Shown here in pieces: positions 1 to 64,000 of a stretch of 64,000 nucleotides of DNA. The translations under genes were made by a program, and so were the position numbers. The stretch spans positions 1,674,001 through 1,738,000 of the forward strand of contig NZ_CP045032.1 of assembly GCF_009026825.1 (NCBI RefSeq), written 5' to 3'. Source of the stretch: Corynebacterium urogenitale (GTDB lineage: Bacteria > Actinomycetota > Actinomycetes > Mycobacteriales > Mycobacteriaceae). Each line of letters begins with the position of its first letter. Position 1 is the first letter of the stretch. The notes beneath the pieces are model-generated. The model saw only the letters and a program-made list of their open reading frames with translations, was not told the origin of the DNA and did not search any database.

Positions 1-81
1 CCGTTGACGGTTCCACTCTGCAGCTGCCACTCCGCCAATTACTTGGAGCAACGCTGATAGCAAAGCCTCTCAGGCAGGGGC

Positions 82-240
82 TTAGACGCTCCTCGCCCAT
101 CGAGCCAAAGCAGGGTGGTCCAAAAAGTCCTCCGAAGATCGCCGGGGCGACCGCACAAGCGCAATTCGAAACCCCTGTGAACAGGCATGGTCTAAAGTGT
201 CCACAAACTCCTCCAAACGTTTGGTGGTGTTTTTGGACAT
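82..240 (-). CDS. possible small hypothetical protein
   Basis: Open frame of 52 residues starting with ATG (MSKNTTKRLEEF...), ending in RWARSV. The composition is protein-like (charged, no long repeats), but there is no clear ribosome binding site and no family I recognise. It could be a chance frame or the remnant of a larger gene. The rest of bases 1-408 holds no other gene I can support, only short purine-rich repetitive sequence around 300-400. Confidence 0.2.
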   Translation of the reverse strand: MSKNTTKRLEEFVDTLDHACSQGFRIALVRSPRRSSEDFLDHPALARWARSV

Positions 241-408
241 GGGGGCTTGTAGCAAGCAGGAATGGAGCCTGAAGAAGGCCCCATTACCGACACCAAAACT
301 AGGCAAAGCGAATGCAAAGGCAGGAGCAGAGCCCGAGGCAACGGTAGGCGCAGAGCCAGGAGCAGAGCCATAGGCAAAGGCAGAGGTAGAGAGGTATGGA
401 GGCAGAGG

Positions 409-2607
409 CTACTTCACGTCTCGGGACAACAGTCTCTTGAAGGCCGAGTCTTGCCGACCATCGGGATTCATAAGCTCGGTGGCCGTTCCCTGCTGCACCA
501 CGCGACCTGCATCCACAACGATGACATGGTCGGCATCCATCGCCGACTGAACGCGGTGAGTGACTTCAATGATCGTGATGTGTGGCAACGCTGCTCGCAC
601 AGAACGGCGGACCTTAGCTGCCAATTCCGGATCAAGGTGGGCGGTGTATTCGTCAAGAATTAGCACTTTCGGCCGGGTAACCAAGGCACGAGCAAGCGCG
701 AGCCGCGCGCGCTGACCGCCCGACCAAGAACCAGCCAATTCACCGACCGGAGTATCAATCCCTTTCTCCAGCTTCTCCACATGCTCCGTGATATGGGCGA
801 TTTCGCACGCAGCCCAGAGGTCACTTGTCTTCGCTTCGGGTCGCCCCATCAGCAGGTTTTCTCGTACACTCCGGTTGAACAAGAACGGAACCTGAGACAC
901 GTAGGTCACGGTGCTGCGGAGCTCTTGCAGGCTCACGGTGGTCAGAGGCTCTTCCAGCTTCCGATCACTGCCGTTAAACACTTTGTCGTCGGCACCCTCG
1001 CCAGCACTCGCGGCCTCACCACCGCTAGCGCCCTCGCCAGCACTCGCGGTTTCACCACCGCTAGCGCCCTCGCCAGCACTCGCGACCTCACCACCGGTAG
1101 CACCCTCGCCAGCGCACTCAAGACCGCCACCGGCCGCGCGGCCAGTACCATCAGCACCCTGACCAGCTTGGTCTCCGTCACCGCCACCGACCACAACAAC
1201 GCGCCCAGCATCCGGATCTGCGTAGCGCATAAGCAACTGCATCAATGTGGATTTGCCGGAACCACTGGTGCCCACAACGACCGTGTGCTTGCCCGCCGGA
1301 AACTCCGCTGAGCAATCCACAAGCGCTGGCGCACGATCACAATCCGGATACGCATAGGTCACGTCCCGCATGGAGAACCCCAGAGCGCCAACCGGCAGCT
1401 GCCGAGCCCCGCTCGCCACGTCGGCGCCGTCATCCTTCACCAGCGGTTCTTGCTGCGTCAGAGTGAAGAGGCGCTCTGCGGAGGCGAAAGTACTATCCAA
1501 CGTCTGCTGCAGCTCTTCAAACTCCTTCGATGGTTGGAAGGTGCGAAACGCCACAACCATTGCCACTGCTGCCAGCACTGTGGGATCCAACGTCACTGCA
1601 CTGAACATCCCCAGCACGCCAGTGCCCTCAGCCGCAACGTAGCGCGTCGCAGCTCCGGACCCGAAGCCCCCGTGGCTCTCCCACGCACCTACGATAAACA
1701 CCGCCAGCGGCGTCACCCAACTCACCAGCAAAGATAGGAATTTCCGCCCACCAGTGATCATCGCTGAGGACTCGACTGCCTCCACGATCTCTTCACCAAT
1801 CCCACGCGACTGGCTTTGACGCTCAACCTGCAGCGAGTAGCCCACGACCTCCGTCCGCCCTTGCACGCTGTCGGTCACGCTCTGCGCCAGCGCACCGCGC
1901 AGTTCGCCCTGCTTTTCAGCATTACGCCGGGCCGCGCGCATCCCCAGCGCAGGCACCAGCAGAATCTGCATCGCAAGCCCCGCCGCCAGCACGCCAGCCA
2001 TTGGCCAGCTTCCCCAGAATCCCATGCTGACCACCACAATCAGCGGTGTCAGCACGCCGGTGATCGCAGGTGCGATGGTGTGCGCGTAAAAGACTTCCAG
2101 CCGGTCGATGTCTTTGGTCAGCCGCTCCAGCATGTCGCCGGACCGCGCACCATACATCACCGCCGGCGCCTGCGGCCAGAGCTTGCCAAAAGTGTGCGTG
2201 CGCAGCAGCTCCAGCGCCCGAAACGCCACAAGGTGCCCCAGGTATTGTTCCAGGTAGCGTGCAGCTGCCTTCAGCAGACTCAGCCCCACGAGTACTCCGA
2301 TCATCGGCCACAGGCTCACCCCGGAGCCCCACAGTCCGCCGATGTCCTCACCCGCCAGCGCGTCGCTGTCGCTGAATCCGTGCCAGAACCCGTAGTCCGC
2401 CACAAAAAGCACGGCGAACCCAAACAGCGCGATCCCGGCCAGTTGGTCCACCATCCGGAAAAACGTCGATGCCACGAGCGGCTTCATCACCGGCCGCGCC
2501 ACGCGCACCATCCAGCGCGACAGTTCCCGCCGCGAGTGCCCGTGCCCCGTCCCCTGAGCGCGGCCTCCAACAGGCTTGGTGGGTGCCTTTTTCGTCGTGT
2601 TAGTCAT
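409..2607 (-). CDS. ABC exporter, membrane-ATPase half (CydC-like), with internal repeat
   Basis: Second half of a heterodimeric ABC exporter: an N-terminal transmembrane domain (about residues 35-340) fused to an ATPase domain. Visible motifs are Walker A GTSGSGKS, Q-loop VSQVPFLF, signature WSGGQRAR, Walker B VLILDEYTAHLD and H-loop VTHR. The start is the ATG at 2607, preceded by GAGGG and overlapping the upstream stop by 8 bases, so the pair is translationally coupled. A longer frame from 2631 has no good ribosome site. Odd: between Walker A and the Q-loop lies a Gly/Ala/Glu-rich insert made of a 36-base tandem repeat (995-1114). CydCD exporters move thiols needed for cytochrome bd assembly, but the similarity is only general and the substrate is unknown. 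Confidence 0.85.
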   Translation of the reverse strand: MTNTTKKAPTKPVGGRAQGTGHGHSRRELSRWMVRVARPVMKPLVASTFFRMVDQLAGIALFGFAVLFVADYGFWHGFSDSDALAGEDIGGLWGSGVSLWPMIGVLVGLSLLKAAARYLEQYLGHLVAFRALELLRTHTFGKLWPQAPAVMYGARSGDMLERLTKDIDRLEVFYAHTIAPAITGVLTPLIVVVSMGFWGSWPMAGVLAAGLAMQILLVPALGMRAARRNAEKQGELRGALAQSVTDSVQGRTEVVGYSLQVERQSQSRGIGEEIVEAVESSAMITGGRKFLSLLVSWVTPLAVFIVGAWESHGGFGSGAATRYVAAEGTGVLGMFSAVTLDPTVLAAVAMVVAFRTFQPSKEFEELQQTLDSTFASAERLFTLTQQEPLVKDDGADVASGARQLPVGALGFSMRDVTYAYPDCDRAPALVDCSAEFPAGKHTVVVGTSGSGKSTLMQLLMRYADPDAGRVVVVGGGDGDQAGQGADGTGRAAGGGLECAGEGATGGEVASAGEGASGGETASAGEGASGGEAASAGEGADDKVFNGSDRKLEEPLTTVSLQELRSTVTYVSQVPFLFNRSVRENLLMGRPEAKTSDLWAACEIAHITEHVEKLEKGIDTPVGELAGSWSGGQRARLALARALVTRPKVLILDEYTAHLDPELAAKVRRSVRAALPHITIIEVTHRVQSAMDADHVIVVDAGRVVQQGTATELMNPDGRQDSAFKRLLSRDVK
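995..1114. repeat. 36-bp in-frame tandem repeat (3.3 copies)
   Basis: Copies begin at 995, 1031, 1067 and (partial) 1103. Each encodes 12 residues of the type GEGASGGEAASA inside the ATPase domain of the ABC exporter. The unit is a multiple of three, so copy number can change without breaking the frame. Confidence 0.9.
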
Positions 2608-4255
2608 TGTTTCCCTCACCTTCGGCGCCATCAGGTCCGCAGTCGTTATCTGTGGTGCTTAACAAACGCACTTCGCCTCCCTCGACGCGCATCTGCACGG
2701 CCCCTTCGAGCTGCGCCGATGCGCGGTGCGTGACAAGCACCAGCGTGCGGGTGCCAGCCAGTTCACCCAGTGCGTGCATGATCACTTCTTCCGATTCCAG
2801 GTCCACCTGCGAGGTCGGCTCATCCAGCAGGATGATCTTGCGACCACTCAGCAACGCGCGTGCAAGCGACAGCCTCTGCGCCTGGCCACCAGACAACCCC
2901 TGGCCACGCTCACCGATCTCCGTATCCAGACCCTGCGGCAGAGCCCGCACAAACCCATCGAGGTCTACGAGTTTGAGGGCTGACCACATTGCGCGCTCGG
3001 TGGCGTCGGGCTTGACGATGCGTAAGTTCTCGGCGACGCTGCCAGAGAACAGCCAGGTTGTCTGCGCGACGAGGGCGGAGGCGTCCTGAATGCTGCGCGA
3101 CGAGCGGTCCGAGGCGCCACGGCCGCCCACGCGCACCTCGCCTGCCTGCGGGAACACCAGGCCTTTCATGGCGCCGAGCAGGGTGGATTTGCCGCCGCCG
3201 GAAGGGCCCGTGAGGACCGTGGTGGAGTTCGCGGGCAGGCGCAGGTTCACGTTGCGCAGCACAGCGTCCTCGCCGTAGCCGAGGCGCGCGCCGTTGATTG
3301 TGATTGTGCCGTTGAATTGTTCGACGTCAGGCTGGTCTACTAGCTCCGAGCCCAGACCGAAACGCTCCATGGCTTTCTGGGAGGCACGGCCGCCCATGCC
3401 GACGTAGAAGAAAGCACCGATCATCTCCAGAGGACCAATGAGCAGGATGGAGCACAAGACCAGCGCCACTGCCTGGCCGAAAGTCAAGGTGTAATTCGCG
3501 TGGCGCCAGGCGGCCAGAGCTGCAGCGGCGGTGACGCAAGCCAGAGAGAATACAGCGTCAGAGACGAAGAGGATGAGCTGGTTGCGGGACAGCAGGCGCA
3601 TGAGAGCCACACGATTATGCTCGCCGACATCCGCCAGTTCCTTTTCCGTACGTGCCGCGGCACCGAGCATCACGAGCGTTTCCAGGCCCTGGATGGATTC
3701 CAAATAGCGGTTGGCCAGGGCCTCGCGGGCGTCGCGAGATTCGCTGGAGACCTTTTGGAAAGCTTTTTGGAAACCGTTGATGGTCAGCGGGATGATCGGG
3801 ATGAACAGCAGCAAGGCCAGCGCGGAGAACCAATCGATGCCGATCGCGACGATCACCAGCACCACCAGTGGGCAGGCTGCCGCGCCCATCAAGGGGGCGA
3901 GGAAACCCTGGCGGTAGTTGGTGACGCGCTCGACGGAGTCCGTCATGAGGGACACCACGCGGCCCGAGGAGCTGTGTTTGTTGTCGAGGCCGATTTTCTT
4001 CCACCAGCTGTCCAGCAGTTGGGCGCGGAGGGTCAGCTCCTCTTTTTTGGCGCCGACCTCGGCGATGTAGCCGGTGAGGACGGTGAGGAGAGCCGCAGCA
4101 AACGCGAGGATAAGGGGCAAGAATGGGGCGATGTGCCCATCGATCAACTCGCCGATACTGAGGAAGAAACAGGCCGTGAGGGCCGTGGTGACTAGGGATA
4201 ACGCGAAGCCGGTTTTGATACGGCGGCTGCCCGCGGGGGAATCGAAGATGCTCAT
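2600..4255 (-). CDS. ABC exporter, membrane-ATPase half (CydD-like)
   Basis: First gene of the exporter pair, 551 residues from the ATG at 4255 (MSIFDSPAGS). The open frame extends upstream to 4513 but that stretch is arginine-rich and not protein-like. The transmembrane half covers about residues 10-300. The region around SSESRDAREALANRYLESIQG resembles CydD-type exporters. ATPase motifs are GPSGGGKST (Walker A), LSGGQAQR (signature), IILLDEPTSQVD (Walker B) and VTHRAS (H-loop), all intact. Its stop overlaps the start of the partner gene, so the two are probably made as a heterodimer in the cytoplasmic membrane. The exported substrate cannot be read from sequence. Confidence 0.87.
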   Translation of the reverse strand: MSIFDSPAGSRRIKTGFALSLVTTALTACFFLSIGELIDGHIAPFLPLILAFAAALLTVLTGYIAEVGAKKEELTLRAQLLDSWWKKIGLDNKHSSSGRVVSLMTDSVERVTNYRQGFLAPLMGAAACPLVVLVIVAIGIDWFSALALLLFIPIIPLTINGFQKAFQKVSSESRDAREALANRYLESIQGLETLVMLGAAARTEKELADVGEHNRVALMRLLSRNQLILFVSDAVFSLACVTAAAALAAWRHANYTLTFGQAVALVLCSILLIGPLEMIGAFFYVGMGGRASQKAMERFGLGSELVDQPDVEQFNGTITINGARLGYGEDAVLRNVNLRLPANSTTVLTGPSGGGKSTLLGAMKGLVFPQAGEVRVGGRGASDRSSRSIQDASALVAQTTWLFSGSVAENLRIVKPDATERAMWSALKLVDLDGFVRALPQGLDTEIGERGQGLSGGQAQRLSLARALLSGRKIILLDEPTSQVDLESEEVIMHALGELAGTRTLVLVTHRASAQLEGAVQMRVEGGEVRLLSTTDNDCGPDGAEGEGNND

Positions 4256-4359
4256 CAAATCGAACGTTAATGATGCCGAAAACGCTTTGCAATCTCCGTG
4301 GTGGGGGTTCGGGGCTGAGGTTTCTTTTGACAGGTTCGGCAGCGGAGGCTGAGGGCAGC

Positions 4360-4766
4360 AGTGAGTCTGGGGCAGCCCTGCGGAGTCGCCCCTGCCACTA
4401 CCAACGCGATGAGCAAAACGACCTCGCCGACGAAAAACACGTCGCAACGGTTGATCGCAAGACCGCTGGCCTGCTGTGTTGATACACCAACCCCATCGGC
4501 GGCCCACCCACACCGGTGGCAGTTTCGCTGATTCCCGTTACTGCACCGGCAGCGAGAAAAGCTGATTTCGTCGGCGGGAAAGGAGGAGCAAGCAAGCTGA
4601 CGACAGCCGCCGCAATGGTAACGACGGCAACAAGGACGGTGATCCCTTCAGTCGACAGCACAGTAATAAGGAACAGCCCGGCGGCTGTAAGGAACAGCCC
4701 AGCGACTGTAAGAATGATCCGTGCCAGGCTGATCCAAGCGCCGCCCTTCCAATCGATGGCTTCCAC
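4360..4766 (-). pseudogene. TauE/SafE-family permease remnant, frameshifted and truncated
   Basis: The frame 4398-4766 encodes a membrane segment and the family-typical stretch GVGGPPMGLVYQHSRPAVLR, then runs out of frame after STVATCF. Shifting by one base restores the expected continuation FFVGEVVLLIALVVAG down to about 4380. About the first third and the C-terminal part of a normal (about 250-residue) TauE/SafE anion permease are missing. There is no plausible N-terminus, so this is a dead fragment. The remainder of 4767-4984 holds no gene I can see. Confidence 0.7.
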
Positions 4767-4984
4767 TCCCTCTCCTTATGCGGGTTAGGTACCCACACAC
4801 AAACCATCAGACACTCTCGGCTGGGTCCTTCAACCCAGCTGGAAAACCTGGCATGGCCCACAGGGATTCCTCCCCGAAACCACCCACAACCAGGGCTACC
4901 CACACTCTCAACAAGCCCTTACAGACCCCACCCATTAACTAAAGTTTTCCTTAAATCATGACGTAGGAAGACGGGAAAACTTTC

Positions 4985-6901
4985 GTGAACGGCACAAACA
5001 ACGGCGGTTCGGACAATAACGCCAACGGGCGCAACTACCCGAACCAGTGGGATAACCAGTGGCACAACCAACCGGGTCAGCCACACCCCGGGCAACAAAC
5101 AAACCAGCCGGGTCAACCACAACAACCCACGCAGCCCGGCCAGTACTACTCCGCCCGACCTACGCAACCCACTCAGCCCAGCCAGCAATCCCCCGCACAA
5201 CCGGGTCAGCCACCCCACCAGTGGCAACACCAACCACCCACTACACCACCGGCCACCGAACCGAAAAAGAAAACCCCGCTGCTCAAAATCGGTGCCCTAC
5301 TAGCAGCACTCGTACTAGCCATCGCCGGCGGCATCTACGTCGTCACCCAAACCGGCATCGGCCAAAAACTCGCCGAAATGAGCTACATCGCCTCCGCCGA
5401 CCCCGGACCGGAAGCCTTCATGGACACCGTCGTCAACGACGACTCCGCCGACATCGTCCAATCCGCAGAGATTCCCGAAGGACGACTGGCTGGTGGTGTC
5501 GACGGCAGCTCCGACAACCTCTACGGCGGCACCGGCGAACTATCCACCTGCGACGCCGCAGCACTACTAGACCACCTCAACGCCAACGACGAACTCAACA
5601 CAGCCTTCGCCGAAGGCATCGGCATCAACGCCGACGATGTTGAGCGCTACGTCAACGCACTAAGCCCACTAGTACTCATGCAAGACACCTGGGTGACCAA
5701 CCACGGCTTCAACAACGGCCACGCCAACCCCTTCCAAGCCGTCCTCCAACGAGGCACCGCCGTTCTCGTCGACGCCAAAGGCGTACCCCGAGTCCGCTGC
5801 GCCTGCGGCAACCCACTAGCCGAAGCCTGGAACGGCTACACCGCACCAAGCACCAACAACACCGCCTGGGACGGCTACACCCCAGGCAACGTCGTCGCAG
5901 TCTACGATGCTGGCGAGTCCCAAAAACAACTAAAAATCCGCGACCTCGAAACCGGCTCCGCGGAAGACTACGCAATTTCTGACGACAAAATTGACGCGCA
6001 AACAAAGGTCACCGACGCCGTCACCGACGACACACCTAAAACTGTTCCAAGCGACATGGACGTCAAACCAGACGAAGAACTCCTGAACACACTGGGCATG
6101 AAACCAGCAGAAAATGGAGACGCACGACCCACCGGCGGCGAACGCTTCCAAACCGGCAATGGTAGCTTCGACCCGGAGGCAGAGGCGAAGCCGGAGGAAA
6201 AGACGACTGAAGTAGACGCAGCAGCCTTCGAAACCAACCCGAATATTTTCTATATCCCATTCGAAGGACAGCGCGGGTGGTGCCTGGCGAAGCACTACAC
6301 GGATGATTTCTCCCTTCTGTGTTCTCCTAAGGCCTTGAGTACGGACCTGAAGGCGAGTTTCACGGGCAATTCCCTCGATATTGCAGCCGCACCAATTTCC
6401 CAGGTCGTGTACAAAACCGGCTCTGGTCGCTTCGAATCAGGATCCACTGCGCATCCAAGTGGCCCAGGGGGCCTCAGGGGTGAGCCAACCTACCTGAAGG
6501 AGGGTGAGTCCGTGACCATTCGGGATTTCACCTGCTACAACCTCAGCGACCGGATTCGCTGTGAGGGCCCAGGGTCCCAGTTCGATGCCATCGACGATGA
6601 TGGCCTGTACATTGATGAATCCCCTGAAAAGGTTGGCGCAACCTGTGGCGAAGTAGAAATTACTGCTTCCCGTCGTACTGTCACAGTCCGAGTCGCCAAC
6701 GGTTTCGTCGACTGCGAGGAAGCAATGGAGATCGCTGAAAAGTACGTGAATTCTCCCAACGATGGAACCTACGGGCAACGCAATATTCAAACCATCGACA
6801 ATTGGGGCTGTGCATACCGCAGCCTTCGCGATAGCGAAGAGCTGGGATGGAGCGGCAACTGTACCAGCAGCGACACCGGCGGCACTTTCGTCCTGCAGTA
6901 G
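4985..6901 (+). CDS. membrane-anchored DUF6777-like surface protein
   Basis: 638 residues from GTG at 4985. Residues 1-95 are a Pro/Gln/Asn-rich cytoplasmic tail with NQPGQP-type repeats. A single transmembrane helix follows a KKK stop-transfer (about 97-122), and the rest is predicted outside the membrane. The middle carries GVPRVRCACGNPL, the hallmark of the actinobacterial DUF6777 domain. The C-terminal third has paired cysteines (for example DFTCYNLSDRIRCEG and WGCAYRSL) that suggest disulfides in an extracellular domain. Codon use changes along the gene: the 5' two thirds are extremely C-ending, the last third is more mixed, which hints at a composite origin. Function is unknown. Confidence 0.75.
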   Translation: MNGTNNGGSDNNANGRNYPNQWDNQWHNQPGQPHPGQQTNQPGQPQQPTQPGQYYSARPTQPTQPSQQSPAQPGQPPHQWQHQPPTTPPATEPKKKTPLLKIGALLAALVLAIAGGIYVVTQTGIGQKLAEMSYIASADPGPEAFMDTVVNDDSADIVQSAEIPEGRLAGGVDGSSDNLYGGTGELSTCDAAALLDHLNANDELNTAFAEGIGINADDVERYVNALSPLVLMQDTWVTNHGFNNGHANPFQAVLQRGTAVLVDAKGVPRVRCACGNPLAEAWNGYTAPSTNNTAWDGYTPGNVVAVYDAGESQKQLKIRDLETGSAEDYAISDDKIDAQTKVTDAVTDDTPKTVPSDMDVKPDEELLNTLGMKPAENGDARPTGGERFQTGNGSFDPEAEAKPEEKTTEVDAAAFETNPNIFYIPFEGQRGWCLAKHYTDDFSLLCSPKALSTDLKASFTGNSLDIAAAPISQVVYKTGSGRFESGSTAHPSGPGGLRGEPTYLKEGESVTIRDFTCYNLSDRIRCEGPGSQFDAIDDDGLYIDESPEKVGATCGEVEITASRRTVTVRVANGFVDCEEAMEIAEKYVNSPNDGTYGQRNIQTIDNWGCAYRSLRDSEELGWSGNCTSSDTGGTFVLQ

Positions 6902-6921
6902 ACCTAGCACCCTGGCAGCGA

Positions 6922-7197
6922 CTAGGGAGCAATCCACCGCATACTCGACGTGAAATCCGCGGGGCTTTGTGGGGTGAAAACCCCGGCGGTTTCATCCTCT
7001 CCGGCGGAGGTGCTATCACCAGAGGACATAGCGTCATCGGCAGACGTGGTGGTGACAGTTTCGGTGGCTGCGCTGGTTGCTGTGGAGGAAGTTGTATCTG
7101 CAGACTGTTCGTCGGTTTCGGCGCCACATGCGCTGAGTGTGGCAAGGCCGATGAGAGCAGCGATGGTGGTTGTGGTGATGTGGTTGCTGTTTCTCAT
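6922..7197 (-). CDS. small Ser/Thr-rich lipoprotein
   Basis: 91 residues from ATG at 7197. The signal peptide ends in the lipobox LSACG, so the mature protein should be lipid-anchored at the cysteine. The rest is Ser/Thr/Ala/Asp-rich and disordered-looking, ending FTSSMRWIAP. The frame remains open upstream to 7299, but the residues before the ATG do not fit a signal peptide. It converges with the DUF6777 gene, 20 bases apart. The role is unknown; the low-complexity body gives no fold. Confidence 0.6.
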   Translation of the reverse strand: MRNSNHITTTTIAALIGLATLSACGAETDEQSADTTSSTATSAATETVTTTSADDAMSSGDSTSAGEDETAGVFTPQSPADFTSSMRWIAP

Positions 7198-7291
7198 ACC
7201 AACCACTTTAGAAAAATTGCAATTCGTGCAAAAGAGGCTGATGGCCGCTATAGGCAGATTGCAACTTGCATAAACAGAGGGTGGTGACCCC

Positions 7292-7690
7292 CTACACATT
7301 GACGGCGACGCTAAAGGTATGTTCCCGCTGATAGCTCTTGAAAGGCCAGGTGGCGGATCTGACCTTCCAGCGAAGCGTTACGTCGATTCTCCCGCCGAGA
7401 GCAACTCCGGGTAGCACAACCTGTATTGTGCCCGTACCTCCCTTTTTGATGAGTCCGAGCGAGTAACTAGCTCCGTTGATGACGGCTACGGTGTTCCGCG
7501 AGTTGATGCGCTTGTGGTTATTCGCAATGGTGAGTGTGGCACGGCTGACAGCACGCTCGACGCCTTCGCTAGTGGTGAGGGTGACTTCAAAGAGTTTCTG
7601 CGGGTCACCCTTCTTACGCTCGCGATTGAGCTCTTCAAGAGTGTCGAAGAAAACATCGCCGATCAAGTCACTGATGAAGTCGAGAATCAT
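7292..7690 (-). CDS. hypothetical protein
   Basis: 132 residues (MILDFISDLIGDVFFDTLEE...). It starts with an amphipathic/hydrophobic helix, then a region of alternating hydrophobic residues that reads like a beta-sandwich (TLTTSEGVERAVSRATLTIA, TIQVVLPGVALGGRIDVTLR). No family recognised. It lies in the accessory stretch with its own short gaps on both sides. Confidence 0.5.
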   Translation of the reverse strand: MILDFISDLIGDVFFDTLEELNRERKKGDPQKLFEVTLTTSEGVERAVSRATLTIANNHKRINSRNTVAVINGASYSLGLIKKGGTGTIQVVLPGVALGGRIDVTLRWKVRSATWPFKSYQREHTFSVAVNV

Positions 7691-7763
7691 TCTTGGGATT
7701 CTAACTAATCGCCGCCAGGCGAGTACCGCTTCCGCACAAAAGCAAATCCGTCATCAACGGCTC

Positions 7764-8915
7764 CTACGCGGATCGGAAGAGGGGCAGCTGTCCGGACTCA
7801 GTCAGCTCCGGTCGATACTCCGGCTGAGTCTCCGCCTGCACCTCCGGTCGTGGCTTCTGGTCCGGGGAGCCAACACCGAGTTCCCCAACTGGCAGTGAAG
7901 CGAGATTAGCGCGTTGAGGAGCGTCGAAGGTCAAAGCTTTTTCCCACCGCTTCTCGCTATGGATGAGTCCCCACAACCGATTCGCCACCGTGAGCACCTT
8001 GTCCATCTGAGCGCCATACGGCAGCTCACCTTCACTGGTCGCCCCGCCGGTGTGCAGCTTGATGTAGTCCTCGCTGCGGTCCACTATGCCCAGCCAACGG
8101 CCAACGATCTGCGCCGCATGCTCCGCCTCGAACTCCTTCGCAGCGTGCGACAGCTTTACGCGCGCCCACTGGTGGCCTGTCCAGTCCCTTTCCGGCTCCA
8201 CATTCAGCGGCCCGCAATGCCCGAGCAGCACGTGTGCGTATTCATGAAGCAAGGTCTTGACCCGCTCTGCCTCACTTGCCCTCTTCGCGACAGTCACGAG
8301 GAACATCTGTTTGTGCTCTTTTCTGCGACCCGCGCGCTCACTGATGACAGACGGCAGATCCCCCACGGCCATCCTTCGCGCCCTTCCTGCAAGACCTCGC
8401 CCGTAATCGCGATCCTCTGCACGGATTCCCACGTAGCGACCCATATCCATGAGGTGCTGGGCGAGGCCGTCAATGCTGCGAGTGGGGTACGCTTTCATGA
8501 AGATCGCATCCAAATCCACTGCGATCTCTTCCTCGCCAGGCATAGGCATCGTATCCCTGTATTCGAACACCGCTGCTGCCGGTCCGCGAGTCCACATAAT
8601 GATGAGTGGCGTGGCGTCGGGCGCTATACGACGGCCGAGCTGCGCCCACCGTTGGGCAGTCAGGCACGGCCCCGCCTCAGGGCGCTGAATATACGCCATG
8701 GCCACATTGAACGGCGCGGCCCACCGGTTCGTTCGCACGTAGCGGATGATGCGATTCCACATATCCAGCTGGGCCGCAGGAGTTGGCTGGAGACTGATGA
8801 ATTCCTGGAGGAGGCTGCCTTGAATACTTGGTTGCGCGATGTCCGGTGAGAGTTCGGCATAACCGCCATGATTGGTGGCTGACTGTACAGAGTGTGGTGT
8901 GTGTTGTGTGGTCAT
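7764..8915 (-). CDS. ArdC/ImmA-like zinc metallopeptidase
   Basis: 383 residues from ATG at 8915; a GTG three codons earlier has no ribosome site. The N-terminal half has LTAQRWAQLGRRIAPDATPL and a following 'W..GP' segment, similar to the N-terminal part of ArdC-type antirestriction proteins. The C-terminal half contains the zinc motif HEYAH within TLLHEYAHVLLGH (an HExxH with Ala) and a downstream FEAEHAAQIVGR that supplies the third ligand, as in the IrrE/ImmA family. Such proteins cleave repressors or accompany mobile elements. No partner repressor is adjacent, so the target is open. Confidence 0.7.
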   Translation of the reverse strand: MTTQHTPHSVQSATNHGGYAELSPDIAQPSIQGSLLQEFISLQPTPAAQLDMWNRIIRYVRTNRWAAPFNVAMAYIQRPEAGPCLTAQRWAQLGRRIAPDATPLIIMWTRGPAAAVFEYRDTMPMPGEEEIAVDLDAIFMKAYPTRSIDGLAQHLMDMGRYVGIRAEDRDYGRGLAGRARRMAVGDLPSVISERAGRRKEHKQMFLVTVAKRASEAERVKTLLHEYAHVLLGHCGPLNVEPERDWTGHQWARVKLSHAAKEFEAEHAAQIVGRWLGIVDRSEDYIKLHTGGATSEGELPYGAQMDKVLTVANRLWGLIHSEKRWEKALTFDAPQRANLASLPVGELGVGSPDQKPRPEVQAETQPEYRPELTESGQLPLFRSA

Positions 8916-9046
8916 GATCCACACTCTAGAAAGTGGGTGAGACAGCGACTGGCAAAACCTAACCCAATAATCGAACGGCAGATCGATGCGACGCTCTGCC
9001 CTCCAGGCGCACTATAGGGCACTGAAAGCGCACCTTAGGCCAGGAC

Positions 9047-9415
9047 TTAAGCCAAGACAGCGTAGGCAATTAGCGCGTCGATGCGCCGCACGTCGATGTC
9101 GCGCCCGACCTTGATCTTTACCTTCCCCGAGCGAGTCCACAGCTCAATTTCAGCGTTGAAATCCAGCGTGCCGGCATTCTCGGAAGACCACATATTGATC
9201 GTGGAATAAGGAATGGAGTAGACCTCGATCTTCTTGCCGCGGATGCCCTGAGCATCGCGCACAATCAAGCGCTTGTTGGTGAAAACCGCGCTGTCGCGGA
9301 AAGTCTTGAAAGCGGCTTGTGGCTGCTCACCCGGCACGAGCACCCGCCCGATGTCTTCGGGAACCGGTACTTCGTTGATGAAGGTGAACTCGGTGATGGA
9401 TGAAACCTCAGTCAT
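9047..9415 (-). CDS. PH-domain (bacterial PH_2-like) protein
   Basis: 122 residues from ATG at 9415, preceded by GGAAGGAA at good spacing; the frame opens at 9436 but the internal ATG is favoured. The pattern 'VFTNKRLIVRDAQGIRGKKIEVYSIPY' followed by a strand/helix ending is typical of small bacterial PH-like domains (YokE/bPH family). Soluble, no signal or membrane segment. Function of these proteins is generally unknown. Confidence 0.65.
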   Translation of the reverse strand: MTEVSSITEFTFINEVPVPEDIGRVLVPGEQPQAAFKTFRDSAVFTNKRLIVRDAQGIRGKKIEVYSIPYSTINMWSSENAGTLDFNAEIELWTRSGKVKIKVGRDIDVRRIDALIAYAVLA

Positions 9416-9524
9416 GCTTCGAATTCCTTCCTGCAAACATTTTCAACTGCATTCTTCCCCCAAGCCCTACCCTTGACCAGCTCGTGCTGCAACCGCCGGC
9501 GTCACAACCGCCATCTCCCGCTCC

Positions 9525-9585
9525 AACCAACGCCCGCCCCCTACTACTAACGCTCGCCCCCTACTAACGCCCGCCCCCAACCGGC
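9525..9585. repeat. short C-rich tandem repeat
   Basis: Three imperfect copies of an AACGCCCGCCCCCTACT-like unit between the PH-domain gene and the palindrome array. This 300-base gap has no gene; the repeat and the palindromes at 9648-9715 are its only visible content. Confidence 0.5.
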
Positions 9586-9647
9586 ATACAACACCCAACC
9601 GCCGCACAATCTCCTATCGACGCACCCCAGGTAAACGCCCCTGAGTT

Positions 9648-9715
9648 GATAAATTTACCAACACGTCATTCGTTCGGTAAATTTACCAAGACTCCCGGGA
9701 GTTGGTAAATTTACC
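9648..9715. promoter_or_regulatory. three palindromes at exact 28-base spacing (operator/iteron array)
   Basis: The 12-mer GGTAAATTTACC occurs at 9676-9687 and 9704-9715, with a one-mismatch copy (GATAAATTTACC) at 9648-9659; starts are exactly 28 bases apart. The last copy ends 3 bases before the ATG of the ATPase gene. TTACCA (9683-9688) and TAAATT (9706-9711) are 17 bases apart and would make a promoter whose transcript begins at the ATG (leaderless); both hexamers lie in palindromes. Autoregulation is inferred. Confidence 0.8.
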
Positions 9716-9718
9716 ATC

Positions 9719-10960
9719 ATGCGTATTCCGCTAGACTCCCCTTTCAGCCCCGGCTCCGACAATGTCCCGCAAGTCTGGGCGGGTCGAACGCGACAACTCA
9801 ACGACTGGAGCACAGTGCTCCGACCACGCAGGCTTGCGGGAATACCCGAACGCGGGCGCACGATCCTCGGCGAGGCGGGCCTAGGAAAATCCTCACTCGT
9901 CCGCAGAATCGCCGCAGATGCCGCATCCCGAGGCGATTGGGTCACTCCTCAGCTGCGCATCCCCTCCGGATCCGACCCGCTCAAGCGCGTGGCCTCCGCT
10001 CTCCTTGAGGTCGCGAGAACGGCGGGACTGCCGACGTCGCGCAACAAAAAGGTCGGCGAGTTGATGAGCCGGGTAGAAACCGTCGCCGCTGCGGGTATAT
10101 CCCTGACCTTGCGGGAGCACGACGGGCCCGAACCATATTCGACTCTCACCGAGCTGCTGCTGGAGTTGGGCCGAGCGGCCCTGCGTTCAGGGGATGTCGT
10201 GGTGCTGATTCACATCGACGAGGTGCAGAACATCAGCTCAAAAGATGCGCTTTCCCAGCTCCTTATCGCTCTGGGCGACGCGATCACACATGAGGAGGAA
10301 ATCGAGGCGCCCGGTGGTTACGTGGTGCGCCGGGCTCTTCCCATCGCTGTATACCTCACTGGACTGCCCGAGTTCGCCGCGAGGGCCGGGGCTGCCAAAG
10401 GCGCAACCTTCGCGCGGCGTTTCCAAACCACCACGCTTAAGCCAATTGAACACACGGAAGTCCTCGAAGCACTTCAGCCATTCGTGATCAATGGTTGGGA
10501 TGTCAGCGATGGGCAGGGCAGTACTGAAAAGATTCGCATGACACCGGAGGCCCAGGATCAAATCGCCATGCTGTGCTGCGGGGAACCTTTCCTGTTCCAA
10601 CTGGCCGGCGAGCAGGCCTGGTACGCCTCGACAGAACCCGTGATCACCCGCGAGCACGTGCTGACCGGCTGGAAGCATGGTGCGGACGAAGCAGCGGTTC
10701 ATGTCCAACGCATCTTGGATCGACTCCCTTCCAAGGAGCTGGATTTCTTGGAGGCCATGGCCGGGCTTGAACCAGAACAGCGGACGCTCACTAACATCGC
10801 CGCAACGGCCGGGTTTGCGAAGACTTCGCAGGCGGGCAGCATTTCGCGACGGTTGGACACGGAGCGGGGCATTATCTCGCGCGGGAGGAATTACACGTTC
10901 CGCCACCGTGCGGTCGGGGCTTATTTGACCTCGGAGTGGCCAGATGTCTTCCCCGACTAG
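9719..10960 (+). CDS. AAA+ ATPase, ORC/Cdc6-like layout
   Basis: 413 residues from ATG at 9719. N-terminal 'VWAGRTRQLNDW' is followed by the P-loop GEAGLGKSS (about residues 50-58) and Walker B VVLIHIDEVQN (about 160-170). A sensor-like RRFQTTTLKPIEHTEVLEAL segment follows, and the C-terminal 100 residues look like a winged helix (TLTNIAATAGFAKTSQAGSISRRLDTERGII). This is the architecture of the ORC1-like/ATPase_2 proteins found on accessory DNA in actinobacteria. There is no Shine-Dalgarno: the third palindrome abuts the start codon. It could be an autoregulated regulator, a replication/partition-like protein or a defence ATPase; the sequence does not decide. Confidence 0.75.
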   Translation: MRIPLDSPFSPGSDNVPQVWAGRTRQLNDWSTVLRPRRLAGIPERGRTILGEAGLGKSSLVRRIAADAASRGDWVTPQLRIPSGSDPLKRVASALLEVARTAGLPTSRNKKVGELMSRVETVAAAGISLTLREHDGPEPYSTLTELLLELGRAALRSGDVVVLIHIDEVQNISSKDALSQLLIALGDAITHEEEIEAPGGYVVRRALPIAVYLTGLPEFAARAGAAKGATFARRFQTTTLKPIEHTEVLEALQPFVINGWDVSDGQGSTEKIRMTPEAQDQIAMLCCGEPFLFQLAGEQAWYASTEPVITREHVLTGWKHGADEAAVHVQRILDRLPSKELDFLEAMAGLEPEQRTLTNIAATAGFAKTSQAGSISRRLDTERGIISRGRNYTFRHRAVGAYLTSEWPDVFPD

Positions 10961-10963
10961 GGA

Positions 10964-13900
10964 TTACAGCTCCCGCACCACATCCGCGATGTCGTCCTGG
11001 CGCCGGTGCCGGAACATTGCCACTGTTCGGCGTCGTGGCGCCGATGGCTCCAAGCCCAGCGCGGCGTTCACGCGGGCCAGCGAGTCCTCCACACTTTCGC
11101 CGTCCACCACCAACTGTGGATCCAGACCCATGCTGCTGTAGACCCACTGCATACCTTCCAGGTTTGGTTGGTTGTCGGGCGCCTTGGTGACGTCGAACGT
11201 CTTATCCTCGCCGAGCCGGAGCCACACGCGCTCGCCCTCGCGCACTCCGAGGTCCTCCAGGAAGCGCCGAATGGTGGACATCGAGGCCTGCTTGAGCCGG
11301 TTCACGCGCACGTATTGCTCGCCCAGCCTGCTGTCCAGTGCGAGTTCCTCACCGACCTTCAAGCCGTAGAATGCGGCGACGCCAAGAGGCACCGGGAATC
11401 CACTTCCCCGAAGGTGATCCTTAGTGACCGTGACGAGCAGGTGCCAAACGTCGCCGCGCAGGTACACGTCGCGGGTGTCTTCGATGTCTCCCTCGATCGT
11501 GTTGCCTGTTTCATCGATGCGCTCGAAAACCATGCCATCCCTGGTTTCGAAGTCCCCGAGGGATGCGTACTGCCGGATGGATTGTTCGGAGACCTGCAGC
11601 CTGCCAGCTTCCGCGAGCAGGTCGCTGAGAGCCACTGCGGGAACTTTGCGCTGTGTTCCATCGCTTTCTGTGACGTCGTAGGTCCGCGCGCTGGTGCGCA
11701 CGCGCTGGCCGATCCAGCTCGCGATGCTCTTAAATTCCTCCATGCCCCAGTCGGCGAGTGCCCACTGGTCGGCGGAGATTTTCACCAAGCGCGGATCGAT
11801 TGCGAATTGGTTCTGCGCGGAGCGAATATTGCCGCCACCGGTGGTTTCGATAATCTCCTGTGCCTGCATAGGTTCACCGTTGATCGCCAGCACGCTCACG
11901 GCCCGGTCCTGGTGGCTGCTGACTTTGGTCAGCACTTTATCGTCCACGATGATGACCTTAAGCTCGTCGCTGGTGACGATGTACCCCTCCAGCACCTCAG
12001 CTGGAACTCCCAGCGCGTCGGCAACCTCATGGACTGTCGCCACTCCGTAGTCATCAGAGAGTTCCTGCAAAGTGTCACCCAGTTTCTGCGCGAAGCCAGG
12101 CTCCGTGGCCCATCCGTTCGCGATGTCCCACCGCTCGCCCAGGGCCACGAACAACTCGCTGTAGGTGCAACCTAGCCCCTCCACCTCGTTCGCTAGCGCG
12201 GGCAGGTTTTCCCGCACGGCGCTCACGCGTGCGACCGGACGCACCCGCTGGTGGATCGCTTCCACGACTGCCGTGAAAAAGCCGTTGTCCTCCTGAAAGC
12301 GCTGCTTCCACTGGCTTTCCAGCTGGCGCACACGTTCGCGCGTTACGCCGAATTCGGCGCCGACCTCTTCCAGCGAGGCACCGCCGATCAGACGCTTGCT
12401 GACGATCGTCAATTTGCGAGGATCAGCTTCAGTTGCCACGCGCACGTCCTCTGCCGCTCGCTTGAACACTTCGAGTACCGGATCCATGCTGCTGAGGCGC
12501 TCCACCAGCGCAGGCATAGTCGCCCGCACCGCTTCTGGGATCTCGTGCATGTCAGCGCAAACATTAATCAGCTTGTTCCATCCGGCGAACAGCGTGATCT
12601 CCGCCCACTCGCTGCCAGCCCGTGCTTTGCCAGCCCACTCACTGCCAGCCCACTCACTGCCAACCCACTCACTGCCAGTCCGGCCACCGCCCACACCGGA
12701 AGCCCAGCCGCTGTGAGGCGCATCTTCTACCGTCCCGGCAAACTCCTCGATGTGTTCTGCGTGCTGCTCGTCTTCGTAGAAACCATCCAGATGCTCCGCG
12801 TCGGTGGTCGAGGCACTGGCGTGCGAATCGATTGCTGCGAGCACCACCGCCTCAACCATTTTGTGCAGCTTATGCTCGCCAACCCCGCGCAGATCCCGCA
12901 GGTCGTTGACCGCAGCCGTCAGCGGCTCTTCAAACCGGGCGAACCATTGTGTGTATCCACTCTTGAACGAGCTCTGCACTTCGACGGGAGTGGTAGTTGT
13001 CAGCTGTGGGGACAGCTCCACAAGCGGCAGGTGGGCGTGGGTGTCGCACCATTCGATGGCCAGCTGGAGGCTGCGATCTCCTGCGGCCTGATCCGTAGCG
13101 CCCTGAACTTCTGTGCCCTGGGCTTTTGCGGCCTGACTGTTCTGGCTGCTCCACGGGAAAATGGCGGCGTAGTCGGTCGCCTCATTCGCGGACTCTACGG
13201 CGGTGAGGTCTTCCTCCACGGCGACCGTGTCCTCGGTCATGGCGCGAACGAGTTGCGCGAAAGTCTTCTCCCCCACGATGGGCACGCCGTAGTCGCGGGC
13301 TTTGCGCGCCTTGCCGCTCATGCTGTCCGGGTTCGCCGCGATGAGCAGCGCGGACTTCTTCGTCACGCCACCGACGCTGAGCCCCACCGCTTCGGCACGC
13401 TTGGCCCATTCCTCGCGCGGCAGGTCCAGCTGTCCGGTGAAGGTCACGCGGTCGCCGACCTTGAGCTGAATGCCGGGGCCACTATCACCCTGCTGAGGGG
13501 TAGCGAGGAGCTCACTGGCCAGCGATTCTGACAGTCCGAGCTGTTCCGCAAGAGTGGTGATGGTGGCACGTTCTTCGTCGGTAATGATGCCGTCCAACCA
13601 CGCTTCGATAGCTATCTGACGGAGGAATTCCTCGTGCATGCTCAGCAGGTCATCCCGCCCGAGCCCGTCGCGTTCGGCCTGCTGTCCCAGTTGGTGGATC
13701 TCGGTGCGGGAGAGTTCCTTATCGGCCAGCGCCGCGGTAAGGAGCTTTCTATATTGTTCGACACCACCAGTGCCCCGCTTGGAGATACGCGCGGAAATGT
13801 TCGCGAGCCACTGTCCTGGGGTGGCTTGTGGCGTCGACGTAGATGACGGGCGAGCGTACAGCGCACCGGACGCGGGGTACTCAAACGCGGGCAGGTCCAG

Positions 13901-14467
13901 GGCAGCGCTGCTTATGAGGAGGTCGGCTCCATCTTCGATGAGGTGGGTAAAGAGCTCTGCAGTGGCTTTCGCATCCGCGAGTGCGGAGTGGGGGCGCGTG
14001 TTGGTGATGCCGAGGAGTTCGAGGGCGTGGGTGAGGGTGCTGGGTTCGCCGGGGAAACGTTGCTTGACCAGCCTCATCGTGTCGATAATCCAGGCTCCGT
14101 AGGCGGGCCACGCTAGGCCAGCGCGGCCGAATTCACGGCGAAGGAAGCGCACCTCGAAGGGCGCATTGTGCGCGACGAGGGTGCGCCCGTTGAGCAGGCC
14201 GGCGAGTTCTCCGGAGATTTGTTCGAAGGTGGGAGCGTCGACGACGTCGCCGGCAGTAATGTGGTGGACGAAGCTGTTGGAGATGTCCCGGTTGGGCTGG
14301 ATGAGGGTTTCCCATGTGCGCTCGACTTGGTGATTGTGATCGAGTAGCACCACGCCCGCTTCGATGACTCGGTCGGTATGACCGAAGCCGGTTGTTTCGA
14401 AGTCGAGGACGGCGAACTTCTTGGGAGCGACCATGGGTACCTGCCTTGGGTTCAAACTTGTGGTCAT
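10964..14467 (-). CDS. DEDDh exonuclease-BRCT-sigma4-like multidomain protein
   Basis: 1167 residues. Residues 17-180 are a DnaQ-type 3'-5' exonuclease: DFETTG, HNAPFEVRFL and HSALADAKAT supply the DEDDh residues. About 240-330 is a helical TerB-like segment. About 332-409 is a BRCT domain (VGDRVTFTGQL ... IVGEKTFAQL). Residues 596-621 carry a GSEWA repeat. About 682-720 is a sigma-70 region 4-like helix-turn-helix (SLEEVGAEFGVTRERVRQLE). The C-terminal 450 residues contain further winged-helix-like segments. The start at 14467 gives the longest frame; ATG 14434 (MVAPKK) has a better AAGGCAGG site. Likely acts on DNA ends in repair or transcription-coupled processing, but the fusion's job is unknown. 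It converges with the AAA+ gene, 3 bases apart. Confidence 0.8.
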   Translation of the reverse strand: MTTSLNPRQVPMVAPKKFAVLDFETTGFGHTDRVIEAGVVLLDHNHQVERTWETLIQPNRDISNSFVHHITAGDVVDAPTFEQISGELAGLLNGRTLVAHNAPFEVRFLRREFGRAGLAWPAYGAWIIDTMRLVKQRFPGEPSTLTHALELLGITNTRPHSALADAKATAELFTHLIEDGADLLISSAALDLPAFEYPASGALYARPSSTSTPQATPGQWLANISARISKRGTGGVEQYRKLLTAALADKELSRTEIHQLGQQAERDGLGRDDLLSMHEEFLRQIAIEAWLDGIITDEERATITTLAEQLGLSESLASELLATPQQGDSGPGIQLKVGDRVTFTGQLDLPREEWAKRAEAVGLSVGGVTKKSALLIAANPDSMSGKARKARDYGVPIVGEKTFAQLVRAMTEDTVAVEEDLTAVESANEATDYAAIFPWSSQNSQAAKAQGTEVQGATDQAAGDRSLQLAIEWCDTHAHLPLVELSPQLTTTTPVEVQSSFKSGYTQWFARFEEPLTAAVNDLRDLRGVGEHKLHKMVEAVVLAAIDSHASASTTDAEHLDGFYEDEQHAEHIEEFAGTVEDAPHSGWASGVGGGRTGSEWVGSEWAGSEWAGKARAGSEWAEITLFAGWNKLINVCADMHEIPEAVRATMPALVERLSSMDPVLEVFKRAAEDVRVATEADPRKLTIVSKRLIGGASLEEVGAEFGVTRERVRQLESQWKQRFQEDNGFFTAVVEAIHQRVRPVARVSAVRENLPALANEVEGLGCTYSELFVALGERWDIANGWATEPGFAQKLGDTLQELSDDYGVATVHEVADALGVPAEVLEGYIVTSDELKVIIVDDKVLTKVSSHQDRAVSVLAINGEPMQAQEIIETTGGGNIRSAQNQFAIDPRLVKISADQWALADWGMEEFKSIASWIGQRVRTSARTYDVTESDGTQRKVPAVALSDLLAEAGRLQVSEQSIRQYASLGDFETRDGMVFERIDETGNTIEGDIEDTRDVYLRGDVWHLLVTVTKDHLRGSGFPVPLGVAAFYGLKVGEELALDSRLGEQYVRVNRLKQASMSTIRRFLEDLGVREGERVWLRLGEDKTFDVTKAPDNQPNLEGMQWVYSSMGLDPQLVVDGESVEDSLARVNAALGLEPSAPRRRTVAMFRHRRQDDIADVVREL
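12604..12678. repeat. 15-bp in-frame tandem repeat (5 copies)
   Basis: Five consecutive 15-base units (CCCACTCACTGCCAG type) from 12604 encode the GSEWA repeats in the linker of the exonuclease fusion. Confidence 0.85.
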
Positions 14468-14643
14468 TCGCGGTGATGACCGGAACTCCCGTTCATAGTC
14501 TCACAGGCCCGGGACAGCGTGGCGGGTGTTGTTCGATTTTAGAGTGCCTCGTAGTACTCCTTTCGGGATGAATAAATCGCACTTTTTCGAGATATCCCAT
14601 GGCACAATGTCAAAGGTAGGAAACTTTATGAGAAAGACTGGCA

Positions 14644-16446
14644 ATGGCGCGAACGAAGCTTTACATCCGTGAGGTCGATTACTCACAGGAGTCGCTGACT
14701 CAATTGCGCAGCGACCTTGAAAAATCTCCTGACAGATCCAAGAGTGAGGCCGAGCTCCGCCATCTTTTTCGGTTCCCGACTGTCTACATCGTCCATAACG
14801 ATACGCAGCAGTCTTACGGAGAGTCTTCTTACGACGTCTACGTTGGCGAGACTAGCAATATCGAAGGTCGAACGCTTCAGCACTTGAATGCCGATTCCAA
14901 AGCCCGTGCGGACTGGGAAGCCTTCGCTCGGGCAAAGAACCCCAAAATGTTCGTCATTGGCCACGACCATTTCAACAAATCCCTCACCCTAGACATTGAG
15001 AATCGATTGATGTCCTACTTGGTGGGCGTTGATTGTGTGAAGCAGCTCAACAATCGACGCATGAACCAGCAGCTGGAGTACTACACGCAGGATGAGTTCG
15101 ATGAGATCTTCAGCAAGATTTGGCGAGGCCTGCGTAAGAAGAATAAGCGCTTATTTCCTGCAGAGTCCGTCATCAGAGACTCTGCTCTCTTCAAAGCTTC
15201 CCCATTTCACAAACTAACCCAACAGCAACTCAACGCTAAGAGTGCCATTCTCGGCAGCATCACAGAAGCGCTTCAAAACCAAATGAACGGTCAGCTCATT
15301 TTGGTTTCCGGAGATGCCGGAGCAGGAAAAACTGTTCTTCTGAGTAGCCTTTTCTTCGAGCTCTTTCAGGCATCAGAATCGCCAGACGATCCGATGAGTT
15401 TCCAAGATCTTGATGCCTACTTGCTAGTTAATCACCTCGAACAGCTCACCGTGTACGAGACCATCGCTCGACGACTGGGTGTCCTAAAGAAGGACAAGGA
15501 TAGAGTTAGCCGGCCTACACGATTCATAAATCAGCACGACCCATCTAGGTCGGACGATCTCGCCGACGTCGTGCTCGTGGATGAGGCGCATCTTCTCTGG
15601 ACCCAAGGCAAGCAAAGCTATCGTGGCAAAAATATGCTCGAGGATCTTCTCAAGCGGTCCAAGGTCGTGGTTGCGGTTTTCGACGAAAAGCAAGTACTCG
15701 CGGGCAACCAGTTCTGGGAACAAGACCGACTCAAGGAATTAAGGGCAAGGGCCGACCAAACGATCCGTTTAACGAACCAGATGCGAATGGATGCAGATCC
15801 GAGCACTGTCCAGTGGATTAGGCAACTCATCGAACAGGGAACTGTTGGGCAAATCCCTCCGGACTCTAGAAACTACGAGATCAAGATTTTCGAAGACCCC
15901 CACGCACTCCGCGACGCTATTAAGCAGAAAGCCACAGCGAATGATGATCGAGGACTCTCTCGCCTAGTTGCAACTTTCGATTGGCAGTATTCAAGCGCTA
16001 GAAAGCCCCCCGGGGGAACTTGGAACGTCGAGTTTGGCGACTTCTGCATGCCCTGGAACCGAGAAATTGAGCTATCACCCCAAGAAAAGCGAGCTTACCG
16101 TGGTCTGTCTTGGGCGGAACAACCGCAGACGATTGATGAAGTCGGCTCAACTTTTACCATCCAAGGCTTCGACCTCAACGTCGCAGGCGTAATCCTTGGC
16201 CCTTCAGTTCAATGGCGGGATGGAAGAATCGTCCACGTTCCTTCCGAGAGTAAGAATTCGGCAGCTAAGAACAAGAGAACCCTTTCAGACGGTTCGAAAG
16301 CAGATGTTGCAGAACACCTCTTAAGAAACGAGCTAAACGTCTTGCTGACTCGTGGCGTTCACGGCCTCTACATTTATGCGGTAGACCCAGAGCTGCGTGC
16401 ACGCCTAAAAGAGGCAACAGATTCCGCCGCGCATCCGACGAATTAG
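14644..16446 (+). CDS. GIY-YIG nuclease fused to DUF2075 (Schlafen-like) helicase
   Basis: 600 residues from ATG at 14644. Residues about 45-135 have a GIY-YIG-type fold signature (TVYIVHND ... YDVYVGETSNIEGR). The rest is a DUF2075-type superfamily 1 helicase: Walker A SGDAGAGKT (about 222-231), DEAH-type Walker B VLVDEAHLLW (about 309-318), a motif III-like KVVVAVFDEKQVL, arginine-rich TNQMRMD and a C-terminal LLRNELNVLLTRGVHG motif VI. Nuclease-helicase fusions of this kind are associated with defence or DNA/RNA processing, but no specific role is established to my knowledge. Base composition is lower in GC than its neighbours, suggesting transfer. Confidence 0.75.
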   Translation: MARTKLYIREVDYSQESLTQLRSDLEKSPDRSKSEAELRHLFRFPTVYIVHNDTQQSYGESSYDVYVGETSNIEGRTLQHLNADSKARADWEAFARAKNPKMFVIGHDHFNKSLTLDIENRLMSYLVGVDCVKQLNNRRMNQQLEYYTQDEFDEIFSKIWRGLRKKNKRLFPAESVIRDSALFKASPFHKLTQQQLNAKSAILGSITEALQNQMNGQLILVSGDAGAGKTVLLSSLFFELFQASESPDDPMSFQDLDAYLLVNHLEQLTVYETIARRLGVLKKDKDRVSRPTRFINQHDPSRSDDLADVVLVDEAHLLWTQGKQSYRGKNMLEDLLKRSKVVVAVFDEKQVLAGNQFWEQDRLKELRARADQTIRLTNQMRMDADPSTVQWIRQLIEQGTVGQIPPDSRNYEIKIFEDPHALRDAIKQKATANDDRGLSRLVATFDWQYSSARKPPGGTWNVEFGDFCMPWNREIELSPQEKRAYRGLSWAEQPQTIDEVGSTFTIQGFDLNVAGVILGPSVQWRDGRIVHVPSESKNSAAKNKRTLSDGSKADVAEHLLRNELNVLLTRGVHGLYIYAVDPELRARLKEATDSAAHPTN

Positions 16447-16721
16447 AGCCATCGACGATTCGAATCAGCCCCGCCCCACTGACACTGGTGACGCTTGCGG
16501 TAACCGCGGTGAGCAGAGCGGTCCAATAGGGTGAACCTTAAACCGATTGAGACCTCACCTGCCACACCCCAAGTGGCGATAGCCATTTAGAATCGCCTTC
16601 CCCTTGCACTCACGAGTACGTTCTTCGACAGTGCTCAGTAGAATTTAACCGAAGAGGTCGCTCAGAGTGCCTGATTTCGCGCATCGAATCCTTAGGCAAG
16701 GCCACGGGCATCCCCAATTCA
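16447..16721. other. intergenic gap, no gene seen
   Basis: 275 bases between two convergent genes. No tRNA, repeat or open frame of interest was found. A weak stem may serve as a shared terminator, but no clear U-rich hairpin is visible. Confidence 0.4.
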
Positions 16722-17840
16722 CTACCCAATTTGCGCCTTAGTCACGCAGTCGATTTTGGCGTAGGGTCGCCCCTTGTCATCGGTATTCGTCATGGCGTAG
16801 TTACCACCGTACGCACGACAACCCGTGTAGCCATCATATCCGCCTCCACCACCGGCAGTAGGTGCTGGTGCTGGCTGTGGTTGTGGCTGTGGCGCAGGTC
16901 GGGGTACCGGAGCCGGTGCAGGCACATACGCTGAGTCATCACTTGGACTCTCCAAGTCATTGAACAGCGCGTCTAGATCGGATGTTGATCCAGGCTCTGG
17001 TGGTTCCTTCAGCTCAGGAACGTCGTTGTCCTTTTCATCCTTGTAGTCCTTAAGGAGACGCTTATAGTCTCGCTCCAACTCATCCAAGTCCCCCTCAATG
17101 CGATCGACTTCAATGTTCAACCTCTCCGGCTCCCGGGAAGTGTAAAAGTCTGATAGGAGGTGAGTTGATACCGCGGCCTTCAAGGAAGACCGAATCTCTG
17201 GCAAGTCGTCGAGGAACTTTCCGGCGATATTGACAGCGGAAACGGTTACAGCACCGTCGGCGGCGCCCGACTGCTGTGCTGCTCGTTGAGCATTCTGGAA
17301 ATCCTGGCGAGCCTCAGGATTACGAATCAAGCAATCAACCGGCACATCAAAGACACCCAGGCTCTTGCTCTTAGCCGAATCGGCAGCCGCCTTCACCTGC
17401 GGATAGAAGCGATCATTTCCATTGAAGATTTTGGCATCAGCGAGACCTCGCGCTGTAATAGCCTCATTGACAAGAAGGTCTCCTTTGAAGATGCCTGCCA
17501 GCTCGCGATCGTAGGGGTCGTGGATCTCCGCATCATGTTCCAGCCTGACCTCGGTTCCTGGAGGAAGTGTTTCCTCTAGGAAAGACTTCGCATCTTCAGC
17601 CAAGCATTCGGACGGTTCACCGTTTCTACCAATCTCCGGAGTATCCACATTGAGCAATCGAACCCGGGTACCCACTCCATCCCCCTTGTCCACCTCAACA
17701 GTGTCGCCGTCAATGACGCGCAATATTGTTGCTGTGTTCTCAACCTGTGGATCGTCTTCTGTGAAAACGAAATGATTAAGCGCAGCATATGCAAGGCTCC
17801 CCGTGCCTACGACTGCCACAGCGGCTTTTCCGAAACCCAT
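16722..17840 (-). CDS. membrane-anchored or secreted thermonuclease (SNase) family protein
   Basis: 372 residues from ATG at 17840, with a GTGGAG ribosome site. A hydrophobic N-terminal stretch (about 5-22) serves as signal or anchor. The staphylococcal-nuclease domain spans about 38-170: VIDGDTVEV, RVRLLNVDTPEIG, and YDRELAGIF supply the usual catalytic Asp/Arg/Glu positions. A charged coiled stretch (about 230-265), a Pro/Ala linker (about 300-335) and a short C-terminal cysteine-paired module (GCRAYGGNY ... KIDC) follow. Predicted role: degrading extracellular nucleic acid for nutrition or biofilm release. Confidence 0.8.
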   Translation of the reverse strand: MGFGKAAVAVVGTGSLAYAALNHFVFTEDDPQVENTATILRVIDGDTVEVDKGDGVGTRVRLLNVDTPEIGRNGEPSECLAEDAKSFLEETLPPGTEVRLEHDAEIHDPYDRELAGIFKGDLLVNEAITARGLADAKIFNGNDRFYPQVKAAADSAKSKSLGVFDVPVDCLIRNPEARQDFQNAQRAAQQSGAADGAVTVSAVNIAGKFLDDLPEIRSSLKAAVSTHLLSDFYTSREPERLNIEVDRIEGDLDELERDYKRLLKDYKDEKDNDVPELKEPPEPGSTSDLDALFNDLESPSDDSAYVPAPAPVPRPAPQPQPQPAPAPTAGGGGGYDGYTGCRAYGGNYAMTNTDDKGRPYAKIDCVTKAQIG

Positions 17841-17995
17841 AATTCTCCACCTAAAACTGTAAGAATGAAAACCCCCTTAGCTTATTCCACGGAGAGGTAA
17901 AACGGGGAAGGCTCACTAGATTGATTCTGAAGATATTTTGTCGCAACTTTTCCACGCAATCGCTCCCCATGAGAAGTTTAAGGGTCTAGGCGATT

Positions 17996-19201
17996 GTGCC
18001 AACAAACGAGCACTATCTATCGCCACTCATCCCATGGATAATTACCGGCTTTTCTGCTGGAGCAAGCCTTCCCAAGAGCTCTACATTGGCTCGTCGATTC
18101 CAAACCGTCATTCTCGAGCCCAACAAGGATGACAACAGCGTCGAAAGTGGAACTAATCCACTTCCCCGCCCACGAATTGCGATAATTGGTCTCGTGTCAT
18201 CCTCCGGCAAACAACAAACGGCTCAGCTCCCCTCTCTGGCTACGTTGAAGGGAACCAGCTTCGACGTCCGACACCTCGATTCCGTCAGTGTCATCCTCGT
18301 CGACCAACCTTCGCTCCGAGGCCTGTATCGACTGACCTTCGCCAATGGTGACGCCTACGTTGGTCAGGCCATCAATGTTGCGAACCGCTTCACTTCACAT
18401 CGACGGCGCTGGGAGGACATCACACAGTTCGAGTTCTTCCCCATACCAGAGGGCGATCTCAATCAGCCCGAAAAGGACTTGATCCATCTCACTGAGGCCA
18501 ACGGCAATGTGCGCAACATCGCACTGGCGCATAAACCACTCGGGGAGAATTCACTCGAGATCGAGGTTTCCGAAGGGGCTACGATTTTGCTACCGTGGGA
18601 TCGTAACAAGCGCGTCCGCCCCGGTGACTCGTCGGTTTCGGGATTCCGTTCAAGCTTCTTCGAACGGTCCCAGATCCCTTGTTATTCGGACTAACGTTCC
18701 ATCGCCGGCTGGTACCTCTATAACACAGTTCCGGATCCCTTCAATACGCAAAAGCATCTTTGGGTTTCCTCTGCTCTGCCCTCCACAGGCAAGCTGAAAG
18801 GACAGAGACGCCTCACCACTTTAAGTGTGGGAGTACTCGAAGGCTTATGGATATACGAATTCACGAAACGAAAGGATGAAGTATCCATCCAAGCCTTTAT
18901 CAACACCACTCCCCTGACCGGCCCAGCATCTTTATACTCAAGCCCAACCGAATGCTGGATTTGTGAAGAGATCCATTACAACTACGGTGACACGTTTCGG
19001 TGGTCGTTCCCATTGGAGAATCTAGTAGGAATTCTCAAGGGCGAGCTCGACTTCCCTCATCTACACAAACTGTTGGAAGCCTCATACGAACTCAATGTTC
19101 GGCTCATGCGCCAAAACGGAGGTGGCTTTTACCGTCGATTCCATAACGAACTTCTTGGCAATGACTTCCTCGCCGCCTCATTGCAGTGGACCGGACCTTA
19201 G
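17996..19201 (+). pseudogene. GIY-YIG nuclease-family gene broken by an in-frame stop
   Basis: The frame from 17996 encodes 232 residues with a clear GIY-YIG core (GLYRLTFANGDAYVGQAINV ... FTSHRRRW) and ends at a TAA (18692-18694). The same frame then stays open without another stop to 19201: 44 codons, then a 124-residue stretch ending FLAASLQWTGP. The text on both sides of the stop fits one protein of about 400 residues, as in longer GIY-YIG proteins of actinobacteria. The later part has no ribosome site of its own. Either a recent nonsense mutation, a sequencing error, or a programmed readthrough. The start is uncertain; 17996 is the earliest ATG with sensible sequence. Confidence 0.65.
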
Positions 19202-19237
19202 GCGTGTCGGTTCACCCCTTAACGCCAAGTTGACCTG

Positions 19238-19311
19238 TACCCCCAGTCGGGCTCGAACCGACACTGGGCGGATTTTAAGTCCGCTGCCTCTGCCAATTGG
19301 GCTATGGGGGC
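19238..19311 (-). tRNA. tRNA-Leu(TAA)
   Basis: On the minus strand a cloverleaf of 74 bases folds: acceptor GCCCCCA/TGGGGGT, anticodon loop CTTAAAA (anticodon TAA), T-arm GTCGG-TTCGAGC-CCGAC, discriminator A; CCA is not encoded. The variable loop is only about 5 bases, short for a leucine tRNA. It marks the border between the accessory stretch and the ppx-eno core region. Confidence 0.9.
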
Positions 19312-19423
19312 CTCGCCCACCACTCACGGCGATCGCAATCGCAATCACCCATGGCGGGCACGTCCGCGCCCGTGCTCTACCGGGCGCGCCTCACGTCACT
19401 GTACCGCGCACAACCAGCCTGAA

Positions 19424-20446
19424 CTAGCTGTTGCGCTTCACAACCTCCGCGAGGATACCGTCAAGGATATCCTTCTCACTGATCGTGATCGTCTCCAGCC
19501 CCTGGTTTAGGAACAGCGTGGTGAACTCGTCCACCACCACAGCGCCACCACCGATCACATCCGCGCGGCCTGGGTGCATCGGCCCCAGCTCCATGCGTTG
19601 CTCCGTCGTCCGCCCCAGCAAGTCGCGCGCCGTCGCCCGGAAGTCCTCCAGCCGGTGCACGCTCATGTGGTTCCGCTCCGGCTGGTACTCCGTCAGCCCC
19701 AGCGTGATGGAACTCATCGTGGTCATCGTGCCGGCCACACCAACCACCCGGTCCACCGCGCCCAGCTCCACAACCTCCCGCACGTCGCCCAGCAGCTCAC
19801 GCACGTAGCCCCGCGCCGCCTCAATCTCGTCCGACGCCGGTGGCTGCCCATGCAAGTACCTCTCCGTCAGGCGCACACACCCCATGTTCGCGGAGTACGC
19901 CTGGTTAACGCTCCCGTCAGCCGTCCGCACCACAAACTCGGTGGATCCGCCGCCCAAGTCGATCACGCACACGCGCTCCTGCGGGCCGAGCTCCCCCAGG
20001 TCCGTCACGGCACCATTAAAACTCAGCTCCGCTTCCCGCTCGCCGGAGATCACCTCCGCCTGCAACCCATCCTTGATGCGGGAGAGGTGGCGTCGGGTCA
20101 GGGAAAAGAACTCCTCCCGGTTCGCCGCATCGCGGGTGGCGGACGTCGCACCCATCATCACGTCCTCCACGCCGAACTCCACCATCCGGTCGGCGTAAGT
20201 GGACAGCGCGGCATCGACACGCTCCAGGGCCTCATCCGCGAACCGCCCCGTCGCATCCACGCCCTGGCCCAAGCGGACGATGATGTTATCGCGATTCAGC
20301 TCGTTGAGCGTGCCGTCCGGCAGCACCTCAGAAATGAGCAAACGGATGGAATTCGTACCACAGTCAATGCCAGCGAAACGGCGACCCTGAGCTGCCTGAG
20401 CGGAAGCGCTGGTTGGACCATCGTTGGTCTGCGTGGTGGCGTCCAT
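19424..20446 (-). CDS. ppx: Ppx/GppA exopolyphosphatase
   Basis: 340 residues from ATG at 20446, directly after the DUF501 stop (TAGATG) and with GAGGAG upstream, so translationally coupled. Ppx/GppA actin-fold motifs are intact: GIDCGTNSIRLLI near the N-terminus, VIDLGGGSTEFVV for phosphate binding, and GVAGTMTTMSSI. It hydrolyses terminal phosphate from polyphosphate or (p)ppGpp in the cytoplasm. The length is that of the short (single-domain) Ppx2-type forms of actinobacteria. Its partner ppk2 lies 33 kb away in this window. Confidence 0.92.
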   Translation of the reverse strand: MDATTQTNDGPTSASAQAAQGRRFAGIDCGTNSIRLLISEVLPDGTLNELNRDNIIVRLGQGVDATGRFADEALERVDAALSTYADRMVEFGVEDVMMGATSATRDAANREEFFSLTRRHLSRIKDGLQAEVISGEREAELSFNGAVTDLGELGPQERVCVIDLGGGSTEFVVRTADGSVNQAYSANMGCVRLTERYLHGQPPASDEIEAARGYVRELLGDVREVVELGAVDRVVGVAGTMTTMSSITLGLTEYQPERNHMSVHRLEDFRATARDLLGRTTEQRMELGPMHPGRADVIGGGAVVVDEFTTLFLNQGLETITISEKDILDGILAEVVKRNS

Positions 20447-21004
20447 CTAGCTCTCCTCCCCACCCTCGGTGCTCGCGGCGGCCATGGACGTGCCCAAAGA
20501 CGCCGACGTCGGCCAGTCCGCAGGCAACGCCGTCCCCACCAGCTTCGGGTTATTCTCGCACGCCAGCGCCACCGCCTCCGTGCCCAAACGCACGCGATCC
20601 GGTCCCTCCGCCAACGCATAGGCGATCAACACGTGCAAGCACTTCACGCGGTCCGGCATGCCACCGCCGGAGAAGTCCGTACCCAGGTCCTCCATCGCGT
20701 TGCGCTCCGCCAAGTAATGCTCATGAGCTGCCGTGTAATCCGCCGCCAGCTCCGCATCCTCAGCCAAACGAGCCTGCATCGTCTTCATCACGCCAGCCAC
20801 CTCCAGGCGGGAAGCCTCCGCGGTCAGGCGCGGATCCGTGAGGTAGTACAGCGTGGGAAACGGCGTGCCATCGTCCAAACGTGGCTTCGTTTTCACCACA
20901 GCAGGCTCGCCATCCGGAGTCCGGTAGCTCACCTCCACCGCGCCGCGCGGTCGACGCCCCAGCTGGGTCTCCATGATGTCCAGATCAGCCTCAGAAACGG
21001 CCAC
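20447..21004 (-). CDS. DUF501 domain protein
   Basis: 185 residues, GTG start at 21004 with AAGGAGC upstream. It has the DUF501 pattern: LGRRPRGAVEVSYR, FPTLYYLTDP, MPDRVKCLHVLIAYAL. This protein is conserved between ftsB-like and ppx genes across actinobacteria, but its function is not known. It is the middle gene of the ftsB-DUF501-ppx run; the 183-base gap upstream to the ftsB-like gene contains no gene. Confidence 0.88.
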   Translation of the reverse strand: MAVSEADLDIMETQLGRRPRGAVEVSYRTPDGEPAVVKTKPRLDDGTPFPTLYYLTDPRLTAEASRLEVAGVMKTMQARLAEDAELAADYTAAHEHYLAERNAMEDLGTDFSGGGMPDRVKCLHVLIAYALAEGPDRVRLGTEAVALACENNPKLVGTALPADWPTSASLGTSMAAASTEGGEES

Positions 21005-21187
21005 GAATGCTCCTTGAAACTAGTAGGCGCAGCGACACTTCCCCTCCATCTGCCGAGCAGGAACGGCGACGTGGCTGCGGCAGTGGAAGTGAAGTCCGCG
21101 TGAAAAACAGTCACCGCCGATTGTAGCTGGAGCATAGAGGTTACTCTGTGTCGGCAACGGCGTCGCACCGACGAGGTCTAGACCAAA

Positions 21188-21943
21188 TTAGCCTTCCGGA
21201 GTGTTCTCCGGTGCAGGAGCAGGCTGGCCATCAGGAGCGGAATCCGGGGCTGGGGCGCCCTCCGGGGAAGAGTCCGGCGCAGAGTCCGGGGCATCGGGAT
21301 CAGGAACCGTCGGGAGGTTGTGATCGACCACGTGATCGCCAGTCGGCTTCTCCTCCTCCGGAGTCGAGATCGCATCCCACAACTGCTGGTACCACTCCCC
21401 CGGTTCCTCCGGAACATCCGTCTCCACGCCAGGGGTGGAACCAGAAGAATTCGCGTCAATCTTCGGGCTGAAAATGCGGAACGCGGACTCGCCGGGCTCG
21501 ATTAAGCCCAAGCGGGTGCGGGCCTGCTCCTTGATGTAGTCCTCGTTGTTAAAGCGGTTGAGCTCGCCAGTCAGGCGGTCGCGTTCCTGCTCTTGGGCGT
21601 CGATCTGCTGCTCCAGCTGCGCCAGCTGAGAACGCTGGTCAAAGTAATTACGCAGAGGCTGGGCGATGGACAGTGCCAGGAAAATCACCATCAACGCGGC
21701 GAAGATGAGGATCGCGGGGCTGACGCGCTGAGGCAACTGCACGAAACTGCGGGCCAAACGGGCTGGGGCGGCCTGGGCGCGTTCCCGGCGCCGATCTTGG
21801 CGCTCGATGCTGCGCGCACGCGGAATCCCAGGACGTGGCTGCTGGTCAGAAGCGCTTTCCATGTCCTGGTCAGGCTTAGTGGACCGGCGGGTGTCCCTCG
21901 ACGGGGACTTACGCGCGGATCCGCGTGACTCCTTGGCACTCAT
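21188..21943 (-). CDS. ftsB: septum formation initiator (FtsB/DivIC-like)
   Basis: 251 residues from ATG at 21943. A basic disordered N-terminus (about 1-65) is followed by one transmembrane helix (SPAILIFAALMVIFLALSIA) and the coiled coil LAQLEQQIDAQEQERDRLTG. The conserved tail EDYIKEQARTRLGLIEPGE is the FtsB/DivIC hallmark. The C-terminus is an acidic proline-rich extension of PDSAPDSSPEG-type repeats. It is a single-pass division protein that acts with FtsL and FtsQ at the septum. Normally it lies next to eno; here a foreign-looking gene splits them. Confidence 0.88.
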   Translation of the reverse strand: MSAKESRGSARKSPSRDTRRSTKPDQDMESASDQQPRPGIPRARSIERQDRRRERAQAAPARLARSFVQLPQRVSPAILIFAALMVIFLALSIAQPLRNYFDQRSQLAQLEQQIDAQEQERDRLTGELNRFNNEDYIKEQARTRLGLIEPGESAFRIFSPKIDANSSGSTPGVETDVPEEPGEWYQQLWDAISTPEEEKPTGDHVVDHNLPTVPDPDAPDSAPDSSPEGAPAPDSAPDGQPAPAPENTPEG

Positions 21944-22067
21944 ACTTCTACGACCATACCCGCTCCAGCGGTGGTCGCTGATGTTGGCGCGCCAGAGTGC
22001 TTCGGTGGCGCTGGTGTTTGTTTATGCGGGGTACTGCGATGCCCGCTGACCTCCGCGGTGCAGCCTC

Positions 22068-22165
22068 CGACACAGTTACACATTTCTACTTCCGGCATCC
22101 TGCAAAAGCGCAGGTCGGCATCTTCTGAATAGCGCCGCTGCAGATAGAAATGTGCAACTGTGTCG
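22068..22165. repeat. 98-bp inverted-repeat element, copy 1
   Basis: Arms 22068-22087 and 22146-22165 are 20-base inverted repeats with one mismatch (CGACACAGTTRCACATTTCT). The 58-base interior includes a small stem (CCTGC/GCAGG). A similar element lies at 23309-23417 on the other side of the endonuclease-like gene. Confidence 0.85.
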
Positions 22166-22208
22166 CGCAGATCCTACAGGCGGTTGCGCCGAGTCGCTTC
22201 CCGCCCAG

Positions 22209-23138
22209 CTACGACTCAGATTGTTGAGGGACTCCACCCGGGTTCAGCCAACCTGCATCGCCCGGCTCCTTCCACGCCTTCCCCTTAGCTTTCCACAGCC
22301 AGCGTCGATTATCGCGCGGATACTGGCGCAGCCAATCAAGGCGATCCGCAATGGCCTTCACGCCCATCCCATCAGTGAACGCCGCGTGGTCGATGCGTAG
22401 AAATTCGTACCCGTACAAAGCGATTCTTTTCTGCCGAGACAACTCCGCGGCGATCGTCTCCTCGCCCTGGTAGTTGCCGTCAATATCGAAGACAGGCTCT
22501 CGATACTTACTGGCGCCGTCGTACTCGATGATGAGCCCGCACGGAAACATGAAATCCACCCGGCCGAGAAACCGCCGCGCACCCGGTTCGTAAATGCTGA
22601 CCTGCTGGCAAGGCGCCGGCAGACCCGCACGCCACATGGCCAGCTTGAGTTCGCTTTCGCGCGGGCTCTCCGCCCACGGTGTAACGAGATTCCGGAGCTG
22701 CCGATAACGGGCGGCGCCCTTGCGGGTGGTGAAGCCGGCACGGTCAAATTCAGCCAAAGTAACTATCTGACGGTGCAGCGCATACTCAGCGGCCACGCAC
22801 GCCTCCTCTAGCCCAACCCACTTGGTCAGTTGGAAACACGTGTCGGGAATGCTGGCGACCCGCACCGAGCCGTAGTACGACCGTATCCTCACGGCCCGTT
22901 CTTCCTCACCCGTCGAAATACGACGAAAAGCAAGCGAGCGGGCAAGCCGACGATCCGACACCGCATAGTGCTTCGCATACGTGAAACCGAGATCGATAGA
23001 GCTGTGCTTGTGCAGTCTGAGCCGCGGTGTTGTGCGCGCTAGCTCATGCAGGAACGCCGCGCTCTCACCCACAACCACACTGCGCGGCTTGGCAACCGCC
23101 GCGGCGACGATGTCCTGGATGAGGCGCGGTTCCGCCAC
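22209..23138 (-). CDS. PD-(D/E)XK-type endonuclease-like protein, N-terminus out of frame
   Basis: 309 residues if translated from GTG at 23138. The C-terminal half has SPRESELKLAMWRAGL, RRFLGRVDFMF and LIIEYDGASKY: the Glu, Asp and Glu-x-Asp spacing of DUF559/Vsr-like nucleases, then YGYEFLRID. The reading frame continues upstream as coding-like sequence (AGELVKLHPGVFIPPEERTV), like the wHTH-like N-terminus of the copy near 55.9 kb, but has no start codon. An ATG at 23280 is separated from it by a run of seven G (23262-23268 on +). With six G, ATG and gene would be in frame. Inserted between eno and ftsB and bracketed by two inverted-repeat elements. It could be the nuclease of an AbiEi-like or restriction-related system; no partner is seen. 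Confidence 0.65.
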   Translation of the reverse strand: MAEPRLIQDIVAAAVAKPRSVVVGESAAFLHELARTTPRLRLHKHSSIDLGFTYAKHYAVSDRRLARSLAFRRISTGEEERAVRIRSYYGSVRVASIPDTCFQLTKWVGLEEACVAAEYALHRQIVTLAEFDRAGFTTRKGAARYRQLRNLVTPWAESPRESELKLAMWRAGLPAPCQQVSIYEPGARRFLGRVDFMFPCGLIIEYDGASKYREPVFDIDGNYQGEETIAAELSRQKRIALYGYEFLRIDHAAFTDGMGVKAIADRLDWLRQYPRDNRRWLWKAKGKAWKEPGDAGWLNPGGVPQQSES

Positions 23139-23261
23139 GACCGTTCGTTCTTCGGGTGGAATGAAGACCCCAGGATGGAGCTTTACCAGCTCCCCTGCGT
23201 TGGCCTTCCGGTAGATGGCGCACTTCTCCGTGTTTGATAAACCCGCCGTAGAAATCAGCGG

Positions 23262-23268
23262 CCCCCCC
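23262..23268. other. seven-base homopolymer at gene start
   Basis: CCCCCCC on + (seven G in the coding strand), four codons after the likely ATG at 23280. Loss of one base would join start and gene in one frame. Possible phase-variation tract, mutation or sequencing error. Confidence 0.55.
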
Positions 23269-23308
23269 AGCCTTATTCATAAGGCAGATGATACCAACGC
23301 AATGCTGC

Positions 23309-23417
23309 CGACACAGTTGCACGTTTTCGCCCCAAGCGGCTACATGCAACTACACGTTTCCACAGGTCAGCTGATTGAGCTCTCGATGGCTTCCAGAAGA
23401 AATGTGCAACTGTGTCG
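23309..23417. repeat. 109-bp inverted-repeat element, copy 2
   Basis: Left arm 23309-23328 (CGACACAGTTGCACGTTTTC) and right arm 23398-23417 (reverse of CGACACAGTTGCACATTTCT) match over the outer 14 bases. Arms are shared with the element at 22068-22165, but the interiors differ. It lies between eno and the endonuclease-like gene. Confidence 0.8.
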
Positions 23418-23566
23418 AGGCGGCACCAGCACACGCCACAACAGCACGCAGCACCTCATCCCCCTGCATCAACCCACTTCACAACGGCCCGCACCCGGAC
23501 ACAGCAAAAGCCGCCCGCGTGCGCCCGTTGGAGGGACAACAGCGGGCGGCTAAGCGCCAGCGGATC

Positions 23567-24880
<1,314 letters not shown>

Positions 24881-25002
24881 TCACGGGGCTCTGGCGGGGC
24901 GCAGCCTCCACCTACAGAGTGAAGGCGTGGACGCGTCCGCGCATAGCCACGCGGTATGCCCCCTATTGTTCCACTAATCGGCAACCTTTACCGCGAGGTT
25001 TG

Positions 25003-25019
25003 CCCCCGTTGCGGGGGCT
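25003..25019. terminator. GC-rich hairpin downstream of the transglycosylase gene
   Basis: GCCCCC-GTTGC-GGGGGC can pair perfectly, lying between eno and the lytic transglycosylase gene. It has no strong U run on either side, so the terminator call is weak. Confidence 0.45.
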
Positions 25020-25053
25020 TGGGCACCAACCTTTTCGTTACTGCTTGTTTCCA

Positions 25054-25125
25054 TGCTCTAGTTGCCGTTTGTTTCAGCCCTCGAGTGATCGCGAGCTTCA
25101 GTGCTCGAGTTATCGCTGGCTTCAG
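25054..25125. repeat. three 24-bp imperfect tandem units
   Basis: Units 25054-25077, 25078-25101 and 25102-25125 each end in TTCAG and share a TGCTCGAGTTATCGCTGGCTTCAG-like pattern. They end at the stop codon of the transglycosylase gene, so they may be the worn 3' end of a longer, repeat-bearing version. Confidence 0.6.
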
Positions 25126-26102
25126 CGCGCAGAGCCCACCGGTGCCTGGCCGAGGGCGTAGTTCGCTGCCGCGTCGCGCACCTTCAGCACGTACTCATCG
25201 CTCAAGTTGTAGGAGCGGATCGCCCTAGTCCACCCATCTGGGGTGGACAAATCCCGATCAAAATCGCAGAGGAGCCGGACTGCGGACGCGCTGGCGTCGT
25301 CAATATTCTGCGGGTCCGAACGGCCGTCACCGTTGGCATCCACGCCGTAACGCTCCCAGGACTCAGGAATGAATTGCAGCGGCCCCATGGCGCGGTCGAA
25401 CTCCTTGTCCCCATCCATGCGCCCGCCGTCCGTGTCCGTGATCTTGGCGAAGCCGTCACCGTTGAGCTGTGGCCCGTAGATCTTCGGCTCCACCGTACCG
25501 CGCCGATTCAGCTCCGCGACACCGTAACGCTTGCCGTCGTAGGTGCCGTGAATGGTTTCGACGTAACCAAGGCCCGCCAGCGTATTCCAGGTGATACCGC
25601 ATTCCGGACGGGAATCGCGGGCGATAACCTCCGCGTTGCCATAAGCGATGAGGGCTTGCGTGGGAATGCCAGTCTTCTCGCTGATGGGGCGCGCCCAGTC
25701 GAGCAGCTGTAACGCCGTCCGACCTGGGCTGTGGATATTGATACCCGGCGCGGGCTTGGCTGCTGCAGGAGGCACGTCATCGGGAATCGGGATGCGCTCC
25801 GGACCGGAAGAATCACGGGAGGCGGCACCCGCGACGAGGAACCCCACCAGCGCAATAATCCCGAGCAGTGCAATGACGACGAAGAACAGTCCGCACCCGC
25901 CGAGAATGCCGCGGTTGGGCTGCTGGTGTGCGCTCATCCGTTCCCAGTCGGAATTGACCCGCTGGGGGCGCGATGGCACCGGACGAGAAGCTTGTGAGCC
26001 GGTACCAGTTCTGTTGGTGGACTTGGCGGATCTGCTGGTGGACTTGGCGGAGTTTTTGGGCGTAGGGATCTTCCCCACACTGCGCTTCGCGTTATTCGCC
26101 AT
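25122..26102 (-). CDS. membrane-anchored lytic transglycosylase (SLT-like)
   Basis: 326 residues from ATG at 26102. The start overlaps the upstream stop (TGATG) and is preceded by GGAGGG, so it is coupled to the regulator gene. A basic Ser/Thr-rich cytoplasmic tail (about 1-65) and a single transmembrane helix (GLFFVVIALLGIIALVGFLV) come first. The extracellular domain has ALIAYGNAEVIA, the catalytic-type glutamate context CGITWNTLAGLGYVETIHG, AMGPLQFIPESWERYG and a DANGDGRSDPQNIDDAS segment typical of actinobacterial SLT domains. It probably cleaves peptidoglycan during growth. Confidence 0.85.
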   Translation of the reverse strand: MANNAKRSVGKIPTPKNSAKSTSRSAKSTNRTGTGSQASRPVPSRPQRVNSDWERMSAHQQPNRGILGGCGLFFVVIALLGIIALVGFLVAGAASRDSSGPERIPIPDDVPPAAAKPAPGINIHSPGRTALQLLDWARPISEKTGIPTQALIAYGNAEVIARDSRPECGITWNTLAGLGYVETIHGTYDGKRYGVAELNRRGTVEPKIYGPQLNGDGFAKITDTDGGRMDGDKEFDRAMGPLQFIPESWERYGVDANGDGRSDPQNIDDASASAVRLLCDFDRDLSTPDGWTRAIRSYNLSDEYVLKVRDAAANYALGQAPVGSAR

Positions 26103-26920
26103 CAACCCTCCACCTTGTCGGAAGTCCTATCCACTGTGCTGTCTGTAGTGCACTCATCGGCACCGCGCTCAACTGCTTCAGGCTCGTCCGCACCGCGTTC
26201 GCCTGCTACATACTCATCGGCACTGCCACTGGACGCTACTTCAACAAGCACCGCACCCAGAGACTGCGCAGGCAACTGTACCCGCGAACCCACCGCCGAT
26301 GCCTCCGGCGCGGCGATAATTTCCAACTCCGCCAACTCCGGGTAAGGCCGCTCACACACCACAACTTTGGCTCCGGGCAGCACACCCCGATCGCACAGAT
26401 AACTCAGAAGCTCCGGGTCGCGATCACTAACGCGGTCGATGAGGTAGGTCGAGGCAATGGTGGCGTCGGATAGGGAAAGAACATCGGGAACGTTCACCAC
26501 GCCGGCGGGCGAAGGGATCGGGTCGCCGTGCGGATCGCGGAGGGGGCGGCCCATCACCGCATCGATGCGCTCAAGGAACGTGTCAGATACAGCATGTTCG
26601 AGGACCTCCGCCTCCTCGTGCAACTCGTCGAGGGCGTAGCCGAGCTCACGGAAGAGGTAGGTCTCTATCAACCGGTGACGGCGCACCATCTGCAGCGCCA
26701 GGCTCTGGCCTTCATCCGTCAGCTGCACATCCGCGTAGGGTGCGTGTTCGACCAGCCCTTGCTTGACCAGGCGCTTAATGGCCTCCGACGTCGTGGAGGT
26801 CCGCTGGCCGAGACGTTCCGCGATGCGCCCTAGGGTCGCCCGGCCTTCACCCCACTCATGGAGGTCGAAAATCGCCTTCAGGTAGTCCTGAGACTTCTCG
26901 GGCAGATCCAACACATGCAT
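26102..26920 (-). CDS. mntR: DtxR/MntR-family metal-dependent repressor
   Basis: 272 residues, ATG at 26920. N-terminal winged helix (TLGRIAERLGQRTSTTSEAI), dimerisation helices with the metal-site residues around QDYLKAI, RRHRLIETYL and EVLEHAVSD, and a C-terminal FeoA/SH3-like domain (GVLPGAKVVVCERPYPEL). It is divergent from the metal-uptake operon, so a manganese-responsive role is likely; the MntR glutamate of the D-x-x-E pair is Lys here (DYLK). The last 50 residues are a Gly/Ala/Asp/Glu-rich tail made by a 30-base repeat. Confidence 0.8.
   Translation of the reverse strand: MHVLDLPEKSQDYLKAIFDLHEWGEGRATLGRIAERLGQRTSTTSEAIKRLVKQGLVEHAPYADVQLTDEGQSLALQMVRRHRLIETYLFRELGYALDELHEEAEVLEHAVSDTFLERIDAVMGRPLRDPHGDPIPSPAGVVNVPDVLSLSDATIASTYLIDRVSDRDPELLSYLCDRGVLPGAKVVVCERPYPELAELEIIAAPEASAVGSRVQLPAQSLGAVLVEVASSGSADEYVAGERGADEPEAVERGADECTTDSTVDRTSDKVEG
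26153..26226. repeat. 30-bp in-frame repeat in the regulator tail
   Basis: Units begin at 26153, 26183 and 26213 (CTCRTCSGCACCGCG type) and encode the ERGADE-rich C-terminal tail of the DtxR-family regulator. Confidence 0.6.
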
Positions 26921-27028
26921 GCTCGACAGTGTACGGGATGCACATCACATTTTTCGGAACCACGCAGATCAGACACTCTAAACAGGCGCTTTCCACCGGG
27001 GTCCGCAGCTCCAGCTTCACATGAACTA

Positions 27029-27074
27029 TTGACAACCATTCCACTTATGAGTTTAAGTGTTCAAGGCATTGAAC
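27029..27074 (+). promoter_or_regulatory. promoter and operator-like palindrome of the metal-uptake operon
   Basis: TTGACA (27029-27034) and TTTAAG (27052-27057) are 17 bases apart. A perfect inverted repeat GTTCAA-GGCA-TTGAAC (27059-27074) directly follows, inside a longer T/A-flanked dyad. This would be a good binding site for the divergent DtxR/MntR-type regulator, but binding is inferred. Confidence 0.55.
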
Positions 27075-27096
27075 TTTTAAAAACGGGAATGTGAAC

Positions 27097-27999
27097 ATGA
27101 GAAAACTCACCGTGGCACTCACCGCCACCACCCTCCTCGCCGCAAGCACCGGCCTCACCGCCTGCAGCACAGATGACGGCGCCAAAGCCAGTGACAAACC
27201 ACAGGTATTGACCACCTTCACCATTCTCGAAGACATGACCCAGGAAATCGCCGGAGATGCCGCCGACGTGCACAGCATCACCGAACCCGGCGCCGAAATC
27301 CACGGCTACGACCCCACACCGTCCAACATCGCCGACGCCGCCGGTGCCGACCTCATCCTGGAAAACGGCCTCGGGCTAGAGCACTGGACGGAGAAACTAC
27401 TGAAGAACTCCCAAGCCAAGCGCGTGACCGTCAGCGACGGCATCCAGCCCATCAACATCGAAGGCACAGACACCCCCAATCCCCACGCGTGGATGAGCCC
27501 CGTCCTGGCGAAAACCTATGTGGACAACATCGTCCGCGCCCTCAGCGACATCGCACCTGAGCAACGCTCAACCTTCGAAAGCAACGCTGAGGCTTACAAG
27601 AAGAAGCTCGATGACGTGGACAACAAACTCAACCGAGGCCTATCCGAGCTGCCTAAAATCAAGCGCACCCTCGTCACCTGCGAAGGCGCCTTCAGCTACC
27701 TCACTAAGGAAGCTGACATGAAGGAGGGTTACATTTGGCCGGTCAACACCGAAGGCGAAATCACCCCAGGCCAGGTCAAGCAAGCCGCCGAGTTCGTCAA
27801 AGCCCACGAAGTCCCATCCGTGTTCTGCGAATCCACGGTGGAACGGGGACCGCAGGAACAGCTCATGCGCGAAACCGGGGCTGCTGACGGCGGCACACTC
27901 TACGTAGACTCCCTCTCCCCCGCCGACGGCCCCGTGCCGACCTACCTGGACCTCATCACCCACGACGTCACCACCATCGTAGAAGGCCTGAAGAAGTGA
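27097..27999 (+). CDS. mntA: metal ABC transporter substrate-binding lipoprotein
   Basis: 300 residues from ATG at 27097 (GGGA 8 bases upstream; a GTG at 27091 is the alternative). Signal peptide with lipobox LTACS. Family-typical ligands: IHGYDPTPSNIADAAGADLI, NPHAWMSPVLAK, CEGAFSYL, FCESTVERGPQEQL and LYVDSLSP, the pattern of ZnuA/MntA-type cluster 9 binding proteins. It captures Mn, Zn or Fe outside the membrane and feeds the ABC permease. First gene of a three-gene operon with overlapping reading frames. Confidence 0.9.
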   Translation: MRKLTVALTATTLLAASTGLTACSTDDGAKASDKPQVLTTFTILEDMTQEIAGDAADVHSITEPGAEIHGYDPTPSNIADAAGADLILENGLGLEHWTEKLLKNSQAKRVTVSDGIQPINIEGTDTPNPHAWMSPVLAKTYVDNIVRALSDIAPEQRSTFESNAEAYKKKLDDVDNKLNRGLSELPKIKRTLVTCEGAFSYLTKEADMKEGYIWPVNTEGEITPGQVKQAAEFVKAHEVPSVFCESTVERGPQEQLMRETGAADGGTLYVDSLSPADGPVPTYLDLITHDVTTIVEGLKK

Positions 28000-28706
28000 G
28001 CATCGCCCTTCGCGCGCGGAATCTAAGCGTCACGTATGGACCCGTCCAGGCACTGGACGGCGTGGACATCGACGTGCACTACGGCAGGATCCACGCCCTC
28101 ATCGGCACGAACGGCTCCGGCAAGTCCACGCTGTTTAAGACCCTCATGGGACAGTTGGAGCCCAACTCTGGCCGAGTGGATCTCACGGACCACTCCCCTG
28201 GATCGGTGGCATATGTTCCGCAGACTGAGGCCGTGGACTGGAACTTCCCCATCCGCGTCAAGGATGTGGTCGCCTGCGGTCGGCGCGCTGGTCGATGGGG
28301 CCGCTGGTGGGGCGGTTTGGGAAGCAAGGACACAGCGATCGTGGAGGAAGCCCTCGAACGCACTGGCCTGACCCCCTACCGCAACCGCCAGATCGGGCGA
28401 CTATCCGGTGGGCAAAAGAAGCGCACGTTCGTCGCGCGTGGCTTGGCGCAGCAGACGCGTGTCCTCCTGCTCGATGAGCCCTTTGCCGGGGTCGACGCCA
28501 CAAGCCAGCGGCACATGACCGATTTGCTCCGCAGTATCAGTGCCGAGGGGACTGCAGTCCTGGTCAGCACGCATGACCTAGCGCGGTTGTCCGAACTTGC
28601 CGACGAGGTGACGCTGCTCAACCGCTCCGTCATCGCTCACGGAAGTGTCGATGATGTGTTGCAGCCGGATAAGCTGCTGGCGGCATTTGGGGATGGTGCA
28701 GCATGA
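27996..28706 (+). CDS. mntB: metal ABC transporter ATPase
   Basis: 236 residues, GTG start overlapping the upstream stop (GTGA). ATPase motifs: GTNGSGKSTLF (Walker A), SYVPQTEAVDWNFPI-type Q-loop region, LSGGQKKR (signature), VLLLDEPFAGVD (Walker B), and VSTHDLAR (H). Powers uptake with the mntC-type permease. Confidence 0.93.
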   Translation: MSIALRARNLSVTYGPVQALDGVDIDVHYGRIHALIGTNGSGKSTLFKTLMGQLEPNSGRVDLTDHSPGSVAYVPQTEAVDWNFPIRVKDVVACGRRAGRWGRWWGGLGSKDTAIVEEALERTGLTPYRNRQIGRLSGGQKKRTFVARGLAQQTRVLLLDEPFAGVDATSQRHMTDLLRSISAEGTAVLVSTHDLARLSELADEVTLLNRSVIAHGSVDDVLQPDKLLAAFGDGAA

Positions 28707-29536
28707 TGGTCATACTGCTGGAGCCTTTCCAGTACTCCTTCATTCAGCAGGGACTGATCGTGGTGACCCTCGTGGCACTGGCTGCCGGGCTGCTGAGCTG
28801 CTGGCTCGTGCTCGTCGGGTGGTCACTGCTGGGCGATGCGATCTCCCACGCCGTATTACCAGGCGTGGTGATCGCCTTTGCCCTAGGCGCGCCCTTCGCG
28901 GTCGGAGCATTAATCGCCGCGCTGGTCGCGGTAGGGCTCGTGCATCTCGTGGGGAGCCGGACAACACTCAAGGAGGACACGAGCATCGGCATCGTGTTCA
29001 CCTCCCTGTTCGCCCTGGGTTTGGTGCTGATCTCCATCACACCCGCCTCCGGCTACACCCAGGAGATCCTCTTCGGCAATCTGCTGGGAGTCTCCCATGC
29101 CTCCTTCGTGCAGGTTGCGATCTGCAGCTCGGCGGCGATTGTCATCGCCCTCGCGTGCCGCCGGGCTTTTACCATGTGGGCATTCGATCCAATCCACACC
29201 GGCTCGCTGGGCTTCCCAGTGATGCTGGTTCGCGGCTTGCTGCTTGTGGCGATGGCCTTGGTCGTCGTCTCCGGTGTTCAGGCCGTTGGTGTCATTCTTG
29301 TCGTCTCACTGCTGATCACGCCGGGTGCCACGGCGTATTTGCTGACCACGAAATTCGAGCGGATGTTGTTCTTCGCTCCGGTGGTTGCATGGATCAGCGG
29401 TGTGGGCGGCATCCTTCTTAGCTACCACCTGGACATCTCCAGTGGTGGCACTATCGTGCTGGTGCAGTCGGGAATCTTCGCGCTGGTCTACCTGTTTGGA
29501 CCGCGCTCGGCGATTACTTCTGCGATTTGTTCTTGA
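28703..29536 (+). CDS. mntC: metal ABC transporter permease
   Basis: 277 residues, ATG overlapping the ATPase stop (ATGA). Hydrophobic throughout, with the ABC-3 family pattern LVGWSLLGDAISHAVLPGVV and VSLLITPGATAYLLT. Its 3' end overlaps the convergent mazG gene by 23 bases, so the two transcripts are antisense to each other there. Confidence 0.92.
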   Translation: MMVILLEPFQYSFIQQGLIVVTLVALAAGLLSCWLVLVGWSLLGDAISHAVLPGVVIAFALGAPFAVGALIAALVAVGLVHLVGSRTTLKEDTSIGIVFTSLFALGLVLISITPASGYTQEILFGNLLGVSHASFVQVAICSSAAIVIALACRRAFTMWAFDPIHTGSLGFPVMLVRGLLLVAMALVVVSGVQAVGVILVVSLLITPGATAYLLTTKFERMLFFAPVVAWISGVGGILLSYHLDISSGGTIVLVQSGIFALVYLFGPRSAITSAICS

Positions 29537-30980
29537 GAACCTCGCGGAAGTTCGCGACCGCGTCCTTCAGGCGGCGATCCGCCTCACCTGGCTTATCCAT
29601 TTCCAAGCCCACCATGGGGTAACGGATATCCATCGGGATGTCTGTATCGGCAATCCCGAGCTCGCGAGCCTCGCGGATCACTTCCTCTGCGGCCTGCAAG
29701 CCGGATGCCCCACTCTCCGCTACGGCATTTCCGTTGTCAGCGGCGGACGTGCCACCCTCTGAGGCAGGCTTCTGTGCAGCAAAAGTACTAGCGTGCGGTT
29801 CAATCCGCTGCTCTGGAACAGAGGCTTGCCCCTCCGCACTGTGTTTTGCACTGTGTTTGCCGGACGAGGACTGCGGTGCAGCGCCTTCTCCAGCAGGTAA
29901 ACCGCCCTGAGCATCCTGGGCCGAGGACTCCGAGCCCTGTGCAGCGCCCTCCTTGGCATCCACCAAATCCGTGTATTCCTTGCCCAAAGACTGCTCGCGC
30001 TCGGCACGCTCGCGCTTCTTGCCCTCTTCCCACAGCCGATCCTGCTCCGTCTTCGGCACCTGACGCTCGACGGACTCAAAGAGGTACGGAGCCCTAGACT
30101 GCAGCTTCGCGGTAAACGCACCCGCCACGTGGCCAATATCGAACGCGCCACGACGGTTCGCGATCTCCGCGTGGAACAGCACCTGCAGCAGCACGTCAGA
30201 CAACTCCTTGCACAGCTCCTGCTCCAGCCACTGCGGAACCTCAGTTCCCTTGCTTTCCACCGCATCAATGACGCGCGCGAGCTCCTCCGTCTCCTCACGC
30301 AGGAACTTGACCAGGGAAGCGTGCGTCATGCCCTGCTCCCACTCCCCCTGCCGCAGCGCCCGCGCCATCAGCGCCACCGCGTCCTCGATCTCATCCATCA
30401 CGGAAGCCGGAACCTCAGTGCGGGTCGTGCGCCGCATCCCGGCGACAGCGGCCGTGTGCTCATCAGTACCCACGATCTGGCCATCCACATAGCCATCACC
30501 CGAGACACTCGTACCGTCCGCGCCCTCGTCAGCGGGCTTTTCCCCGGGCTTGGTGAAGTCCCCCTTCACCGCAGCAGCGCTCGGCATCTGCGGACCCGCT
30601 GCGCCAGCGACCCCTTGAGCCTTCGCGGCGGCAGCCCCGGCCTGGGCGCTGGTGGCGTCGGCCTGGGCGCTGGTGGCGTCGGATACAGAAGAAGAGGAAT
30701 CAGAGCCCTCCAGCTGGCGCTGCGGCTCCATCTCCACGAGCAAAGACGGGGCGGTGATCAGCTGCTTGCCCGCATCCAGGCGCTCGCGCACCAGCGGATT
30801 CGACACGTCGGTCGTAACCAGGACATCCGCGTCATCGTCGGTATGCCCACCCAAATCCAGGATCGTCCAGCGCACACGCACCGGAACTTCCTCCGTGTAT
30901 GCCACATCGCCGCTGAGCAGCGGGATAGCCTCCACGGGAATCATCGCGGGGAAACGGGGATCGAGCAAAACGACAGACAT
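29514..30980 (-). CDS. mazG: MazG nucleoside triphosphate pyrophosphohydrolase
   Basis: 488 residues, ATG at 30980. N-terminal 100 residues (LLDPRFPAMIPVEAIPLLSG) form the short non-catalytic extension of actinobacterial MazG. About 105-165 is a low-complexity Ala/Gln/Gly linker, partly a 21-base repeat. The MazG core has LREETEELARVIDAV and KELSDVLLQVLFHAEIANRR (EExxE...ExxD metal site), and GRSRAPYLFE-like AKLQSRAPYLFE. The C-terminal 200 residues are disordered apart from a short conserved end with VGLEMDKPGEADRRLKDAV. Hydrolyses damaged or excess NTPs. Longer than the usual 260-330 residues because of the linkers. Confidence 0.85.
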   Translation of the reverse strand: MSVVLLDPRFPAMIPVEAIPLLSGDVAYTEEVPVRVRWTILDLGGHTDDDADVLVTTDVSNPLVRERLDAGKQLITAPSLLVEMEPQRQLEGSDSSSSVSDATSAQADATSAQAGAAAAKAQGVAGAAGPQMPSAAAVKGDFTKPGEKPADEGADGTSVSGDGYVDGQIVGTDEHTAAVAGMRRTTRTEVPASVMDEIEDAVALMARALRQGEWEQGMTHASLVKFLREETEELARVIDAVESKGTEVPQWLEQELCKELSDVLLQVLFHAEIANRRGAFDIGHVAGAFTAKLQSRAPYLFESVERQVPKTEQDRLWEEGKKRERAEREQSLGKEYTDLVDAKEGAAQGSESSAQDAQGGLPAGEGAAPQSSSGKHSAKHSAEGQASVPEQRIEPHASTFAAQKPASEGGTSAADNGNAVAESGASGLQAAEEVIREARELGIADTDIPMDIRYPMVGLEMDKPGEADRRLKDAVANFREVLKNKSQK

Positions 30981-31011
30981 GGTGTAACAGTCTACCTGCC
31001 TGCGCCCGCCG

Positions 31012-34000
31012 CTACCTCGTAACCGCCGTCTCGCCCCTCATGTTGCGTTGCGGAATCCCCGCCAGCGACGTCAGAGCATCCGCACACCACTGCACCAAAT
31101 CCATATCGCGCAATGCCACCGCACGCATGCCCGCACCTTCCTTCGGCGCAGGAATGAGCACCACCTTCGTAGTCGCGCGGTACATCGCCGACGGGAACAG
31201 GCGCTTCAAACGCACCTGCCCGGAATCCGGCAGTTCGATCGGGCTGAAGCTAATCTTCTGGCCCGTTTGCAGCACCTCCCCGACCTTGAGATCACGGCAC
31301 AGCATGCGCAGGCGGGACACCGCTGCCAGGCGCGTGACCTGAACCGGCGGTTCACCATAGCGATCGCGCAGCTCGTCGAGGACCGTCAACACATCCTCAT
31401 CAGTCTGCACCTCAGCGAACTTGCGATAAGCCTCCAGGCGCAGGCGCTCCGCAGCCACGTACTCAGCCGGAATGTGCGCGTCGATCGGAAGATCCACGCG
31501 GATCTCCTTCTTCTCCTCCTCGCGGCCATCGACAACTTCACCATCGGCCATCGCACGGAAAGCCTCCACAGCCTCTCCGACAAGGCGCACATACAAGTCG
31601 AAGCCCACGCCAGCGATATGCCCGGACTGCTCCGCGCCCAAGACATTGCCGGCGCCACGCATCTCCAGATCCTTCATCGCCACGGCCATACCAGCGCCCA
31701 AGTCGTTGTTCGCGGCAATGGTGCTCAGGCGGTCGTAGGAGGTTTCCGTCAGCACCTCACCCTTCGGGTAAAGGAAGTAGGCGTAGCCGCGCTCACGCGA
31801 ACGCCCCACACGGCCGCGCAGCTGATGCAGCTGGCTTAGACCCATGTGGTGGGCGTTTTCCACGATCAAGGTGTTCGCATTGGAGATGTCCAGACCGGTC
31901 TCAACGATCGTGGTGCACACCAGCACATCGAACTCGCGGTCCCAGAAGCCCTTCACCGTGGTTTCCAGCTGTTCCTCGGACATTTGCCCGTGCGCCACAA
32001 CCACGCGCGCTTCCGGCACCATCGCGCGCACAGCGGCTGCTGTTTTCTCAATGTCCTTCACGCGATTGTGCACGTAGAACACCTGGCCATCGCGCAACAG
32101 CTCGCGGCGGATGGCCGCTGCCACATGCTTTTCCTCCTGCGGACCGACGTAGGTCAGCACCGGATGGCGGTCCTCTGGCGGTGTGAGGATCGTGGACATC
32201 TCACGGATGCCCGCCATGGACATCTCCAGCGTGCGCGGAATCGGAGTAGCGGACATGGTCAGCACATCCACATGCGTGCGCAGTGCCTTGATGTGCTCCT
32301 TGTGCTCCACGCCGAAGCGCTGCTCCTCATCCACGACGATAAGCCCCAGGTTCTTCCACTGCACACCTGTCTGCAGCAGGCGGTGGGTACCGACGACAAT
32401 GTCCACCGTGCCGTCGGCCATGCCCGCCAGTACCTCCTTCGATTCTTTCGCGCTCGTGAAACGCGAAAGCTCCTTGATGGTCGTCGGGAAGTCCTGCATC
32501 CGCTCGGAGAAGGTGGAGAAGTGTTGCTGGGCCAGTAGTGTCGTCGGCACCAAAACGGCGACCTGCTTGCCGGCCTGGACGGCCTTAAACGCCGCGCGCA
32601 CCGCGACCTCCGTCTTTCCGTAGCCCACGTCGCCAATGATTACGCGATCCATGGGCACGGGCTTTTCCATATCGGACTTCACGGCCTCGATGGCATTCCA
32701 CTGGTCCTCGGTCTCCGTAAATGGGAAGGCATCCTCCATCTCCCGCTGCCACGGGGTATCCGGGCCAAAGGCGTATCCCGGCGCGGCTTGGCGCTGCGCG
32801 TACAGTTGCACCAGCTCAGCCGCGATCTCACGAACGGCTCCGCGGGCCTTGCGCTTGGTGTTCTTCCAGTCCGCACCGCCCATCTTCGACAGGGCCGGAC
32901 GCTCGCCGCCGACATAGCGGGAGAGCATGTCCAGCTGATCCATCGGCACGTACAACTGGTCACCCGGACCGCCGCGCTTGCTCGGCGCATATTCCAGCAC
33001 GAGGTACTCCCGGCGGGACGCGTCCGGGCCCTTACCCACGGTGCGTTCCGTCATCTTCACGAACTTGCCGATGCCGTGGCTATCGTGCACCACCAGATCA
33101 CCTGGCTTCAGCTCGAGCGGATCCACCCGGTTGCGCTTCTTCGCTGGCTTGCGCTTGCCGGTGGCGGCTGCATCGACGCGGTTACCGGTGAGGTCCGTCT
33201 CCGTGAGGAACAGCATCTGCGGTTGAGCATCATCCCCCGCAAACGGGAAGTCCACGCCGGAATAAGCAACAGCGTGATAGATGCTCACGGCGCCTGCTGG
33301 CGGCTCATCAGCGCAGGTCAGCGTGCTCTTGCGCACTCTGCCTAGCCCACGCTGGCCCGTGAGGTCCACGCCGATCGCCTCCGCGTGGATGCCCGCCTCC
33401 TGCATCCGGCGTAGCATGCGGCCGGCCACGGCAGGCGTGGGAGCGGCGAATGCGACGCGCCCTCCTCCTTCCGTCCGACGCCGAATCTCACTCATCAAAG
33501 AGCCAATCGCATCCAAATCACCACGAGGTGCCGGCGCGGGCGCGTAATCCAGCTCTAAGACATCTGCGGAAAAACCAGAATCCGCATCCGCCATGCCTGT
33601 CGGAGATAGCGTCCACCACGGACGGCCGTGCTGGGCATCGCGCACCTCATCGACCTCCACGTACGCCACGCCCTCCATCGGTGCTGCACCACCCATGGCC
33701 GCCGCATCCCACCCGGCTTCCATGAACTGCTGCCCAGTCTCGATCAGGTCCTGGGCGCGGCGGTACACCGTCGCCGGAGCAGTAATGAGGGTGTGGGTCT
33801 TCTCCGGCATGAGCTCCGGCAGGGTCACCAACTTGCCCTCATGAAGGAGCGGAATGAGGGACTCCATGCCAGGTGCCGCGACCTTCTGGCTCAACTTATC
33901 CAGCAGATCCGCGAGCTCTGGCTGCCCGGCGCGCTCCACCGCCACCTTGGCCGCCTTTTTGGCCACGGGATCTGTCAGAAGCAGCTCGCGACACGGATAG

Positions 34001-34767
34001 ACATGGACGGCACGCTCAATCTCACCCGGGATGGTGCGCTGGTCACCCGGTGAAAAGGCACGGACCTCGGAGATTTCATCGCCCCAGAACTCCACACGAA
34101 CCGGCAGCTCCTCCGTCGCAGGGAAAATATCGACAATGCCGCCACGCACAGCGAAGTGACCGCGCTTAGCCACCACATCCACATGGGAATACCCCAGCAG
34201 CACAAGCCGCTGCTGCAGTGCCTCAAAGTCCAGTTCCTCGCCCTCCACCAAGCGGATCGGCTCAACCCCACCGAGGTGTGACTGAATCGGCTGCACCAGG
34301 GAACGTGTCGGAGCGACGACAACTCGAAGTGGGGTGCCGGTGGCGTCGTTATGACCAGAGCAGACGGCGTGCAAACGATGCAAAACACGCATGCGCTGGG
34401 CGACGGTTTCCACCCCGGGGCTCAAGCGTTCGTGAGGTAAGGTCTCCCATGCTGGGAACACCTCCACCGAATCACCGAGCATGTTGCGCAACGCCACGCC
34501 CAGATCCTGCGCCTGCCGGCCCGAGGCTGTCACCACTAGCAAGGGGGCGTGCTGGGCGATGGTGCCCGCCACAAAAGGCCACACGCCCTCCGGTGCCTGC
34601 ATGTGAAGGCTCGGCTCGCCAATATGGGTAGTGACGCCCCTCAGCTTCGAATCGCGCGCAGCGGCACGCAACACACCAGCCAAGCTGGGGGTTTTCCCTG
34701 CTGAGTTGGCTGAAGTGTTCGCGGTAGCGGTAGTGGATGAGGAGGACGGCGAAGCTTTAGGGCTCAT
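31012..34767 (-). CDS. mfd: transcription-repair coupling factor
   Basis: 1251 residues from ATG at 34767. The frame is open to 34887, but that part lies within the tRNA-Gln gene. UvrB-like N-terminal domains come first, then the RNA-polymerase-interacting domain ([12 protein letters not shown] ... YLVLEYAPS). The translocase has [16 protein letters not shown] (Walker A), [14 protein letters not shown] (DEEQ), [13 protein letters not shown] and [16 protein letters not shown]. It removes RNA polymerase stalled at DNA damage and recruits UvrA. Length and order of domains are normal. Confidence 0.95.
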
Positions 34768-34879
34768 GGTGCACCAGTGTATCGGGCGGCGGGACAACTT
34801 CCCGGGCTGGGTTGCGGTGGCCTGATTCGAGAGGCCGGTTTCCGACTTCCCACGCGCATGCGGTAGAGTTCTTTCCGAA

Positions 34880-34951
34880 TCTCCCATGGTGTAATTGGCA
34901 ACACTGCGGTTTTTGGTACCGTCATTCTAGGTTCGAGTCCTGGTGGGAGAG
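34880..34951 (+). tRNA. tRNA-Gln(TTG)
   Basis: 72-base cloverleaf: acceptor TCTCCCA/TGGGAGA, anticodon loop TTTTGGT (anticodon TTG) with stem CGG/CCG, T-loop GTTCGAGTC, discriminator G. CCA is not encoded. It is divergent from mfd. Confidence 0.93.
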
Positions 34952-34961
34952 CTTTTCAACG

Positions 34962-35002
34962 AAACCCGCAGCCAGCGTTTTGAGCGTCTAGCCTGCGGGT
35001 TT
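34962..35002 (+). terminator. hairpin terminator after tRNA-Gln
   Basis: AAACCCGCAG (34962-34971) pairs with CTGCGGGTTT (34993-35002) around a 21-base loop, ten bases after the tRNA. A rho-independent-type stop is likely. Confidence 0.7.
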
Positions 35003-35148
35003 ACTTGTTCTTTGCCTTTTCTTTTCACGGATAGGGATTTCTCGCTGGGCCGCTCGTAAGGAGCAGTAGGCAGAGGCCAGCCCACTCGCAAGTTTCAGGG
35101 CAGGTTGCAGCCCCGGAAGCATAGCCGGGCTGCGCGCCAGCGGGGGCA

Positions 35149-35262
35149 GGTGGCGAAATTTCCGCGCCTCCTGGAATTTCGCCACCATCTTGGCGGCTAA
35201 AAGGGAATTTAGCCACTCATTGTGTGGCGAAATTTCAAAGAGGGGAGAAATTTCGCCACCTC
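35149..35262. repeat. array of GGTGGCGAAATTTC inverted repeats
   Basis: Hairpin 1: arms 35149-35163 and 35173-35186. Hairpin 2: perfect 13-base arms 35224-35236 and 35247-35259 (GTGGCGAAATTTC). Between them lies a degenerate pair (TGGCGGCTAAA/GAATTTAGCCA). So about six copies of one motif in 115 bases. The remaining gap 35003-35703 has no gene I can support, just GGTAAGTGAC-like short direct repeats near 35450-35490. Confidence 0.85.
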
Positions 35263-35703
35263 CTTGAGGAGGACTGCCCTTGACAGGACGGGGCGGGCTA
35301 GGGCGGACCGGGGGATAGACCGGAGATAGACCGCGGAAAGGTAGGACATGCAGCTAGTAGGGTGCCCCGAGCTGGCCATAACAAGCTGGGACTAGCCAAA
35401 GAGGCAGGACATTCCTCAGAAACAGAGCGAGGCGGAGCCTGAATAGGACGGTAAGTGACAGTCCGGTAAGTGACCGTAAAGAAGTGACGGCAGACCGAGA
35501 TGGGAAAAAGTAGCGGGTAGAGAGGTGGAAAAGGAGGCTGGAAGAGTGGCGAAAACAGCGAAGGAAGCTAAACCTTCGCTTACTCGGAGAATCAACAGAC
35601 GAGCACTACAGTCATCACCGTCACCTGCCCACCAGGAAGGGCTCTAGCGCTGACGAAAAAGCACTAACGAGCTAGCGCAGACGAGCTGAAGAGAAGAGTC
35701 ATC

Positions 35704-37074
35704 GTGGAAGACACCAATAACCCCAGCGGTAAGCAAGACCTCACTGCTCACGACACCACTCCTCCCCGACCAACCGCACTCGCCCGCTTCTCCCGTCGCG
35801 TACTCGGCGAGCCCCCGGCCAGCGATCTGCCCAATGTTCCCGAAAACGCCGCCCGCTTCTCCCTCGGTTTCGGCTCGCAGAATGTCGGCGACCAGATCAT
35901 TTCCGCAAAATCCACCCTCCCCTGGTTCCTCACCTCTGTCGGCGCGCCCGCGTGGATCATGCCGCTACTCGTCCCCATCCGCGAGTCCGGCTCGATGCTC
36001 CCCCAGGCCGCTCTCCGCCCGTGGTTGCAACGCAAAGCCCGCCGCCTGCCGCTCATGCAGCTCGGCACGATAGGCCAGGGCGCATGCTGCGTCATCATGG
36101 CCTTGGCAGCACTGTTCACCACCGGACTGTCCGCCGGGCTGATCTTCCTCGCCGCTCTGGCTGGACTATCCCTGTTCCGCGCGCTGGTTTCTCTATCTTC
36201 CAAGGATGTACAGGGCCGCACGATGCCGAAGGGCTTCCGCGGGCGAGTCACCGGGTTTGCTACGACGGTCTCCGGCGCGGTGACTATTGGCGTCGGTATC
36301 GTACTAGCTTTGCTCCAAGGCAGCTTGACTCCGGGCCTGTTCGCGGTGTTGTTCGCAACGGCGGCCGCGTCTTGGTTCCTCAGCTCGGCGGTGTTCAGCC
36401 GCATTAGCGAACCTGCCTCGAAGCCCGTGGAGGCTGAGATTTCTCTCCGCGCGATCGTGGGCGATGCTGTGGAGCTCATCCGCTCAGATGCCACCTTCCG
36501 CCATTTCGTGGGCGTGCGTTCCCTCATGCTCGCCTCTGCCCTGTCGCCGTCCTTCCTCGTCGTGCTCTCCACCGAATCTTCGTCCGACGCCAGCAGCCTC
36601 ACCTCCGCCTCCGTTGGAGGTTTGGGTCTGTTCGTGCTGGCAGGTGGCCTGGCTTCCCTGGCGGCGGGGCGCGTTTCCGGGGCATTGTCCGATACGTCCT
36701 CGAAGAACACGCTCACGGGCGCTGCTGTGTTTGCGACGTTGGTGCTGGTGGCAACGATCGCGGTCGCGCAGTGGTGGCAGAGCGCCTTGATGTGGTGGCT
36801 GCCGCTGGCGTTCTTCCTGGTTTCGGTGGCCCACGCGGCGATTCGCGTGGCCAGGTCCACCTATGTGGTCGATATGGCGGAGGGCGATCTGCGCACGCGC
36901 TACGTGTCGGTGGCGAACACGATGATGGGCATCATCTTGTTGGGCGTGGGTGCTGTGACGTCGCTGCTGGCAATGTGGGGAACGTTGTGGGCGCTGGGTG
37001 TCCTGGCTGCCTTGGGTCTGCTGGGCGCGGTCATGGCGGGTCGCCTGCCCGATGTATCGCGACACGCCCACTGA
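35704..37074 (+). CDS. MFS-type membrane transporter
   Basis: 456 residues, GTG start at 35704. After a polar N-terminus of about 50 residues it is hydrophobic to the end with roughly 10-12 membrane helices and a cytoplasmic loop in the middle (about 235-265). It begins ARFSLGFGSQNVGDQIISAK and includes VGVRSLMLASALSPSFLVVL. This matches MFS-like proteins of unknown substrate in corynebacteria. No regulator adjoins it. Confidence 0.75.
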   Translation: MEDTNNPSGKQDLTAHDTTPPRPTALARFSRRVLGEPPASDLPNVPENAARFSLGFGSQNVGDQIISAKSTLPWFLTSVGAPAWIMPLLVPIRESGSMLPQAALRPWLQRKARRLPLMQLGTIGQGACCVIMALAALFTTGLSAGLIFLAALAGLSLFRALVSLSSKDVQGRTMPKGFRGRVTGFATTVSGAVTIGVGIVLALLQGSLTPGLFAVLFATAAASWFLSSAVFSRISEPASKPVEAEISLRAIVGDAVELIRSDATFRHFVGVRSLMLASALSPSFLVVLSTESSSDASSLTSASVGGLGLFVLAGGLASLAAGRVSGALSDTSSKNTLTGAAVFATLVLVATIAVAQWWQSALMWWLPLAFFLVSVAHAAIRVARSTYVVDMAEGDLRTRYVSVANTMMGIILLGVGAVTSLLAMWGTLWALGVLAALGLLGAVMAGRLPDVSRHAH

Positions 37075-37252
37075 CGCGCTCCTTGCCGCGCGGTAGACTG
37101 AAAAACCTTGGTGCGCGTTGGATCCCGCCGTGCGCAGTGCACGGGTCCGCCAGTAGTGCGCACATGAATAACGATTAATACACCTGCACATCAACGATAT
37201 TTCTCTCCACATCCCACGGAGATACAACCTTTTAAGAAAGAGTGCACAACCT

Positions 37253-38755
37253 GTGACTAGTTCTTCCCAGCCTGTAGCGATCATCGTCCTGGCCGCCGGC
37301 GCCGGCACCCGTATGAAGTCCGCCACGCAGAAGACCTTGCACGCCATCGGTGGCCGCACGCTGCTGTCCCACTCCCTGCATGCCGCGGCGGGAACCGACC
37401 CCCAGCACATCGTGGCCGTGGTGGGTCACGGCCGCGACCAAGTCTCCCCTGCAGTGGAGGCCATCGCCGATGAGCTGGGCACGACGATTAACCAGGCGGT
37501 TCAGGAAGAGCAGAACGGTACCGGACACGCTGTGCAGTGTGCGATGCCCGCCCTCGAGGACTTCGAAGGCACGGTCATCGTGACCAATGCCGATGTGCCG
37601 TTGCTTCGCGCCGACACCCTGCAGAAGCTACATGCCGCCCACACTGAGGTGCCTACCGCCGTCACGGTTCTGTCCGTGCACCAGGACGATCCAAAGGGTT
37701 ACGGGCGCATTATCCGCACCGCCGATGGTGAGGTGACCGCCATTGTGGAGGAGAAGGACGCCGACGAGACCCAGAAGGCCATCACCGAGGTCAACTCCGG
37801 CGTTTTTGCATTCGACGCCAGCATTCTGCGCACCGCGCTGAGCCAGCTCAATACTGACAATGCGCAGGGCGAGTTGTACCTCACGGATGTGCTGGGCATC
37901 GCCCGTTCCGAGGGGCACCCAGTGCGCGCCTACATGGCCAGCGACGCAGGTGAGCTGTCGGGCGTCAACGATCGGGTGCAACTAGCGGAGGCGGGCGCTG
38001 TGCTCAACGCACGCAACCTCGAGGCTGCGATGCGCGGTGGCGCGACGATTGTTGACCCGCGCACCACCATGATCGATTCCGAGGTACGTATCGGCCAGGA
38101 TGTGACGATCCTGCCGGGCACGCAGCTTAAGGGAAAGACTGTGATCGGCGATCGCGCTGTCGTCGGACCGGACACGACGCTGGACAACGTCACAGTGGGC
38201 GAGGAAGCCCACGTCTTCCGCACCCACGGACTGGATTCCGAGATCGGCCCGCGGGCGGAGATCGGCCCATTCACCTACCTCCGTCCGGGCACAAAGGTCG
38301 GCGATGAAGGCAAGCTGGGCGGCTTTGTCGAGACGAAGAAGGCCACCATCGGTCGCGGCTCTAAGGTTCCACACCTGACCTACGTGGGAGATGCCACCAT
38401 CGGCGAGTACTCCAACATTGGTGCCTCCAGCGTATTCGTCAACTACGACGGAGTGAACAAGCACCACACCACAGTGGGCTCGCACGTGCGCACCGGCTCC
38501 GACACGATGTTCATCGCACCAGTGACCGTCGGCGATGGCGCCTACTCCGGCGCCGGCACAGTCATCAAGGACGACGTGCCACCGGGAGCTTTGGCCATCC
38601 GCGAGGGGCACCAGCGGAACATCGACGGCTGGGTGGAGCGCAAGCGGCCGGGTACCGCAGCTGCCGACGCTGCGGCCAGTGCGGCACAGCGAGTTGCCGA
38701 GGGCGGCCCTGCTGCGAGCACCGGCACAGAGGAGGACGCTGGCGAGGACGGCTAA
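37253..38755 (+). CDS. glmU: bifunctional UDP-GlcNAc pyrophosphorylase / GlcN-1-P acetyltransferase
   Basis: 500 residues, GTG start. N-terminal nucleotidyltransferase: [40 protein letters not shown]-terminal left-handed beta-helix: [53 protein letters not shown]. It makes UDP-GlcNAc for peptidoglycan and wall precursors. The last 40 residues are Ala-rich extension. It precedes prsA by 155 bases, the common corynebacterial order. Confidence 0.96.
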
Positions 38756-38910
38756 GGAGGAAAACGAAAACTGAAAACCACAGAATAACGCGGGAAACTA
38801 ACCCCAGATAGAACGAAAAATCTGAGCGTTTGTTTGTTCTATCGATTCCCTCGCAACTATCGTTGGATACGCCAACAAATATTCCGTCGCCAAGTCTGGA
38901 AGGCTAACTC

Positions 38911-39882
38911 TTGTCCACCACCCACTGGATTGACAATCAGAAGAACTTGATGCTGTTTAGTGGCCGCGCACACCCTGAACTGGGTGAGGCAGTGGCCCGC
39001 GAACTGGGTGTGGAGCTGACCCCCACCACGGCTCGCGACTTCGCCAACGGTGAGATCTTCGTTCGCTTCGAAGAATCCGTCCGTGGCTCCGACGCCTTCG
39101 TGCTGCAGTCCCACCCACAGCCACTGAACAACTGGCTGATGGAACAGCTCATCATGATCGACGCCCTGAAGCGCGGCTCCGCCAAGCGCATCACCGCGAT
39201 CCTGCCGTTCTACCCTTACGCCCGCCAGGACAAGAAGCACCGCGGCCGCGAGCCGATCTCCGCCCGCCTCATCGCAGACCTGCTGAAGACCGCAGGTGCG
39301 GATCGCATCGTCTCCGTGGACCTGCACACCGACCAGATCCAGGGCTTCTTCGACGGACCAGTGGATCACATGCACGCCATGCCGATCCTCACCGACCACA
39401 TCCAGAAGAACTACGACCTCGAGAACATCTGCGTGGTCTCCCCTGATGCTGGCCGCGTGAAGGTTGCAGAGAAGTGGGCCGATGTACTCGGCGGCGCTCC
39501 ACTGGCATTCATCCACAAGACCCGCGACGTGGACGTGGCCAACAAGGTCACCGCTAACCGCGTGGTTGGCGACGTTGCTGGCCGCACGTGTGTGCTGCTG
39601 GATGACATGATCGACACCGGCGGCACGATCGCTGGTGCTGTGGGCGTGCTCCGCGAGGCTGGCGCTGGCGACGTGATCATCGCCACCACCCACGGTGTGT
39701 TCTCCGGTCCGGCCCGCGAGCGCCTGAGCTCCTGCGGTGCCCGCGAGGTCATCACCACCGATACCCTGCCGCAGAATACCGAGGGTTGGGATAACCTCAC
39801 GGTGTTGCCGATCGCCCCACTGGTTGCGAAGACAATCCACGAGATCTTCGAAAACGGCTCCGTAACCACCCTGTTCGAGTAG
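38911..39882 (+). CDS. prsA: ribose-phosphate pyrophosphokinase
   Basis: 323 residues, TTG start at 38911 with GGAAGG 8 bases upstream. Makes PRPP for nucleotide, His and Trp synthesis. Motifs: NLMLFSGRAHPELGEAVARE, FYPYARQDKKHRGREPIS, DLHTDQIQGFFDGPVDH, and PRPP loop VLLDDMIDTGGTI. The family length is normal. Confidence 0.96.
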   Translation: MSTTHWIDNQKNLMLFSGRAHPELGEAVARELGVELTPTTARDFANGEIFVRFEESVRGSDAFVLQSHPQPLNNWLMEQLIMIDALKRGSAKRITAILPFYPYARQDKKHRGREPISARLIADLLKTAGADRIVSVDLHTDQIQGFFDGPVDHMHAMPILTDHIQKNYDLENICVVSPDAGRVKVAEKWADVLGGAPLAFIHKTRDVDVANKVTANRVVGDVAGRTCVLLDDMIDTGGTIAGAVGVLREAGAGDVIIATTHGVFSGPARERLSSCGAREVITTDTLPQNTEGWDNLTVLPIAPLVAKTIHEIFENGSVTTLFE

Positions 39883-39921
39883 CTGCCCGGAGCCACTCGG
39901 CAAAATCCCAGCAAACTTGAA

Positions 39922-39963
39922 GCACCCCGCGAACTTCCTCCCCGGAAGTTGGCGGGGTGTTCA
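39922..39963 (+). terminator. rho-independent terminator of prsA
   Basis: Stem GCACCCCGC-GAACTTCC with its complement GGAAGTT-GCGGGGTGT around CCC, followed by TTCATCATT. Confidence 0.75.
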
Positions 39964-40066
39964 TCATTACCTTCTTCCGTCATCAGTCGCCCGGGAGCAG
40001 CTGTGAGCGGGAACGGGACGCAGCAACACCGAGTAAGAAGATTAGGGGTGGCTAGGTGCCGCGTGC

Positions 40067-40256
40067 TAATATCTACGGTCGAATCTCGGCGAGGGCTGGA
40101 GATGCATGCAGTGACGTGCTGATCTGGCCGTTATCGGCGCGAACCCCACTCCCAGCCACGATGGCTTGAAAACAGCGCAAAGCACCTCAAGCTCCCATCG
40201 CACGCTGCGGGAGGTTTGTTGACACGCCGCGACTCACCGCGGCATTTTTTATTGCC
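40067..40256 (+). promoter_or_regulatory. promoter and structured leader of rplY with internal terminator
   Basis: TAATAT at 40067-40072 resembles a -10 box. About 160 bases downstream lie stems (GGCTGG with CCAGCC; CTCCC ... GGGAG near 40190-40215) and finally GCCGCG-ACTCA-CCGCGGC followed by ATTTTTTATT (about 40227-40255), a clear terminator about 60 bases before the rplY ATG. This fits an attenuated leader of rplY or a separate small RNA. Confidence 0.6.
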
Positions 40257-40316
40257 ACGGTGGACCGCGATTCCCCAAAGAACACACCGCAACGTTCAAC
40301 CATTGAGGAGAACATC

Positions 40317-40970
40317 ATGGCTACTAATCTGACTGTGCTTGCAGCTCAGCCACGTAACGAGTTCGGCAAGGGCGCTGCCCGCCGCCTGCGCCGCTCCGGC
40401 CGCGTCCCAGCTGTCGTTTACGGCCTGGGCCTAGAGCCAATGCACGTCCACGTGGACATCCTGGAGCTGCAGGCTGTGCTGCGTAACGAAGGCACCAACG
40501 CTGTGCTCGAGCTCGAGGTTGATGGCGAGCAGCACCTGACCATGGTCAAGGCCGTGGATCAGAACGTTCTGACCCTGGACGTTGACCACGCTGACTTCCT
40601 GCACGTTAAGCGTGGCGAAAAGGTTGAGGTCGACATCCCAGTTGTCTTCGAGGGCGAGGCTGCTCCGGGCGCACTGGTGACCCAGGATGCGGACGTCATC
40701 ACCGTTCTGGCTGACGTGCTCAACATCCCAGAAGAGATCACCGTGGACGTTGAGGGCCTGGAGATCGGCACCCAGATCACCGCCGGCGACATCCAGATGC
40801 CAGCTAACTGTGAACTCGTCTCCGAGGCTGACACCCTGGTCATCAACGTTGTTGAGCCAGAGGAAGAGGAGCTCCCTGAGCCAGGCGAAGAGGGCGAGGA
40901 CGACACCGAGGAGCCAGCAGCTGACAACGGTGGCGACGAGGAGTCTTCCGAGGGCGAGGGCGAGGAGTAA
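40317..40970 (+). CDS. rplY: ribosomal protein bL25 (CTC form)
   Basis: 217 residues from ATG at 40317, with GAGGAG upstream; the frame runs upstream to 40260 without function. 5S rRNA-binding bL25 domain (AAQPRNEFGKGAARRLRRSG, VPAVVYGLG, LDVDHADFLHVKRGEKV) followed by the C-terminal TL5-type domain. It ends in a very acidic 35-residue tail (Glu/Gly/Asp). Located in the 50S subunit. Confidence 0.95.
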   Translation: MATNLTVLAAQPRNEFGKGAARRLRRSGRVPAVVYGLGLEPMHVHVDILELQAVLRNEGTNAVLELEVDGEQHLTMVKAVDQNVLTLDVDHADFLHVKRGEKVEVDIPVVFEGEAAPGALVTQDADVITVLADVLNIPEEITVDVEGLEIGTQITAGDIQMPANCELVSEADTLVINVVEPEEEELPEPGEEGEDDTEEPAADNGGDEESSEGEGEE

Positions 40971-40997
40971 ATCCTCCCTTCCACTCTCTCTTTACGC

Positions 40998-41030
40998 ACC
41001 CCACTTCGACATTCCTCGAAGTGGGGTTTC
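40998..41030 (+). terminator. rho-independent terminator of rplY
   Basis: ACCCCACTTCG and CGAAGTGGGGT form an 11-bp stem around ACATTCCT, then TTCGTGC. The remainder of 41031-41382 has no gene I can support. Confidence 0.8.
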
Positions 41031-41382
41031 GTGCATCTGCTCGCGGTGCGGTGTGAGCACCGCGGGGACTGACTCGTGGTGCGGGAGGGAGTGTGCAACT
41101 AATCGGTGGGTGGGTATCCCCCGCCGAGAGCACCCTGACGCGGGAGGGAATCTGGCATTTTCTGCACCCCCGTCGAATTTGGCCACGTTTTTCAAATAAA
41201 ACGGGAGGAAAAAGTGTGGTCATTTCTGACACGCGGTCAGCTTCTGCCACTCTCGCGGTGCGCTGGCTGATGGCGTTGAGCATCGAAGATAAGACGGGGA
41301 ACACTCCCCACCAACTGCATGGATGTCCCAACCGTGGCGTAAAGTCAAAGCCGAACTTTACAGACGCATTCAGGAGATGACG

Positions 41383-42579
41383 ATGGATAACCAGCCGCAA
41401 GGCGCTCAGGATCCACAGAACCCCTTCGGCCAGCAGCCAGATCAACAGCAGTCAGCTCAATTCGGGCAGCCTCAGTACGAGCAGAACAATGTCGGGCAGC
41501 CTCAGCAAGGATTTGGCCAGCAGGCCAGCCAACCACAATACGGGTACGGCCAGCAGGTTCCTCAGGGTCAACCTCACTACGGCGCTCCGCAGGGCCAGCC
41601 ACCTCAGGGCCAGCCACCTCAGGGCCAGCCACCTCAGGGCCGGCCACCTCAGGGTTATGGCCAGCCTCAGGGTTATGGCCAGCCTCAGGGCGGTTACCAG
41701 CAGGGTTACCAGCAGCCCGGCCAGCAAGGCCCCGGCCCAGCGACGCAGGCCATCCAGTCGGTTCGGAACGCCGCGGGCAATCTAGGCACCAAGCCATGGA
41801 ACATTGTCGTCGGCTGGGGCACCGCGATCTTCGCCCTGTTCTGCGTGATCTTCAATTCCTTCCCCTGGTTCACGTCGTCCACATCCACATCCATTTTCGG
41901 CACGACCATCCACTTCAAGGAGTCCATCAACGGCTGGGGTAGCTGGAAGGCCTCCGGCTCCCAGGTCGTCTTGGACAACCTGGACTCCGAGACCGAAGAT
42001 GCGATGAATAGCTTCGGTGGGCTGATGTTCGGCACCGCGGCAATCGTGTTGATCCTGCTCATCGTGGGTGCGGTGTTTCTCCTCCGCAATACGAGGACCA
42101 ACGTCGGCTTGTACCTTGCACTGGCAGGCGTAGCACTTCAGACGCTGTTCACCTTCGGCTTTATCCTGTTCAGCTTCTCCGCTGCCGATGCCGCTACCTA
42201 CTCTTCGGATGCCGGCGGCACCTTCCCGCTGTGGCTATCCTTCCTGGTGTCCGCGGCAATGACTGGCCTACTGATCTGGTGGATCGTCAAGGCGCGAAAG
42301 GCTCGCAAGATGGGCCAAACCGTGAGCCCCGTGCATTTCGGCCAGCCGGCTCAAACGGCAGCGTTGCCTCATTTCGGTTCCAGCCAGGCCCAGGTCCAGG
42401 GCGCTCCGGGGTTTGGTGGCCAGCCTCAGCCGGGCCAGTACGGTCAGAACCAGTACGGTCAACCCGCCCAGCCGCAGCAGCCGTTCCAGCAAATGCCACC
42501 CTCCACCTCCTCGGCCCCTTCTTCCCGTCCGACGCCACCAGCCGCCGGTCCCGCTAATCCCCCGGAGGCGGAAGACTAG
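41383..42579 (+). CDS. Gln/Pro-rich membrane protein, repeat-bearing
   Basis: 398 residues from ATG at 41383 (AGGAG 7 bases upstream; ATG 41377 is also possible). Residues 1-125 are Gln/Pro/Gly-rich with QGQPP and QGYGQP repeats. Four membrane helices follow: near 140-165, 220-245, 250-275 and 295-320. A second Gln/Pro-rich tail closes the protein. The first loop after helix 1 (about 165-220) is polar and extracellular. No family recognised beyond proline-rich corynebacterial membrane proteins. Confidence 0.75.
   Translation: MDNQPQGAQDPQNPFGQQPDQQQSAQFGQPQYEQNNVGQPQQGFGQQASQPQYGYGQQVPQGQPHYGAPQGQPPQGQPPQGQPPQGRPPQGYGQPQGYGQPQGGYQQGYQQPGQQGPGPATQAIQSVRNAAGNLGTKPWNIVVGWGTAIFALFCVIFNSFPWFTSSTSTSIFGTTIHFKESINGWGSWKASGSQVVLDNLDSETEDAMNSFGGLMFGTAAIVLILLIVGAVFLLRNTRTNVGLYLALAGVALQTLFTFGFILFSFSAADAATYSSDAGGTFPLWLSFLVSAAMTGLLIWWIVKARKARKMGQTVSPVHFGQPAQTAALPHFGSSQAQVQGAPGFGGQPQPGQYGQNQYGQPAQPQQPFQQMPPSTSSAPSSRPTPPAAGPANPPEAED
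41590..41685. repeat. 15-bp and 18-bp in-frame repeats
   Basis: Four 15-base units (41590-41649, QGQPP; the last reads QGRPP) are followed by two 18-base units (41650-41685, QGYGQP). Copy number could vary without frameshift. Confidence 0.85.
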
Positions 42580-42676
42580 TCTTCCGACAATTTTTGCCAT
42601 CTAACTGAGCACCTCTGAGGCACCCCGAGGATTCCGGTGCCCCGCGCTGAGACCCACCTCCGAGTCACGCTACAAG

Positions 42677-42712
42677 GACCCGCACCCACCACCCACGTGG
42701 GGCGGGTCATTT
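42677..42712 (+). terminator. hairpin upstream of pth
   Basis: GACCCGC (42677) and GCGGGTC (42708) close a hairpin with an inner CCCAC/GTGGG stem, then ATTTTCTG. It ends the membrane-protein transcript just before the first pth gene. Confidence 0.65.
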
Positions 42713-42723
42713 TCTGTGGGACA

Positions 42724-43371
42724 ATGTGTCCCGTGAAGAATTCCGCGAAGAAGACTCCAGTGCAGAAGGGTTCCAAGGCACCGAACTCACGCGCCGACAA
42801 ACAATCCGCCAATTCCCCGTGGCTCGTCGTGGGCTTGGGCAATCCTGGCGCGAAGTACGAGTCGACTCGCCACAATGTCGGCTTCATGGTGATTGATGAG
42901 TTCGCTTCCCGCCAGTTCCCCACCCCTACCTTCAGCGCTCACAAGCGCAGCAACGCCAACATCGCGGAAATCACCCTCCCGCCCAGCGCGTCCGCACCCT
43001 CGCCGCGCAAGATTATTCTGGCCAAACCCCGGACGTACATGAACGTCTCCGGTGGCCCGGTCAAGGCCCTGGCGGACTTCTTCAAGGTCTCCCCCGACCA
43101 CATCATCGTCGTTCACGACGAACTGGAACTGGACCCCGGCGAGGTCCGTTTGCGCCTTGGTGGTGGCGATAAGGGCCATAACGGGCTGAAGGACATCACG
43201 AAGTCCCTGGGTACCAAGGACTACCAGCGCCTTGACTGCGGCATTGGTCGCCCGCCGGGTCGCATGGATCCGGCTGCCTATGTCCTCAAACCTTTCCCGA
43301 AGTCCATGGAAGCCGATGTGGCGATCATGTGCGCGGATGCCACCGACGCGATCGAGCGCCTCATCAACTAG
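42724..43371 (+). CDS. pth: peptidyl-tRNA hydrolase, copy 1
   Basis: 215 residues from ATG at 42724 (GTG 42733 possible). Recycles peptidyl-tRNA. Motifs: VVGLGNPGAKYESTRHNVGF with the catalytic His, KPRTYMNVSGGPV, VVHDELELDPGEVRLRLGGG and HNGLKDI. A basic N-terminal tail of about 30 residues precedes the core. A second pth gene follows; tandem pth genes near rplY are known in corynebacteria. Confidence 0.93.
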   Translation: MCPVKNSAKKTPVQKGSKAPNSRADKQSANSPWLVVGLGNPGAKYESTRHNVGFMVIDEFASRQFPTPTFSAHKRSNANIAEITLPPSASAPSPRKIILAKPRTYMNVSGGPVKALADFFKVSPDHIIVVHDELELDPGEVRLRLGGGDKGHNGLKDITKSLGTKDYQRLDCGIGRPPGRMDPAAYVLKPFPKSMEADVAIMCADATDAIERLIN

Positions 43372-43462
43372 CCCCTTTTTTGCACGCTTACCCGGCCCCA
43401 CCACACTCACCCGGCCCCACCGCCCGCTGTCCCACCCTCATGGCACACTAGTGGTCGTGGCA

Positions 43463-44233
43463 ATGTTCAAGAATCTCTTTTCCAAGCTCTTTGGTGGCTC
43501 GCCCTTCAGCGACTCGGCGAGCAAGTCGCCGTCTACTGCTTCTTCGGCCTCTCCCAGAGCGTCCTCCTCCTCTTTCCCGGCGACGCCACCAGTCACCCCC
43601 ACAAGCCTCGCCGACACTCTCGACCTTTCCGAAGGCGAAACTCCATGGCTGATCATTGGCCTCGGCAATCCCGGAGACCGCTACGAAACCACGCGCCACA
43701 ACATCGGTTACATGGCTGTTGACCGGCTTTTGGACTCGATCGCGGAGAAAACAAGCGCCGCGGTGATGCTGCTGCCCGAGGAATCTCTCAACTCCCTGAT
43801 CTTTGCCACCCGGCTGGATGATCAGCCCGTTATCGTGGCACGCGCCAACACCTTTATGAACCTCTCTGGGGAATCCATCGGTGCGATCGCCCGCGAGTTC
43901 TCCATCCCTGCGAAGAAGGTCGTGGTCATCCACGATGAGCTCGACCTCCCACCGGGACAGGTGCGCGTCAAGGTCGGCGGTGGCGAGAACGGCCACAACG
44001 GGTTGAAGTCCACCACTGAGGCCCTTGGCACCCGCGACTATGTCCGCCTGCGTATGGGCATTGGACGGCCCCCTCAGGGAACGGGTGTGGTGGAGCACGT
44101 GCTGGCGTCGTTCACAGATGAGGAGGCCGCAACGTGGCTACCTGAGGCGGTGGACCGCGCTGCGGAAGGAGCCTACATCATCGCAACTCAAGGGCTCAGC
44201 GCTGCGCAAAATACTGTCAACACTAAGCGATAA
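43463..44233 (+). CDS. pth: peptidyl-tRNA hydrolase, copy 2
   Basis: 256 residues. The start is uncertain: ATG 43463, or GTG 43457/43451 just upstream, with no ribosome site and a CACACT -10-like box close by (possibly leaderless). N-terminal 60 residues are Ser/Pro/Ala-rich. The core repeats the family motifs: IIGLGNPGDRYETTRHNIGY, ANTFMNLSGESI, VIHDELDLPPGQVRVKVGGG, HNGLKST, GIGRPP. Catalytic residues are kept, so it is probably active. Confidence 0.92.
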   Translation: MFKNLFSKLFGGSPFSDSASKSPSTASSASPRASSSSFPATPPVTPTSLADTLDLSEGETPWLIIGLGNPGDRYETTRHNIGYMAVDRLLDSIAEKTSAAVMLLPEESLNSLIFATRLDDQPVIVARANTFMNLSGESIGAIAREFSIPAKKVVVIHDELDLPPGQVRVKVGGGENGHNGLKSTTEALGTRDYVRLRMGIGRPPQGTGVVEHVLASFTDEEAATWLPEAVDRAAEGAYIIATQGLSAAQNTVNTKR

Positions 44234-44332
44234 AATCGCTCTGAACAGGCATTTCCCGCAATGGAATAGATTTTTCAACGAGTTTTGCCCTAACTCTAGG
44301 CAAAGCCCGTTCATCGGCGTAGTGTTTCGCTG

Positions 44333-45478
44333 GTGACTGGAAAGTCCAAGCGACAACACTCCGCGAGCCTCCAGGCGGCTCGCCTCACCGCCGGCGCATT
44401 CCTCCTGCTCATCGTAATCGGAGCGCTCCTGCTCTCCCTCCCCATATCCACCCATGCCGAAGGGTCCGTACCCCTCCTCACCGGCATCTTCACCGCCACC
44501 TCGGCCGTATGCCTCACGGGGCTCATCGTGGTGGATACCGCCACCTACTGGACCCCCTTTGGACAAGCCGTGATCTTCGCCCTGATCCAAATCGGTGGCC
44601 TGGGCATCATGACGCTTGCCACTCTCACCGGCATGCTTTTGGTGCGCAAAAACGTCGTGGAGTACAACAACGACTGGTTACTCCTCTCCCCGCTGATGAT
44701 TGCTGTGATCCTCGGCGGCCTCGGATTTTCGGTGCTGGTAGAACTAGTGCGACGCCTCCAGCGCAGTCAGCGCGAGCGTGTTGAGGGGCAGCGCTGGGCA
44801 CGAGGCCGGATGTCCATCACCTCACAGATGACCTTGTGGGGCACGGGCGCGCTGCTACTCATCGGTTTTCTCGTCTACCTGATCGCCGAATGGCACGGAG
44901 CCTTCGAAGGCTTCAGTGTTGGGCAGAAGGTGCTCAATGCGCTCTTTGGGTCCGTCACCGCCCGCACTGCAGGTTTCAACGCAATCGACTACGCGCAAGT
45001 ATCGGACCCCACGCTGTTGGCCACCAACGCTTTGATGTTTATCGGTGGCGGCAGTGCGGGCACAGCCGGTGGTGTGAAGATCACGACCTTCGTTGTACTG
45101 CTGGCTGCGATGTGGACGGAACTCATCGGCGAAAGGGAGGTCATCCTCGGCCATCGTCGCATCCCCGATGGAGTGGTGCGCCAGGCCATGACCGTCGCCG
45201 GTGCTGGAGTGCTGGTGGTGGGCGCGTCCGTCATCGCTCTGCGCACGCTCAACCCCCACATAGATGGCGACCGGGTCACCTTCGAGGTGTTCTCCGCTTT
45301 CGGCACCGTGGGGCTTTCCACGGGAATCACCGCGTTGCTGGATGCCCCATCACAGATCATCCTGTGCCTCCTGATGTACCTCGGCCGTATTGGTCCAATC
45401 ACCTTGGTAGCCGCACTGGCCGCGATAAATAGCGCGCGCCACTTCCGCTACCCCGCAGAAAGGCCCCTCATTGGCTAA
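44333..45478 (+). CDS. ktrB: KtrB/TrkH-type potassium channel subunit with internal deletion
   Basis: 381 residues, GTG start. The family has four pore loops. Pore 1 (FTATSAVCLTGL), pore 3 (VTARTAGFN) and pore 4 (FGTVGLSTG) are present. Pore 2, expected between LLVRK and NNDWLLLSPLMIAVILGGLGF, is missing: about 60 residues (a helix and the loop) have been lost in frame near 44640-44680. The protein is shorter than usual (about 440). With the pore incomplete, function is doubtful. Its regulatory partner ktrA, directly downstream, is also broken. Confidence 0.75.
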   Translation: MTGKSKRQHSASLQAARLTAGAFLLLIVIGALLLSLPISTHAEGSVPLLTGIFTATSAVCLTGLIVVDTATYWTPFGQAVIFALIQIGGLGIMTLATLTGMLLVRKNVVEYNNDWLLLSPLMIAVILGGLGFSVLVELVRRLQRSQRERVEGQRWARGRMSITSQMTLWGTGALLLIGFLVYLIAEWHGAFEGFSVGQKVLNALFGSVTARTAGFNAIDYAQVSDPTLLATNALMFIGGGSAGTAGGVKITTFVVLLAAMWTELIGEREVILGHRRIPDGVVRQAMTVAGAGVLVVGASVIALRTLNPHIDGDRVTFEVFSAFGTVGLSTGITALLDAPSQIILCLLMYLGRIGPITLVAALAAINSARHFRYPAERPLIG

Positions 45479-45769
45479 GTTATTTGCCCACACCCCGTCC
45501 CATAAGCCCCTCGACTCCGCGGTGATGGTCATCGGCCTCGGTCGCTTCGGCCTCGCTTTGGCCCGCGAACTCACCAGTTACGGTCTGGACGTGAGATCGA
45601 CGCGGAGAAGCTGTGGAACAGGTGCAGCGTGCACATCGTGGCCGTGAAGAGTCCCGGTGGCTCGTGGCGCCCGTTCCTCGGGCACGAGCAGCTGCAGGTT
45701 TCCGACCTGATTGTGGTTTCCGGCAGCCCCATGCGCCTCGAACAGTTTTCCCAGCAGCAGTCCTTCTAG
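45471..45769 (+). pseudogene. ktrA: ktrA remnant (RCK regulator) with a large internal deletion
   Basis: From TTG 45471 the frame encodes SHKPLDSAVMVIGLGRFGLA... (nucleotide-binding start of a KtrA) for about 40 residues and is then shifted; the shifted frame stops at 45645. A different frame from about 45593 gives EIDAEKLWNRCSVHIVAVKS ... LGHEQLQVSDLIVVSGSPM and stops at 45769, the typical C-terminal RCK end. The middle (about 120 residues) is gone. The gene is dead. Confidence 0.75.
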
Positions 45770-45818
45770 TGCACGCCAGTTCGGCTTCGGGTCGGCGCGA
45801 CCAGTAGTCTTGGAAGCT

Positions 45819-47468
45819 ATGAGTTCACCGTCCCTCGCCGCCGAAACCAGTCGCCGCCGCACCTTCGCCGTTATTGCTCACCCGGATGCCGGTAAGTCGA
45901 CACTGACGGAAGCTTTGGCGCTGCACGCGCATGTCATCGCTGAGGCTGGCGCCGTTCACGGCAAGGCTGGCCGCAAATCCACTGTCTCCGACTGGATGGA
46001 GATGGAAAAGGACCGTGGTATCTCCATTGCGTCCTCGGCTCTGCAATTCGAGTACGCCCCGGAGGGACACGAGGGCGAGCCGTACATGATCAACCTGGTC
46101 GATACCCCAGGTCACGCGGACTTCTCCGAGGACACCTACCGTGTGCTCTCCGCCGTGGATGCTGCAGTGATGCTCATCGACGGTGCGAAGGGTCTGGAGC
46201 CGCAGACTCTGAAGCTGTTCCGTGTGTGCAAGGCGCGCGGATTGCCGATCATCACGGTGGTCAATAAGTGGGATCGCCCTGGCCGCACTCCGCTGGAGCT
46301 CGTGGATGAGATCGTCAACGAGATTCAGCTCCAGCCCACTCCCCTGTTCTGGCCTGTGGGCGAGGCTGGCGACTTCCGTGGTCTGGCCCGCATCAACGAC
46401 GACGGCGAGGCCGAGGAATACATTCACTTCATCCGCACAGCGGGTGGGTCTACCATCGCGCCAGAAGAAAACTACTCGCCTGATCAGGCGGAGGAGCGAG
46501 AGGGCGATGCCTGGTCCACGGCTGCCGAGGAGGTGGAGCTGCTGACGATTGATGGTGCACTCCACGACCAGGAGCTGTTCGAGCAGTGCATCACCTCCCC
46601 CATGATCTTCGCCTCCGCGATGCTGAACTTCGGTGTGCACCAGATTTTGGACACGCTGGTGGCCTTGGCTCCGGCCCCAGCAGGTCGCCCCTCCGACCCG
46701 AATGTGCTCGAAGCCGCTGGTGGAGCCAGTGCCGCGGTGCAGGAGTTCCGTGAGACGGACGATGACTTCTCCGGCATCATCTTCAAGGTGCAGGCTGGCA
46801 TGGATAAGAACCACCGCGACCACCTGGCGTTCATGCGCGTGGTTTCCGGCGAATTCGACCGTGGCATGCAGGTCACGCACGCACAATCGGGCCGTAGTTT
46901 TTCCACCAAGTATGCCCTGACCGTCTTCGGTCGCACTCGTTCCACGGTGGAAGCTGCCTACCCTGGCGATATCGTCGGCCTGGTCAATGCCGGTTCGCTG
47001 GCTCCTGGCGACACGATCTTCGCCGGCAAGAAGGTACAGTACCCACCGATGCCACAGTTCGCCCCGGAGCATTTCCGCACGCTGCGCGCGAAGTCCTTGG
47101 GCAAGTACAAGCAGTTCCGCAAGGCCTTGGAGCAGCTGGACTCGGAGGGTGTTGTGCAAATCCTCCGCAACGACCTGCGCGGAGACGCCGCCCCGGTGAT
47201 GGCTGCCGTCGGCCCCATGCAGTTCGAGGTCATGCAGGCCCGCATGGAGGTGGAGTACAACGTGGAGACGGTCACCGAGCCCATCCCGTACTCCGTGGCA
47301 CGCCGTACAGACGCCGAGTCCGCACCGGAACTCGGCCGCCAGCGCGGTGTGGAAATTTTCACCCGCACTGATGGCGAACTCATCGCCCTGTTCGGAGACA
47401 AGTGGAAGCTGGCCTTCGTCGAGAAGGAGCATCCAGAGTTCACACTGGAGCCACTCGTCGCCGATTAG
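45819..47468 (+). CDS. prfC: peptide chain release factor 3
   Basis: 549 residues, ATG at 45819; the frame is open upstream to 45711 without meaning. GTPase motifs are AHPDAGKST (G1), RGISIASSAL (G2), DTPGHADFSEDTYR (G3), NKWDRPGR (G4). RF3-specific downstream parts are VSGEFDRGMQVTHAQSGR and VGPMQFEVMQARME. It recycles RF1/RF2 from the ribosome after termination. Confidence 0.95.
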   Translation: MSSPSLAAETSRRRTFAVIAHPDAGKSTLTEALALHAHVIAEAGAVHGKAGRKSTVSDWMEMEKDRGISIASSALQFEYAPEGHEGEPYMINLVDTPGHADFSEDTYRVLSAVDAAVMLIDGAKGLEPQTLKLFRVCKARGLPIITVVNKWDRPGRTPLELVDEIVNEIQLQPTPLFWPVGEAGDFRGLARINDDGEAEEYIHFIRTAGGSTIAPEENYSPDQAEEREGDAWSTAAEEVELLTIDGALHDQELFEQCITSPMIFASAMLNFGVHQILDTLVALAPAPAGRPSDPNVLEAAGGASAAVQEFRETDDDFSGIIFKVQAGMDKNHRDHLAFMRVVSGEFDRGMQVTHAQSGRSFSTKYALTVFGRTRSTVEAAYPGDIVGLVNAGSLAPGDTIFAGKKVQYPPMPQFAPEHFRTLRAKSLGKYKQFRKALEQLDSEGVVQILRNDLRGDAAPVMAAVGPMQFEVMQARMEVEYNVETVTEPIPYSVARRTDAESAPELGRQRGVEIFTRTDGELIALFGDKWKLAFVEKEHPEFTLEPLVAD

Positions 47469-47614
47469 AACCTTGTGATCCCGGCCCTGCTCGCCCGGCT
47501 GTGCTCTGAACCGGGCGGGGTGGAAAAAACGGCTGCGCTGGGATCAACGGCTCTACTGCGACAACATGCCGGTTGGGACAGAAACTTTCACGAGCGTCCG
47601 CATGGGGCGCATAA

Positions 47615-47630
47615 TTCGAAAACTTTCGAA
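47615..47630. promoter_or_regulatory. operator-like palindrome before the MMPL gene
   Basis: TTCGAAA-AC-TTTCGAA is a perfect inverted repeat 21 bases upstream of the MMPL start, suitable as a TetR-type operator. The TetR gene follows the transporter, so autorepression of the pair is a natural inference. Confidence 0.45.
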
Positions 47631-47650
47631 CCCTGTGAAAAGATTTGCCC

Positions 47651-50080
47651 ATGGCTACACTTCTCTATCGCATCGGGCGATCCGCCTACCTCCACCGGTG
47701 GCGGTTCATCGCTGTCTGGCTCCTCCTCATCGTCGGCATGGGCACCGCCGCCGCAACCATGTCCACGACAACCTCAATGAACTTCAGCATCCCCGGACTC
47801 GAATCCGTGGAAACCCAGGAGAAAATCAAGGAACGCTTCCCCGGCGATAGCGGCGATCAGATCGAAGCCCCCACCGGTAAGGTTGTCATCAAGGCACCAG
47901 ATGGTTCCACGCTGGCAGATCCTGGCGTCGATAAGGAAGTACAGCAACTCACCGCGGCTCTGAAGGACGTCGAGGGCCTCACCGACACAGAGGCCCTCGT
48001 CCCTCCAGCCATGGCAGCGCAAGGCCTGCAGAAGCAGATGGTGCCCGCGCTCAAGGCCCAGGGCATACCGCAGGAGCAGATCGACGCCAACATTCGCGCC
48101 ATCAGCCCCTTGAGCGAAGACAAGACCACCGGCACGCTGGATGTCACCTTTGATGCCCCAACCAACATGGACATCCCCGCCGAATACATCGAGGACTTCG
48201 AGCAGACCGTCGAAGAGAACAAGGGCAGCCTGGATGTCGCATGGTCCGGCAATGCCTTCCAAATGAGCGAGATCTCCGGCACCGCAGAGCTCATTGGCTT
48301 GGCAGTCGCGGCACTCGTGCTCATCGTCACCTTCGGCAGCTTCGTCGCAGCCGGCCTGCCACTGTTGTCCGCTGTCGTGGGACTGGGCATTGGCATCGCC
48401 GGCGTGTTCGCCGCCACCGCCTTCACCGACACGATCTCCACCATGACCCCCACCCTGGCCTCCATGATCGGCCTGGCCGTGGGCATCGACTACGCACTGT
48501 TCATCCTCGCTCGCTTCCGCAACGAGCTCGTCGCCCACGCCGGGGCCTCCGATATGGAGCCAAAGGAACTCGCCGACGAACTGAAGAAGATCCCGCGCGA
48601 GGAGCGTGGCCACCTCGCAGGCCTCGCCGTGGGCAAGGCGGGTTCCGCAGTGGTGTTCGCTGGCCTGACCGTGCTCATCGCACTGGCCGCACTGTCCATC
48701 ATCAACATCCCATTCCTCACCGCCATGGCTCTGGCAGCGGCATGCACCGTCGCCATTGCCGTGATCGTCGCCGTCACCTTGCTGCCGGCAATCCTCGGCG
48801 CCTTCGGCACGAAGGTCTTCGCTGGCCGCGCACCGATCGTCAAGGCACCGGACCCAGAAAATGACACGCCGACCATGGGACTGAAGTGGGTACGCCAGGT
48901 ACGCAAGCACCCTGTGGTCTACATGCTGGGCACTGCCGTCGTCCTGATCCTCCTGGCCATTCCGGCGCTCAATCTGCGCCTGGCCATGCCGACGGACGGC
49001 ACCATGGCACAGGATTCTCCGAACCGCATTGCGTATGAGATGACCAACGATGCTTTCGGTGAAGGCCGCAACGCGCCAATGCTGGCGCTCGTTGATTACA
49101 AGGATCTCAGCGCGAAAGAAAAGCCCGCCGCCATCCAGGAGGCGTTGAAGACCTTCCAGTCCACCGAGGGCGTGGTCAACGCGCAGGTCGTCACCACTAA
49201 TGGCAATCCGAAGGATCCGCGCGATATGGGTGACGCCGCGCAGGTGCTCATCACACCAGAGTTCGGCGCCACCGATGAACGCGCCGCAGACCTGCTGGCG
49301 AGCGTGCGCGCGGGTGAGGAGGGCTTCTCCTCCGCCACGGGCGCGAACTACTCCATCACGGGAGTCTCCCCGATGTACGAGGACATCTCCCAGCGTCTCT
49401 CCGACGTGCTGCTGCCTTACGTGGGCATCGTCCTGCTCCTGGCCTTCTTGCTGCTGATGCTGGTCTTCCGGTCCATCTGGGTGCCGCTCATTGCCGCAGT
49501 GGGCTTCGGCCTCTCCGTGGCTGCGACGTTCGGCGTCACCGTGGCGCTGTGGCAGGAGGGTGCGCTGGGCATCATCGACGACCCGCAGCCGCTGATTTCC
49601 TTCCTTCCGATCATGCTGATCGGCATCGTCTTCGGCCTCGCCATGGACTACCAAGTCTTCCTCGTCACACGCATGCGCGAAGGGTGGGCCCACGGCAAGA
49701 CCCCGGGCAACGCCGTGGCCAATGGCTTCAAGCACGGCGCCCGCGTGGTGACGGCTGCGGCCCTCATCATGATCTCTGTGTTCGCGGCGTTCATCCTCAT
49801 GGACGAGCCGTTCATTAAGGTGATGGGCTTCGCGCTCGCCGTCGCGGTCTTCTTCGACGCCTTCATCGTGCGCATGACGTTCATTCCCGCCGTGATGTTC
49901 TTGCTCGACGCCAAGGCGTGGGCCATTCCGAAGTGGTTGGATAAGGCGATCCCATCGGTCGATGTCGAAGGCGAAAAGCTGCGATCCACGTCCATCTCCA
50001 CCCCATCCTCCGAAGCTTCGGCCACCGCGGCAGCAACATCCGCCACCGGAGCATCCTCGGCAGACCAGGAGGCACGGTAG
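47651..50080 (+). CDS. MMPL-family transporter
   Basis: 809 residues from ATG at 47651. Classic MMPL duplication: helix 1, an extracellular loop (about 45-200), five to six helices, a second loop (about 450-580) with PTDGTMAQDSPNRIAYEMTN, and a second helix bundle. It carries the resistance-nodulation-type pattern GLAVGIDYALFILARFRNEL and, in the second half, GIVFGLAMDYQVFLVTRMRE with their conserved aspartates. A short Ser/Ala-rich tail ends it. It exports lipids or drugs; substrate unknown. Followed 4 bases later by a TetR gene. Confidence 0.88.
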   Translation: MATLLYRIGRSAYLHRWRFIAVWLLLIVGMGTAAATMSTTTSMNFSIPGLESVETQEKIKERFPGDSGDQIEAPTGKVVIKAPDGSTLADPGVDKEVQQLTAALKDVEGLTDTEALVPPAMAAQGLQKQMVPALKAQGIPQEQIDANIRAISPLSEDKTTGTLDVTFDAPTNMDIPAEYIEDFEQTVEENKGSLDVAWSGNAFQMSEISGTAELIGLAVAALVLIVTFGSFVAAGLPLLSAVVGLGIGIAGVFAATAFTDTISTMTPTLASMIGLAVGIDYALFILARFRNELVAHAGASDMEPKELADELKKIPREERGHLAGLAVGKAGSAVVFAGLTVLIALAALSIINIPFLTAMALAAACTVAIAVIVAVTLLPAILGAFGTKVFAGRAPIVKAPDPENDTPTMGLKWVRQVRKHPVVYMLGTAVVLILLAIPALNLRLAMPTDGTMAQDSPNRIAYEMTNDAFGEGRNAPMLALVDYKDLSAKEKPAAIQEALKTFQSTEGVVNAQVVTTNGNPKDPRDMGDAAQVLITPEFGATDERAADLLASVRAGEEGFSSATGANYSITGVSPMYEDISQRLSDVLLPYVGIVLLLAFLLLMLVFRSIWVPLIAAVGFGLSVAATFGVTVALWQEGALGIIDDPQPLISFLPIMLIGIVFGLAMDYQVFLVTRMREGWAHGKTPGNAVANGFKHGARVVTAAALIMISVFAAFILMDEPFIKVMGFALAVAVFFDAFIVRMTFIPAVMFLLDAKAWAIPKWLDKAIPSVDVEGEKLRSTSISTPSSEASATAAATSATGASSADQEAR

Positions 50081-50084
50081 CGGT

Positions 50085-50696
50085 ATGGCAAAGTACGTCG
50101 CGGGCATCCGGGAGAGAAAGAAGCAGCAGACCAGGGACACCCTGGCAATGTCCGCTGTGACTATCACGATGACGGAAGGACTGGAATCCGCGACCATTGC
50201 AAGAATCGCGGAGCTGGCGAATGTGTCCTCCAGGACCTTTCATAACTACTTCCCCCACCGCGATGCCGCCATTCGCCATTTCTTCGAGCAGTACATCGAC
50301 CGGTTGTGCGAGGAGGTCCTGGGAATGCCGGAGGGCATGCACCCCGTGGAGCTGATTCAGTCGATGACCGTCCGCCAGTTCCAACAGCGTCGAGAGCACG
50401 ACCAGCCATTCATGCAGCTCGATACCTTGTTTATCAGCATTCGTGAATCCCCCCATCTGGACGTCATCGTCCAGACTTACATGGATCTACAAAAACTAGC
50501 GGACGCGCTCAGCCGCTATACACACGGACAGCTAGGCAGCAGTGAAGCCTATACCCTGATCAACGCCTGCATAGGCGTGGCTCGGGGCCTGGAACTCCAG
50601 CTCCTCAACAACGAGGACATTTCCGAGGACGAAGAACTCCTTTTGCTCAACAGTGCATTTGATGCGCTCAAGCGGGGTTTTTCCACCTCTGTTTAG
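50085..50696 (+). CDS. TetR-family regulator of the MMPL transporter (probable)
   Basis: 203 residues, ATG at 50085, with AGGAGG upstream, only 4 bases after the transporter stop, so co-transcribed. The HTH is ATIARIAELANVSSRTFHNYFPHRDAAI. The C-terminal ligand domain is helical (ALSRYTHGQLGSSEAYTLINACIG). Likely regulates the upstream transporter. Confidence 0.85.
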   Translation: MAKYVAGIRERKKQQTRDTLAMSAVTITMTEGLESATIARIAELANVSSRTFHNYFPHRDAAIRHFFEQYIDRLCEEVLGMPEGMHPVELIQSMTVRQFQQRREHDQPFMQLDTLFISIRESPHLDVIVQTYMDLQKLADALSRYTHGQLGSSEAYTLINACIGVARGLELQLLNNEDISEDEELLLLNSAFDALKRGFSTSV

Positions 50697-50717
50697 AGGG
50701 TTTACCCTCACTCCATC

Positions 50718-50749
50718 GGCCGCGGATCGTGCAATCCGCGGCCGCTTTT
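50718..50749 (+). terminator. terminator after the MMPL-TetR pair
   Basis: GGCCGCGGAT (50718-50727) pairs with ATCCGCGGCC (50734-50743), then GCTTTTC. Confidence 0.75.
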
Positions 50750-50861
50750 CCATGCGCAGGAAATTTTGCGTAGAAGCTTAGACAGAGGTGCGGTACGGTA
50801 AACATGTTCTTTACATAGCGGAGCGCAATCACCCCGCTATCACCACCTGACCCATAGGGTT

Positions 50862-50951
50862 CCCATACATACCCGACCCCACAAGGTCCCCTACATACCC
50901 CGACCCCACAAGGCCCCATACATACCCAACCCCACAAGGTCCCATACATAC
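50862..50951. repeat. 26/27-bp tandem repeat (3.4 copies)
   Basis: Units CCCATACATACCCGACCCCACAAGGT-like at 50862, 50888, 50915 and a partial copy at 50941. It lies in the upstream region of the second TetR gene, just before its start. A GTAAA-N7-TTTAC palindrome near 50798-50814 may be an operator. The units are direct repeats without spacers, so not CRISPR. Confidence 0.8.
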
Positions 50952-50980
50952 TCTGTTCGTTCGTGAAGGATTTCACCACC

Positions 50981-51622
50981 ATGGCTGTCATGCACGTTCC
51001 TCACACGTCCGTTGCCACTCAGGGCCGTGAGAACTTGTCTCTCCGTGAGCGTAAGAAGGCGGAGACACGCGATAGGCTCGCCCGCGCGTCCGTCGAACTC
51101 CTACTAGAGCAAGGCGTGGAGCAAACAACCGTCGCCGAGATCACCGCTCGCGCAGGCGTGTCCACCCGCACCTTCCATAACTACTTCGCCCGCCGCGAGG
51201 ATGCATTCCTCCACTACATCGAAGGATTCTTCGCGCAGCTCGGCAGGACAATCGAAGAATACCCACAACCCACCCCCGTGGTGGAGATGCTGAAGAACAT
51301 TCTGTGGAAGTTTATCGACACCCCAGACGAGGGCCTGGACTCCGCGCGCCAGATCATCGCCGTGGCAGAACAACTCAGCTTGTCCCTGCCACAGGAGGAA
51401 AAGAACCGCACCAACGAGATTTTCGATAATCTCAGCGACGTCCTCTTCCGCAAGACCGACGGGGCGCTCTCCCGCTACCAATCGCATCTCGCCGTCCACT
51501 TGGCACTCGCCGCAGCAACCACCGCTATCGAAGCTCACGTCACCAATTCCGTCACCGGCGGACGCGACCTGAAGTCCCTGTTCGAGGAAGCTTTCGACCT
51601 ACTGCACCGCGGCCTCGGCTAG
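50981..51622 (+). CDS. TetR-family regulator
   Basis: 213 residues from ATG at 50981 (AAGGA upstream). N-terminal HTH: TVAEITARAGVSTRTFHNYFARREDAFLHY, with RERKKAETRDRLARASVELL before it. The C-terminal domain is helical. Close in the HTH to the neighbouring TetR (both have SxRTFHNYF), suggesting an old duplication. Target not visible; it stands alone before pnuC. Confidence 0.85.
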   Translation: MAVMHVPHTSVATQGRENLSLRERKKAETRDRLARASVELLLEQGVEQTTVAEITARAGVSTRTFHNYFARREDAFLHYIEGFFAQLGRTIEEYPQPTPVVEMLKNILWKFIDTPDEGLDSARQIIAVAEQLSLSLPQEEKNRTNEIFDNLSDVLFRKTDGALSRYQSHLAVHLALAAATTAIEAHVTNSVTGGRDLKSLFEEAFDLLHRGLG

Positions 51623-51697
51623 ACCTTCCAAGCGAGCACTGACTGAAAGACGCACGCGGGCACGGCCACCAGTCTGGCTCGTGCCATACTGTTTCCC

Positions 51698-52414
51698 ATG
51701 AACCTGCTCGACACCCTGCTCAATGCCACCCTTGTCATCGGCGGCTACCCCATCCTGTGGCGCGAAATCATCGGCAACGGATTCGGCCTCGCCTCCGCCA
51801 TCGGTGGCATGAGGCGCGTTGTGTGGGCATGGCCAGTGGGAATCATCGGCAACATCATCCTGTTCACGGTCTTCCTCGGCGGAGTTTTCCACACCCCGCA
51901 GAATCTCGACCTCTACGGCCAAGCCGGGCGCCAGATCATGTTCCTCATCGTCAGCGTCTACGGCTGGTGGCAGTGGTCCAAGGCCCGCAATGCCGGCATT
52001 CGGGAACCGCAGGAGACGGACCCCTCGCGCTCCATCGTCACCGAACCCCATGACGACGCCGCCGCTGTGCAACCCCACTGGGCCACCACCAGGCAAAGGA
52101 TTGGCCTCGTCGTGGCTGCCCTTGCGGGCACTATTGTCTTCGCCATGATCTTCGACGCCCTCGGCAGCTGGGGCCCGTGGGCAGACGCGTGGATCTTCAC
52201 CGGCTCTATGCTCGCCACCTACGGCATGGCTCGCGGCTGGACCGAGTTCTGGCTGATTTGGATCGGCGTGGACATTGTCGGCGTGCCGCTCCTACTCACC
52301 GCGGGCTACTATCCTTCGGCGGTGCTCTACATCGTCTACGGCAGCTTCGTGCTGTGGGGCTTTTTCGTGTGGCTCAAGGTCCAGCGCACCGAGGCCTCGA
52401 AGGCTGAGGCCTAA
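51698..52414 (+). CDS. pnuC: nicotinamide mononucleotide/nicotinamide riboside transporter
   Basis: 238 residues, ATG at 51698. Family pattern: GGYPILWREIIGNGFGLASA, GIIGNIILFTVFLGG, YGQAGRQIMFLIVSVYGWWQW (the PnuC WxxW motif), and in the second part LVAALAGTI, TGSMLATYGMARGW and a terminal YYPSAVLYIVYG. Seven membrane helices expected. A polar loop is present in the middle (about 105-130). Imports an NAD precursor. Confidence 0.9.
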   Translation: MNLLDTLLNATLVIGGYPILWREIIGNGFGLASAIGGMRRVVWAWPVGIIGNIILFTVFLGGVFHTPQNLDLYGQAGRQIMFLIVSVYGWWQWSKARNAGIREPQETDPSRSIVTEPHDDAAAVQPHWATTRQRIGLVVAALAGTIVFAMIFDALGSWGPWADAWIFTGSMLATYGMARGWTEFWLIWIGVDIVGVPLLLTAGYYPSAVLYIVYGSFVLWGFFVWLKVQRTEASKAEA

Positions 52415-52433
52415 CGGCCTCGGGTGGCAAGGC

Positions 52434-53477
52434 CTAATCTAGGAGACCCGCGTACACCTGCGGATTAATGTTCCGGGCACTATCCGGCTCGAAGTGTGGG
52501 GCGTGATCCTTATCCACCAGAACCGCCCGCACGCCCTCAGCAAAGTTGGGCTCACGGCGCAGCTTCGAACCGATCTCCAGCTCGTTCTTCAAAGCCGTCG
52601 CCACATCGGTCTCCGCATTGCGCCGGAATAGCTCCACCATCGCCACCAAGCTGGCGGGGTTCGCTGCCTTCAAGCACTCCCTGACCTTCTCCAAGAAGGC
52701 TTCCTCGTCCTCATTCCGTGGCTCAGCCGAGGCAATGCGCTCCTCGATCTCCACCCAACTGCCCTCGGAGAACGTCTCCACGATCCACTGCTGGTGCTTC
52801 TCCAGCAAAGATTCGGGCTCCTCGAGCTCGGAACGCTCCATGGACAACCTTGCCAGGACATCATTCATCGCCTCGGTGCGCAAACCGTCGGCGACGCTGG
52901 TGACGTCGTCGACCAACACATTGCCCAACCCCGTGAACAGCATATCCGCAGGGGTCAGACGCCACCCCGTGCAACCGATGAACAAACCGATCGCACGATC
53001 AACAGGCAGATTATTCAACACAAAAGACATACCAACATCGGGAACGAAGCCGATCGCAGCCTCGGGCATCGCGCCGACAGTACGCGGAGTGACCACGCGA
53101 TGAGAACCGTGTGCGGAAATGCCAAAGCCACCACCCATCACCACGCCCTCAAGCAGAGCGACGATCGGCTTCGGGTACTGAGCCATACGCAGATTCATCG
53201 CATACTCATCATCGAAGAAAGCGTCGCCAGCAGCGAGATCCCCCGCCAAATCCGACTCGCGGACACTGCGCACATCCCCACCCGCGCAGAACGCACGCGG
53301 CGCCGTTGACTGCACAATCACCGTCGCAATTGAATCATCCCCAGCCCACTCTTCAAGCGCGGAATCAATCGCGCGAACCATCTCATGAGTCAGGGAATTC
53401 AATGCCTTCGGGCGATCCAGCTCAATAATGCCGGTGCGACCCTCGACACGCGTCTTGATAAAAGTCTGGTCTGACAT
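52434..53477 (-). CDS. enoyl-CoA hydratase family, 3-hydroxyisobutyryl-CoA hydrolase-like
   Basis: 347 residues from ATG at 53477. ECH_2-type fold: RTGIIELDRPKALNSLTHEM, AFCAGGDVRSV (oxyanion loop), VALLEGVVMGGGFGISAHGSHRV, MPEAAIGFVPDVG. The extended C-terminus (about 230-347) is that of hydrolases acting in valine breakdown. Upstream codons to 53819 are arginine-rich and not coding. Converges with pnuC, 19 bases apart. Confidence 0.88.
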   Translation of the reverse strand: MSDQTFIKTRVEGRTGIIELDRPKALNSLTHEMVRAIDSALEEWAGDDSIATVIVQSTAPRAFCAGGDVRSVRESDLAGDLAAGDAFFDDEYAMNLRMAQYPKPIVALLEGVVMGGGFGISAHGSHRVVTPRTVGAMPEAAIGFVPDVGMSFVLNNLPVDRAIGLFIGCTGWRLTPADMLFTGLGNVLVDDVTSVADGLRTEAMNDVLARLSMERSELEEPESLLEKHQQWIVETFSEGSWVEIEERIASAEPRNEDEEAFLEKVRECLKAANPASLVAMVELFRRNAETDVATALKNELEIGSKLRREPNFAEGVRAVLVDKDHAPHFEPDSARNINPQVYAGLLD

Positions 53478-53637
53478 ACACCCCAGAGTGCCAAAAAGAT
53501 CAGCCCCGTGCCATAGAGCGCACCAGGCTGAATCACATGAAATGCAGGGGGCTGCAGCAACGGAGCAGCAGCTAAGCAGCGCAAAGATGGAGAAGTAATG
53601 GGGCCGGGGCAGTCCCGGAAAACAGGGAGAAGAAGCC

Positions 53638-54726
53638 CTACTTCTTATCCTTCTTCTTCTTCGAGCTCTTCTTGGACTTCTTGTCCTTCTTATCGCCCTT
53701 GGACTTTGCTCCCTTGGAGGAGGACTCCGACTTCTTCCCGGACTTCTTTGCGTTCTTCGCAGCCTTCTTGCCCGCTTTCCGCGCCTCGACCTTATCGCGC
53801 TCCAGTTCGGCAGCGGCATCCGGAACGTGGCGGAACTGCGTGCGCGGAGGACGCTCGTAGTTGGAGGTCGTCTTTGGGCGCTCAGGGATCTTCGGCACCT
53901 GCTTCTCCACGTATTCCCACGGAATCGTGTTGAGCAGGTGGGTAATCACGTTGATACGGGAACGCTTCTTATCCTCGGATTCCACGGTGTACCACGGTGC
54001 CGACGGGATATCCGTGTGGACGAACATTTCATCCTTCGCGCGGGAGTAATCCTCCCAGCGGGTGATGGACTGCAGATCCATTGGAGAAAGCTTCCACTGG
54101 CGCAGCGGATCCTCCCGGCGCGAGGTGAAGCGCCTGACCTGCTCGTCATCGGACACGGAGAACCAGTACTTGCGCAGGATGATGCCGTCCTCGACCAGAA
54201 GACGCTCAAAGATTGGGGCCTGGTGGAGGAAGCGGCGGTATTCCTGAGTGGTGCAGAAGCCCATGACGCGTTCCACGCCAGCACGGTTGTACCAAGAGCG
54301 ATCGAAAATCACGATTTCGCCGGCGGTCGGCAGCTTTTCGATGTAGCGCTGGAAGTACCACTGACCCTGCTCGCGAGAGTTCGGAGCAGGCAGAGCTTCC
54401 ACGCGGCATGTACGCGGATTGAGGTACTGGGTAATGCGCTTAATGGCAGAGCCCTTGCCAGCGGCGTCGCGTCCTTCCATGATGATGACGACGCGGGCAC
54501 CCGTCTCCACTACCCACTGCTGCATCTCCACGAGCTCCGCTTGCAGGCGTACCAGTTCAGCCTCGTAGGCCTTCTTATCCAACTTCGGCGGCTTGGAGTA
54601 CTGCTCGGTGGGGCCGTTCTTGGCGACTTCGGATGATGTCTTGGAGGATGCTCCGGTGGCTACGCGACCTGCAGATGCAGACTGGCCGGAGGCATGCTTA
54701 GTCGACTGGGCTTCTTTGCTGCTCAT
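53638..54726 (-). CDS. ppk2: polyphosphate kinase 2
   Basis: 362 residues from ATG at 54726. PPK2 motifs: EGRDAAGKGSAIKRI (Walker A), DRSWYNRAGVERVMGF (Walker B region), LRKYWFSVSDDEQVRRF, and NVITHLLNTIPWEYV. Converts polyphosphate and nucleoside diphosphates. Odd: the last 40 residues are almost pure Lys/Ser. The reading frame is open upstream to 55215, so it is in frame with the tail of the broken endonuclease-like gene. Confidence 0.93.
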   Translation of the reverse strand: MSSKEAQSTKHASGQSASAGRVATGASSKTSSEVAKNGPTEQYSKPPKLDKKAYEAELVRLQAELVEMQQWVVETGARVVIIMEGRDAAGKGSAIKRITQYLNPRTCRVEALPAPNSREQGQWYFQRYIEKLPTAGEIVIFDRSWYNRAGVERVMGFCTTQEYRRFLHQAPIFERLLVEDGIILRKYWFSVSDDEQVRRFTSRREDPLRQWKLSPMDLQSITRWEDYSRAKDEMFVHTDIPSAPWYTVESEDKKRSRINVITHLLNTIPWEYVEKQVPKIPERPKTTSNYERPPRTQFRHVPDAAAELERDKVEARKAGKKAAKNAKKSGKKSESSSKGAKSKGDKKDKKSKKSSKKKKDKK

Positions 54727-54879
54727 GGGTACTAATGTTAGTGGCCAAGCTGTGAGAACAATTAATTCTTGACGAGTGAGATTCCGCACCTCGCAGACTG
54801 TCTGTATCCGGGTGGCCCCGTAGTGCTGCCAACATCCGGGCGGCCTCGCAGCGCGACCCCACTCAGTAAATATCGACGC

Positions 54880-55899
54880 AGACGGGGGGTGGACCAAGCA
54901 ATGTCCCAAACTTCCCCATGCTCTACCCCGAGCCGCCCACCTACCCTGTGGCGCTTTCTTCCCCAGCTCCTGCAACTCCTCCAAGCGCCGCTTGAGCAGC
55001 GGCAACCAACGCCCGTCACGAAAAGTCCCCTTGGTCACCCGGAAGAACTCAAATCCCTCATTCTGGATACTTTTCTCTCGCATCCGTTCGTTCCACAGCG
55101 CCTGCGCGTTGACCGTATCCAGCCACCACTGATCCTCCACGTAGTATTTCGATTCGCCGTCATACTCCAAGATCAGCCCGCATTCGAACATGAAGTCCAC
55201 CCTCCCAAGCAGCACCCCAGCCCCGTGAAGATGCTGACCTACTGGTATGGAGCTGAGAAGCCCTCCATGTACAACCTCAGCTTCACCTCGGACTCACGCG
55301 GGCTTTCCGAATACGGTGAGATGAGCCCCAACCCCTCCCTGACACGCCGGGCACTGGGAAGTTCCAGGATCTGCCACTCCAGATCAGGCAGCTGAAAAAC
55401 CGGCAGGACCTTCTTCTGCAGGGCGCCTTCGATCGCGACCACTGACGTCGTCATATCACTCCATATGAGCAGCTGAACGCACACGGCGAGCGGGCTACTC
55501 ACGGCAACATCGCCGTATGCAGTGGTCAGACTCTGCTGATGGCCCCTTCATCCACGCTCCCACGTGCTTGATGTGCACGCCCTGCTCACGATTCGCACTC
55601 GCTCCGCTGAAGGAACCAAGCTCCACCACCTCCGGCAGCGGTCTCCCCGTTGACCGCGGAAACCCGTACAGGAATGCCGCGCTGAGCCCAACGACAATAG
55701 CGGCAGGCCTCCGATGAGCCTCGGCCACAATGCGCAGCCTCAGCCTCTCGGCCGGTTTCGCCTGCTCCCACGCTGTGCGCCGGCAATACACTCCCCGGGC
55801 GATCTGCTCGAGCTCACCGGCTTCCGCGCGTCGCCGAACGAGTTTCCGCCCGGCCGCCGTCATGCGCCGCGTCTCTATCAGCCCGTCCTGCTCACGCAC
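54880..55899 (-). pseudogene. second copy of the endonuclease-like family, broken
   Basis: Three fragments in different frames make up one gene: 55495-55899 (AGELEQIARGVYCRR ... AAFLYGFP, the wHTH-like N-terminus); 55239-55502 (SESPRESEVKLRLYMEGFSA); and from 55215 down (LLGRVDFMFECGLILEYDGE ... EGFEFFRV). Compared with the copy at 22.2 kb: a shift between fragments 1 and 2, a CAG-to-TAG stop after SAPYQ, and another shift before the nuclease core. The 3' limit is approximate. Residues matching the PD-(D/E)XK core are still recognisable, so decay is recent. Confidence 0.7.
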
Positions 55900-56014
55900 C
55901 GACGTTCCCCCGTCCCCGTCATGGCGTTATGCGTTTCCGCATAGTCGCCGTTCCCTTTCCCCTCCTTCTTTCCTACACGACGCCACGCTTCCCCGAGCCA
56001 GAATCCCTTTGCAG

Positions 56015-57505
56015 CTAGCACTCCGGGACATTGACGGCCACGTTAGTCGCTAGTCCTCCGCCGGCGGTCTCCTTGTACTTGTCATTCATGTCCGCACCGG
56101 TCTGGCGCATCGTCTCAATAACCTCGTCCAAGGTCACGTGGTGTTCGCCATCCCCGCGCAGGGCCATCTTCGCCGCATTGATGGCCTTACATGCAGAAAT
56201 GGCATTGCGTTCGATGCATGGGATCTGCACCAGCCCGCCGATGGGATCGCAGGTCAAGCCAAGGGAGTGCTCCATGGCGATCTCCGCCGCATTCGCTACC
56301 TGCCGCGGCGTGCCTCCCAGAATCTCCGCCAGGCCTGCCGCAGCCATGGACGCTGCCGAGCCGACCTCTCCTTGGCACCCGACCTCGGCGCCGCTAATGG
56401 AGGCCCGCTCTTTATACAGGGAACCGATCGCCCCCGCAGCCAACAGGAAGCGACGGTTGACATCCCGCGGATCGGCCTTCCCCGCTTTCGTATAGGTGCG
56501 CGCGTAGAACATCACTGCTGGGATGATCCCCGCAGCACCATTCGTGGGCGCAGTCACCACCCGACCACCGGCGGCGTTTTCCTCGTTCACCGCTAGGGCC
56601 ACGAGGTTCACCCAGTCCTCGGACAATTCGGCGCGCTTGTGAGGATCCTCCTCGATCAGCTGGTCGTACCACCGCTTTGCCCTGCGGCGGACTTGCAGCA
56701 TGCCTGGCAGCAGCCCGTCACTGGACATGCCGCGCTTGGCGCAATCCTCCATTGCCTGGGCGATGGTGTCCAGCGCAACGTCGATCTCCTCGTCCGTGCG
56801 GATCGACCGCTCGCACGCGCGCTGCACCTGCGACACACTGTTCGAGCCCGCTTCGCAGAGCTGGAGCAGCTTCTCGCCACTGTCGTACAGGTAGTCCCCA
56901 CCAAGTGCCACCAGTTGGGGCACTTCCTGCTCCGTGCGGATGAAGCCGCCGCCGATGGAGTAGTACGTCTGCTTCACGCTGCCGCGCGGCTGACCAGTGG
57001 CGTCGCTGCCAAGGGATCCGACAAACGTGACAGCGTTGGTGTGAATGCTGCGCCGAACCGCGGGGCGCAGAATGATGTCCTCAAAGCCACAATCGGCAAC
57101 TAGGTTCTGGTCACCGGCGACCCTAATGGTGCTCTCTCGACGAATCTCGGCGATGCGCTGCTCCATGAAATCCGGGTCGATCTGCCCTGGGTCAGCGCCA
57201 TCGAGTCCGAGTAGCGTCGCATCGAGGGTGCCGTGCCCCAAGCCGGTGGCGGCGAGGGATCCGTAGAGGATGACGGAGATGCTCGGCCGCTCCCCTCCCC
57301 GCGGCGTCACCACCCCGGCCAGTTTCTCCCCCTCATCCAACGGCTCGAGGTCCCCCTGTGCCCCGATTTCCGACGCCACCAGATCGCTGCCTAAGGCCTT
57401 TTTGAAAGTCTTGGCGAAGGCGAGCCCTGCTCGCATCGGTCCGACGGTGTGGGATGAGGATGGTCCCACACCAATCTGAAAAAGGTCGAATACGGAGACT
57501 GTCAT
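56015..57505 (-). CDS. sdaA: L-serine dehydratase (single-chain, Fe-S)
   Basis: 496 residues from ATG at 57505. Converts serine to pyruvate and ammonia. N-terminal beta domain: [21 protein letters not shown]-terminal alpha domain with Fe-S cysteines: [17 protein letters not shown], and [13 protein letters not shown]. The C-terminal peptide ends in VPEC. Length and motifs match the one-chain form. Confidence 0.95.
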
Positions 57506-57613
57506 GGCAGCCAGCGTACCGACCAAACGTTTCCAGAGCGATGACTCGATGTTTCGGACGTGGGTCCTTTTCCTCCGAGTTTCTCCTCGACCTAGGCTTC
57601 TGCTTGACGGCTT

Positions 57614-57937
57614 CTACTTGACCTGGAATTCCGCCATGCGGTCCCACTCGGTCTTGCCCTCGATGAGGGTGTTGATGATCTCTGGAGTCTCGGAGAGCAC
57701 GGTTGGGAAGAGCTCGGAGGCCTTCTTGAAGTGCTCGGAGCCGACGTGAGCCTCAGCGGCGTCGTCCTTGAAGCCCTCGAGCAGGAGGTACTCATCAGGG
57801 TTGTCCGTGCTGCGGTACCACTCGAAGAACAGGCAGCCCTCCTCAGCGCGGGTGGCCTCGGTGAACTCGGAGACGATCTCGCGGAAGTTCTCCACGTTTT
57901 CTGGCAATGGCTTGAATTTCACGTTGATGAGGATCAT
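57614..57937 (-). CDS. antibiotic biosynthesis monooxygenase (ABM/YgiN-like)
   Basis: 107 residues, ATG at 57937 with GGAGT upstream. Pattern typical of the ABM fold: FKPLPENVENFREIVSEFTEATRAEEG, CLFFEWYRS, LLEGFKDDAAEAHVGSEHFK. Likely a quinol monooxygenase-like dimer; the substrate is not evident. Confidence 0.88.
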   Translation of the reverse strand: MILINVKFKPLPENVENFREIVSEFTEATRAEEGCLFFEWYRSTDNPDEYLLLEGFKDDAAEAHVGSEHFKKASELFPTVLSETPEIINTLIEGKTEWDRMAEFQVK

Positions 57938-58100
57938 TGTTGTTTACTCCTTCTTTCGTCCGCACCCGGGTTGGGCGCTGGATTGAGCGCTGGGACTATG
58001 CCCACCCTACTCAGCCTCAACCTATGTTGCCGTGGGCACCGCGGTTGCAGGCACGGGGTCGCGCTGTGAACTGCGGTGTAACCGGCGCGGGGTTGCAGAC

Positions 58101-59993
58101 CTATCCTTCGCGCTTCTCCGCTGCTTCCAGCCACGCCATTTCCAGCTCCTCGTGCTCGCTGCGCAAGGCCTGCGCTTCGCCGTCCAGCGCGGTAAGTTTC
58201 TCCGCTGCGCCGGGGTCGCTGACCATCGTCTCGGCAACATCTGCCATCTGTGCAGTGATCTTCTCTAGCTTTTGGCTGAGCTTATCCATCTTGCGTTCCA
58301 GGGCGTTCATTTCCTTTTGCAGTTCGCGGTCTTCCTGGGCGCTGAGTGCAGGCTTGCTCGATGCCTGCGTGCTCGCCCCCTCCGCGCCTAGCGCTGGGTC
58401 ATTCCCTGCCTTCTTTTTCTCCGACGCCGCCGCCTGGTCGCCTAAGGAACGATGATCCGGCGCTCCCGCCCCGAGTTGCTGACGGCGTTCGAGGTACTGT
58501 TCGATGCCTCCGGGGAGGTTTGTGAGCCTGCCATCGCCGAACAGTGCCCAGGTGGAATCGCAGATACGCTCGATCAGATACCGGTCGTGGGAGATCACCA
58601 CGAGGGTGCCCGGCCAGGAATCCAGCAGGGATTCCAATTCCTGCAGTGTGTCGATATCGAGGTCGTTCGTTGGCTCGTCGAGCAACAACACGTTTGGTTC
58701 AGCCATCAGCACACGGGTCAGCTGCAGGCGGCGACGCTCGCCACCAGAGAGGTCGCCGACGGGAGTGCGCTGACGCTTGGCGGAGAAGCCGAGGCGCTCC
58801 GCGAGCTGGGAGGCAGAAAGCTCCTTATCCCCCAAGGTCACGTAGCTAGCAACGTCCTCCACTGCGTCGAGCAGGCGACGGGATGGGTCGAGGTCATCGA
58901 GCTCCTGACGGAGCCACCCCATTCGCACGGTCTTTCCCTCGAGACGCTTGCCGTGAGTCAGTTCGTGCTCCCCTGCCAGGGCACGAAGCAGCGTGGTTTT
59001 ACCGGAGCCGTTCACGCCCACGAGTCCGATGCGCTCGCCTGGGCCTAAACGCCAGGTGAGGTCTTCGACGAGCGTGCGACCATCTGGTGTGGCAATCTGC
59101 GCATTTTCAAGATCGATGACTTTCTTGCCTTGCCGACGGGCAGAGAACTTCATCAATTCCACAGTGTCTCGCGGAGCTGGAACATCAGCGATGAGCGCCT
59201 CCGCTGCCTCGATGCGGTAACGCGGCTTGGAGGTGCGGGCAGGTGCTCCGCGCCGCAGCCATGCCAGCTCCTTACGAGCCAGATTCTGCCTGCGCTGCTC
59301 CGCGGCATCGGCCTGGCGGGCACGCTCTGCACGGGCGAAGGTCCAATCGTTGTACCCACCCTCGTAGACATCCACCACGCCGTCGTGGACTTCCCACGTG
59401 GTCGTCGCGACGGTGTCGAGGAACCAGCGGTCGTGGGTGACGACAACGAGGGAGGTGTTGCGTCCCAGAAGGTGCTCGGCCAGCCACGCCACGCCTTCCA
59501 CGTCCAGATGGTTCGTCGGCTCATCGAGGATCAACAGGTCGAGGTCTTGCACTAGTGCAGCAGCAAGTCCTGTCCGGCGGCGCTCACCACCTGAGAGGGA
59601 GCGCACCGGGGTCTCCAACCCCAGCTCTGCGACGCCTAGGCCGTGCAGTACTGCGCGGATGCGCGGATTGGAGGCCCACTCGTAGGTCTCCACGCCCAGC
59701 GGCGCGAGCACGGCATCGGCCACGGTCGTATCGGCCAGTGCATCATCGACCACGACCTCGCGCAGCACATCCTGGGTGACCATGGCCATGCGTAGATCAT
59801 TGTTATGAGACACACGGCCAGAATCTGGGGTATCAGCGCCGTTGAGGATGCGCAGCAGGGTGGACTTACCACCACCGTTGAGGCCAACTACGCCTACGCG
59901 GTCACCGGTGTTGATGCCCAGGCTCACACTGTCCAGCAATGTCTTGAGACCGTAGGACTTGGTGACGTTTTCCAGATTGATGAGGTTGCTCAC
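58101..59993 (-). CDS. ABC-F family ATPase (Uup-like)
   Basis: 630 residues from ATG at 59993. Two ATPase domains without membrane segments: Walker A GLNGGGKST and GVNGSGKTT, signatures LSGGERRR (twice), Walker B LLILDEPTNHLD and VLLLDEPTNDLD, and H-loops THDRWF and SHDRYL. The linker between domains is the P-site motif of ABC-F translation factors. The C-terminal coiled coil (about 555-625) is of the Uup type. Confidence 0.9.
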   Translation of the reverse strand: MSNLINLENVTKSYGLKTLLDSVSLGINTGDRVGVVGLNGGGKSTLLRILNGADTPDSGRVSHNNDLRMAMVTQDVLREVVVDDALADTTVADAVLAPLGVETYEWASNPRIRAVLHGLGVAELGLETPVRSLSGGERRRTGLAAALVQDLDLLILDEPTNHLDVEGVAWLAEHLLGRNTSLVVVTHDRWFLDTVATTTWEVHDGVVDVYEGGYNDWTFARAERARQADAAEQRRQNLARKELAWLRRGAPARTSKPRYRIEAAEALIADVPAPRDTVELMKFSARRQGKKVIDLENAQIATPDGRTLVEDLTWRLGPGERIGLVGVNGSGKTTLLRALAGEHELTHGKRLEGKTVRMGWLRQELDDLDPSRRLLDAVEDVASYVTLGDKELSASQLAERLGFSAKRQRTPVGDLSGGERRRLQLTRVLMAEPNVLLLDEPTNDLDIDTLQELESLLDSWPGTLVVISHDRYLIERICDSTWALFGDGRLTNLPGGIEQYLERRQQLGAGAPDHRSLGDQAAASEKKKAGNDPALGAEGASTQASSKPALSAQEDRELQKEMNALERKMDKLSQKLEKITAQMADVAETMVSDPGAAEKLTALDGEAQALRSEHEELEMAWLEAAEKREG

Positions 59994-60044
59994 GGGCTGT
60001 GCTTCTTATCCTTCGTTGTCGTCTTTGTGTCGGGCGTTTTCCTA

Positions 60045-61106
60045 TTAGGAATGGCTTGAAGTCTCGTCGTGTCCATCCAGGAGGCGCGCCGCTCCTGCCG
60101 GGGAGCTGCACGTGGTCGTCGCGCTGGCCTTCCCTTCGACACTGACGGTAGTGGCCACATCTACTGCATGCTCCGCATCGCGGCAGAGCATTGCCACTGT
60201 CGGCCCGGATCCACTAACGATCGCCGCCAACGCCCCGGCTTTCTTCGCCGCCAACAGTGTGGCACGCAGGCTCGGCATGAGGCTGATCGCCGGTGCTTGC
60301 AGGTCGTTGATGAGCGTTGGCGCCAACTGCTCGGGGTCGCCGCTAATCAGCGCGCGCATGAGCTCCGCGGTATCGCCCGCACGCACGTCCGGTCGCATGC
60401 CTTGCGAGGACTGCTCGCGTTGCTTATCCAGCTGGGCGAAGACTTTCGGGGTGGACAACCCACGCTTGTCCGTGGCCAGCGCCCAGTGGAACTGCCCGCC
60501 TGCCATTACACTCGCCAGTTCATCGCCGCGCCCCACCCCGAGGGCGGTACCGCCGAGCACGCAGAAGGGAACATCAGCCCCGAGGCCACTGGCAATGGCA
60601 TGTTGCTGCTGCTGGCTAGGGGCGGGCAGGTGGTTGCTCGCCGGGTGGCGGTGAAAATAGAACTCCACCGCAGCAACTAGTGCCGCTGCAGCGTCAGCCG
60701 AGCCTCCCGCCATACCGCCAGCGACGGGCACGCCCTTGTCGATGTGGACGCTCACCGGTGCCACTTCCGCGCCAGCGTCGAACACGAGCTGCTGCACGGC
60801 CTCGACCGCGCGCCACGCGAGGTTGCTTCTATCCGTCGGCACGAGGTGCGCGTCATGTCCCGCGACCGTCATCGTCTCTTCTTCGCCCGACGCCACCTCA
60901 ACCAACCGCACCTGTTCCTTCAAGCTCACAGACTGGAAGACCGAGTGCAGATCGTGGTAGCCATCCTCGCGCAGATCGGAGACCCCAAGGTGGAGGTTGA
61001 TCTTGCCGTGAGCCACTGCCGTGACGGAGACTCGCTCCCGTGATTCACCAGTGGAGGAGCGACCGTTCAGCGGCGCGTGTTCCTCAGGCGTCTGTTCCTC
61101 GGTCAT
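60045..61106 (-). CDS. ispE: 4-(cytidine 5'-diphospho)-2-C-methyl-D-erythritol kinase
   Basis: 353 residues, ATG overlapping the ksgA stop by 4 bases (ATGA). GHMP-kinase motifs: [55 protein letters not shown], and [13 protein letters not shown]. Non-mevalonate isoprenoid pathway. N-terminal 30 residues are a polar extension. Confidence 0.95.
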
Positions 61107-62053
61107 CGCAGCTCCTTTTCAGCCTTCAACTCGCTGTTGAGAGCAACCTTCGCCAGGTCCACAAACTGGGCGGTTGAGAGCTTCTCACCGCGCTCCTTCG
61201 GGTCGATGCCCGCCGCGGTCAGCGCCTCCTCCGCGAGGGCTCCAGAGCCGAACCAGCCTGACAGTGCTGCACGCAGCGTCTTCCTGCGCTGGAGGAACGC
61301 CGCATCGGCCAGGGAAAACACGGCCTTGCGGAGCTCGGGCTCCCCTACTCCCGTTGGCAGGTCATCCACGGCCCAAGGCCTGGTGGCGTCGTCCCAGCGG
61401 TCGATTCGGACCAGGCCAGAATCGATCTTCGGGGCCGGCCAGAAAACATTCTTGCCGATCGTCGCAGCACGGACGACCCGGCCGTAGTAGCCAGCCTTCA
61501 CGGAAGGCACACCGTACACCTTCGACCCCGGCGCGGCGGCCAAGCGATCGGCGACCTCCAGCTGAACCATCACGAGCACCCGGTGGATCGTGGGAAATTC
61601 CTCCAGGGCATGAAGCAGCACGGGGACGGATACGTTGTACGGAAGATTGGCAACCAGCGCCGTCGGCAGGGGGCGGTCGGCGGCCTGGAAATCAGACTTC
61701 TTCAATGCCAGCGCATCCTTGAGGATCACATGGAAACGCTCGGCAAAGCCAGCGGCGCGGGTCTGAATCGTCTCGGGGAGCTTCGCTGCCAAGCGCGGAT
61801 CAATCTCCGCGGCGGTAACGGAAGAGACGGAATCCACCAAAGCCAAGGTCAGGGATCCGAGTCCCGGGCCGACCTCGAGGACGTGATCATTCTCCGTCAC
61901 ATCCGCTGCGGCGACGATCTTGCGCACCGTGTTGGGATCGTGGACAAAGTTCTGCCCCAGCTTCTTCGTTGGCGAGACATCCAGTTCCTCCGCGAGTTCG
62001 CGGACCTGGATGGGCCCCAAGAGCTGGGCGTGGGAATCACTGTTCTCCGTCAT
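61103..62053 (-). CDS. ksgA: 16S rRNA dimethyladenosine transferase
   Basis: 316 residues, ATG at 62053. SAM site [25 protein letters not shown], motif [15 protein letters not shown] and [15 protein letters not shown]-terminal domain [19 protein letters not shown]. Methylates A1518/A1519. First of ksgA-ispE. Confidence 0.96.
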
Positions 62054-62097
62054 GAAAACTTTCTGAACCGGCCGAATAAGAGTCTGCGTATGACAAT

Positions 62098-62145
62098 AGC
62101 CCAGCCAGAGGCCGGGCTAGGTGTCGCGGTAAGTCCTTTAGGACT
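62098..62145 (-). terminator. two hairpins after rpf2
   Basis: AGCCCGGCC-TCT-GGCTGGGCT (about 62098-62118) and AGTCCT-TT-AGGACT (62132-62145) fold downstream of the rpf2 stop, before ksgA. Confidence 0.55.
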
Positions 62146-62175
62146 ACTGCGTGAGAGGAATGGGACTTTGAGTGT

Positions 62176-63570
<1,395 letters not shown>

Positions 63571-63649
63571 TCACACCAGCCAACAACCTTTACGTTGAGA
63601 CGGTTTTGTTACACAAAGGACTGGCAGCGGCAAGAGAATGACAAACGTG

Positions 63650-64000
63650 TCATGCCCCAATGCCATAGACACGGTGCGCGTTCGTCGTCACCATCTCCGC
63701 AAACTCTTCCGCACTCTGGCCTCGCACGTCCGCCAACACCCGGGCGGTGTAGCCAACGAAGCTCGGCTCATTCCGCTGACCACGGAAAGGCTCCGGCGTC
63801 ATGTACGGTGCATCCGTCTCTACAAGAATCTGCTCCGCTGGCGCGATCCTCGCTGCCTCTCGCAGTTCCTCGTTGCGCTTGAACGTGGAATTGCCCGCAA
63901 AAGACAAGACATAGCCACGATCCAGCGCCTCCTTCGCGACATCCAACGGTGAGGAGAAGCAGTGCAAGATCACCGTCTCTGGCCGGGGAGCATCGGCCAG
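63650..64000 (-). CDS. tatD: TatD-family DNase/hydrolase, 3' part only
   Basis: The frame is open from the stop at 63650 through the window edge, with 117 residues in view (LADAPRPETVILHCFSS ... RVYGIGA). TatD family features: ILHCFSSPLDVAKEALDRG with the metal His, LVETDAPYMTPEPFRGQRNEP with the catalytic Asp. The start lies beyond base 64000. Confidence 0.9.
   Translation of the reverse strand: MADAPRPETVILHCFSSPLDVAKEALDRGYVLSFAGNSTFKRNEELREAARIAPAEQILVETDAPYMTPEPFRGQRNEPSFVGYTARVLADVRGQSAEEFAEMVTTNAHRVYGIGA

Follow-up and report, generated by a model that had tools for sequence, protein, structure and literature searches.

A palindrome array kept at the start of a solitary AAA+/winged-helix ATPase gene in Corynebacterium urogenitale and related actinobacteria: a candidate autorepressor

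The ATPase gene and its surroundings

The window, meaning the whole 64-kb stretch of Corynebacterium urogenitale DNA analysed here, carries on its forward strand a gene for an AAA+/winged-helix ATPase of 413 amino acids (9719..10960), as delineated from its reading frame, an alignment and an AlphaFold2 model. By virtue of the alignment, the protein has the stretch GEAGLGKS at residues 51-58 (9869..9892, forward strand), which we take to be a Walker A motif, and the stretch IHIDE at residues 164-168 (same strand), presumably a Walker B-like motif. The AlphaFold2 model predicts a C-terminal winged-helix domain at residues about 338-404 (10730..10930, forward strand). Within it, the putative recognition helix H3 spans residues 369-382 (10823..10864, forward strand) and includes residues 374-375, whose codons lie at 10838..10843 on the same strand.

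An earlier note on this DNA had described the protein as ORC/Cdc6-like. The description suits the predicted fold, in which an AAA+ domain is followed by a winged helix, and fails at the level of the sequence model, where the orc1/cdc6 model TIGR02928 gives 12.4 bits against a cut-off of 181.3. Over its whole length, the predicted structure also has the fold of the archaeal ATPase (PF01637)/STAND class, and comparison of the predicted structure places it near archaeal ATPases and NLR/CED-4. Among 35 family members, the ATPase_2 model matches eight at E values up to 0.1 (best 0.006) while AAA_16 and AAA_22 match all 35; the window protein itself falls just below the cut-off for AAA_16 and just above it for AAA_22. 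A sequence search against solved structures at E 0.01 returned no match for the ATPase, and neither an effector domain nor sensor repeats were seen in the window protein.

Three genes with nuclease-like features lie downstream. A 1167-amino-acid protein encoded on the reverse strand (10964-14467) combines a DEDDh exonuclease with a weak BRCT-like stretch and a sigma-70 region 4-like helix, and strongly matches the candidate defence model PDC-S48. It is followed on the forward strand by a 600-amino-acid protein (14644-16446) with a weak GIY-YIG nuclease match and a strong Schlafen group 3 helicase match; this gene sits in a stretch of lower GC content (about 0.53). Finally, a Staphylococcal-nuclease-like protein whose start appears signal-like by eye is encoded at 16722-17840 on the reverse strand. 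The nuclease genes noted earlier are therefore present in the window, as nuclease-like genes, and are not widely shared neighbours at the homologous loci. When the longest non-overlapping frames of 38 loci and the window were clustered, a coarse procedure in GC-rich DNA with some short contigs, no widely shared neighbour emerged. The largest cluster other than the ATPase comprised generic ABC-type proteins from six loci, and the others were shadow frames of the ATPase (six loci) and a group from related Actinomyces (four). A partner gene for the ATPase was rejected on this ground.

Among the neighbours examined, none was recognised as a transposase. PADLOC models returned no family for the window ATPase at E 0.1 and gave weak matches only for the paralogues described below. 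Plasmid records contained one distant relative (37% identity) in 72,556, phage records contained none in 50,697, and the viral contigs searched held no member of the close family and four distant matches to the paralogue profile. Among 20 relatives besides the genome itself, none was close enough to show an empty site.

The palindrome array and its conservation

Directly 5' of the gene on the forward strand, sequence reading and a motif count identify three palindromes: a distal copy, O3, which is GATAAATTTACC with one mismatch (9648..9659), a middle copy, O2, which is GGTAAATTTACC (9676..9687), and a proximal copy, O1, which is again GGTAAATTTACC (9704..9715). The positions and the two 28-base spacings given in the earlier note were confirmed, as were the 3 bases between the end of O1 and the ATG at 9719. 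The bare number of palindromes is modest, since the pattern with two mismatches reaches three or more matches anywhere in 3 of 100 shuffles of the window. Their clustering, unlike the bare count, is extreme: the core G.TAA..TTA.C occurs in the window at the three array places only, and none of 100 first-order resampled windows (mean 0.11 sites) placed three core sites within 60 bases. Across the complete 2.35-Mb genome, with up to one mismatch, only these three places match; the control pattern read backwards also gives 3 matches per strand in that genome. In viral contigs, single palindromes match at least 119 stretches, and the five paired matches, three of them on one stretch, all look like chance. 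Just 5' of the array, an imperfect 17-base tandem repeat of about 2.7 copies occupies 9529-9578.

The palindromes overlay promoter-like hexamers, from which we infer a promoter. A -35-like hexamer, TTACCA (9683..9688, forward strand), lies at the edge of O2, and a -10-like hexamer, TAAATT (9706..9711, forward strand), of the form TAnnnT, lies inside O1, 7 bases 5' of the ATG. The two are 17 bases apart, as first claimed; their placement inside palindromes holds for TAAATT, while TTACCA reaches one base beyond O2. With one hexamer on each palindrome, a 17-base spacer calls for a palindrome period of 28 bases. Promoter geometry is not the whole explanation, since the palindrome spacing of 31 seen in eight of the sequences described below would need a 20-base spacer. 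The TTA.C part of the -35-like hexamer is fixed by the motif searched, so only the next base is informative, and it is A in 74%. A strict sigma-70 scan reported no promoter at the array because the hexamers match at 4 of 6 positions each (8 of 12) and the cut-off was 9. For comparison, a study of Corynebacterium glutamicum places a TAnnnT -10 motif at 3-11 nt from the transcript start and describes a weak -35 element (ttgnca) with a spacer of 16-19 nt, and 33% leaderless mRNAs (PMC3890552). At the ATPase gene, the -10-like element stands about 7 bases before the start codon and a Shine-Dalgarno motif is absent; GGAG, GAGG or AGGA at -16 to -4 was found in none of 63 sequences (the window and 62 homologues). 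The gene is probably leaderless, with a transcript start that would lie at or near the ATG.

A scan of genome contigs identified 38 relatives with 58-70% identity over the best segment in Brachybacterium, Brevibacterium, Leucobacter, Actinomyces, Microbacterium, Curtobacterium, Plantibacter and others. At E 1e-40, a close homologue is present in 3 of 394 genomes of the class, the C. urogenitale genome included, and in 23 of 398 genomes of one family. The set used for counting consists of the window and 62 homologues with a readable start, 54-70% identical to the window protein. It was drawn from 42 close loci and 24 later ones (L096, being the window itself, was excluded) after dropping L057 and L061, whose N-terminus was not found by the pattern used, and L111, where the motif was not found. 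Near-duplicates reduce the 63 to 46 at a 90% identity filter and to 55 at 97%, both without L059.

All 63 sequences carry at least one exact GxTAANNTTAxC before the start, the proximal palindrome being present throughout and a second exact copy in 58 (two copies in 55 sequences, three in three, one in five). The proximal palindrome ends 3 bases from the start codon in 52 sequences, 2 in ten and 4 in one. Spacing between palindromes, available for 58 sequences, is 28 in 36, 27 in six, 29 in six, 30 in two and 31 in eight. The letter x after G is mostly A, is G or T in some clades, and is rarely C. Homologues lacking the palindromes, which would have spoken against the earlier reading, were looked for among the 62 with a readable start, and every one of them has a site. 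The expectation that related genomes would show the same 12-mer at 28-base spacing is borne out for the arrangement and not for the exact letters, because x varies; the exact letter-for-letter pair occurs in the C. urogenitale genome only, out of 151 genomes of the genus. Outside the set of 63, sites are present at L057 and at the gene of L111, while L061, whose match starts at residue 24, has no palindrome site. Three further loci that are partial or in pieces (L008, L009, L119) also stand outside the set; of these, L009, with its match in pieces, has one site with a mismatch. The arrangement is real, conserved and wider than the first reading had it.

Start codons in the 63 sequences are ATG (46), GTG (16) and GCG (one, L059). 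Two Actinomyces copies, L057 and L059, have GCG at the conserved start-codon position directly after an intact palindrome, and the L059 reading frame also ends early. In one of the 63, L036 from Brachybacterium subflavum, Glu replaces the Walker A lysine and both palindromes are kept.

The sites are private to the gene in the homologue genomes. Exact TGATAANNTTATCA was found at 34 places in 21 of 30 such genomes, always as one cluster per genome, and all 34 places are at the ATPase gene; the reversed control gave none. It is absent from the other nine, as their sites do not conform to this rather strict pattern. A script located the ATPase N-terminus 3' of the sites in 20 of the 21 loci, and the remaining locus (L086) was placed at the gene by its coordinates and by the PFQAG reading of its protein (L068). 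No second target of the close-family palindrome was found in the homologue genomes. A paired array is present in 24 of the 398 genomes of one family (reversed control, none), 20 of them among the 23 with a close homologue; the three homologue-bearing genomes that lack the pair still show one or more sites, in the form of a single site or a C variant. Four genomes have the paired array without a close homologue. In one of them (G763, locus L369) a remnant of the last 55 or so residues of the ATPase is present, and in the other three (L352, L368, L375) no homologue lies beside the paired array; a weak distant relative of the ATPase is encoded elsewhere in two of these three. Such orphan arrays are perhaps leftovers of gene loss.

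Half-site words and the predicted recognition helix

Within the close family, the variable letter of the half-site covaries with the predicted helix H3. Residue 375 explains more of the half-site variance than any other alignment column considered (R2 0.58, first of 271) and is third by z, behind columns 243 and 244; averaged by region, z is highest for H3 (2.61, against 0.57-1.09 elsewhere). Among the 63 sequences, Thr375 goes with half-sites of only A in 33, G in 13 and T in two, the G association resting largely on one clade. An aromatic residue, Phe or Tyr, goes with T in seven of eight and with only A in one, and other residues are spread over T (three), G (two) and only A (two). In a tree-aware regression that used the AAA-domain tree, Thr375 came top for half-site A out of 921 residue tests; for half-site T, Val243 ranked first and Phe/Tyr375 second, with Leu282 just below. 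The rankings of 243 and 244 and of Val243 and Leu282 indicate that shared ancestry explains part of the signal. There are also exceptions, as the H3 letters of L047, L068, L108 and L116 depart from their half-site class. One genome (G938) harbours two close copies, L103 and L118, with half-sites GGTAA and GATAA and differing H3 letters, a pair that constitutes a natural test of insulation.

Beyond the close family is a wider set of paralogues. Of 151 genomes of the genus, 112 contain a member at E 0.001; the libraries searched assign no function to this set. The paralogues read are about 30% identical and have an NPFRP-like start in common. Alignment of the close family with the paralogues by hhalign (probability 99.9, 357 columns, winged helix included) indicates that the two are homologous through the winged helix. 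Among the matches listed, 84 places were looked at, three without the start motif were dropped and 81 were kept. Strong tandem or long direct repeats precede the start in 74 of the 81, against 12 of 810 resampled controls, and seven have neither repeat type upstream. The half-sites are mostly 8-9 bases apart, arranged in pairs about 25-29 apart or triples about 34-37 apart, and their words include TTTATCAA, TTTATCGG, TCTCCC, TCTAACA, TCTAAA, CCTACA and CGTACA. The word TTTATCAA includes TTATCAA, the half-site of the palindromes. Since the paralogues have direct repeats and the close family palindromes, the mode of binding would, on this reading, have changed between them.

A second, separate covariation is seen among the paralogues. 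Ile, Leu or Val occupies one H3 position in nine of nine TATCGG operators against one of 19 TATCAA operators, the exception (L164) being a mixed operator (Fisher p 1.4e-6, a statistic that ignores ancestry). At the same position, L126 reads DLR and L014 and L018 read DTR, with GG and AA in the respective operators. A partial Mantel test given AAA identity, based on 71 paralogues with an operator class (48 after filtering), yielded 0.151 for H3, a value reached by 0 of 500 permutations, compared with 0.084 for H1 (16 of 500), 0.072 for the wing (26 of 500) and 0.055 for H2 (34 of 500).

One paralogue word, TTTATCNNTTTATC, has matches in 21 of 25 genomes. Judged by coordinate, 36 of its 42 places adjoin the ATPase gene; about one chance match in 25 genomes is the rough expectation, and one was obtained with the reversed control. 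Of the six places elsewhere, two lie 5' of what is, from its translation, presumably a tyrosyl-tRNA-synthetase-like frame and one lies before a frame that we take to be YraN-like. At the former, TTTATCAATTTATCAA starts 39 (L207) and 36 (L186) bases before the frame; this could reflect a genuine second target or a coincidence passed down from a single ancestor. In L184 and L181, the half-site pairs lie by eye within longer inverted repeats (CGCCCCG...CGGGGCG and TTAACCG...CGGTTAA), as if placed in a hairpin loop. More distant actinobacterial relatives, among which L210 (on a Euzebya plasmid), L212 and L220 are the ones with a readable start in the range L210-L228, also have repeats or a palindrome-like site at the start, the site of L212 being a different word.

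Probable self-control of the gene and its relation to known systems

We read the locus, with a probability of about 0.78, as a one-gene feedback module in which a leaderless, ATP-binding autorepressor reads only its own promoter. The ATPase, of archaeal-ATPase/ORC/STAND-like type, would bind the palindromes of its promoter through the C-terminal winged helix, probably as dimers, one on each palindrome, with cooperativity along the array. Because two of the palindromes contain the -10-like and -35-like hexamers, an occupied array would shut out RNA polymerase and so repress the gene. The transcript would begin at the ATG or a few bases from it and be translated without a Shine-Dalgarno sequence. 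As for trigger and output, our guess is that a nucleotide state, a ligand or an invader sensed by the ATPase would change its oligomerisation and relieve repression. The evidence speaks well for the earlier proposal that the gene is self-controlled through the array and has a leaderless start: the array accompanies the gene across unrelated contexts, lies at the ATPase gene alone in the homologue genomes searched, overlays both hexamers and has letters that covary with H3.

Palindromic operators with dedicated regulators are common, and a different host regulator, such as a small HTH protein encoded elsewhere, could bind the array with the ATPase merely as its target. We regard this as unlikely, for the array accompanies the gene across genera without a widely shared neighbour, is confined to this gene in the 21 genomes where exact sites occur, and has letters that covary with the predicted recognition helix of the ATPase itself in two separate groups; such a regulator would have to stay unseen and coevolve with that helix. 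Less likely still is an ORC-like initiator with an origin of its own, loaded onto an origin-recognition-box array, as for archaeal orc1/cdc6 genes and their private boxes, or onto the iteron-like loading site raised in the earlier note. The array is 61% AT, but the 211 bases upstream are 38% AT with a best 30-base window of 53%, so that no AT-rich unwinding stretch lies beside it. Cumulative GC skew falls from -0.14 to -2.18 over the 64 kb, with some 2-kb windows slightly positive and no lasting turn at the locus within that length. An origin role for the array was rejected on AT content and skew, and the promoter-like hexamers under the sites, the near absence of relatives from plasmid and phage records and the low orc1/cdc6 score also argue against it.

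A STAND-type solitary immune or stress switch, autorepressed until a phage- or stress-derived trigger produces an active oligomer, adds an output to autorepression and does not replace the control part. The predicted fold close to archaeal ATPases and NLR/CED-4, the patchy distribution of the close family, and the helicase/nuclease-like protein and candidate-defence exonuclease downstream in the window are consistent with it. The output nevertheless seems rather doubtful: an effector domain was not seen in the window protein, PADLOC matches were absent for it and weak for the paralogues, neighbours are not conserved, and the wider family's presence in most genomes of the genus is more like that of a resident gene. 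A role as a replication or defence module is unproven. Were the ATPase an immune or stress switch, self-repression would explain the silence of a solitary gene.

Extending autorepression to the whole family, one may tentatively picture each copy as having its own DNA word, read by a few residues of its winged helix at its own promoter only, with paralogues insulated by changes of word and the direct repeats of one branch corresponding to the palindromes of another. The purpose of the DNA-binding end would then be to hold a possibly damaging NLR-like ATPase switch at a low level, up to the point at which its nucleotide state is altered by a trigger. Irrespective of this picture, the family offers a readable operator code, in which recognition helices and half-sites form dozens of naturally occurring pairs. 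With these pairs, DNA reading by an ORC/STAND-like winged helix, control of repression by an ATP switch and insulation of paralogues are all testable, and the palindrome and half-site words could serve as orthogonal operator-repressor pairs.

Among known systems, the NOD regulators MalT, AfsR and IniR likewise join an ATPase to a DNA-binding domain that controls transcription. They are large regulators that act on other genes, whereas the window ATPase has 413 residues and sites solely at its own promoter; the IniR model weakly matches one of 11 paralogues (E 0.0015). The transposition ATPases TnsC and MuB differ: none of the neighbours examined here was recognised as a transposase, and the window ATPase has a C-terminal domain with dedicated promoter sites. 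The nearest folds, judged from the predicted model, are archaeal ATPases from structural studies, SSO1545 (PDB 2fna) and PABY2304 (2qen), which are 14-15% identical to the window ATPase. We know of no operator or autoregulation for either of them or for the STAND class, from which the window protein also differs in that sensor repeats and an effector domain were not seen.

In its logic, the module comes closest to the haloarchaeal orc/cdc6 gene, which has boxes of its own whose letters follow the protein family (PMC3528665, PMC3936714). Like the ATPase described here, archaeal Orc1/Cdc6 proteins of haloarchaea and Sulfolobus comprise an AAA+ domain and a C-terminal winged helix, and they exist as several paralogues, each of which has repeated sites of its own next to the gene (PMC3528665). 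In contrast, the sites of the window ATPase coincide with promoter-like hexamers at a start that is probably leaderless. No AT-rich unwinding region lies beside them, the 64 kb show no sign of an origin, and the protein falls short of the orc1/cdc6 sequence model. A search of open-licence papers for the ATPase family and its operator words found, by titles and the starts of abstracts, none that deals with this family. Autoregulation as such is known, but these searches turned up no description of a family of solitary ORC/STAND-like ATPases whose promoter words are private and covary.
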